Source: Prevotella sp.
Lineage (GTDB): Bacteria; Bacteroidota; Bacteroidia; Bacteroidales; Bacteroidaceae
Reading direction: 5' to 3'
DNA: 35,875 bases
Assembly: GCA_017458005.1 (NCBI GenBank)
Contig: JAFTGH010000007.1
Location: 1-35,875, forward strand
Both the position numbers and the translations under genes were made by a program. Shown here in pieces: positions 1 to 35,875 of the stretch. Positions within the stretch are counted from its first letter, which is position 1, and every line of letters begins with the position of its first letter. The notes beneath the pieces were generated by a model, which had not been told where the DNA came from, searched no databases, and saw only the letters and a program-made list of their open reading frames with translations.

Positions 1-151
1 TATATAGTATATATAATATATATAATAATAAAATATATACATAAAATATGCAGATAAATGTATTTTCGAAAAAGGGAAACTGTAATCTGTAATGTAATGC
101 TACCCAATCACGCATATTGTAAAGTCTCTCCGCAATAGTCTCTAATAGGGT

Positions 152-257
152 ACTCCAATATCTAGAGCACCCCTACTCCAGATATCGGAGTCAGGCACTG
201 GAGATATCGGAGTCAAGCACTCCAGACATCGGAATAAGGGACTCCAGATATCGGAGT
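152..257. repeat. Array A: five 22-bp palindromic repeats
   Basis: Five degenerate units begin near 152, 175, 197, 219 and 241; the last four are spaced exactly 22 bp apart. The commonest unit is ACTCCAGATATCGGAGT: 5-bp arms ACTCC/GGAGT around a GATATC core. The array lies between an AT-rich, featureless stretch (1-120) and the promoter of the first gene. Two other arrays in the window have the same period and an ACTCC/GGAGT or GACT/AGTC core. The function is not known to me. There are no unique spacers, so this is not CRISPR. Confidence 0.85.
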
Positions 258-315
258 AAACTTTCAACAATCGTTAATAATGGATGAAAAATATGGGAAA
301 TTGGGCAAAAACCCC

Positions 316-323
316 TATCTTTG
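316..323 (+). promoter_or_regulatory. Bacteroidota -7 promoter element for flavin reductase-msrA
   Basis: TATCTTTG at 316-323 matches the TAnnTTTG -7 box of Bacteroidota housekeeping promoters, about 84 bp before the first start codon. No clear TTTG -33 box stands at the ideal spacing. The rest of 1-406 contains AT-rich sequence and repeat array A, and I see no gene there. Confidence 0.6.
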
Positions 324-406
324 CAAACAAAATATGATATTTACATTCAAAAACATATTAGACTTATGAGTTGCCAAAGAAATTAGGAATCAAATAAACA
401 ATACGA

Positions 407-973
407 ATGATGAAAAGTTTTGGATCAAAGCCGTGGATTCTTCCACAACCTGTACTGATTATCGGTACTTATGACAAAGAAGGTAAACCCAATGCCATGA
501 ACGCTGCTTGGGGAGGACAATGGGATATGCACGAGATCATGATCTCACTCGGTTCGCATCAGACCACAGACAATCTCAGTGAGAACGATGACTTCACTGT
601 AGCCTTTGCCACTACTGAAACAATGGTAGCGTCTGACTATGTTGGCATCGTTAGCGGGAGAAACACGCCCGACAAGATGGAGAAGGCTGGTTGGAGTGTC
701 GAGAAGGCTCCCAATGTGAATGCACCCGTATTCAAGGAGTTTCCGATGACGTTGGAGTGCCGTGTAAAGGAAAAGATAGACGAGAGTGAGACAGGCTATT
801 TTCTGGTTGCGGAAATCGTCAACATACTCTGTGATGAGAAATACCTTGCACCTGATGGCAATCCTGATGTGGAGAAAATGGAGATTATCACCTACGATCC
901 CGTACACCATACTTACATTCAGTTAGGGAAAACTGTGGGAAAGGCATTTTCAGACGGTAAGCAGTTGAAATGA
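407..973 (+). CDS. Flavin reductase-like FMN-binding protein
   Basis: This 188-residue cytoplasmic protein resembles the flavin reductase / flavoredoxin family (split-barrel FMN-binding fold). The N-terminal segment PQPVLIIGTYDKEGKPNAMN is typical of the first strands of that fold, and the stretch around residues 75-90 with S-x-Y-V-G-I-V-S-G fits the flavin-facing part. Members bind FMN and pass electrons from NAD(P)H or a partner protein; the substrate here cannot be told. No signal peptide or membrane segment is visible. The stop overlaps the msrA start by 4 bp (ATGA), so the two are probably translated together, suggesting a role in redox homeostasis or repair. Either of two adjacent ATGs could be the start. 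Confidence 0.8.
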   Translation: MMKSFGSKPWILPQPVLIIGTYDKEGKPNAMNAAWGGQWDMHEIMISLGSHQTTDNLSENDDFTVAFATTETMVASDYVGIVSGRNTPDKMEKAGWSVEKAPNVNAPVFKEFPMTLECRVKEKIDESETGYFLVAEIVNILCDEKYLAPDGNPDVEKMEIITYDPVHHTYIQLGKTVGKAFSDGKQLK

Positions 974-1497
974 ACTATAGTAAAGACATTTATCTTGCTG
1001 GAGGTTGTTTCTGGGGAACAGAGCATTACTTCAAGCAGATTGAGGGTGTTGTGGAAACGTCAGTGGGATTTGCCAACGGACATACAGCAGACCCGACTTA
1101 CAAGGAAGTCTATACAGACACCACTGGCTATGTAGAGACAGTGCATGTAAAGTATAACCCTGATGTGGTCAGCCTGGAATTCCTATTACAGATGTTCTTC
1201 AAGGCAATCGATCCTACCAGTCTCAACAAGCAGGGGCATGATGAGGGGACTCGCTATCGTACCGGCATCTATTACACCAATGCCGAGGACCTGCCCATTA
1301 TCGAGAAGGTCTTTGGTGAGGTGCAGAAGGAGTATCAGGAGCCTTTGGCTGTAGAGAAGTTGCCTTTGGAGAACTACTATCCAGCCGAAGAGTATCACCA
1401 GGACTATCTTGACAAGAACCCTACAGGCTACTGCCATCTGCCTCAGTCACTGTTCGAGTTTGCAAGACAAGCCAAAGAGAACAACACAATTCGTTAA
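970..1497 (+). CDS. msrA: Peptide methionine sulfoxide reductase MsrA
   Basis: MsrA reduces the S-form of methionine sulfoxide in oxidised proteins, using thioredoxin as reductant. The 175-residue length is typical of the stand-alone enzyme. The active-site signature GGCFWG is at residues 11-16, with the nucleophilic cysteine at C13. Other family hallmarks are the GxxGH..PTY region near residue 40, GHDxGxxYRTGIYY near 97-110, and a likely resolving cysteine C155 in GYCH close to the C-terminus. No MsrB domain is fused. It overlaps the flavin reductase-like gene by 4 bp, and a peroxide-defence operon follows about 200 bp downstream, so this end of the window is a thiol/peroxide repair block. 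Confidence 0.95.
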   Translation: MNYSKDIYLAGGCFWGTEHYFKQIEGVVETSVGFANGHTADPTYKEVYTDTTGYVETVHVKYNPDVVSLEFLLQMFFKAIDPTSLNKQGHDEGTRYRTGIYYTNAEDLPIIEKVFGEVQKEYQEPLAVEKLPLENYYPAEEYHQDYLDKNPTGYCHLPQSLFEFARQAKENNTIR

Positions 1498-1502
1498 ATA
1501 GG

Positions 1503-1556
1503 TCGCAAGCGATATAATGTTAAACATACTTAAAGTTTAAACTAAATCGCTTGCGA
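1503..1556. promoter_or_regulatory. Inverted repeat overlapping the gpx promoter (candidate operator)
   Basis: TCGCAAGCGAT at 1503-1513 is an exact reverse complement of ATCGCTTGCGA at 1546-1556, 32 bp apart. Each arm is itself a TCGC-(AA/TT)-GCGA near-palindrome, as expected of a dimer binding site. The downstream arm covers the -33 region of the promoter ending at 1580. OhrR, a DNA-binding repressor, is encoded in the operon this promoter serves, so autoregulation is a reasonable guess. A terminator for msrA is the alternative, but no T-run follows. Confidence 0.5.
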
Positions 1557-1580
1557 TATAAAATATTCTCCTTACCTTTG
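1551..1580 (+). promoter_or_regulatory. Promoter of the gpx-ohrR-gpx operon
   Basis: TTG at 1551-1553, a 19-bp gap, then TACCTTTG at 1573-1580 fits the Bacteroidota -33/-7 consensus well. Transcription would start near 1587, giving a leader of about 110 nt before the first gene. Confidence 0.65.
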
Positions 1581-1593
1581 CCGTCGCAACGGC

Positions 1594-1653
1594 GATGATG
1601 CTCACGCTCGACCATTCAAACAAGTTTGATGGTACTCGCTTACTCGCATCATT
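1594..1653 (+). promoter_or_regulatory. Structured 5' leader of the gpx operon
   Basis: Just after the predicted transcription start, GATGATGC (1594-1601) pairs with GCATCAT (1646-1652). Inside it, 1611-1633 forms a hairpin of about ten base pairs with a single bulge (ACCAT.CAAA / TTTGATGGT). The nested stems suggest a folded leader RNA. No T-run follows, so it is not a simple terminator. It may be a regulatory leader or a dispersed repeat. Confidence 0.45.
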
Positions 1654-1698
1654 GTCATCGTGAACGATATAAATAACGATTACAAATAATATTTAGGT

Positions 1699-2241
1699 AT
1701 GAAAAAGATTTATGATTTCAAGGCTCTGACGAGCAAAGGAAAAGAGATTGACTTCAATGAGTTTGAAGGTAAGGTGCTGTTGGTTGTCAATACCGCAAGC
1801 AAGTGTGGTTTTACTCCCCAGTTCGCTGGATTGGAGGAACTAAACCAGAAGTACAAGGAGAAGGGACTGGTTGTCATTGGCTTCCCTTGCAACCAGTTCA
1901 AGGAGCAAGACCCAGGCTCAGACAGTCAGATAGAGGAGTTCTGCCAGTTGAATTATGGTGTGACTTTCCAGATTATGAAAAAAACGGACGTGAACGGTCC
2001 TGCCGCAGAGCCCATCTTCGAGTATCTGAAGGAGCAGGCTCCTACTGAGGAGTATCACGGACTGAAGGCAAAGGCAACACACGCCATGCTCAAGAAAATC
2101 AGCAAGAGCGTGGAGAAAGACAGCGATATCCTGTGGAACTTCACCAAGTTCCTGATCTCAAAGGACGGTGAGACTATCAAGCGTTATGCGCCCACCACAG
2201 ATCCAAAGGATTTTGAGAAAGACGTAAAGGAGATGCTTTAA
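1699..2241 (+). CDS. Glutathione peroxidase-family thiol peroxidase (cytosolic)
   Basis: This 180-residue protein is a cysteine-type glutathione peroxidase of the kind that usually takes electrons from thioredoxin and reduces hydroperoxides. The catalytic triad can be read directly: C36 in NTASKCGFTP, Q70 in FPCNQFKEQ and W146 in WNFTKF. Cysteine replaces selenocysteine, as normal in bacteria. C64 and C82 are further cysteines that could act as resolving residue. There is no signal peptide, so it is cytosolic, unlike its paralogue two genes downstream. It opens the operon, preceded by a consensus promoter and folded leader, and is followed one base later by the OhrR-type regulator. Confidence 0.93.
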   Translation: MKKIYDFKALTSKGKEIDFNEFEGKVLLVVNTASKCGFTPQFAGLEELNQKYKEKGLVVIGFPCNQFKEQDPGSDSQIEEFCQLNYGVTFQIMKKTDVNGPAAEPIFEYLKEQAPTEEYHGLKAKATHAMLKKISKSVEKDSDILWNFTKFLISKDGETIKRYAPTTDPKDFEKDVKEML

Positions 2242-2242
2242 A

Positions 2243-2689
2243 ATGGCTCACACGGAATTACAACTCGACAATCAGATTTGTTTCCGTCTTTATACGGCAG
2301 CGCGACTGATCACACAGGCTTACACGCCTATGTTCAACGAACTGGGTATCACCTATCCGCAGTACCTTGTCATGATGGTGCTCTGGGAGGAAGATGCCCT
2401 GCCCGTAAATGACATAGCCCATCGGCTGCTGTTAGAGACGAATACGGTCACTCCATTGCTACAGCGAATGGAGAAACAAGGACTTGTCGCCCGTAAGAAA
2501 GGGAAAGAGGACAAGCGACAGCAGATTGTCAGTCTGACAAAGAAAGGCAAGGATATGGAGGAGAGAGCCTACCAACTCATACCCGCCGGCATGGGCAAAC
2601 GACTCTCTTCCTGTCCGCTGATGTTGGAGGACTACCAACAGTTAGCACAAGAACTAGACACATTAATAGACTCACTAAAAAAAGAATGA
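2243..2689 (+). CDS. ohrR: OhrR-type MarR-family redox repressor
   Basis: This 148-residue winged-helix regulator matches the OhrR branch of the MarR family, which represses peroxide-defence genes until a reactive cysteine is oxidised by organic hydroperoxide. The sensing cysteine is C13 in LDNQICFRLYTAAR, equivalent by position to the single N-terminal cysteine of Bacillus OhrR. The helix-turn-helix and wing run through about residues 50-100 (DIAHRLLLETNTVTPLLQRM, then the basic KGKEDKR wing). The conserved ITYPQYLVMMVLWE segment is also present. It sits between two glutathione peroxidase genes with gaps of one and three bases, so all three are probably co-transcribed and it probably controls its own operon through the inverted repeat at 1503-1556. 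Confidence 0.88.
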   Translation: MAHTELQLDNQICFRLYTAARLITQAYTPMFNELGITYPQYLVMMVLWEEDALPVNDIAHRLLLETNTVTPLLQRMEKQGLVARKKGKEDKRQQIVSLTKKGKDMEERAYQLIPAGMGKRLSSCPLMLEDYQQLAQELDTLIDSLKKE

Positions 2690-2692
2690 CTT

Positions 2693-3355
2693 ATGAAACG
2701 ACTCATGATTTTCTGCCTATTGGCAACCGCATGTGTGCTGGGGATCTCGGCACAAGATAAGCACTCCTGCTGTGGCGAATGTGCCAAACAGGACATCTAT
2801 GACATCAAAGTGAAAGACGACGCAGGCAAAGACGTGTCGCTTGCGGACTATAAAGGAAAGGTGCTGCTGATTGTGAACACCGCCACCCGTTGTGGATTCA
2901 CCCCACAGTACAAGGAACTGGAGGCACTCTATGAGAAATATCATGCTGAGGGCTTAGAGATCCTTGACTTCCCCTGCAACCAGTTTGGCGAACAGGCTCC
3001 TGGCACGATTCAGGAGATACACCAGTTCTGCACGGCAAACTTCGACATCCAGTTTCCACAGTTTGACAAGATTGACGTCAATGGAGCCAACGAGTCACCG
3101 CTGTTTACCTATCTGAAACAGCAGAGAGGCTTTGGTGGTTTCGACCTCACTGACCAGACAGGTAAGTTCATGGATGACATGCTACGCAAGAAAGACGCCG
3201 AATACGACAAGAATTCAGACATCAAATGGAACTTCACCAAGTTTCTGGTCTCTCGTGACGGACGTGTCCTGAAGCGCTATGAGCCAACAGAGAAGGTGGC
3301 TACCATCGAGAGCGACATCTGTGCGGAACTGAAAGCACAATGCGTTAAGAAGTAA
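2693..3355 (+). CDS. Secreted glutathione peroxidase-family protein
   Basis: This 220-residue paralogue of the first peroxidase has an N-terminal signal peptide (basic start, hydrophobic residues 4-19, probable cleavage after ISA or AQ). It should act in the periplasm or at the envelope. Catalytic residues are C67 in NTATRCGFTP, Q101 in FPCNQFGEQ and the tryptophan in WNFTKF. Between signal and catalytic domain is a short cysteine-rich patch with C26, C27 and C30 (SCCGEC), absent from the cytosolic copy; it could bind metal or serve as a redox relay. A lipoprotein reading using C14 is less likely because the lipobox is poor. It is the last gene of the operon, before a strong terminator. Confidence 0.9.
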   Translation: MKRLMIFCLLATACVLGISAQDKHSCCGECAKQDIYDIKVKDDAGKDVSLADYKGKVLLIVNTATRCGFTPQYKELEALYEKYHAEGLEILDFPCNQFGEQAPGTIQEIHQFCTANFDIQFPQFDKIDVNGANESPLFTYLKQQRGFGGFDLTDQTGKFMDDMLRKKDAEYDKNSDIKWNFTKFLVSRDGRVLKRYEPTEKVATIESDICAELKAQCVKK

Positions 3356-3378
3356 AATAATCAAATTGAAGTAATCAC

Positions 3379-3413
3379 AAACATCCGTGTCCCTCTGGCA
3401 CGGATGTTTTTTT
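3379..3413 (+). terminator. Intrinsic terminator after the gpx operon
   Basis: An 11-bp perfect stem, AAACATCCGTG / CACGGATGTTT, with a 9-nt loop is followed by a run of T. It ends the oxidative-stress operon. Confidence 0.92.
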
Positions 3414-3477
3414 ATCAACTTATGTCTTTTTGAGGGGAGAGATTCAACAAAGTTATTATTTTTTTATAAAAAATACT

Positions 3478-3505
3478 TTTGTTTATAAAATAATGTGTAT
3501 CTTTG
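3478..3505 (+). promoter_or_regulatory. Promoter of the deoxy-sugar catabolic operon
   Basis: TATCTTTG at 3498-3505 is a good -7 box. A TTTG lies at 3478-3481, closer (16 bp) than the usual 19-21. It is 44 bp before the aldo/keto reductase start and is the only clear promoter seen before 10,150. Confidence 0.6.
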
Positions 3506-3548
3506 TAACTTGAAAACAATAAAACTACTTAAAAACTACTAAAAAGAC

Positions 3549-4499
3549 ATGGTTTACAACGAGATAGGAAAGACTGGAATGCGCGTGTCGAACTTAGGCT
3601 TCGGCGCATCCTCATTGGGTGGCGTTTTCCATGGCATCAAGGAAGAAGAGGGTATCCAGGCGGTGTTCACTGCCGTGGAGAACGGTATTAACTTCATCGA
3701 CGTGTCACCCTACTACGGACACCTGAAGGCAGAGACCGTCTTGGGTAAGGCACTGAAAGACATTCCCCGTGACAAATATTATCTCTCCACCAAGGTGGGA
3801 CGCTACGGTAAGGATGGAAAGAACATCTGGGACTACTCCGCCAAGCGTGCCACAGAGAGCGTGTATGAGAGCATGGAGCGTCTGAACATCGACTATATCG
3901 ACCTGATCAACGTCCATGACGTGGAGTTTCAGGGTGATATGGAGGGTGGCTTGCAGAAGGTGGTGGACGAGACACTGCCTGCTCTAGTGGAACTGCGTGA
4001 CAAAGGCATCGTAAGACATGTTGGTATCACAGACCTGCAGCCAGAGAACCTGCGTTGGGTCATAGAGCATGCACCAGAAGGGACGGTGGAGAGTATTCTG
4101 AACTTCTGCCACTATAGCCTGAACGATACGTTGCTAGCAGATTATCTGGGATTCTTCGAGCGTCATGGCGTGGGTGTCATCAACGCCTCCCCCTTCTCGA
4201 TGGGACTGCTGTCACAACGTGGCGCCCCCGACTGGCATCCTGCCAGCAAGGAACTAAAACAGGCTTGTGCCAAGGCTGCTGCCTACTGTGAGGCACAAGG
4301 CTACCCCATCGACAAACTTGCCATCCAGTTCTCTACCAGTATGAATCCCCGCATTGCCACCACCCTGTTCAGTAGTGCCAATCCAAAGAATGTACTGAAG
4401 AACATTCAGTACGTGAACGAGCCTATGGATGAGGAACTGGTGAAGAAGGTGCAGGAGATTATCGGTAACCAAATGTTTGTAAGATGGAAAAACTCTTGA
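3549..4499 (+). CDS. Aldo/keto reductase, L-fucose/L-galactose dehydrogenase-like
   Basis: This 316-residue cytosolic enzyme belongs to the aldo/keto reductase superfamily, in the branch that oxidises the C1 hydroxyl of L-fucose, L-galactose or D-threo-aldoses to a lactone with NAD(P)+. The catalytic tetrad is visible: D51 and Y56 in FIDVSPYYG, K82 in LSTKVGRYG and H123 in NVHDVEF. The N-terminal GKTGMRVSNLGFGASSLGG is typical of the branch. The next gene, a probable lactone hydrolase, overlaps it by 16 bp, supporting a consecutive dehydrogenase-lactonase pair. Whether the substrate is L-fucose or L-galactose cannot be read from sequence; the neighbouring fucose isomerase and permease favour an L-galacto-configured sugar. 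Confidence 0.85.
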   Translation: MVYNEIGKTGMRVSNLGFGASSLGGVFHGIKEEEGIQAVFTAVENGINFIDVSPYYGHLKAETVLGKALKDIPRDKYYLSTKVGRYGKDGKNIWDYSAKRATESVYESMERLNIDYIDLINVHDVEFQGDMEGGLQKVVDETLPALVELRDKGIVRHVGITDLQPENLRWVIEHAPEGTVESILNFCHYSLNDTLLADYLGFFERHGVGVINASPFSMGLLSQRGAPDWHPASKELKQACAKAAAYCEAQGYPIDKLAIQFSTSMNPRIATTLFSSANPKNVLKNIQYVNEPMDEELVKKVQEIIGNQMFVRWKNS

Positions 4500-5425
4500 T
4501 CATCGACGCCCACAGTCACCTATGGCTCCAACAGGACACCACCTGGAACGGCTTGGAGATCCGCTCAATGAGGAACGGACGCAGCATGTTCCTGGGTGAG
4601 GAGGTGCAGATGGTTCCACCCTTCATCATTGATGGTGTGAACTCCGCCGAGGTCTTCCTGTCGAACATGGACTATGCGCAGGTGGCTGCCGCTGTCGTGG
4701 TACAGGAGTTCATTGATGGTATCCAGAACGACTACCTCGCCGATGTGAAGCGTCGTTATCCCAACCGCTTCTTTGTCTGTGGCATGTGCGACTACCTGCA
4801 TGACGGTTTCTATGAGCAAGCCGAACAGTTGATAACTAACGGACGTTTCGAGGGTATCGCCATCCCAGGGCACCGCCTGCTGGGTCGCCGGCTCACCTCT
4901 CCGGAGATGATGCGTATGTTCCACCTGATGGAGCAGAAAGACATCCTCTTGTCTATCACCCTCGCTGACGGTGACCAACAGGTTGCGGAGTTGCGAGAGG
5001 TCATCAGTGAGTGTTCCAGCCTCCGTATCGCCATCGGGCATATGGGCATGGCGAATCCCCCACAATCCAACCCATGGGAGAATAAGAGTTGGCGGGAGCA
5101 GATATTGTTAGCAAGAAACGAGCATGTCACCATGGAGATGGGCGGCATCACGTGGCTCTATAACAGTGAGTTCTATCCCTACCCTACGGCTATCCGCACG
5201 ATTCGTGAGGCGGCGGCACTGGTGGGTATGGACAAGATCATGTGGGGCAGCGACTACCCCCGTACCATCACCGCTATCACCTACAGGATGTCGTATGACT
5301 TCCTGTTGAAGTCGCAGGAGTTGACAGATAAGGACAAGCGACTGATACTTGGTGAGAACGCCCGTCGCTTCTACCGTTTCGGAGAACTGGTCGAACTACC
5401 CTATATCAAGAATATGAGTGAATGA
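4484..5425 (+). CDS. Amidohydrolase-family protein, probable sugar lactonase
   Basis: This 313-residue protein is of the amidohydrolase-2 (PF04909) type, a metal-dependent TIM barrel that includes L-fuconolactone and L-rhamnonolactone hydrolases. The first metal motif is IIDAHSHLW near the N-terminus. An IAIGHMGM motif with a ligand-type histidine lies near residue 187, and WGSDYPR near residue 250 supplies the late aspartate. No signal peptide is present. It overlaps the aldo/keto reductase by 16 bp and is followed by an unusual 8-bp tandem repeat, then fucose isomerase. I infer that it hydrolyses the lactone made by the upstream dehydrogenase. A decarboxylase-like role is possible within the same superfamily but fits the context less well. 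Confidence 0.8.
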   Translation: MEKLLIIDAHSHLWLQQDTTWNGLEIRSMRNGRSMFLGEEVQMVPPFIIDGVNSAEVFLSNMDYAQVAAAVVVQEFIDGIQNDYLADVKRRYPNRFFVCGMCDYLHDGFYEQAEQLITNGRFEGIAIPGHRLLGRRLTSPEMMRMFHLMEQKDILLSITLADGDQQVAELREVISECSSLRIAIGHMGMANPPQSNPWENKSWREQILLARNEHVTMEMGGITWLYNSEFYPYPTAIRTIREAAALVGMDKIMWGSDYPRTITAITYRMSYDFLLKSQELTDKDKRLILGENARRFYRFGELVELPYIKNMSE

Positions 5426-5428
5426 AAG

Positions 5429-5520
5429 GTAAAAAAGTAAAAAAGTAAGAAAGTAAAAAGGTAAGAAAGTAAAAAGGTAAAAAAGTAAAAAGGTAAAAAA
5501 GTAAAAAGGTAAAAAAGTAA
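5429..5520. repeat. 8-bp microsatellite upstream of fucI
   Basis: Eleven complete copies of an 8-bp unit, GTAARAAR (R = A or G), run from 5429 to 5516 with a partial copy after them. They start three bases after the amidohydrolase stop and end about 22 bp before the fucose isomerase start. The strand is purine-rich and each unit resembles a weak ribosome-binding site. Copy-number change by slippage would alter the spacing and leader of fucI without changing either protein. Confidence 0.95.
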
Positions 5521-5542
5521 ATACTAAAACAAATTATAGAAT

Positions 5543-7363
5543 ATGACAAACTATCCTAAAATCGGTATCCGCCCCACCATCGACGGTCGTCAGGGGGGCA
5601 TCCGCGAGGGTCTTGAGGAGAAGACCATGGCACTTGCCAATGCAGTGAAGAACCTGATAGAGAGTAACCTTCGCAATGGTGACGGCTCTAAGGTAGAGTG
5701 CGTTATCAGCGACACTACGATAGGTCGTGTCGGTGAGTCTGCCGCCTGTGCCGAGAAGTTCGAGCGTGAGGGCGTAGGCTCCACCATCACCGTCACCAGT
5801 TGCTGGTGCTACGGTTCTGAGACGATGGACATGAATCCCTACTACCCCAAGGCAGTGTGGGGCTTCAATGGCACGGAGCGTCCTGGTGCCGTATACCTCG
5901 CCGCCGTGCTTGCCGCCCATGCCCAGAAGGGACTGCCCGCCTATGGTATTTATGGTCATGACGTTCAGGACCTGAACGACAATACCATTCCCGCTGATGT
6001 CGCAGAGAAAATCCTGCGCTTCGCCCGTGCCGCACAGGCTATCGCCACGATGCGCGGCAAGTCATACCTGTCGCTGGGTAACACCTGTATGGGTATCGCC
6101 GGCTCTATCGTCAATGCCGACTTCCTGCAGCAGTACTTGGGTATGCGTACCGAGTATGTATCACTGGTGGAGATTCTCCGTCGTGTCGACTTCGGTATCT
6201 ACGACAAGGACGAGTTCCAGAAGGCAATGGCATGGGTAGAGAAATACTGCAAGCCCAACGAGGGTCACGACTATAACGAGGACCGCCCGTTGTTCCCTGG
6301 TGTGCCTATGACCACCTTCAACGGCAAGGGCAAGGGTAAGAACCGTGAGGAGAAAGATGCCGACTGGGAGTTTACCGTCAAGACGATGATGATTATCCGC
6401 GACCTGATGCAAGGCTCAGAGAAACTGTTGCAGATGGGGTATAAGGAAGAGGCTATCGGACATAACGCCATCGCTGCCGGTGTGCAGGGACAGCGCCAAT
6501 GGACGGACTACAAACCCAACTTCGACTTCCCTGAGTCGATGATGTGTACGTCATTCGACTGGAACGGTCCCCGTGAGGCTTACACTCTTGCCACGGAGAA
6601 CGACTTCCTGAACGGTATGTCGATGCTCTTCGGACACCTCCTGACCAATCGTGGCGTGATGTTCTCAGACATCCGCACCTACTGGAGTCCAGAGGCTGTA
6701 GAGCGTGTCGCTGGCAAGCGTCCTGAGGGCGGTGCCGCACAAGGCTTCATCCACCTTATCAATAGTGGTGCGACGACCCTTGATGCCACAGGTGCCATGT
6801 CCGACAAGGACGGTAAGCCCACCATCAAGCCCTTCTGGGAGATGACCAACGAGGACACTGAGGCTTGTCTGAAGGCTACCAGTTGGATGCCCGCCGACCG
6901 TGACTATTTCCGTGGCGGTGGTTATTCGAGTCACTTCCTCACCAGAGGAGGAATGCCGATGACGATGCTGCGCATCAACCTGGTACAAGGACTTGGTCCT
7001 GTGCTGCAACTCGCAGAGGGATGGACCGTGGAACTAGACCCGAAGACCAACGATATCCTCGACAAGCGTACCGACCCGACATGGCCTACCACATGGTTTG
7101 CCCCACGTCTCGACCCCACAAAGGATGCCTTCAAGGATGTCTATAGCGTGATGAACAACTGGGGTGCCAACCATGGCGCTATCTGCTACGGACACGTAGG
7201 TGCCGACCTCATCACCCTTGCCGCCATGCTGCGCATCCCTGTCTGCATGCATAACATCGCCGACAAGGACATCTTCCGTCCTGCCGCATGGAACGCCTTC
7301 GGCATGGACAAGGAGGGAGCCGACTACCGTGCCTGCGCCAACTTCGGTCCCATATATAAATAA
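5543..7363 (+). CDS. fucI: L-fucose isomerase
   Basis: This 606-residue cytosolic enzyme closely fits FucI (about 590 residues in E. coli), the Mn2+-dependent ketol isomerase that converts L-fucose to L-fuculose and also accepts D-arabinose and L-galactose in some species. The start [20 protein letters not shown] is a FucI hallmark, as are [15 protein letters not shown], the [14 protein letters not shown] segment and the C-terminal [13 protein letters not shown]. The first ATG after the microsatellite gives the expected N-terminus. The permease gene follows after 19 bp. Notably, no fuculokinase (FucK) or fuculose-phosphate aldolase (FucA) is in the window, so the product must be handled elsewhere or by the neighbouring dehydrogenases. 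Confidence 0.96.
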
Positions 7364-7382
7364 GGTATATTATTAATAAGGT

Positions 7383-8696
7383 ATGAGCAAGAGCAATTCC
7401 CTGATAACGAAGGACGGGGTGAGTTATCTCATCCCCTTCATCCTCGTCACGTTCTGTTTTGCGCTCTGGGGCTTCGCCAACGATATCACCAATCCAATGG
7501 TGAAGGCGTTCTCCAAGATCTTCCGCATGAGTGTGACAGACGGCACGCTGGTACAGGTCGCCTTCTACGGAGGCTATTTCTGTATGGCGTTCCCTGCCGC
7601 CATCTTCATCCGTAAGTACAGTTACAAGGCTGGCGTGCTGATGGGACTGGGACTCTATGCCACGGGCGCATTGTTGTTCTTCCCCTCAAAAGCCATTGGC
7701 GTTTACGGCTGTTTCCTGATAGCCTACTTCATCATGACATGCGGACTGTCGTTCCTCGAGACCTCGTGTAATCCCTATATCCTCACGATGGGACCAGAGG
7801 ATACGGCAACCCGACGACTGAACATGGCACAGTGCTTCAACCCCTGCGGCTCCATCATCGGTATGTTTGTCGCCATGAACTTCATTCAGGCGAGACTCAA
7901 CCCGATGAGTAGTGACGACCGTGCCCTATTGGGGGATGCGGAGTTTGAGGCGATGAAGGACGCGGACCTGAGTGTGCTTATCTCACCTTACCTAACCATC
8001 GGACTCGTCATTGTGGCGATGTTCCTGATTATCCTCTTCGCCAAGATGCCGAAGAACGGTGACCAGAGCCATGACATCCATTTCCTGTCGACCCTGAAGC
8101 GCATCTTCTCCCTGAAATACTATCGGGAGGGAGTCATCGCCCAGTTCTTCTACGTAGGTGCCCAGATCATGTGCTGGACCTTCATCATCCAGTATGGTAC
8201 AAGGGTATTCATGGCTGAGGGCATGGACGAGCAGTCGGCAGAGGTGCTGTCACAGCGTTTCAATATCTATGCCATGCTGTTCTTCATCTGTTCCCGCTTT
8301 ATCGCCACCTACCTGATGAAGTGGTTGAAGCCCGCCAAGTTGCTTGCCATCTTCGGGGTGCTGGCGATGGTATTCACGGTAGGCGTCATCCTGTTCCAGA
8401 ACAGGTTGGGCATCTACTGTCTGGTATGCGTCAGCGGCTGTATGTCACTGATGTTCCCCACCATCTACGGTATTGCCCTCGACGGACTGGGTGATGATGC
8501 GAAGTTTGGAGCAGCAGGTCTGATCATGGCAATTCTCGGAGGCTCTGTGCTTCCGCCGCTGCAGGCGATGATCATCGATCAGGGTACTGTCTTCGACTCG
8601 TTCCCTGCCACCAATGCGTCATTCGTACTGCCACTGGTATGTTTCATCATCGTGACCGCCTATGGTTACAGAATGCATCGAGAAAGAAGTCTATGA
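7383..8696 (+). CDS. fucP: L-fucose:H+ symporter (MFS)
   Basis: This 437-residue inner-membrane protein fits the FucP family of the major facilitator superfamily, with about twelve hydrophobic segments. The opening LIPFILVTFCFALWGFANDI is characteristic: FucP-family members keep an acidic residue in this first helix for proton coupling. LSFLETSCNPYILTMGP, which follows the third or fourth helix, is another signature. It would import L-fucose or a related sugar released by the extracytoplasmic glycosidases. The stop overlaps the mutarotase start by 4 bp. Related permeases carry other sugars, so L-fucose is inferred from the linked isomerase. Confidence 0.92.
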   Translation: MSKSNSLITKDGVSYLIPFILVTFCFALWGFANDITNPMVKAFSKIFRMSVTDGTLVQVAFYGGYFCMAFPAAIFIRKYSYKAGVLMGLGLYATGALLFFPSKAIGVYGCFLIAYFIMTCGLSFLETSCNPYILTMGPEDTATRRLNMAQCFNPCGSIIGMFVAMNFIQARLNPMSSDDRALLGDAEFEAMKDADLSVLISPYLTIGLVIVAMFLIILFAKMPKNGDQSHDIHFLSTLKRIFSLKYYREGVIAQFFYVGAQIMCWTFIIQYGTRVFMAEGMDEQSAEVLSQRFNIYAMLFFICSRFIATYLMKWLKPAKLLAIFGVLAMVFTVGVILFQNRLGIYCLVCVSGCMSLMFPTIYGIALDGLGDDAKFGAAGLIMAILGGSVLPPLQAMIIDQGTVFDSFPATNASFVLPLVCFIIVTAYGYRMHRERSL

Positions 8697-9070
8697 CAAA
8701 CGGCTATCAGATAAAGGAATACAAACAGCCCGTCAAGCGCTACTGCCAGACGATGGACCTGAAGGACGACCCTCAGTTGATCGCTGAGTATCGTCGTCGC
8801 CACAGTGAGCCAGAGGCATGGAAAGAGATTCTTGACGGCATCCGCTCCGTAGGTATCCTCGAGATGGAGATATACATCCTGGGCAACCGTCTGTTCATGA
8901 TTGTGGAGACCCCACTGGACTTCGACTGGGACACGGCGATGGCACGCCTTGCCACCCTACCCCGCCAACAGGAGTGGGAAGACTATATGGCACTGTTCCA
9001 GCAATGTCGTGAGGGAGCCACCAGTGACGAGAAATGGCAGATGATGGAGCGGATGTTCTACCTATATTAA
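8693..9070 (+). CDS. L-rhamnose/L-fucose mutarotase (RhaM-type)
   Basis: This 125-residue protein, read from the ATG at 8693, belongs to the RhaM (DUF718) mutarotase family, small dimeric alpha/beta-barrel proteins that interconvert alpha and beta anomers of 6-deoxy sugars. RYCQTMDLKDDPQLIAEYRR and the MEIYILGNRLFMIVET strand are typical. A longer reading from 8639 would run deep into the permease gene; the 8693 start makes an ATGA overlap with it and keeps the normal N-terminus, so I prefer it. In Bacteroides fucose operons a member of this family substitutes for FucU, which fits the placement after fucI and fucP. Confidence 0.88.
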   Translation: MTNGYQIKEYKQPVKRYCQTMDLKDDPQLIAEYRRRHSEPEAWKEILDGIRSVGILEMEIYILGNRLFMIVETPLDFDWDTAMARLATLPRQQEWEDYMALFQQCREGATSDEKWQMMERMFYLY

Positions 9071-9130
9071 ACATTAAATTCGCTACGCTCAGAAAAATTA
9101 AATATAGTAGATTAATATCATATTGAAGAT

Positions 9131-10150
9131 ATGAAAGCAATTCAGATTACAGAGCCTTCTGTCATGAAGGTCATCGACATCGCCGAGCCCCAGATGGGCG
9201 ACGATGATGTGCTGTTGAAAATGAAGTATGTGGGCTTTTGCGGTAGTGACCTGAACACGTTCCGTGGCGGCAACCCCATGGTGAAGATGCCTGTGGTGCC
9301 GGGGCACGAGGTAGGAGCCGAGATTGTAAAGGTCGGCAAGAACGTGCCAGAGGGACTGAAGCCCGGCATGGTGGTGACGGTCAACCCCTACACCAACTGT
9401 GGCAAATGTGCCTCCTGCCGTAACGACAGGGTCAATGCCTGTGAGCATAACGAGACCCTTGGCGTACAACGCTGGGGAGCCATGTGTGAGTATCTCGCCC
9501 TGCCTTGGGAGAAAGTGATTCCCGCAGGACTGCTGACGCCACGCACCTGTGCCCTGATCGAGCCGATGAGCGTGGGCTTCCATGCCGTCAGCCGTGCCCA
9601 AGTGACTGATATCGACGTGGTGATGGTCATTGGTTGTGGTATGGTCGGAATGGGTGCCGTGGTACGTGCCGCCCTGCGTGGTGCCACTGTCATTGCCGCA
9701 GACATTGACGATGAGAAACTAGCCCTCGCCAAAGAGATGGATGCCAGTTATGTGGTCAACACCAAGACGGAGGACGTGCATGCCCGTCTGTTGGAGATGA
9801 CCTCTGGCTTTGGTCCCGACGTGGTGATTGAGGCAGTAGGTAGCATCCCTACCTACCAGATGGCTGTCAACGAAGTCGCCTTCACGGGTCGTGTGGTTTG
9901 CATCGGCTATGCCAAGACCGAGGTGTCCTTCCAGACCAAGTATTTCGTCCAGAAGGAGTTGGACATCCGTGGCTCACGCAATGCGCAGCCCTCTGACTTC
10001 CGTGCCGTCATCCATTACTTGGAGCGTGGCACCTGCCCTGTCGACCGTCTGATCAGTAACGAGGTTGTTCCCGAGGGAGCCCTTGCTGCCATGGAGCAGT
10101 GGGCGGCAAACCCAGGCAAGGTATTCCGCATCTTAGTGCATTTCGGATAG
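9131..10150 (+). CDS. Zinc-dependent alcohol dehydrogenase (sugar-acid/polyol type)
   Basis: This 339-residue medium-chain dehydrogenase has both zinc sites. Catalytic ligands are in GFCGSD (C38) and PGHEVGAE (H59), and the structural-zinc lobe is the four-cysteine run CGKCASCRNDRVNAC. The Rossmann motif is GCGMVGMGAV, followed by an acidic residue at the end of the second strand (ADIDD) that favours NAD+. It resembles sorbitol, threonine and L-galactonate 5-dehydrogenases. As last gene of the operon, after a sugar dehydrogenase and lactonase, it could oxidise the resulting aldonate (L-galactonate or L-fuconate), or act on the isomerase product. The substrate is not readable from sequence. 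The 83 bp after it shows no clear promoter or terminator. Confidence 0.85.
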   Translation: MKAIQITEPSVMKVIDIAEPQMGDDDVLLKMKYVGFCGSDLNTFRGGNPMVKMPVVPGHEVGAEIVKVGKNVPEGLKPGMVVTVNPYTNCGKCASCRNDRVNACEHNETLGVQRWGAMCEYLALPWEKVIPAGLLTPRTCALIEPMSVGFHAVSRAQVTDIDVVMVIGCGMVGMGAVVRAALRGATVIAADIDDEKLALAKEMDASYVVNTKTEDVHARLLEMTSGFGPDVVIEAVGSIPTYQMAVNEVAFTGRVVCIGYAKTEVSFQTKYFVQKELDIRGSRNAQPSDFRAVIHYLERGTCPVDRLISNEVVPEGALAAMEQWAANPGKVFRILVHFG

Positions 10151-10233
10151 TCGTTGATTACTTTTTAATAATAATAACGTCTTTTAAGAAAACTACGACA
10201 AAAACTATATGTATCATTTAATAACCTAAGTGT

Positions 10234-11736
10234 ATGAAAAAGAATCATTTATTTACGTACAGTAAGATCTGTACATTAACTCTTGCTGGAGTTAGTGCTC
10301 TCTTCCTTACATCGTGCGCTGAGGATGGTTATGACGATGAGTCGTTTGACGGTGGTGTATCTAATACGCAGGTAACATCTATATCTGCTGAGGATATCAC
10401 GATTACACCCAGTGCCGACGGCAAGTCGCAGACTATCTCTTGGCCTGTTGTAATGGGAGCAGGCGGTTATCGCGTCAATTTGATTGACGTCAGCAATCCT
10501 GATGAGCCTATCATCAACGACTCGATCGTTGACGGTTGTACTGTAACAGGTAAGCGTGAGGAAGATGTCAACTACCAGTTGACCATCCAAGCGTTGGGTA
10601 ATGCGAAGAAGAACAATACCGATTCTCCTGAAGTTACCTCAAAGGCTTTCTCAACGTTCACCCCAACCTACATGACGATTCCCGCAGGCTCGGATTTGAA
10701 CGAGTGGTTCGCTGCTAACCCAATCCCTGAAGAGGCTATTGGCGAGAATCTGAATTATGACTTGGAGGCTGGTGGCGAGTACACTGTTAGTGCAGAACTT
10801 GACTTTGATGCCTATTGGGTAACACTGCGTGCAAACAGCAAGTCGAACCCTGCTACCATCAAATATACTACTGCCGAATCCTGCATCAACTTTGCGGCTC
10901 CTTTCAATGCAAAGTATCTGCACTTCGATTGTGCTGCCATGTCGGACAAGAATGGTGTATTTGGCTTCTCTAAGGCACCAACGGCTGCACGTGACGAAGC
11001 AACAGGTTTTGTTATTTTCGGTGGTAACACGACCATCGTAAACTGTACCTTTGACAAGGTTAACGGATATTTCTTCTGGGATAACCGTAAAGGACAGAAG
11101 GTGGCTGCCGTTCAGTTCCTGATTGACAACTGTGTAGTAGAACTCACACCTCCTGCTGCTCAAAAGGCGGCTGTCATCTGGACTAACAATGGAGGACATA
11201 TTAACGACTTTACTATCAGCAACTCCACCTTCTATAACCTAACAGAAGGCGACCTCTACTATTTCTACATGGCTGGTGGCTATCGCGCCAAGGATATCGG
11301 TCTGGGAGGTGCAGGTACCGACCAAGGTGGACCTGGTAACACCGTAACCTTTAAGAATTCTACTTTCTACCGCATAGGTTTCCATCAGCCAAGTAATGAC
11401 TGGGGTGAGTGGGGTAACTACAACGGTATGAATGGTAAAGCCGATTCTTTCTGGACTATGACAGATTGCATCTTCTTTGATTGCAGTGCTAAGGGCGGCG
11501 TTCCTCGTCGTTTCCTGCATGGTAAGACTTACGCTTCTGATAGTGGCAATGTGACTTTTGCAAATAATACTTATATGGCATACGACGGCTCATTTGACCC
11601 CGTTGGTGCCTATGATACTTCTGGTTCTCAGATTGAGGAAGACCCGATGTTTGCAAATCCCGATGCTGCCGACTTCACTATCAGTGGTGCCACACAGGTA
11701 GCACGTAAGACTGGCGACCCACGCTGGCTTCCATAA
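10234..11736 (+). CDS. PUL surface glycan-binding lipoprotein with beta-helix region
   Basis: This 500-residue lipoprotein has a lipobox ending at C28 (LTSC) followed by acidic residues (AEDGYDDE), matching the export signal that sends Bacteroidota lipoproteins to the cell surface. Residues about 50-150 form a fibronectin type III-like domain (SADGKSQTISWPVVMGAGGY, later YQLTIQA). The rest has repeated N-x-T-F/N-S-T-F-Y turns of a right-handed beta-helix, like the DUF4957/DUF5123 proteins common beside SusCD pairs. It probably binds polysaccharide for the transporter. A lyase activity cannot be excluded, since some beta-helix members are pectinolytic. It is 28 bp upstream of susC, whereas such proteins often lie after susD. 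Confidence 0.82.
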   Translation: MKKNHLFTYSKICTLTLAGVSALFLTSCAEDGYDDESFDGGVSNTQVTSISAEDITITPSADGKSQTISWPVVMGAGGYRVNLIDVSNPDEPIINDSIVDGCTVTGKREEDVNYQLTIQALGNAKKNNTDSPEVTSKAFSTFTPTYMTIPAGSDLNEWFAANPIPEEAIGENLNYDLEAGGEYTVSAELDFDAYWVTLRANSKSNPATIKYTTAESCINFAAPFNAKYLHFDCAAMSDKNGVFGFSKAPTAARDEATGFVIFGGNTTIVNCTFDKVNGYFFWDNRKGQKVAAVQFLIDNCVVELTPPAAQKAAVIWTNNGGHINDFTISNSTFYNLTEGDLYYFYMAGGYRAKDIGLGGAGTDQGGPGNTVTFKNSTFYRIGFHQPSNDWGEWGNYNGMNGKADSFWTMTDCIFFDCSAKGGVPRRFLHGKTYASDSGNVTFANNTYMAYDGSFDPVGAYDTSGSQIEEDPMFANPDAADFTISGATQVARKTGDPRWLP

Positions 11737-11764
11737 TCTCAGATGAAAGGTAAAACATAAAAGA

Positions 11765-14700
11765 ATGAAGACTATGAAAAGATATCTCAAAACCTTATGT
11801 CTCAGTTTGATGTTGACATTCTCGGCATCGGCTTTGGCACAGAATCAGACGGTGACGGGTACCGTGCTTGACGAGCAAGGCGAACCTGTTATCGGTGCTA
11901 CAGTTACGGTGGCAGGAACAAAGACAGCCACTATAACTGACTTTGATGGTAATTATAAGATTTCTGTACCCAAGGGCGCAAAAGTCACTATTTCCTATAT
12001 TGGTTATATGCCTCAGACCGTCACTCCTGGTGGAACAGTGAAACTGGAAGAGGACAAGCAGAGTCTGGAGGAAGTCGTAGTAGTAGGTTACGGCTCACAG
12101 AAGAAGGCTCACCTGACTGGTTCTGTCGCTACTGTTGAGATGGACGACATCCAGGATCTTGCCAACGGTGGACTTGCCAGTTCTCTGAGTGGATTGGTCA
12201 ACGGTCTTTCCGTCAGTGGTGGTGACGCCCGTCCTGGTGAGAACGCCCGTCTGTCTATCCGTGACGTAGGCTCCATGGGTGACATCGGTTCTACGGCACA
12301 ACAGCCTCTGTTCGTTATCGACGGCTATATCTATCCTAATGATGTGAAGGTTGGTAACTCCTATCAGAACTTGGGTGCTGAGGCTTTCAACAACCTCGAC
12401 CCCTCTGAGGTGGAGAGCATCTCCGTCCTGAAGGACGCATCGGCTGCTGTCTATGGTGCTCGTGCTGCCAACGGTGTTATCTTGGTAACCACGAAGAAAG
12501 GTAAGATTGGTGCTCCTAGCATCAGTTATAGCGGCTCTATCGGTTTCACGGATGAGGTGGCTCGTCCTAAGATGCTGAGTGCTTATGACTATGGTCGTCT
12601 GTATAACGCCGTTACGGCAGCAGACCCCACCAACACCAGCCTCAACCACACCACGGCACTCTTCCAGGCTGACGAGTTGGCTGCGATGAAGAACTTGAAC
12701 TACGACCTGTTGGACAACTACTGGGAGACAGGTTACACGATGCGTCACGCTGTCAATGTCAGCGGTGCTACGGAGAAGGTTAGTTACTTCGCTGGTGTCA
12801 CCTATTTCAAGCAGGATGGTAACCTTGGCAAACTGGACTATGACCGTTGGAACTACCGTGCAGGTGTTGACGTGAAACTGAGCAAGTGGCTGACTGCCAA
12901 CTTAACCGTCAGTGGTGACTATGGAAAGAAGAACAAGCCTCTGGTAAAGGTTGGTGGCTCTGGTGACGAGAAAGACTACAACCTGCTGCTGACCCGTCCA
13001 CGCTATATTCCTGAGTATGTTGACGAAAACCCCATTCCTGCCTTCGGTGTCAGTGGTGGTATGCGCAACCAGAACCAGTACTACAACTTCAATGTGTTGC
13101 AGAACAATGGTGACTACAGCCGTCAGATGACCAACAACTCCAGCATCAACGCCAGTCTGAGTTATGACTTTGGATGGAGCAAGATTCTGAATGGACTGAA
13201 ACTGCGTTTCTCCTACTCAAAGAGTATTAACAACGACAAGACGAACCAGTATGGTTCTAACTTCACTCTCTACCAGATGACACGTCGCTATGGCTCCGGC
13301 AATCACCTCTACACACCAACCAGTGGTGATGACCCCACCTTCGACTATCTGGATCCCTCGAACTTCAACCCCATCACTTGGAACAATGGTAACATGCTGT
13401 ATCGTACCATGACACGTACGGACAACTACCAGATGAACTTCACGGCACAGTATGCACGTGACTTCGGCAAGCACCACGTCAGCGCCTTGTTCTCTATTGA
13501 GAAATCTGAGGCAGAGAGTGAGTACTTGCAGGGACAGCGTGAGAACCCATATCCCTTCACCACAGGTCAGTACAACTCTGCTGATGGTGAGATGACGACA
13601 GTCTTCACACGTTCTGAGAGTGGTACATTATCCTATATCGGACGCTTGAACTACGCTTATGCAGACCGTTATCTGTTTGAGTTCCTGCTCCGCTCAGATG
13701 CCTCTACCAAGTTCGCTCCTGAGAACTATTGGGGAACCTTCCCTGCTATCTCCGCAGGTTGGGTGATCAGCGAGGAGCCTTGGTTCCAGAACATCAAGGC
13801 ACTTAAGTGGGTTGACTTCTTGAAACTACGTGTCAGTTGGGGTCTCACAGGTCGTGACAACCTCACCGCTTGGCAGTGGATGCAGATTTACGCACAGGAT
13901 GCCAACCGTGGTCCTGTCTTCGGTACAGGTGTCAGCAACGACTCCAAAAACCGTATCACCATCAACAAGAACAACTCTGCTGTCAACGAGGATGTACACT
14001 GGGATAAGTCATACAAGACCAATATCGGTCTCGACCTCCAGTTGCTGAACCGTCGTCTTGCCATCAATCTCGACTACTATAAGGAGCGCAACCGTGAGAT
14101 GCTGTTGAATCTCTCACAGGAGATTCCTACCACTATCGGTACACAGACCGCCTCTATGAACGTTGGTGAGATGAACAGTTGGGGTTGGGAACTTGGTATT
14201 ACTTGGCGTGACAAGATTGGCAAGGACTTCAAGTATCGTATTGGCATTAATACTGGTTACCACGACAATGAGGTGCTCTTCATGGACTGGACCACAGAGT
14301 ATATCTATCGCCAGATCACGAAAGGTCATCGTACCGACATGGGTAAGTGGGGCATGCAGTGCATCGGTATGTTCCGTAACTTCCAGGATATCGAGGAATA
14401 CTTCGCAAAATATGGTATCACCTCTTATCTTGGTATGACAAAAGACCAGGTTCGCCCAGGTATGCTGATTTACAAGGATATCCGTGGTGCCCAGCGTGAG
14501 GACGGAACCTATGACGGTCCTGATGGTGTTGTTGACCGCGACAACGACCAGGTTCAACTCTCTAACCGCTCTAATCCTTATGGTTTCACCATCAACCTGC
14601 ATGGCGAATGGAAGGGACTTGCCCTGACCGCACAGTTTGGTGCTTCATGGGGTGGCTATACCACACTGCCTTCTGCTGCCATTGGTGTAGCATCCGGTGC

Positions 14701-15097
14701 TAATCTCGAGTACTACAACCTGCCTTCTTTCTGGAATCCAGATAACATGTTTGTATATCAGGACATCTACGATGGAAGTGGCAATCTGGTGATGAAGGAG
14801 AACCGCATGGCAGAGTATCCTAACCTCGCCTACCAGAGCGTCAACGCTTTGACATCCAGTTTCTGGCGTATCAGTGCTGCCAGCGTACGTCTGAGCCGTC
14901 TGACACTTGCCTACACACTGCCTAACCAGTGGTTCAAGGCTGTTGGTATTAAGAATGTCCGTATCAACATTACGGGTCAGAACTTGATTAACTTCTACAA
15001 TCCGTATCCCGACAAGTTCACTAGTCCTATGGCTGGTACCTATGGCAACTATCCTACGCTGCGTCGCTGGGATATCGGTGTTAACCTGTCGTTCTAA
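11765..15097 (+). CDS. SusC-family TonB-dependent outer-membrane transporter
   Basis: This 1110-residue protein has a signal peptide (to about residue 25), a carboxypeptidase-regulatory-like domain (about 27-97: VTGTVLDEQGEPVIGATVTV), a TonB-interacting stretch EEVVVVGYG at 102-110, a plug domain to about residue 240, and a 22-strand barrel ending in the outer-membrane signature GVNLSF. It imports oligosaccharides captured by the following SusD-like lipoprotein. No N-terminal STN signalling domain is present, so it is not built to signal directly to a FecR-type anti-sigma factor, of interest because an ECF sigma factor lies downstream. Start at 11765 or 11774 is equally possible. Confidence 0.96.
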   Translation: MKTMKRYLKTLCLSLMLTFSASALAQNQTVTGTVLDEQGEPVIGATVTVAGTKTATITDFDGNYKISVPKGAKVTISYIGYMPQTVTPGGTVKLEEDKQSLEEVVVVGYGSQKKAHLTGSVATVEMDDIQDLANGGLASSLSGLVNGLSVSGGDARPGENARLSIRDVGSMGDIGSTAQQPLFVIDGYIYPNDVKVGNSYQNLGAEAFNNLDPSEVESISVLKDASAAVYGARAANGVILVTTKKGKIGAPSISYSGSIGFTDEVARPKMLSAYDYGRLYNAVTAADPTNTSLNHTTALFQADELAAMKNLNYDLLDNYWETGYTMRHAVNVSGATEKVSYFAGVTYFKQDGNLGKLDYDRWNYRAGVDVKLSKWLTANLTVSGDYGKKNKPLVKVGGSGDEKDYNLLLTRPRYIPEYVDENPIPAFGVSGGMRNQNQYYNFNVLQNNGDYSRQMTNNSSINASLSYDFGWSKILNGLKLRFSYSKSINNDKTNQYGSNFTLYQMTRRYGSGNHLYTPTSGDDPTFDYLDPSNFNPITWNNGNMLYRTMTRTDNYQMNFTAQYARDFGKHHVSALFSIEKSEAESEYLQGQRENPYPFTTGQYNSADGEMTTVFTRSESGTLSYIGRLNYAYADRYLFEFLLRSDASTKFAPENYWGTFPAISAGWVISEEPWFQNIKALKWVDFLKLRVSWGLTGRDNLTAWQWMQIYAQDANRGPVFGTGVSNDSKNRITINKNNSAVNEDVHWDKSYKTNIGLDLQLLNRRLAINLDYYKERNREMLLNLSQEIPTTIGTQTASMNVGEMNSWGWELGITWRDKIGKDFKYRIGINTGYHDNEVLFMDWTTEYIYRQITKGHRTDMGKWGMQCIGMFRNFQDIEEYFAKYGITSYLGMTKDQVRPGMLIYKDIRGAQREDGTYDGPDGVVDRDNDQVQLSNRSNPYGFTINLHGEWKGLALTAQFGASWGGYTTLPSAAIGVASGANLEYYNLPSFWNPDNMFVYQDIYDGSGNLVMKENRMAEYPNLAYQSVNALTSSFWRISAASVRLSRLTLAYTLPNQWFKAVGIKNVRINITGQNLINFYNPYPDKFTSPMAGTYGNYPTLRRWDIGVNLSF

Positions 15098-15115
15098 CTT
15101 AAAAGACTTAAGATT

Positions 15116-17389
15116 ATGAAAAGAACAATTAAATATTTAAGTTTCGGTCTCATGTCCGTTCTGACCTTCACGGCTTGTAGCGACGAGTTCCTACAGGACA
15201 AGAAGAACTACGACAACGTAAGCACGGACATGTACAACTATATTGAAGGTGCTAATGGTCGACTCAACGATATCTACGCTTGGTGTCTGCCACAGGCTGG
15301 TGACCTGTCGACAGGAACGAACTACCTGTCAATTGCTATAGGTTCCGCAGATATCGCAGGTAAGTCTACAGAGGAGTATTCTGGTTTCAGCGACTTTACT
15401 GATCCACAGAAGGCTCTCAGTTCCATGGGATCAACGAATACCGTTCCTGACTACTTCATGGGTGCCCATAACAACATCCAGAATTCTGTCTATGGACGTA
15501 TCCGTAACATCAACGACTTCATCAAAGGTGTTTCTGAAAGCACACTAAAGGAGGAGCAGAAGGACTTGATGCTGGGGCAGGCATATTTCTTCCGCGCTTG
15601 GTGTTACTACAACCTGGTGAAATGGTATGGTGGTGTGCCCATCGTCACTGAGGTATTCGACCCTGTGAAGGACAACTATACCCCACGCTCCTCTGCAAAA
15701 GAGTGCATTGAGTTTATTCTCGACGACCTGGAGGAGTCTGCTGAACTGTTGTATGACCAGACCGCCCACGGTGGATGGACTGGTGAGGACTATGGTCGTG
15801 TGACTTCTGGTACCGCACTGGCACTGAAGGGACGAGTACTGCTCCTTTGGGCAAGTCCGCTGTTCAACCGTGCTGACGACCAGAGCCGTTGGCAGAAGGC
15901 TTACAGCGAGATGAAGGCTGACCTGTCGACGATTAACGCTTGTGGCTATGGTCTCTATCAGACCAGTACAAACGTCAATGGCTCTGACTTCGCTGGTCAG
16001 TTCCTGACCTCTGGTATCAATCCTGAGGCTGTCTTCGTTGCCCTGCATAACAACATCGAGGGCGACGGTCTGGACAACCAGAAGAACAACCGCTGGGAGC
16101 GTGACATCCGTCCTGCCAACACTGGTGGTGGCGGCAAGGGTGCTGGTCTTGCTATGATCGAGCAGTTCCCCATGGCTGACGGTAAGATGCCAGACCTCTC
16201 TGGACTGGCTGACCTGAGTATTGTAGGTGGTCGTACCTATAAGGACACCTATTCTAAGTTGGAGCGCAGTTCATACGCCTATGACGAGGCTGCACCCTAC
16301 ATGAATCGCGACCCACGCTTCTATCGCACCTTCGCCTTCCCTGGTTTCCGTTGGGCTTATCAAGGCGATGCTACTGTCCGTGACTCGCACAATCCTGACT
16401 ACAATGGTGGTAAGGACTACGTGATTTGGAACTATGTATGGTTTGTCGACAAGAATGATGAGGGTAAGATCGAGAGTGGTAACTCCTTCGGTGCTGACAA
16501 CCTGCTCACCAGTAAAGTGGGTGTCTATGTTCGCAAGAAGAGCGACGACCTCGACGTAAACGGCTCACCACTCTACCAGTATGTTGGTGCTGACTCCAAG
16601 GGTTCTGCTCCTTTCTACTCTGCCGCTCCTCTCATCGAGATCCGCTATGCAGAGGTGCTGCTGAACCTTGCAGAGGCTGCCTGCGGTGCTGGTGAGATGG
16701 CTGAGGCTGTCAATTACCTGAAACAGATCCGTGCACGTGCTGGTTATACCGCAGACAACAACTACGGTCTGCAGACCAACCTCTCTAGCGATAAGGCTAC
16801 CTGTATGAGTGCTATCCTGTATGAGCGTCAGATTGAGTTTGCCTATGAGGGCAAGCGTTTCGATGACCTGCGCCGTTGGATGCTCTTCGACGGTGGCACA
16901 CTGGTAGAGGGTGCTGGTGACGTGGATCCTGAGGCTCAGCCGTTGCCTTCTAGTTGGAAGGTGACAGGTTGGGGTGGCAACACCTGCACATGGCTCGGCT
17001 TCAAGCAGTTGAACGGTCAGCGTCGTGAGAATGTGTCATTCCGTACCGCCGACAAGTATGGCGTAGGTACCACACAGTGGGATGGTGACCCCTTGCTGAA
17101 TGGTGGCGGCACACGTCCTGACGGTGTTGACTTCCGTCAGAGTGACATTACCACACAGTTGGAGAACCTCCGCACATGGTATGCCGACAACCTCGTGACC
17201 CGCTATACGACGGGTGACAGTTACGACTCACAGAAGAATGTGCTTTACATCAACTTCCGTCCGAAGTACTACTTCCTGGGCTTCTCGCAGGGTGCATTGG
17301 ACCACAATGCCGACCTGCCCCAGACCGTGGGTTGGGCTGACTATAACAACGGTGGTGCCAACGGTACCTTCGACCCACTCGCAGAGTAA
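15116..17389 (+). CDS. SusD/RagB-family glycan-binding lipoprotein
   Basis: This 757-residue lipoprotein (lipobox C21 in TFTACSDEF, acidic residues following) is the SusD lid that pairs with the SusC barrel 18 bp upstream. TPR-type helices are visible in GQAYFFRAWCYYNLVKWYGG and in the C-terminal EIRYAEVLLNLAEAACGAGE, and the classic ILYERQIEFAYEGKRFDDLRRW segment is near residue 575. It is clearly longer than most SusD proteins (roughly 500-650 residues). The extra length lies in the middle (glycine-rich NTGGGGKGAG region) and after the final helical segment. A terminator follows, closing the transport part of the locus. Confidence 0.94.
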   Translation: MKRTIKYLSFGLMSVLTFTACSDEFLQDKKNYDNVSTDMYNYIEGANGRLNDIYAWCLPQAGDLSTGTNYLSIAIGSADIAGKSTEEYSGFSDFTDPQKALSSMGSTNTVPDYFMGAHNNIQNSVYGRIRNINDFIKGVSESTLKEEQKDLMLGQAYFFRAWCYYNLVKWYGGVPIVTEVFDPVKDNYTPRSSAKECIEFILDDLEESAELLYDQTAHGGWTGEDYGRVTSGTALALKGRVLLLWASPLFNRADDQSRWQKAYSEMKADLSTINACGYGLYQTSTNVNGSDFAGQFLTSGINPEAVFVALHNNIEGDGLDNQKNNRWERDIRPANTGGGGKGAGLAMIEQFPMADGKMPDLSGLADLSIVGGRTYKDTYSKLERSSYAYDEAAPYMNRDPRFYRTFAFPGFRWAYQGDATVRDSHNPDYNGGKDYVIWNYVWFVDKNDEGKIESGNSFGADNLLTSKVGVYVRKKSDDLDVNGSPLYQYVGADSKGSAPFYSAAPLIEIRYAEVLLNLAEAACGAGEMAEAVNYLKQIRARAGYTADNNYGLQTNLSSDKATCMSAILYERQIEFAYEGKRFDDLRRWMLFDGGTLVEGAGDVDPEAQPLPSSWKVTGWGGNTCTWLGFKQLNGQRRENVSFRTADKYGVGTTQWDGDPLLNGGGTRPDGVDFRQSDITTQLENLRTWYADNLVTRYTTGDSYDSQKNVLYINFRPKYYFLGFSQGALDHNADLPQTVGWADYNNGGANGTFDPLAE

Positions 17390-17407
17390 TCTGAGAATTC
17401 TCTCTAT

Positions 17408-17438
17408 AAGCGGATGCATCACTATGGTGCATCCGCTT
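17408..17438 (+). terminator. Intrinsic terminator after susD
   Basis: An 11-bp stem, AAGCGGATGCA / TGCATCCGCTT, with a 9-nt loop is followed by GTTTGTT. It lies 19 bp past the susD stop. Confidence 0.85.
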
Positions 17439-17464
17439 GTTTGTTACCAATGATGACAACCACT

Positions 17465-17576
17465 GGTTGACTTAGAGTCAAACAATCGGTTGACTTAGAG
17501 TCGAACGATCGGTTGACTGGAGTCGAACGGTCGGTTGACTGGAGTCAGCAGGTCTGTCGACTGGAGTCGACAACCG
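17465..17576. repeat. Array B: five 22-23-bp palindromic repeats
   Basis: GACT cores begin at 17469, 17492, 17515, 17537 and 17559. Units with a 3-nt centre (TTGACT-TAG-AGTCAA) have a 23-bp pitch and units with a 2-nt centre (GACT-GG-AGTC) a 22-bp pitch. The last unit, GTCGACTGGAGTCGAC, is a perfect palindrome except its 2-bp centre. The array follows the susD terminator. Confidence 0.9.
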
Positions 17577-17633
17577 AATAGGATGCTTCCAACGATTGAT
17601 TACAACGGCACTTTACATTGAATACATAGGCAC
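17555..17633 (-). repeat. 79-bp repeat segment, inverted copy of 35580-35658
   Basis: The reverse complement of this segment aligns without gaps to 35580-35658 with 70 of 79 positions identical (my count). It contains the last palindrome of array B and a 57-bp unique flank. No open reading frame is supported in either copy. The remaining space to 17,680 holds nothing I recognise. Confidence 0.92.
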
Positions 17634-17680
17634 TTACAACTGCGTTGCTTGCCTTGCATTCGAAAAAACTCAAGATTCTC

Positions 17681-17711
17681 TTGGTTTTTTGCTCACTTAA
17701 TAGTATCTTTG
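17681..17711 (+). promoter_or_regulatory. Promoter of the degradative operon
   Basis: TTGG at 17681-17684, a 19-bp gap and TATCTTTG at 17704-17711 match the Bacteroidota consensus, 29 bp before the 1020-residue enzyme's start. Confidence 0.7.
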
Positions 17712-17739
17712 CAGTTACTATCGCTAAAACAATATCAAG

Positions 17740-20700
17740 ATGAGAAAACTATATACCTCTCGTATCGCTATGCTGTTGATGGCATACTGTATCACCTTTA
17801 ACCTGCTTGCCGCACCCAAGCCTAAGAAAGAAGTGTATATTCCCATGGACTACTCCACCTGCGGCTATCACGCCTCAGAGCAGTCGATTCCTGATGCCGC
17901 AGTGAGGATATCCCTCCAGGCGGAGAGCGGTGATAACCATGCGCGTATCCAACAAGCGTTGGACTATGTGGCAGCACTGAAACCCGACCAGAACGGTCTT
18001 CGTGGCTGTGTTCTGTTGGGAGAGGGTGTGTTCCGCATCAGCAAGCCACTACGAATCACCACTTCTGGTGTGGTGTTACGAGGTGCCGACAGACGGAAGA
18101 CGGTCATACAGAAGACGGGTGTCGAGCGAGGTGCCGCCATCTATGTAGAAGGTACGGCAACGTCCCTCAAAGGAGACACGATAGCCATTGCCAACGAGAA
18201 AGTCATGGCAGGCAGCACACAACTCACGTTACAGTCGACGAAGGGACTGCGGACAGGCAGTCGTATCACCATTGTCCGTCCCAGTACCAAGGAATGGATT
18301 GAGGCTTTGAGGATGAATGACTTTGGCGGTGGTCTCGACTACACGGGATGGAAGGCAACGGATATTGACATCACATGGGACCGTACCATCACCGCCATCA
18401 ACGGTACGACCATCATGCTCGACGCTCCCATCACCACCACCCTCTCCCATGAGTACGGGGGAGCCTTCGTCATCAATGCCCATCATACTGGTGAGATTAC
18501 AGAATGTGGTGTCGAGAACCTGACGATTGACTCCGAGCATGCCACATGGAACAAGAAGGATGAGGACCACTGCTGGGATGGTGTCTTCATGAATCATGTA
18601 CGAGACGGATGGGTTCGCAGGGTAGTATTCCAGCATCTCGCAGGCTCTGCCGTCAACCTGCAGAAGCAGACCAGCAGGATCACCATAGAGGACTGTATAG
18701 CCCAAGAACCTGTCTCCGAGATAGGAGGCTGGCGCCGACAGGTATTCCTGACCCGTGGACAGCAGACGCTCTTCCAGCGTTGTGTCTCCCGTCAGGGCAT
18801 CCACGACTTTGCCGCAGGCTATTGTGCCGCAGGCCCTAATGCCTTCGTACAGTGTGAGGGCGAAGAATCCTTAGGTTTCAGTGGCAGCATCGGCTCGTGG
18901 GCATCCGGCTTGCTCTTCGACATCGTGAATATCGACGGCAGCGACCTACGCTATGCCAATCTGGAGCAGTTCCAGTTCGGTACGGGATGGAACACGGCAA
19001 ACTCGATGTTCTGGCAGTGTACCGCCTCCACCATCGAGTGCTACTCACCCGATAGTGATAACCGCAGCAGTGGTCATGGCTGTTGGGGAACCCTGACAGG
19101 TAATGGGGAATGGACCAGCAGTAACGACCATGTAACACCCCGCAGTCTGTTCTACGACCAGTTAGAGAAGCGATTAGGGAAACTGCCTTTCAATCCCCAT
19201 ATCCTCCCCCGTCCCACCAACGCCTCCAGTTCTCCGACTGTAGAGCAGGCGATGGAGATGGCACAAGAGTCACTGACACAACCCAGACTCACCTTGGAGA
19301 TGTGGCTGGACAGTATTCCCTATCTAGCCGCCGTCAGTCCTGTCACTACGAGATTACCAAAGGCTACCAAGGAACAGGCAGACCAACTTCCCTCCTACTC
19401 CATCATCAACGGACACCTTGCCGCCGACGGCATGTTGCTGACTGGTAACCAATACGCCATCCCCTGGTGGAGCGGCAGGGTGAAAGACAATTTCGTACAG
19501 AAAGACGCGAAGCCTGCCGTCACCCGTTATGTGCCAGGACGAGAGGGAACGGGTTGGACAGACCGCATCGACTCCGTTGTCAACTATCTTGCCAGCAACC
19601 ACTATAGTTCCCTATACCACCACTACGGACTATGGTATGACCTGCGAAGGACTGACCATGAGCGCATCCGTCGTGCAGATGGCAATGTGTGGGCACCCTT
19701 CTATGAGCAGCCTTTCTCACGCTCTGGGGAAGGTACCGCATGGGACGGTCTCTCACGCTACGACCTCAGCAAGCCCAACCGATGGTATTGGAGTCGCCTG
19801 AATGACTTTGCCCATCAGGCAGCAAGCAAAGACATCCTGCTCTATAACGAGCACTATTTCCAGCATAACATCCTGGAGGCGGGAGCCCACTGGGTAGACT
19901 GTCCCTGGCGACCTGTCAACAATATCAACGGCACGGACTTCCCAGAGCCTGTACCCTTCGCCGGCGACAAGCGCGTCTTCATGGCAGAGCAGTTCTATAA
20001 CGAGCAGGACCCCGTGCTACGCCCCCTCCATCGACAGTATATCCGCATGTGTCTAGAACAGACCAAAGACCAGCCTAACATCATACACTCCATCAGTGCC
20101 GAATACACAGGTCCCCTGCATTTCACCCGTTTCTGGCTGGAGACCGTTGCCGAATGGGAGGCAGAGACAGGGCATCATCCCCTGATAGCCCTCAGTTGTA
20201 CCAAGGACGTGCAGGACAGCATCCTCGCCGATCCCCGACTGCGTAAGGTGGTGGACATCATCGATATCCGCTACTGGCACTATAACACCAAGGAACTATG
20301 GGCACCCGAGGGAGGACGTAACATGGCGCCCCGCCAGTGGATGCGTAAGATCAAGGTGGGAAAGACGGGCTTCGAGGAGGCATATCGCTCTGTCGCAGAA
20401 TGCCGTAACCGCTATCCAGAGAAGGCGGTCACCTTCTTCTCCCAGCAATATCCCACCTATGGATGGGCGATCCTGATGGCTGGCGGGTCACTGCCTAACA
20501 TCCCTCTTAACGCTCAACGCTCAACGCTCAACGCTCAACTCTTGAAGGATGTCTGCCAAATGAAAGCCGTTGACGGAGAAGGCTGCATCGCCTTGGGAGA
20601 TGGCAAGACGGGCTACCTCGTCTATGCCCAGTCGCAGAAGGCTAGTATTCCTGTCGTCACAGGGAAATACCACGTCTATACGATGGACCTGCGAACTGGT

Positions 20701-20802
20701 GACATCACGCTCTCACAGAAAGGTGTCCGCATGTCTGACACCTTCCAGGCTGTTGATACCAAAGGGAATAATCTCTATTGGCTTCGCCTAATCGCCAAAT
20801 AG
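17740..20802 (+). CDS. Two-domain secreted protein: beta-helix plus putative hydrolase domain
   Basis: This 1020-residue protein starts with a signal peptide (about 25 residues). Residues about 50-460 look like a pectate-lyase-type right-handed beta-helix: an early NHARIQQALDYVAALKP segment, then GVVLRGADRRKTVIQKTG and repeated short strands. Residues about 500-1000 form a second domain with aromatic- and acid-rich motifs (HHYGLWYDLRR, LLYNEHYFQHN, HSISAEYTGP, DIIDIRYWHYNTKELW) resembling a TIM-barrel hydrolase; I think this matches an uncharacterised family (possibly DUF6298) but cannot confirm it. It opens its own operon behind a good promoter, next to pectin-type glycosidases. A polysaccharide lyase, hydrolase or bifunctional enzyme are all possible. 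A 7-bp microsatellite lies within its 3' part. Confidence 0.7.
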   Translation: MRKLYTSRIAMLLMAYCITFNLLAAPKPKKEVYIPMDYSTCGYHASEQSIPDAAVRISLQAESGDNHARIQQALDYVAALKPDQNGLRGCVLLGEGVFRISKPLRITTSGVVLRGADRRKTVIQKTGVERGAAIYVEGTATSLKGDTIAIANEKVMAGSTQLTLQSTKGLRTGSRITIVRPSTKEWIEALRMNDFGGGLDYTGWKATDIDITWDRTITAINGTTIMLDAPITTTLSHEYGGAFVINAHHTGEITECGVENLTIDSEHATWNKKDEDHCWDGVFMNHVRDGWVRRVVFQHLAGSAVNLQKQTSRITIEDCIAQEPVSEIGGWRRQVFLTRGQQTLFQRCVSRQGIHDFAAGYCAAGPNAFVQCEGEESLGFSGSIGSWASGLLFDIVNIDGSDLRYANLEQFQFGTGWNTANSMFWQCTASTIECYSPDSDNRSSGHGCWGTLTGNGEWTSSNDHVTPRSLFYDQLEKRLGKLPFNPHILPRPTNASSSPTVEQAMEMAQESLTQPRLTLEMWLDSIPYLAAVSPVTTRLPKATKEQADQLPSYSIINGHLAADGMLLTGNQYAIPWWSGRVKDNFVQKDAKPAVTRYVPGREGTGWTDRIDSVVNYLASNHYSSLYHHYGLWYDLRRTDHERIRRADGNVWAPFYEQPFSRSGEGTAWDGLSRYDLSKPNRWYWSRLNDFAHQAASKDILLYNEHYFQHNILEAGAHWVDCPWRPVNNINGTDFPEPVPFAGDKRVFMAEQFYNEQDPVLRPLHRQYIRMCLEQTKDQPNIIHSISAEYTGPLHFTRFWLETVAEWEAETGHHPLIALSCTKDVQDSILADPRLRKVVDIIDIRYWHYNTKELWAPEGGRNMAPRQWMRKIKVGKTGFEEAYRSVAECRNRYPEKAVTFFSQQYPTYGWAILMAGGSLPNIPLNAQRSTLNAQLLKDVCQMKAVDGEGCIALGDGKTGYLVYAQSQKASIPVVTGKYHVYTMDLRTGDITLSQKGVRMSDTFQAVDTKGNNLYWLRLIAK
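20509..20536 (+). repeat. 7-bp microsatellite inside the coding region
   Basis: Four exact tandem copies of AACGCTC occupy 20509-20536 in the 1020-residue gene and encode the odd segment NAQRSTLNAQ at about residues 924-933. Seven is not a multiple of three, so gain or loss of one unit shifts the frame and would remove the last 85-90 residues. Confidence 0.95.
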
Positions 20803-20870
20803 GATGTATTAAAAAATAAAAAAGTCGATAAAAAGATTCCCTTTTGTGACTGATTTACAAAATATATTAC

Positions 20871-20878
20871 TACTTTTG
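20871..20878 (+). promoter_or_regulatory. -7 promoter element of the sigma-factor gene
   Basis: TACTTTTG fits TAnnTTTG, 55 bp before the sigma-factor start. A TTTG at 20843-20846 is 24 bp away, somewhat beyond the usual spacing. Confidence 0.5.
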
Positions 20879-20932
20879 CAGTTGACAAACGATTAAGACA
20901 AACGACTACTTACTAATTAGAATCTACTTAAG

Positions 20933-21445
20933 ATGACTGATTTCTCAGAACTCTACTACAAACATATCGACCAACTGTTTGCTTTTGGCTCCCGTTTCAC
21001 GACGAATCGTGAGATGCTCAAAGACTGCATACAGGATGTCTTTGTGAAACTCTACACCAGACGGGAGAGCCTGGGTCCTATCGACAATGTGGACAACTAC
21101 CTGTTTATCTCCCTGCGTAACCGCATCCATGACGAGTTCCGTCGTAATGGGAAAATGGCAGGTGATGAGATCAACGACACCAATATGCAGGTTGTTGCTG
21201 AAAACGAGGAATACTATCAAGAGCGCATGCAACGACAACAAGAACTGACAGACAGCGTGGAGAAATACTTTGAGAAACTGTCTCCCCGCCAGCGTCAGAT
21301 CATCAATCTCTATTATATCGAGCAAAGGAAATACGAGGATATCTGTCGCATCATGGGTATCAACTACCAGAGTGTGCGCAACCTGATGCACCGCAGCATT
21401 AGCAGGCTCCGTGAATATGCAGGAGAAATGGTGCAAGCAGTATAA
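20933..21445 (+). CDS. ECF (sigma70-like) RNA polymerase sigma factor
   Basis: This 170-residue protein has the two-domain ECF layout: sigma-2 (about residues 8-75, with LKDCIQDVFVKLYTRRE and NYLFISLRNRIHDEFRR) and sigma-4 (about 112-162, LSPRQRQIINLYYIEQRKYE then a helix-turn-helix ending SISRLREY). It should direct polymerase to a small set of promoters. ECF factors in PULs usually come with a FecR-type anti-sigma protein and an STN-containing SusC. Neither is here: the next gene is a 46-residue small ORF and the SusC lacks STN. It may be controlled by its own promoter or by an unlinked partner. Its placement suggests it controls the glycosidase genes that follow. Confidence 0.9.
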   Translation: MTDFSELYYKHIDQLFAFGSRFTTNREMLKDCIQDVFVKLYTRRESLGPIDNVDNYLFISLRNRIHDEFRRNGKMAGDEINDTNMQVVAENEEYYQERMQRQQELTDSVEKYFEKLSPRQRQIINLYYIEQRKYEDICRIMGINYQSVRNLMHRSISRLREYAGEMVQAV

Positions 21446-21510
21446 AAAGCCCCTCCCCGTCATTGGTTACACTACCGCTATTATTGCGTCTTACAATAAA
21501 GTAGACGCTC

Positions 21511-21651
21511 ATGGTAGGTAACGGCAAAAACAAGAAAAAAGAACATACATTTTCTTTTATCCCGTCTCTCCCACCTCTTTCCATGGATGAAAAGAAAGAG
21601 TTGGAGATGCGTATCTATGTCGCTATCTGCCAGTCTGCAGCATTAAAATAG
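21511..21651 (+). CDS. Possible 46-residue small protein after the sigma factor
   Basis: A short open frame from ATG 21511 to TAG 21651 gives 46 residues: a lysine-rich start, a proline/serine middle (PSLPPLS) and an amphipathic end (MDEKKELEMRIYVAICQSA). There is no signal peptide or membrane segment. It sits where an anti-sigma gene would be expected and ends 15 bp before the next gene, so it could be a small sigma-binding protein or a chance frame. I know no family match. Confidence 0.3.
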   Translation: MVGNGKNKKKEHTFSFIPSLPPLSMDEKKELEMRIYVAICQSAALK

Positions 21652-21665
21652 AAAACAAATCAGAT

Positions 21666-23123
21666 ATGAACAAACTACGCATTTTACTATTTTCTGTGCT
21701 GACGTTCGGCATGCCATCTATGGGCACACTGATGGCACAAGAGCGCTATCAGGTTGGTGTCTGTGACTGGATGGTGCTGAAACGTCAGAAACTTGGGGAG
21801 TTCCAACTTGCCAAGGACTTAGGCTGTGATGGTATCGAGATGGACATGGGAGGACTGGGCAAGCGCGAGTTGTTTGACAACAAGATGCGCGACCCAAAGG
21901 AAGCCACCTTCTTCAAACATGTCGCTGACAGTCTGGGTATCCGCATCGGAGCCATTGCCATGAGCGGGTTCTACGGACAAGACCTTACCCAGCGTGACAA
22001 CTATCTCGCCTTGATGGACGACTGCTTTGAGACCATGGACCGGATGGGCGATGTCAAGGTCGCTTTCCTGCCCTTGGGAGGATGCGGCAACGGTTGGACT
22101 GCAGACAAGGCGAAGCGGAAAGAAATCGTCTCTCGACTGCATGCCATCGGCGAGGCGGCAAAGGCTCGTGGCAAGGTGGTAGGTATCGACACCCCACTGG
22201 ATGCCGCTGGCAACCTGAAACTGCTCAAAGAGATTAAAAGTGACGGCATTGCCATCTTCTATAAGTGGCAGACAATCATAGAGAACGGCTGGGACATCGC
22301 CAAGGACATGAGGAAACTGGGTGCCAAGAACATATGTGCCATCCATGCCTCGAACACTGATAGTGTATGGCTCAGCAAGGACCCTGCCATCAACATGCCA
22401 CTTATCAAACAGACCCTTGACGAGATGAACTGGAAAGGCTGGCTGTTTGTGGAGCGGAGCCGTGACGTGAAAATGGTACGTAACGTGAAGATGAACTACG
22501 GAGCCAATGTGCGCTATCTGAAAGAGACCTTCAACACCTACCCAGAGGCTGATGTCAAACTCGACAGTGACGGTCGCGATGCCCAATACGTACAAACCAT
22601 TATCGGTCGCGCTCAGAAGGCTACTGATGAGTTGGGCATCACATGGACACCTATGGGACAGAACGTGCAGAACATCATCGCCAACCGCTATTTCAAACTC
22701 AACGACATCTATGCGGAGCGTGACTCAGTGAAGAAGATCGATAAGAAACTCGCAGAGGCACAATGTGACTCCAAACTCTACCGCTCCCACTACGGATTCC
22801 TTGCCGACCTGTCGATGTACCTGAAACCACATGAGATTGACCGGGTGAAGGACGTGATGACCTTCAACGTGGTAAAGGTGACCTATGAGGCACAATGCGA
22901 CATGATCCCCACACTGAAAGACGTGGAGAAGCAGCAGATTATGGCATGGCTCATCGAGGCACGTGAACTTGCCATCGACGCGGAGAGTTCGAAGAAGAAA
23001 CACGAGGTATTTGGGAAATACAAAGGACGTATCAACAACTACCTGACTAAACGTGGCTACTACCTGACCAAGGAGCGTGAGGCATGGTATGAACGAGTAA
23101 AGGCAAGAGGAGGACAACTATGA
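21666..23123 (+). CDS. Secreted TIM-barrel (xylose isomerase-like) / DUF3826 fusion
   Basis: This 485-residue protein has a signal peptide (cleavage near MAQ, residue 25). Residues about 30-295 form a sugar-phosphate isomerase/epimerase-like TIM barrel with candidate metal residues in GIEMDMGG, VGIDTPLD, ICAIHASNTD and GWLFVERS. Residues about 315-485 resemble DUF3826, a secreted domain common in Bacteroidota PULs (IIANRYFKLNDIYAERD, then FGKYKGRINNYLTKRGYYLTKER). The two parts usually occur as separate proteins, as far as I know. An isomerase-like protein outside the cytoplasm may act on a released sugar or serve as a lyase; the activity is unknown. It overlaps the GH127 gene by 4 bp. Confidence 0.78.
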   Translation: MNKLRILLFSVLTFGMPSMGTLMAQERYQVGVCDWMVLKRQKLGEFQLAKDLGCDGIEMDMGGLGKRELFDNKMRDPKEATFFKHVADSLGIRIGAIAMSGFYGQDLTQRDNYLALMDDCFETMDRMGDVKVAFLPLGGCGNGWTADKAKRKEIVSRLHAIGEAAKARGKVVGIDTPLDAAGNLKLLKEIKSDGIAIFYKWQTIIENGWDIAKDMRKLGAKNICAIHASNTDSVWLSKDPAINMPLIKQTLDEMNWKGWLFVERSRDVKMVRNVKMNYGANVRYLKETFNTYPEADVKLDSDGRDAQYVQTIIGRAQKATDELGITWTPMGQNVQNIIANRYFKLNDIYAERDSVKKIDKKLAEAQCDSKLYRSHYGFLADLSMYLKPHEIDRVKDVMTFNVVKVTYEAQCDMIPTLKDVEKQQIMAWLIEARELAIDAESSKKKHEVFGKYKGRINNYLTKRGYYLTKEREAWYERVKARGGQL

Positions 23124-25177
23124 GAAAACTATTGATAGCCACAATGATAGGATGCGCCACGACAGCGATGGCGCAAGGTGGACTGACTGACATGAGTAAG
23201 AGTCAGCAGGCTAAAATGAGGAATACGCCCATGGGGGCTGTCAAGTGGACTGGCGGTTTCTGGGGGGATCGCTTCAACATGCTGTCAACGACAGGTATCT
23301 GGTCGATGTGGGACACATGGAACACGCCCTACGAGACGATGGATGACATGGGACTGCACGGCAGTAACGGCTTCCGTAATTTCGAGGTTGCCGCTGGGAC
23401 GGTGAAAGGCAAGCACCATGGTCCTCCCTTCCATGACGGAGACATGTACAAATGGCTGGAGGCATGTGCGACGGTATATGCCATCACCAAAGACCCGAAA
23501 CTGGACGCACTGATGGATAAGTTTATCGAGCAGGTGGCACTCGCCCAGCGTGCCGACGGCTATATCCACACCCCTGTAGTCATCTCCGAGCGCAATGCGG
23601 GTATCGACTCTCATGCCAACACGGAGAACGCAGCAGGCATAGAGATAGGAAAAGACCAGAAACACGCCTTTGCCTCACGTCTGAACTTCGAGACCTATAA
23701 CCTCGGACACCTCATCACCGCAGGTATTATCCACAAACGTGCCACTGGTAAGACGACCCTTTTCGAGTGTGGAAAGAAAGCCGCAGACTTTCTCTACAAC
23801 TTCCTGACCAATGACGCTGCGGAACTCTCCCGTAATGCCATCTGTCCCAGCCATTATATGGGGGCTGCGGAGATGTACAGGGAGACAGGTGACGAGAAAT
23901 ACCTGACGCTGGCAAAAGGACTCATCGCTATCCGTGACAGCGTGACCAACGGCGAGGACCATAACCAGGACCGCCATAAGTTCCGTGACCAGTATGAGGC
24001 GATGGGACATGCCGTCCGTGCCAACTACCTCTATGCGGGTGTCGCCGATCTCTATGCGGAGACAGGAGAGGCACAACTGATGAAAAACCTCTCGGCTATC
24101 TGGGACGATATCATTCAACATAAGATCTATATCATGGGGGGATGCGGTGCGCTATACGATGGAGTGTCACCTGACGGCACCACCTATAACCAGCCCTCCA
24201 TCCAGCAAATCCACCAGGCATACGGACGACAGTTCCAGTTGCCACAGGAGGCTGCCCATAATGAGATCTGTGCGCAGATCGGCATGATGCTCTTCTCTTG
24301 GCGTATGTTCCAGACAACGGGTGACGCCAAGTATATCGACAATATCGAGAACGAACTATATAACGGTATTCTCTCTGGCATCTCCATTGACGGAAAAGAC
24401 TTCTTCTACACGGAGACATTACGTCGCACTAAGGAGTTCCCCTACACCATGCGCTGGCCCAAGCACCGCCAGCACTATATCACGTGTTTCTGTTGTCCGC
24501 CAAACACGCTTCGTACGCTCTGCCAAGCACAAGAATATGCCTATGCTGTCGACGGACAGACACTCTATGTTAATCTTTACGGACAAAACCGTTTGGAGGC
24601 AAAAGACTTAGAGATAGAGCAGACAACCAATTACCCGTGGGACGGCAAGATAACCCTCACCATCAAGAAGGCAAAGAACCTACAGACTATCCAGTTGCAT
24701 AAGCCTAACTGGTGTGACAAGTATACTGTTAAGGTCAATGGCGAGACTGCAGACCTTTGTATCTCCCGTAAGTGGAAGAAGGGTGATGTCATTGAACTCA
24801 ACCTTGACATGCGTCCCCGCCTCGTTGAGGCAAACCCGTTGGTTGAGGAGGCGAAGAACCAGATTGCCGTCATGCGTGGTCCTATTGTCTATTGCCTAGA
24901 GGGACAGGATATTCAGGGTGACTATCGCATCAACGACATTGCCCTTCCTGCTGACATCCAACTGAAAGAGGTGCCAATGACTATTGGCGGTCATTCCTTC
25001 ACGGCACTTGAGGGTGACGCACAGATAGTCAGCGACAAGGCATGGGACAACCAGACGCTCTATCGTGAGTTATCAAAGCCTGAGAGCCAGAAAGTACGGA
25101 TACGCCTCATCCCCTATTATGCTTGGGATAACCGTGGCATTCAGGACATGAGTCTGTGGTTGAACTTAGCGCATTAA
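23120..25177 (+). CDS. GH127 beta-L-arabinofuranosidase-family glycosidase
   Basis: This 685-residue protein with a signal peptide (cleaved near AMAQ) belongs to GH127 (formerly DUF1680), retaining enzymes with a cysteine nucleophile held by a zinc site. The ligand pattern is visible: E382-I-C384 in HNEICAQIG and C458-C459 in CFCCPPN. An (alpha/alpha)6 barrel covers about residues 40-470, followed by beta-sandwich domains. Characterised members remove beta-L-arabinofuranose; in B. thetaiotaomicron a GH127 protein of the rhamnogalacturonan-II locus is, as I recall, assigned to aceric acid or a related sugar. It overlaps the upstream gene by 4 bp and lies 4 bp before the GH141-like gene. Confidence 0.92.
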   Translation: MRKLLIATMIGCATTAMAQGGLTDMSKSQQAKMRNTPMGAVKWTGGFWGDRFNMLSTTGIWSMWDTWNTPYETMDDMGLHGSNGFRNFEVAAGTVKGKHHGPPFHDGDMYKWLEACATVYAITKDPKLDALMDKFIEQVALAQRADGYIHTPVVISERNAGIDSHANTENAAGIEIGKDQKHAFASRLNFETYNLGHLITAGIIHKRATGKTTLFECGKKAADFLYNFLTNDAAELSRNAICPSHYMGAAEMYRETGDEKYLTLAKGLIAIRDSVTNGEDHNQDRHKFRDQYEAMGHAVRANYLYAGVADLYAETGEAQLMKNLSAIWDDIIQHKIYIMGGCGALYDGVSPDGTTYNQPSIQQIHQAYGRQFQLPQEAAHNEICAQIGMMLFSWRMFQTTGDAKYIDNIENELYNGILSGISIDGKDFFYTETLRRTKEFPYTMRWPKHRQHYITCFCCPPNTLRTLCQAQEYAYAVDGQTLYVNLYGQNRLEAKDLEIEQTTNYPWDGKITLTIKKAKNLQTIQLHKPNWCDKYTVKVNGETADLCISRKWKKGDVIELNLDMRPRLVEANPLVEEAKNQIAVMRGPIVYCLEGQDIQGDYRINDIALPADIQLKEVPMTIGGHSFTALEGDAQIVSDKAWDNQTLYRELSKPESQKVRIRLIPYYAWDNRGIQDMSLWLNLAH

Positions 25178-25181
25178 TGTA

Positions 25182-26909
25182 ATGAGAAGAATACTCGGAA
25201 TCATCACGCTTTTCTGCTGCATGAGCACCTATGCAGCAGAAATCCGTATCACCCCTGACTCTTCGCTCACCGATGCCATCCGCAAAGCACGTGAGATGCG
25301 ACGACTGGGACAAGCAACAGAGGTCACCATCCACTTGGGAGCCGGTACCTATCACCTCTATGAGCCCTTACGACTCAGACCTGAAGACAGTGGACTTACT
25401 ATTGAGGGAGAAGATGCCGTCATCAGCGGTGGCTTGGAAATCGCCAATTGGAAACGACAAGGAAAGTTTTTGGTTGCCGACGTGCCCGACTTCAACGGTC
25501 GTCCCATTGATTTCCGGCAGTTATGGGTCAACGGCAAGAAGGCTGTTCGTGCCCGTGATGTCAGTGACTTCGAACAGATGTTCCGCATCCGTACCTACGA
25601 CAAGAAGAATCAGATACTCTGGGTACCTAAGAAAGCGGTGGAGAAGATACTGAAGGCTCCCTATGCGGAGATGGTGCTGCATGAGATGTGGTGCACCTCC
25701 AACCTGCGTATCAAGAGTATCATGACACAAGGTGACTCTGCCGCCGTGCGCTTTCACAACCCCGAGGCAAAACTACAGTTCGAGCATCCCTGGCCGTCAC
25801 CAATGACTCCCGATACAGGGCACCCCTCCCCTTTCTACCTGACAAATGCCAAGGATTTGCTGGATGAGCCTGGGGAATGGTATCATGATATCCGTGAGCA
25901 TAAACTCTACTATATGCCACGTCAAGGCGAGACCGTCCATGAGGCGATTGTTCCTGTGATGGAGACACTGGTAGAATTCATCGGTACCGCAGAGCATCCA
26001 GTACGCCATATCACGATGAAGGGCGTCCAGTTCTCACATACCACTTGGATGCGTCCCTCAGAGAAAGGACATGTGCCCTTGCAGGCCGGCATGTATCTGA
26101 CAGAGGCATACAAACTACGTCCACAGATTGACCGCCCCAATAACCATAAACTGGACAACCAGGGGTGGCTGGGACGTGCTCGTTCCGCTGTGGAGATACG
26201 CTACTCTGAGGATATCAACTTCAATGATTGCCGTTTTGAGCACCTTGGCGGTTCTGGGCTTGACTATGTTCTTGCATGTCGTCGTGGCACGACGACAAAC
26301 TGTATCTTCACCGATATTGCCATGAATGGCTATGTCTGCGGCTCTTTCTCACCCGAGGGATTGGAGACACACCGTCCCTATCAGCCTACCGATTTCCGTG
26401 AGGTATGCACAGGACAGACGGTCGAACAGTCGGAGTTCTATGACGTGACAAATGAGGACTGGGGGTGTGTCGCTATTGCCGCCGGCTATGTCAGTGACAT
26501 GAACATCGAGCATAACACCATCCACGATGTCAGTTACACGGGAATCTCCGTCGGATGGGGTTGGAACCGTGACCTTGTCTGTATGAAAGACAATAAGGTA
26601 CATGCGAACCTTATTTATAACTATGCACAGCACATGTATGACTGTGCCGGCATCTATACCCTTGGCAACCAGCCTGGTACCCTTATCTCAGAGAACGTGG
26701 TGCGGGACATTGCCAAACCAACTTATGTACATGACCCAAACCACTGGTTCTACCTCTATACCGATGAAGGGTCGTCCAATATCACAATACGTGACAACTG
26801 GACTCCCGAGGAGAAGTTCCTGAAGAATGCCAATGGTCCTGGTAATATCTGGGAGAATAACGGTCCACAAGTAAATGAGCAAATCAAAGACAATGCAGGA
26901 AAGAAATAA
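25182..26909 (+). CDS. GH141-like right-handed beta-helix glycosidase (possible alpha-L-fucosidase)
   Basis: This 575-residue secreted protein (signal peptide about 19 residues) has an early HLGAGTYHL(Y)EPLRLRPEDSGLTIEGE segment typical of beta-helix enzymes, an inserted domain at about 90-240, then helical repeats (NFNDCRFEHLGGSGL, MNIEHNTIHDVSYTGISVGWGW). This layout matches GH141, whose founding member is an alpha-L-fucosidase acting on rhamnogalacturonan-II; another member is a xylanase. A fucosidase role fits the L-fucose catabolic operon in this window. I assign the family from overall pattern, not a proven catalytic motif. The GH78-like gene begins 35 bp before its stop. Confidence 0.75.
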   Translation: MRRILGIITLFCCMSTYAAEIRITPDSSLTDAIRKAREMRRLGQATEVTIHLGAGTYHLYEPLRLRPEDSGLTIEGEDAVISGGLEIANWKRQGKFLVADVPDFNGRPIDFRQLWVNGKKAVRARDVSDFEQMFRIRTYDKKNQILWVPKKAVEKILKAPYAEMVLHEMWCTSNLRIKSIMTQGDSAAVRFHNPEAKLQFEHPWPSPMTPDTGHPSPFYLTNAKDLLDEPGEWYHDIREHKLYYMPRQGETVHEAIVPVMETLVEFIGTAEHPVRHITMKGVQFSHTTWMRPSEKGHVPLQAGMYLTEAYKLRPQIDRPNNHKLDNQGWLGRARSAVEIRYSEDINFNDCRFEHLGGSGLDYVLACRRGTTTNCIFTDIAMNGYVCGSFSPEGLETHRPYQPTDFREVCTGQTVEQSEFYDVTNEDWGCVAIAAGYVSDMNIEHNTIHDVSYTGISVGWGWNRDLVCMKDNKVHANLIYNYAQHMYDCAGIYTLGNQPGTLISENVVRDIAKPTYVHDPNHWFYLYTDEGSSNITIRDNWTPEEKFLKNANGPGNIWENNGPQVNEQIKDNAGKK

Positions 26910-28923
26910 AGCCACATGGATATGGTACCCCGGTGATTTTGAGGTCTGGCTGGGTAATATCTTCAACAACCGCCGTACGGAACGTGGTGCGATGTTTCCA
27001 CCATTCTGGAAGCAGGACTCACACTATGTCACCGTGGAGTTCTCCAAAACCTTCCATTTAGAAAAAGAAGAGACTATTAATATTGACTGCGAAGGACAAT
27101 TCAACTTCGCCATCGACGGAAAGTTACAGTTTCCCGCTCATACCTACACGATTCCTGCTGGCGAACACCGATTAAATTTGAAAGTGTGGAACCAGGCTAC
27201 CCCGCCGGCACTCTATATCGAGGGAGACACCATCCATACGGATTCCTCATGGATGGCCACCTACGAAGACAAACTGTGGATTGACGAGAATGGCATTGCC
27301 CACGGCTCCGGCATCTATGTACCTGCCGCCTCGTGGCATTTCGACAGCCTTGACACGCCCCCTTCCTGCTTTCATTTAGAGCGCGAGGAGCGCCGTCCTG
27401 TATGTTGTCATGCCATGTCAACAAACGGCATGCTCTACGATTTCGGGAAGGAGACTTTCGGTTATTTGAAAGTGAAGGACTTGCGAGGAACCATCTACGT
27501 CTACTACGGGGAGAGTCGTGAGGAGGCTTTGGATAAAGAGCATTGCGAGACGCTGGACAGACTCGAAAGTGAAACGGCATGGGACTGTATTGCAAACTCC
27601 AAGGCTTTTCGCTATGTCTATATCGAGAAAGAAAAAGGCGCTGACTACAGCGAAGTGCTAATGGACTATGAGTATGCCCCACAGGACTTGTCGCATAGTG
27701 GCTCTTTCAAATGCTCTGACGACCTGCTGAACAAGATTTGGGAGGTGGGAGCCTACACCATGGACCTCACCACCCGTGAGTTTTTCATGGACGGCATCAA
27801 ACGTGACCGATGGACATGGAGCGGTGATGCCATCCAGTCATATCTCATGAACTACTACCTTCGCTTTGATACCGAGTGCGTGAAACGCACTATCCGCCAG
27901 TTACGAGGGAAAGACCCTGTAACGGCACATGTCAACACCATTATGGACTATACGTTCTACTGGTTCAAGTCTATCCTCGACTACTACCAGTATACTGCCG
28001 ATATCAATTTCGTCCGTGAGATGTGGCCTCGTATGGTGACACTCATGGATTATGTCGAAAGTCGCCTGAACGAGGACGGAATGACGGAAGGACAACCCGA
28101 TGACTGGATCTTCGTCGACTGGGTAGACTTTCCGATGCATAAACGTGGCACGTTGTGCTTTGAGCAGATTCTGCTCATGAAAGCGATGGAGACAATGGCT
28201 GTCTGCTCTAAACTGCTGGGAATCAAGAGTGACTACCGCGTAAAGTCGGAAGAGTTGCGTAATAAGATTAAGCAGACTTTCTGGAGTTATGAGCAAAAGG
28301 CATATTATCATGCCATCGAGGATGGTAAGATAAACAAGCAGATTACCAAATTCCCCAACATGTTTGCCATCCTCTACGGATTGGCGTATGAGGAAGAGCG
28401 TCGTGAGATCATGCAGAGTGTGATGCTCAATCCCGCCATTGACCCTATCACAACCCCCTATATGCGTTTCTATGAACTGGAGGCACTCTGTAAGATGGGA
28501 TACCACAAGGACGTATTAAAGGAGATGCGTGACTACTGGGGCGGTATGTTACGTGAGGGAGCCACCTCCTTCTGGGAGAAATATAATCCAGAAGAGAAAG
28601 GGACGCAACACCTCGCCATGTATGGAAGACCCTATGGAAAGAGCCTGTGCCATGCCTGGGGAGCGAGCCCTATCTATCTGATAGGACGCTATTTCCTTGG
28701 AGTAGAGCCCGCCCAACCAGGTTATGAGGAATATTTTGTGAAACCGACTTTAGGGGATTTGGAATGGATGGAAGGTGACGTTCCCACTCCTTTCGGTAAG
28801 ATTCACATAACGATGAGTCAAAAGGAGGTAACGGTATATAGTGATGGAGGACGTGGAACTCTCATTGTCGGTGACCGCCATGTCAGTATTCCCGCAAAAC
28901 AAGAAATAAAGATGAGTCTATGA
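26875..28923 (+). CDS. GH78-like alpha-L-rhamnosidase
   Basis: This 682-residue protein has the GH78 plan: N-terminal beta-sandwich domains (to about 270), an (alpha/alpha)6 barrel and a C-terminal beta domain. The barrel begins with MDGIKRDRWTWSGDA, equivalent to the D..xR(D/E)R..W.GD catalytic-acid region. GATSFWEKYNP supplies the likely second acid, and the end (LCHAWGASPIYLIGRYFLGVEP) is typical. The usual product would be L-rhamnose. Unlike its neighbours it has no signal peptide at either possible start (26875 or 26893), implying a cytoplasmic enzyme or a misplaced start. The first start overlaps the preceding gene by 35 bp; the stop overlaps the next by 4 bp. Confidence 0.85.
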   Translation: MSKSKTMQERNKATWIWYPGDFEVWLGNIFNNRRTERGAMFPPFWKQDSHYVTVEFSKTFHLEKEETINIDCEGQFNFAIDGKLQFPAHTYTIPAGEHRLNLKVWNQATPPALYIEGDTIHTDSSWMATYEDKLWIDENGIAHGSGIYVPAASWHFDSLDTPPSCFHLEREERRPVCCHAMSTNGMLYDFGKETFGYLKVKDLRGTIYVYYGESREEALDKEHCETLDRLESETAWDCIANSKAFRYVYIEKEKGADYSEVLMDYEYAPQDLSHSGSFKCSDDLLNKIWEVGAYTMDLTTREFFMDGIKRDRWTWSGDAIQSYLMNYYLRFDTECVKRTIRQLRGKDPVTAHVNTIMDYTFYWFKSILDYYQYTADINFVREMWPRMVTLMDYVESRLNEDGMTEGQPDDWIFVDWVDFPMHKRGTLCFEQILLMKAMETMAVCSKLLGIKSDYRVKSEELRNKIKQTFWSYEQKAYYHAIEDGKINKQITKFPNMFAILYGLAYEEERREIMQSVMLNPAIDPITTPYMRFYELEALCKMGYHKDVLKEMRDYWGGMLREGATSFWEKYNPEEKGTQHLAMYGRPYGKSLCHAWGASPIYLIGRYFLGVEPAQPGYEEYFVKPTLGDLEWMEGDVPTPFGKIHITMSQKEVTVYSDGGRGTLIVGDRHVSIPAKQEIKMSL

Positions 28924-31529
28924 TAAAGAAAATAATCTGTGTACTGTGTTTGTTGTCTGCCCAACTTGCCTATGGTAAGGTCGTTGTGAAGAATGTGACT
29001 CCCCAGACAACCTATGCCTCCACCCTATTAAAAGGTCAAGAAGGGAAACTGAACGTCTCTATCGAGGTAACCAGTACGGGTGAGGCAGAGGGGTTCACCC
29101 TCAGCCGTAAAGGGAAGAAAGTTCGAGTGGTTGGCAACGACAATGCTGGTGCCATCTATGGTGTCAACAAACTATTGGAACTATTGCGGGAGGACCCAAA
29201 ACTAGAAAGGCTGACCACAATCAGTGAAGTACCACAGATGAAATTGCGTGGTGCCTGTGTCGGTCTGCAAAAGACCGTCTACTTGCCAGGACACCGTGTC
29301 TATGAGTATCCCTACACCCCCGAGAACTTCCCATGGTTCTACGACAAGACATTATGGTTGAAATATCTCGGCCTCCTTGCCGAGAATAATATGAACACTG
29401 TCTATCTATGGAACGGGCATCCTTTCGCCTCGTTGGTGAAACTCAAGGACTATCCCTTTGCCCCGGAAGTGGATGACGCCACCATGCAGAAAAACCAAGA
29501 GATGTTCGGTTTCCTCGTTGATGAGGCAGACCGTCGTGGTATCCGGGTGATACAGATGTTCTATAACATCATCCTCAGCAAGCCCTTTGCAGACCACTAC
29601 GGACTGAAGACCCAAGACCGTAACCGCCCTATCACTCCGCTGATTGCAGACTATACCCGTAAGTCAATCGCTGCTTTCGTGGAGAAATACCCGAAGGTAG
29701 GATTCCTGGTATGTCTCGGTGAGGCGATGTCCGGTATCGACAACGACATCAAATGGATGACAGAGACCGTCATCCCCGGCATACAAGACGGACTGAAAGC
29801 ATCTGGACGTACGGACACGCCCCCTATCATCCTTCGTAATCATGACACAGATGGACCTGCCGTGCTGAAAGCATCCCTCCCACTCTACCCGAATATCTAC
29901 ACCATGAACAAATATACGGGAGAGAGCCTGACAACCTATGAGCCAGGGGGGCCATGGGGAGAGACCCATCGGATGCTTGCCGCAGCGGCTCCCATCCATA
30001 TCGATAATGTGCATATCCTCGCCAATCTAGAGCCTTGGCGATGGTCATCGCCAGCCTTTACACAGAAAGCAGTACAGGCAATGCACCGTGTTCATCACTC
30101 CAAGGGGTTACACCTCTACCCACAGGCTTCCTACTGGGACTGGCCCTATACTGCGGATAAGTTGCCTGACGGGAAACGACTCTTGCAGATTGACCGTGAC
30201 TGGATGTGGTATAAAGTCTGGGGACGCTATGCATGGAATTGCGAGCGAGGAGAAGACCGGAGTTACTGGAAACGACAACTCTCCGACTACTTTGGCATCG
30301 ACACTATTGCAGCCGATGCCCTGATAACCTCTTATGACGAGGCAGGTGAGATTGCTCCCAAACTCTTGCGTCGCTTTGGTATCACTGAGGGGAATCGCCA
30401 GACCCTGTTACTTGGTATGACGATGGGCGAATTAGTAAATCCCTACAAATATACTATCTACCCTGGTTTCTATGAGAGTTGTGGACCAGAAGGCGAGAAA
30501 CTCATTGAGTATGTGGAGAAAGAATGGAAGGGTGAGCAACATGTGGGCGAACTACCACTAGATATTGTTGACCAATGTGTACAACATGGTATCGAAGCAG
30601 AACATGCCGTTGACCTTCTCACAGGGACGCCAACCCGTCATGCTGATGAATTCGAGCGAGTAAGGCAGGACATGAAGTACTACCGGATGTTTGCCGCAGC
30701 CTTCCGTTGGAAGGTAATGGCAGCACAACAGGTTCTCAATTACAAATGGACGCAAGATATTAAGTATTTGGAGAAAGCCGTGGACTATCTGGAGCAAAGT
30801 CAGAATTGGTGGAACATACTGAGCATGTCCACACAAGACACCTACCTCTATGCTAACTCCATGCAGACCGCCCAGCGTCGTATCCCTGTGGGTGGTGATG
30901 GCGGTAAGATGAAGACATGGAGTGAACTTTCCGTTGTCTATCAGGCAGAACTGGATGCCCTGAAAGCGAATATTGAGAAACTGAAACACCCTGTGGCTCA
31001 GTCCGATGTCAAGATACAGCCTGCTACCCCCGCCAACGTTCAATTTATTGCTGTGCCACAGCAACAAACGACTACCCTCCAGAAAGGAGCCATCGTCTTC
31101 GAGAATCGTCCTGACACCCCTGTCGACTCCGTTGCTCCGGAATTAGAAGGCATGCAGGCTCTCGTACTGAACCGTGACACGACACGCATCGTTGGTACTA
31201 CTATAGAATTTGAAAGTGACAAACCTGTAAAACTACTCGTTGGTCTCTTCAAAGACGATGATCCTAAATGGGCGAAGGCTCCCAAACTGGAAATTGACGC
31301 CACTGGTAATGAGTACGGACAGGCAGAGCCCCTACTCACCAATGCCATCAGCATCGTACAGATGCCGAAGGTGAACATTCACCAGTATACCCTTCCCGCT
31401 GGTCGCCAGACCTTACATCTACCCAAGGGTATTCTCATGGTGGCTGGTTTCACCACCAGCAACATCAAACCACGAGACTGTGGTCTCAACGGTCCTTCTG
31501 GTGAAGTAGATTGGTTGTTCCAAAAGTAA
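28920..31529 (+). CDS. Large secreted glycoside hydrolase, GH67/alpha-uronidase-like
   Basis: This 869-residue protein has a signal peptide (about 19 residues). Residues about 20-105 look like the small alpha/beta domain before the catalytic barrel of GH67, GH84 and GH20 enzymes (VRVVGNDNAGAIYGVNKLLELL). A TIM barrel follows (MKLRGACVGLQ at about 107, LGLLAENNMNTVYLWNGHPF at 150-169), with E268 in FLVCLGEAM a candidate catalytic acid. A helical region (about 590-690) and a C-terminal beta domain complete it. An alpha-glucuronidase or alpha-galacturonidase activity would suit a pectin locus, but the exact family is uncertain. It is the last gene of the degradative operon, before a terminator hairpin. 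Confidence 0.65.
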   Translation: MIKKIICVLCLLSAQLAYGKVVVKNVTPQTTYASTLLKGQEGKLNVSIEVTSTGEAEGFTLSRKGKKVRVVGNDNAGAIYGVNKLLELLREDPKLERLTTISEVPQMKLRGACVGLQKTVYLPGHRVYEYPYTPENFPWFYDKTLWLKYLGLLAENNMNTVYLWNGHPFASLVKLKDYPFAPEVDDATMQKNQEMFGFLVDEADRRGIRVIQMFYNIILSKPFADHYGLKTQDRNRPITPLIADYTRKSIAAFVEKYPKVGFLVCLGEAMSGIDNDIKWMTETVIPGIQDGLKASGRTDTPPIILRNHDTDGPAVLKASLPLYPNIYTMNKYTGESLTTYEPGGPWGETHRMLAAAAPIHIDNVHILANLEPWRWSSPAFTQKAVQAMHRVHHSKGLHLYPQASYWDWPYTADKLPDGKRLLQIDRDWMWYKVWGRYAWNCERGEDRSYWKRQLSDYFGIDTIAADALITSYDEAGEIAPKLLRRFGITEGNRQTLLLGMTMGELVNPYKYTIYPGFYESCGPEGEKLIEYVEKEWKGEQHVGELPLDIVDQCVQHGIEAEHAVDLLTGTPTRHADEFERVRQDMKYYRMFAAAFRWKVMAAQQVLNYKWTQDIKYLEKAVDYLEQSQNWWNILSMSTQDTYLYANSMQTAQRRIPVGGDGGKMKTWSELSVVYQAELDALKANIEKLKHPVAQSDVKIQPATPANVQFIAVPQQQTTTLQKGAIVFENRPDTPVDSVAPELEGMQALVLNRDTTRIVGTTIEFESDKPVKLLVGLFKDDDPKWAKAPKLEIDATGNEYGQAEPLLTNAISIVQMPKVNIHQYTLPAGRQTLHLPKGILMVAGFTTSNIKPRDCGLNGPSGEVDWLFQK

Positions 31530-31556
31530 ATTTACTGTAGACAAGGAGTACAAACC

Positions 31557-31578
31557 AGTCCCCTGATTCAGGGGGACT
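31557..31578 (+). terminator. Probable terminator of the PUL operon
   Basis: AGTCCCC / GGGGACT forms a 7-bp GC-rich stem with a short loop, 27 bp after the last PUL gene. The following stretch (TAGTTCCTATTTC) is T-rich but lacks a continuous T-run, so termination may be partial. Confidence 0.55.
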
Positions 31579-31613
31579 AGTTCCTATTTCATCCTATTTT
31601 TTCTTTTGAATCT

Positions 31614-31644
31614 TTTGGCGATTCAAAAATTCTTAGTACCTTTG
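31614..31644 (+). promoter_or_regulatory. Consensus promoter of the structured RNA
   Basis: TTTG at 31614-31617, a 19-bp gap and TACCTTTG at 31637-31644 form an ideal Bacteroidota promoter. The predicted start, near 31650, lies just before the first stem of the RNA. Confidence 0.85.
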
Positions 31645-31649
31645 CATTC

Positions 31650-31880
31650 AAGCACCACCTATAATGCTTTAGCGAAAGTGGGTGGTGCGACTTTAGTTGA
31701 AATATAACAAGCGTTTGCTGTTATTCGGATCACTTCTGAATCTAGCACATTCAATAGTTCCAATCCGAAAGAATAAGTTGCAAGCGTCTGTGCGTTAGCA
31801 TGGACGTGACTTATCTGGATTGGTAGGCAAGTGCTAGAGCCGAGAAGTGTGGATGAGAAAATCGTTCATGCTTCTTTTTT
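31650..31880 (+). ncRNA. Candidate structured RNA / leader, about 230 nt
   Basis: No supported coding frame occupies this interval, but nested complementary pairs do. A 5' hairpin pairs 31652-31659 with 31681-31688 (GCACCACC/GGTGGTGC). A long rod pairs 31731-31736 with 31844-31849, 31741-31748 with 31831-31838 (TCTAGCAC/GTGCTAGA), 31760-31766 with 31817-31823, 31773-31778 with 31809-31814, and 31785-31793 with 31798-31806 around a GTTA loop. All are perfect apart from two G-U pairs. It has its own promoter and terminator. It may be a free small RNA (a 6S-like rod is one option) or an attenuator leader for the methyltransferase operon. No Rfam class is recognised. Confidence 0.7.
31844..31880 (+). 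terminator. Intrinsic terminator before the methyltransferase
   Basis: Bases 31844-31856 pair with 31862-31874 over 13 positions (five of them G-U) around a GAAAA loop, followed by six T. The left arm is also used by the outer helix of the upstream rod, so the two folds compete. The stop point is 54 bp before the methyltransferase start, and no second clear promoter lies between. Confidence 0.75.
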
Positions 31881-31933
31881 GCTCTACCTTGCTTACATCT
31901 CCGATGATAAGCATACGCCAAAATGTATAACGT

Positions 31934-33061
31934 ATGGCAAATACTAACCTTGCAAATGCCAAGACGGCGAAGAACGACGAGTTCTATACGCAATATACCG
32001 ACATTCAGAAGGAGATAAACGCCTATCTGGAATACGACCCTAATGTGTTTCGTGGTAAGACGGTGCTGCTGCCTTGCGACGACCCAGAATGGAGCAACTT
32101 TACAAAGTTCTTTGCGCAGAACTTTGAAGCATTTGGTCTGAAAAAACTAATCAGTACAAGTTATGCCGTTGAATCAAAACGAATAAAGGACTGGCAACCG
32201 ACACTATTTGAAACTGACAGCCCTTACTATGATGCCGACAAAAGCCGTACCAATGGCAAGATATTCGTTTTAGACGAAGACATTAACGGTGATGGTCGTT
32301 TCAACATCAACGATTTGCAATGGTCGTATCTTGAAGGTGATGGGGATTTCCGCAGTGATGAAGTGAAAGCACTACGAGACGAAGCGGACATCATTATTAC
32401 CAATCCTCCTTTCTCGCTATTCAGAGAGTTTATGTCATGGTTGATTGAATCAGGGAAACAATATACAATTATAGGCAACGTAAATGCCATTTCTTACAAA
32501 GAGGTATTCCCTCTTATCCGAGATAACAAAATGTGGATGGGTGTAAGTATTCATAGTGGAGACCGAGAATTTGGGGTTCCAGAAACTTATCCTCTTGAAG
32601 CGGCAGGATGGCGTGTTGATGAAAAAGGAAACAAATATATACGAGTAAAGGGAGTTAGGTGGTTTACGAATATTGATCATGGCCTAAGGCATGAACCTTT
32701 CCCTTTAATGACAATGGAAGACAATATCCTTTACTCAAAACACAAAGAAATCAAAGGGAAAAAATATGTTCATTATGAAAACTATGATGCAATAGATGTC
32801 CCTTATTCAGATGCCATCCCTATCGATTTTGAGGGTATGATGGGCGTTCCCCTAACATTCCTTGATAAATATTGCCCAGAGCAGTTTGAGATAATCGGAC
32901 AGACACAAGGCGATTCTGGCAAAGAACTTGGTTTGAAACCATATCCACGCGAACTAAAGAAGTTGAACAATAGCCTTAGGGATGGGCAACTCTATTATAT
33001 TGACGAGAACGGAATCCCACAAAAACCATACGCAAGAATTATAATCCGCAAAAAACAATAG
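31934..33061 (+). CDS. EcoRI-type adenine-specific DNA methyltransferase
   Basis: This 375-residue protein fits the EcoRI methyltransferase family (MTase_EcoRI_MT): N6-adenine methylation using S-adenosylmethionine. The catalytic motif NPPF is at residues 157-160 in [16 protein letters not shown]. An early [17 protein letters not shown] (44-60) takes the place of the cofactor-binding motif and is typical of this family. The start [19 protein letters not shown] is also characteristic. The next gene, a DUF262-HNH protein, starts 2 bp after the stop. The partner of classical EcoRI methylase is a type II endonuclease; none is seen, so the HNH or GIY-YIG protein may fill that role. Base composition is more AT-rich than in the PUL, hinting at separate acquisition. 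Confidence 0.9.
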
Positions 33062-33063
33062 CT

Positions 33064-34239
33064 ATGCAAACGACATTATTAACCGACCTTACGGTCAAAG
33101 AGATTTGTGAGGGCTTTGTTTACAATCAGTTGGAAGGCAAAGGCCTGTTTGGATGGTCTGGCAAACTGACTATCCAGCCAGAGTATCAGCGAAACTATCT
33201 TTATGCCGAGAACGAAGGCAAGAAAGAAATTGCTGTCATAGATAGTATGCTGAAAGGTTATCCTATTGGACTAATCTATTTCAACGAACCCGAAGAAGGC
33301 AAGTATGAAATTCTGGACGGGCAACAGCGTATAACAAGTATCGGACGTTTCGTTACAGGGAAATTTGCCATCAAGGACAAATTCGGAATGGAGCAATACT
33401 TTACGGGGCTGACTAAGGAGGAGCAAGAAAAGATTCTCTCCTACAAATTGCTCATCTATGTCTGCAATGGCACGGAAAAGGAAATCAAGGAATGGTTTGA
33501 AACCATCAACATTGCAGGTGTTCCATTGAACAAGCAGGAACTTCTTAATGCTACATATAGCGGCCCATTTGTGACAGAGGCCAAGAAAGTTTATAGCAAT
33601 TCCCGTAGCCCGCAATTGCAGAAGTGGGGATGCTATATCAAAGGCAACGCTAACCGCCAAGACATTCTTCATGCTGCACTTGCATGGGTGGCAAAAGGAG
33701 AAGAGAACATTGGCGGCTACATGAGCCAGCACCGCTACGAAAAAAGCATAGAGGAACTACAGACTTATTTCGACACGGTGATAGAATGGGCTAAAACGTT
33801 GTTCGGTGAGACGAAAGATGAAATGAGAGGTTTGGAATGGGGAGCCTTCTATGAGAAGTATCATGCTAATTCATATAACCCAGCCAAGTTGCAACAGCGA
33901 GTAAACGAACTATATGCTGACGAGTATGTAACAAACAAACGCGGTATCTTTGAATATGTGCTTGGTGGAGAAACAGACCAGTATCTGCTAAACATCCGCA
34001 TCTTTGAGGACAGCGTAAAGAAAACTGTGTATGCTCGTCAGACCAACGAAGCCAAAGAGCAAGGTATCAGCAACTGCCCAGAATGTGCCAAAGGACATGA
34101 GAATGTACGCACCAAGATTTACAAGTTCAACGAAATGGATGCCGACCACGTTACTGCATGGAGCAAGGGCGGCAGCACAGATATAGAAAACTGCCAGATG
34201 TTGTGCAAGACACATAACAGGGCAAAAGGGAATAGATGA
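33064..34239 (+). CDS. DUF262-HNH protein (candidate nuclease)
   Basis: This 391-residue protein joins an N-terminal DUF262 domain to a C-terminal HNH nuclease. DUF262 is marked by QPEYQR near residues 38-43 and the nucleotide-binding signature DGQQR at 85-89; in GmrSD- and SspE-type systems this domain senses modified DNA or couples NTP hydrolysis to cleavage. The HNH end shows zinc cysteines C338, C341, C377 and C381 and the catalytic set H362 (DADHVTAW), N376 and H384. All key residues are present, so it is probably active. It lies between a methyltransferase (2 bp upstream) and a GIY-YIG gene (4-bp overlap), suggesting restriction of foreign DNA by a modification-aware enzyme. The real substrate is unknown. 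Confidence 0.88.
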
Positions 34240-34871
34240 TTATGGAATACGGAATAGTTTATCTTCTAACCAATCCTGTAATGCCAGGTCTTGTAAAGAT
34301 TGGCATGACAACACAGGAAGATATAGACAAGAGGATGAAGGAACTCTATACAACGGGCGTTCCTGTTCCCTTTGAGTGTCAGTTTGCTTGCAAGGTGAAG
34401 AAAGGCGACTGCGCCAAAATTGAGAAAGCCCTGCACACGGCTTTTGCTCCGCAGCGCATCAATGCCAACCGTGAGTTCTTCCGTATTCAGGTGGAACAGG
34501 CAAAGGCCATTCTTGAACTATTCCATCACACGGACGTGACGGAAGAAGTGAGCGACGAGATAGAAAACGACCTGACCGACGACGACAAGGCCGCATCGGT
34601 TAAGGCACAGATTCACCGTCCACCGCTCAACTTCTACGAAATGGGGATGCAAAAAGGCGACGTGCTTGTATGGAAAGACGACCCCACCGTTTCCGTTACG
34701 ATAATCTCGGAGCGTAGAATCAACTATGAGGGCGAGGAAACTTCCATCAGTGCGCTCTCTGCCAAGTTGAAAGGCTACAAAGTCAAGCACATTGCCCCCG
34801 GTGCTCACTGGCTCTATAAGGAAAAACTTCTCAGCGAAATTTACGACGAAACTTATCCGTTTGAAGAATGA
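34236..34871 (+). CDS. GIY-YIG (T5orf172/MUG113-type) protein with C-terminal beta domain
   Basis: This 211-residue protein starts with a GIY-YIG-type nuclease fold: [10 protein letters not shown] (5-14), GLVKIGMT (18-25), R33, E63 and the NREFF motif at 78-82, as in the T5orf172 group. After an acidic linker (about 100-120), residues about 128-205 form a compact domain ([40 protein letters not shown]) similar to the small RAMA/DUF4357-like domains seen in restriction-linked proteins, thought to contact modified DNA. That match is by eye. It overlaps the DUF262-HNH gene by 4 bp and ends the operon. A nicking or recognition role in the same defence system is the simplest reading. Confidence 0.82.
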
Positions 34872-34973
34872 AATCAAATTATTGCGCATTATGGAGAATA
34901 AGCCAAAGACGAGGACAAGAATAGGTCGCCTCTAAAACGTATCTCATTTCATGGGAATAACGAATAATTTTAC

Positions 34974-34981
34974 TATCTTTG
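34974..34981 (+). promoter_or_regulatory. -7 promoter element of the zinc-ribbon gene
   Basis: TATCTTTG lies 23 bp before the ATG at 35005. It falls inside a longer possible reading frame from 34951, which argues that translation begins at 35005. Confidence 0.65.
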
Positions 34982-35004
34982 TCAATGTAAATAATATAAC
35001 GAAT

Positions 35005-35502
35005 ATGAAGAAAAGATTTGAATCAGTAGAGAAGCCTGAGAAATGCCCTAAATGTGGGGCACCTGTATATGAAATATTATATGGTTTGCCTGTGATGTCG
35101 GAAGAAGAGTATTTCGAGACTTATCATGAGCATGTCAGTTATGGTGGATGTTGTATTTCTGAAGATGACCCAGAATGGCAGTGTAGTAAGTGTGGCGCAG
35201 AGATATACAACGTAACGCATATTCCATATAGGAAGAAAGATGCATTTGCTAAGTTAGATGCCATGCTGAGCGAAGAGGATAAGGAGATAATGACAAAGGG
35301 AGATACCTGCGAATATCATTTCTCGCTTGGGATGTGGATTCGGAATAACTGGATATACGAACAGGAAGAGGAATATGTCAAGTTCTTAGCAGAGATGTTT
35401 GGTAATGATTCTCTGTTCTTTCAACCTGATGATCTTTCTGACAGAATCATCAGTTCGTATCAGCGACATCTAAGAGGAATGAAGAAAAAGAAGCGGGGCT
35501 GA
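35005..35502 (+). CDS. Small zinc-ribbon protein of unknown function
   Basis: This 165-residue protein has an N-terminal zinc ribbon with two CxxC knuckles: CPKCGAP near residues 13-19 and CSKCGAE near 60-66, plus a CC pair between them. The rest is acidic and helical (KLDAMLSEEDKEIMTKG, EEEYVKFLAEMFG) and ends in a basic tail (MKKKKRG). There is no signal peptide or membrane segment. I chose the ATG at 35005 over 34951 because a promoter -7 element lies between them. It has its own promoter, separate from the nuclease operon, and a strong terminator follows. I do not recognise the family; nucleic acid or protein binding is possible. Confidence 0.75.
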   Translation: MKKRFESVEKPEKCPKCGAPVYEILYGLPVMSEEEYFETYHEHVSYGGCCISEDDPEWQCSKCGAEIYNVTHIPYRKKDAFAKLDAMLSEEDKEIMTKGDTCEYHFSLGMWIRNNWIYEQEEEYVKFLAEMFGNDSLFFQPDDLSDRIISSYQRHLRGMKKKKRG

Positions 35503-35532
35503 TAATCCACTCTGATACAATCATCATCACTT

Positions 35533-35564
35533 ATGAGGGTGTGTCAAAATAGACACACCCTCAT
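35533..35564. terminator. Strong hairpin terminator after the zinc-ribbon gene
   Basis: A perfect 13-bp stem, ATGAGGGTGTGTC / GACACACCCTCAT, with a 6-nt loop lies 30 bp after the stop. A T-rich stretch follows on the + strand, and the stem could also terminate from the other side. Confidence 0.85.
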
Positions 35565-35579
35565 CCTTTGCGTTTATTA

Positions 35580-35658
35580 GTCCCTGTGTATTCGATGTGA
35601 AGTGCCGTTGTAATCAGTTGTTGGAAGTATTCTAATCGGTTGTCGACTCCAGTCGACA
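35580..35658 (+). repeat. 79-bp repeat segment, inverted copy of 17555-17633
   Basis: Gap-free match (70 of 79 positions) to the reverse complement of 17555-17633. It comprises a 57-bp flank and the first palindrome of array C. The two copies face each other across about 18 kb. Confidence 0.92.
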
Positions 35659-35731
35659 GGTCTGCTGACTCCAGTCGACAGGTCTGCTGACTCCAGTCGA
35701 CAGGGTTGCCGACTCTAAGTCGGCAGGTATC
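35637..35731. repeat. Array C: four 22-bp palindromic repeats
   Basis: GACT cores begin at 35645, 35667, 35689 and 35711, exactly 22 bp apart. The first unit is GTCGACT-CC-AGTCGAC and the fourth GCCGACT-CTA-AGTCGGC, both with perfect 7-bp arms but different sequence. Weaker GACT/AGTC remnants follow at 35755-35770. The rest to the window end is AT-rich without a gene I can support. Confidence 0.92.
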
Positions 35732-35875
35732 TTCGTGTAGTTTAACGATTTTAGTTGACTACTTGTAGTCTTACTCACAATAAGGGTTGACCCTGGTTAA
35801 ACTTAATTTTTAATTCACGTTGACTCGACTTTACGTTAGTCATAATTTGGGTTTACATCAATACATCGAAACAAA

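Follow-up and report, generated by a model that had tools for sequence, protein, structure and literature searches.

Directly ahead of a restriction-modification operon in Prevotella sp. lies a folded RNA that is likely the 5′ leader of the restriction-modification mRNA, acting in cis as a riboswitch-like conditional terminator. This reading is drawn from sequence comparison: the fixed position ahead of genes, the two mutually exclusive folds, each conserved separately, and the T run make a conditional terminator the best explanation. The RNA belongs to a large family whose members stand before restriction systems of many kinds as well as surface-protein genes, and it probably serves them as an on/off valve.

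The leader was studied in a window of 35,875 nt, the whole stretch of DNA analyzed here. A 404-nt intergenic gap separates the end of the upstream ORF (31529) from the start of a methyltransferase gene (31934), and the promoter, folds, and terminator of the preliminary description fall within it. The operon encodes an EcoRI-type adenine methyltransferase assigned by domain match (PF13651; 31934..33061, + strand), a GmrSD_N-HNH protein classified by PADLOC as a type II restriction enzyme (33064..34239, + strand), and a T5orf172 protein. The T5orf172 protein, which matches PADLOC candidate PDC-S57 at 262.7 bits, and a DUF6794 protein are situated 3′ of the restriction genes (34236-34871 and 34951-35502) and may be members of the same defense operon. 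An NCBIfam scan of the window's genes gave none above its cut-offs. A terminator-like hairpin found by a generic terminator scan (31557-31578) may mark the end of the upstream gene.

Leader architecture and its exclusive folds

The preliminary description of this DNA had pointed to a promoter and a 5′ hairpin. The promoter, of Bacteroidota type, is read directly on the + strand at 31614..31644 as TTTG-N19-TACCTTTG, with TTTG at 31614-31617, 19 nt, and TACCTTTG at 31637-31644. Within 200 nt upstream of the core, TANNTTTG occurs in 94 of 99 relatives; in background windows from coding sequence, the count is 109 of 1427. The −33 element is matched in only 45 of these relatives. A generic sigma-70 scan, whose scope does not extend to Bacteroidota promoters, found no promoter at the leader. 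The 5′ hairpin P0 is a predicted fold (31652..31688, + strand; arms 31652-31659 / 31681-31688) that is kept in relatives with inserts of variable size. Downstream of it, the hairpin H1 (AACA-AGC-GTTT-GCT-GTT; 31706..31722, + strand) is near-invariant in sequence among relatives.

The predicted folding energy of the RNA at 31648-31883 is −88.9 kcal/mol, whereas its shuffles average −59.4 (z −7.24), and the rod at 31723-31852 alone reaches z −6.09; in each case, 0 of 200 shuffles were as good. Covariation supports a core on the + strand composed of the closing helix H10 (31731-31737 / 31843-31849), helices H3 (31742-31748 / 31831-31837), H4 (31760-31766 / 31817-31823), H5 (31773-31778 / 31809-31814), and H6 (31784-31793 / 31798-31807), and the small hairpin H7 (GGC 31826-31828 / GCC 31839-31841). 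Model-based alignment of 99 distinct, diverse sequences showed double changes in 40 of the 43 core pairs (1019 cells versus 256 in shuffles), and 96.5% of core cells were paired, compared with 31-48% in slid controls. Consensus nucleotides are retained in H1, around H5-H6, and at unpaired positions. A MAFFT alignment of 14 distinct EcoRI-type sequences gave 17 of 43 core pairs double-changed, with 58 cells against 23.5 in shuffles (0/500). The model's structure guided alignments A4 and A5, and A1, A2, and A8 were independent of structure. In the structure-independent EcoRI-type MAFFT alignment, H10 is only 61% paired because gaps misalign it; 6 of its 7 pairs are double-changed there.

Hairpin H7 is present in 98 of 99 rows when its limits are set by the structure and eight offsets are permitted, and its arms read GGT/ACC in 52 rows and GGC/GCC in 44. 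Because the 3′ strand of H3 lies inside this covarying hairpin, the rod is more likely pseudoknotted than nested, and H3 is probably a loop interaction. The region 31731-31849 had earlier been described as a five-helix nested rod; abundant compensating changes in homologs uphold its helices, and the nesting is the part that is probably wrong. Three copies in the same genome (L284, L289, and L290) carry extra hairpins of up to about 60 nt inserted in the H5-H6 arm.

The terminator proposed earlier is likewise read directly (31843..31880, + strand; arms 31843-31856 / 31862-31875), as is its T6 run (31875-31880). The segment AGAAGTG (31843-31849) is shared with H10 and pairs either with 31731-31737 in the rod or with the right arm of the terminator; the exclusive folds first suspected from this shared strand both display compensating changes. 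Constrained folding in the window places the H10 state at −59.8 and the terminator state at −62.0 kcal/mol, and as the 3′ end advances from 31872 to 31876, completing the terminator right arm, the predicted optimum switches from one to the other. By the generic scan, the terminator (15 pairs) is one of 3 matches in 1601 nt, and since shuffles give 1.1 ± 1.0, it is not striking on that measure alone. Its helix is 87.8% paired in the 14 distinct EcoRI-type sequences, with 7 of 14 pairs double-changed.

In a swap test across 100 loci, pairing of the H10 3′ strand with its own downstream arm is more favorable than with a swapped one by a mean of 3.99 kcal/mol (p=2e-13; reversed control, p=0.48), and 39 of the 100 loci fall in the best 5% for the terminator arm. 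An earlier version, with 71/100 loci in the best 5% for H10, 24/100 for the terminator arm, and 16/95 for H2 (below), was diluted because some loci share the same strands; the repeat used differing partners. A run of at least 5 T in 7 nt is found in 96 of 100 relatives versus 22% of background, and at least 6 T of 7 in 49 versus 4%, many T runs being broken. Over the 100 loci, the state without H10 is favored by a median of 3.6 kcal/mol (interquartile range, 0.1 to 5.6), with the H10 state favored in 25.

A second exchange is possible at the segment CGTTCATGC (31863..31871, + strand), which is complementary to the right arm of H6 (31798-31806). Contiguous pairing of such a segment with the H6 right arm extends to 7 or more pairs in 96 of 100 relatives, versus 37% when shuffled; own partners outperform swapped ones at p=3.7e-9, with a reversed control (p=0.024) that is not quite flat. 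For class I leaders, the two pairings have about the same strength (medians, −13.3 and −13.6 kcal/mol), with the alternative ahead in 53 of 100.

Outside the rod, further conserved pairings occupy the stretch that separates the terminator from the start codon (31934). H11 (TAGAGC / GCTCTA; 31835-31840 / 31881-31886, + strand), which would enclose the terminator after read-through, is 95.5% paired in the EcoRI-type leader alignment, with 4 of 6 pairs double-changed. The 5′ strand of H2, TTATTCGGA (31721..31729, + strand), sits between H1 and H10 and is complementary to 31900-31910 on the same strand, ahead of the start codon. Family-wide, the own H2 partner is better than a swapped one by 2.69 kcal/mol (p=4e-9; reversed control, p=0.41), with 32 of 93 loci in the best 5%; H2 is nearly unvarying within the EcoRI set. 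A fold at the ATG (31912-31917 / 31931-31936, + strand) recurs as a hairpin of 4-6 pairs in 12 of 15 EcoRI-type leaders, the other 3 having other short pairings there. Taken together, the read-through structure is weak against shuffles when assessed on all of the EcoRI leader alignment: its paired cells were equaled by 27/500 shuffles, its double-changed pairs by 24/500, and its covariation score by 0/500. One further helix drawn by eye, H12, was rejected at 37% paired on the EcoRI leader alignment.

Relatives and the genes behind them

A second close copy, 83% identical, is present in the same genome ahead of another pair of EcoRI-type methyltransferase and GmrSD_N-HNH genes. Searching with the leader by blastn gave matches in 16 of 150 genus genomes, and 15 full-length copies, the window's included, lie directly 5′ of an EcoRI-type methyltransferase as judged by its N-terminal sequence. 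Among the four short matches, L016 and L017 precede type III methyltransferases (PADLOC), and L021 precedes a type III restriction-like gene identified by eye. The fourth, L018 (1438-1581, 55 bits), has no same-strand ORF of at least 90 aa within 1000 nt and is possibly a remnant. The window leader and L100 had no blastn match in phages, nor did L091 in plasmids, and on these three queries a phage or plasmid origin was rejected. A single pattern match on a viral contig (L213) falls inside a long phage ORF and was taken as chance.

To reach more distant relatives, we used covariance models of the core: R1, trained on EcoRI-type leaders, and R2, trained on 101 diverse matches. At the genus level, R1 matched 223 of 398 genomes, and at the family level 131 of 301, from 20 of 30 genera; R2 matched 69 of 198 order genomes (56 of 151 genera). 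In a phylum sample, R2 matched only 14 of 198 genomes, of which one was the window's own and 12 of the 13 others belonged to the same class. Copies per genome reach at least 15, and the window's own genome has at least 12 (10 by R2 and 2 by a third model, R3); these are lower bounds, as no more than 7, 10, or 15 candidates were scored for each genome. In order-level genomes such as G701, G857, and G763, several copies sit close to contig ends, no more than a few hundred bases away; in such fragmented, many-copy assemblies, it is as if the RNA or its neighbor were repeated there. At L086, a second, weaker copy (2294-2447, minus strand; 40 bits) is situated some 3.4 kb downstream from the first.

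A second class of leaders emerged from 30 further EcoRI-type methyltransferase loci, fetched after matches in 38 of 100 genus genomes. R1 matched 7 of the 30 strongly, and 19 others have a related leader with the same layout, giving 26 of 30; no leader was found with any of the three models at L194, L209, L211, and L196, the last being cut by its contig. The two classes are homologous by weak cross-match (R2 on L202, E=1.4e-4; R3 on L185, 2.4e-4). R3 matched 62 of 150 genus genomes, and 24 of 30 copies fetched with it precede EcoRI-type genes recognized by their DEFYT motif, with two more cut by contig ends. Class II leaders show 10 double-changed pairs in the closing helix and loop interaction, both of which are 100% paired. 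The pairing that competes with H6 comprises 9-13 contiguous pairs in 19 of 19 class II leaders and is stabler than H6 in 18. Double changes occur both in H6 and in this alternative T:H6 pairing, which has 13 double-changed cells versus 5.7 in shuffles (0/500) and a number of double-changed pairs matched by 101/500 shuffles. Some class II leaders (e.g., L183, L192, and L197) end in a long hairpin, TTGATAGT...ACTATCAA, directly before the start codon.

We then considered the neighbors of 100 copies hand-picked from the listed genus- and family-level matches of R1. Counting both strands, the first downstream ORF of at least 100 aa shares the RNA's orientation in 96 of 100 copies (3 are opposite and 1 meets a contig end), and the strand of the nearest upstream ORF is evenly split, 47 to 45. 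The first same-strand ORF starts 36-146 nt past the core in 94 of 99, with starts partly trimmed by script. Neighbor families were assigned by scanning cluster representatives and carrying the result to cluster members. Restriction-modification genes follow 73 of the 100 copies: 24 SNF2/PLD helicases (20 then followed by a gene of the cluster holding Eco57I/N6-type methyltransferases), 11 EcoRI-type, 11 MmeI, 6 Eco57I/TaqI-type IIG, 5 type I HsdM, 3 short Eco57I-type, 3 of a PADLOC type II methyltransferase family, 7 other methyltransferases or restriction enzymes, and 3 weak calls made partly by eye (L097, L121, and L084). At L084 and L121, the genes behind the leaders look broken or truncated. 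The other 27 are mostly envelope or secreted proteins and include PAP2 phosphatases (4), MBOAT (2) and Acyl_transf_3 (3) acyltransferases, BspA-type (2), lipoprotein-like, and assorted proteins. Because R1 was trained on EcoRI-type leaders, the sample favors restriction genes, which follow 34 of 40 higher-scoring and 39 of 60 lower-scoring copies, and the true neighbor mix is therefore more even. Of the 12 copies detected in the window's own genome, 2 stand before EcoRI-type genes, 8 before secreted or outer-membrane proteins (called by eye from signal-like starts, 4 with a Pfam match above cut-off), and 2 before unknown genes. This diversity rules out an RNA tied to EcoRI-type methyltransferases alone. 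Behind one leader is a gene for a WYL/WCX-domain regulator (L163, 5040-6032, minus strand), a kind of regulator often tied to defense genes.

Mechanism and competing explanations

In the proposed mechanism, transcription would start near 31650, as judged from the promoter, and the nascent RNA folds into a compact, probably pseudoknotted domain closed by H10, as covariation shows. As 31850-31880 is made, the terminator arm could, on sequence and predicted energy, capture the 3′ strand of H10, and the terminator with its T run would end the transcript before the methyltransferase gene. If the H10 domain were held together, the terminator could not form and the operon would be transcribed. In the read-through RNA, 31721-31729 is predicted to pair ahead of the start codon, a supported pairing that might act as a second control. 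With so little energy separating the two states, their ratio could be set by a modest input (a metabolite, a protein, temperature, or transcription speed).

Three features that characterize an attenuator or riboswitch-type leader are present: a covarying structured domain, a fixed position ahead of a same-strand gene, and a conserved terminator exclusive with the domain, although not every locus is significant alone. The preliminary description had suggested a conditional leader that limits a methyltransferase/nuclease operon. A leader with exclusive folds is supported by the compensating changes, but its specificity for that operon is not, given the many gene types involved. The same device stands before many unrelated restriction systems and envelope genes, and it therefore probably senses something general; the gene set suggests a leader that does not sense the encoded enzyme.

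As a special case of the conditional terminator, the domain closed by H10 might be a riboswitch proper that binds one small molecule, favoring read-through and so turning on restriction and surface genes, which we regard as possible but doubtful. A junction-closing helix that shares its 3′ strand with the terminator, the loop interaction, the conserved unpaired nucleotides, and the unrelated downstream genes all fit such a switch; however, these genes share no metabolic pathway, no ligand is known, and the RNA matches no Rfam riboswitch. The conservation of H1 and the H5-H6 arm in sequence beyond pairing would also fit an antiterminator or other RNA-binding protein that picks the fold at H1, H6, or the 5′ hairpin. 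Such conservation of paired sequence does not single out a bound protein, however, and in the loci read no candidate protein gene adjoins the element; we consider this explanation unlikely. The small energy difference between the states is compatible with an unregulated attenuator or noise device, in which near-balance of the two folds fixes low or bimodal expression without a signal, and restriction and surface genes are typical of those variably expressed. The domain interior (H3-H7 and unpaired positions), however, is conserved beyond the needs of a fixed attenuator, making a signal-free device quite improbable. Least credible, and very improbable, is a free small RNA, 6S-like (as the preliminary description had entertained) or trans-acting, merely located ahead of the operon: it would account for the RNA's own promoter and terminator, its stable rod, and the solitary relative L018, but is disfavored by the near-constant distance to a same-strand gene (adjoining in 96/100), the complementarity to the RNA's own pre-start segment, and the lack of a 6S match.

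Two further candidates were rejected. An antisense RNA of the restriction system is incompatible with a fold, promoter, and T run that lie on the sense strand ahead of the gene. Identity with 6S or another Rfam RNA fails because no Rfam family, 6S models included, matches in the window or at the RNA in the 18 diverse loci scanned; nor is the element gene-independent, as a 6S RNA would be.

The conditional terminator can be extended to a bolder scheme, which we advance tentatively and with more doubt than conviction: a hitherto undescribed superfamily of Bacteroidia RNA sensors, present in 12 or more copies per genome and working by strand exchange in two places, in which one cue switches on many types of restriction system along with envelope and surface genes, forming a defense and surface regulon controlled by RNA, and whose ligand is an orphan.

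Relation to known systems and significance

With Rfam release 15 at the gathering threshold, no family was found in the window and none at the RNA in 18 diverse loci, so that the housekeeping RNA against which the earlier reading was to be checked did not appear. A permissive search of the window gave two matches, both on the other strand and far below threshold. In comparison with terminating riboswitches and attenuators as generally understood, the leader likewise has a T run, a position ahead of a gene, and a closing helix that shares its 3′ strand with the terminator; it differs in lacking an Rfam match, in the second exchange at the H6 right arm, and in preceding restriction and envelope genes. 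It resembles 6S RNA (Rfam family RF00013) in its long rod-like fold, but has no match to it, is multi-copy, and is tied to a downstream gene.

A further 6S-type Rfam family, RF01685, is given in the 2010 catalogue of 104 structured RNAs (PMC2864571), the main text of which contains neither the word restriction nor Prevotella. The structured Bacteroidetes RNAs in that catalogue come from the same phylum, but no Rfam family built from them matches here (PMC2864571). The main texts of two B. thetaiotaomicron transcriptome papers do not contain the word restriction, and one such paper identifies riboswitches by homology to known families. Under the terms tried, we found no earlier description of such a leader in the open literature; a 2017 catalogue of 224 structured RNAs was compared through Rfam only.

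Restriction systems must not cut the DNA of their own host, and control of these systems by proteins is known. RNA-level control also has precedent among type II restriction-modification genes, as a 2013 review of restriction control describes EcoRI and Eco29kI as governed by antisense RNAs from reverse promoters inside the genes; its main text does not contain the word riboswitch (PMC3874152). In contrast to those antisense RNAs (PMC3874152), the element described here is a sense-strand leader common to several restriction types.

Together, these findings point to one structured leader common to type I, II, IIG, MmeI, and helicase-linked systems in about one-third of the sampled order genomes (69/198). 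If this is true, defense in these bacteria would share one layer of RNA-level control, and the leader would be an orphan sensor with a signal now open to direct search. The presence of the leader ahead of surface proteins as well hints that a single cue may serve both defense and envelope change.
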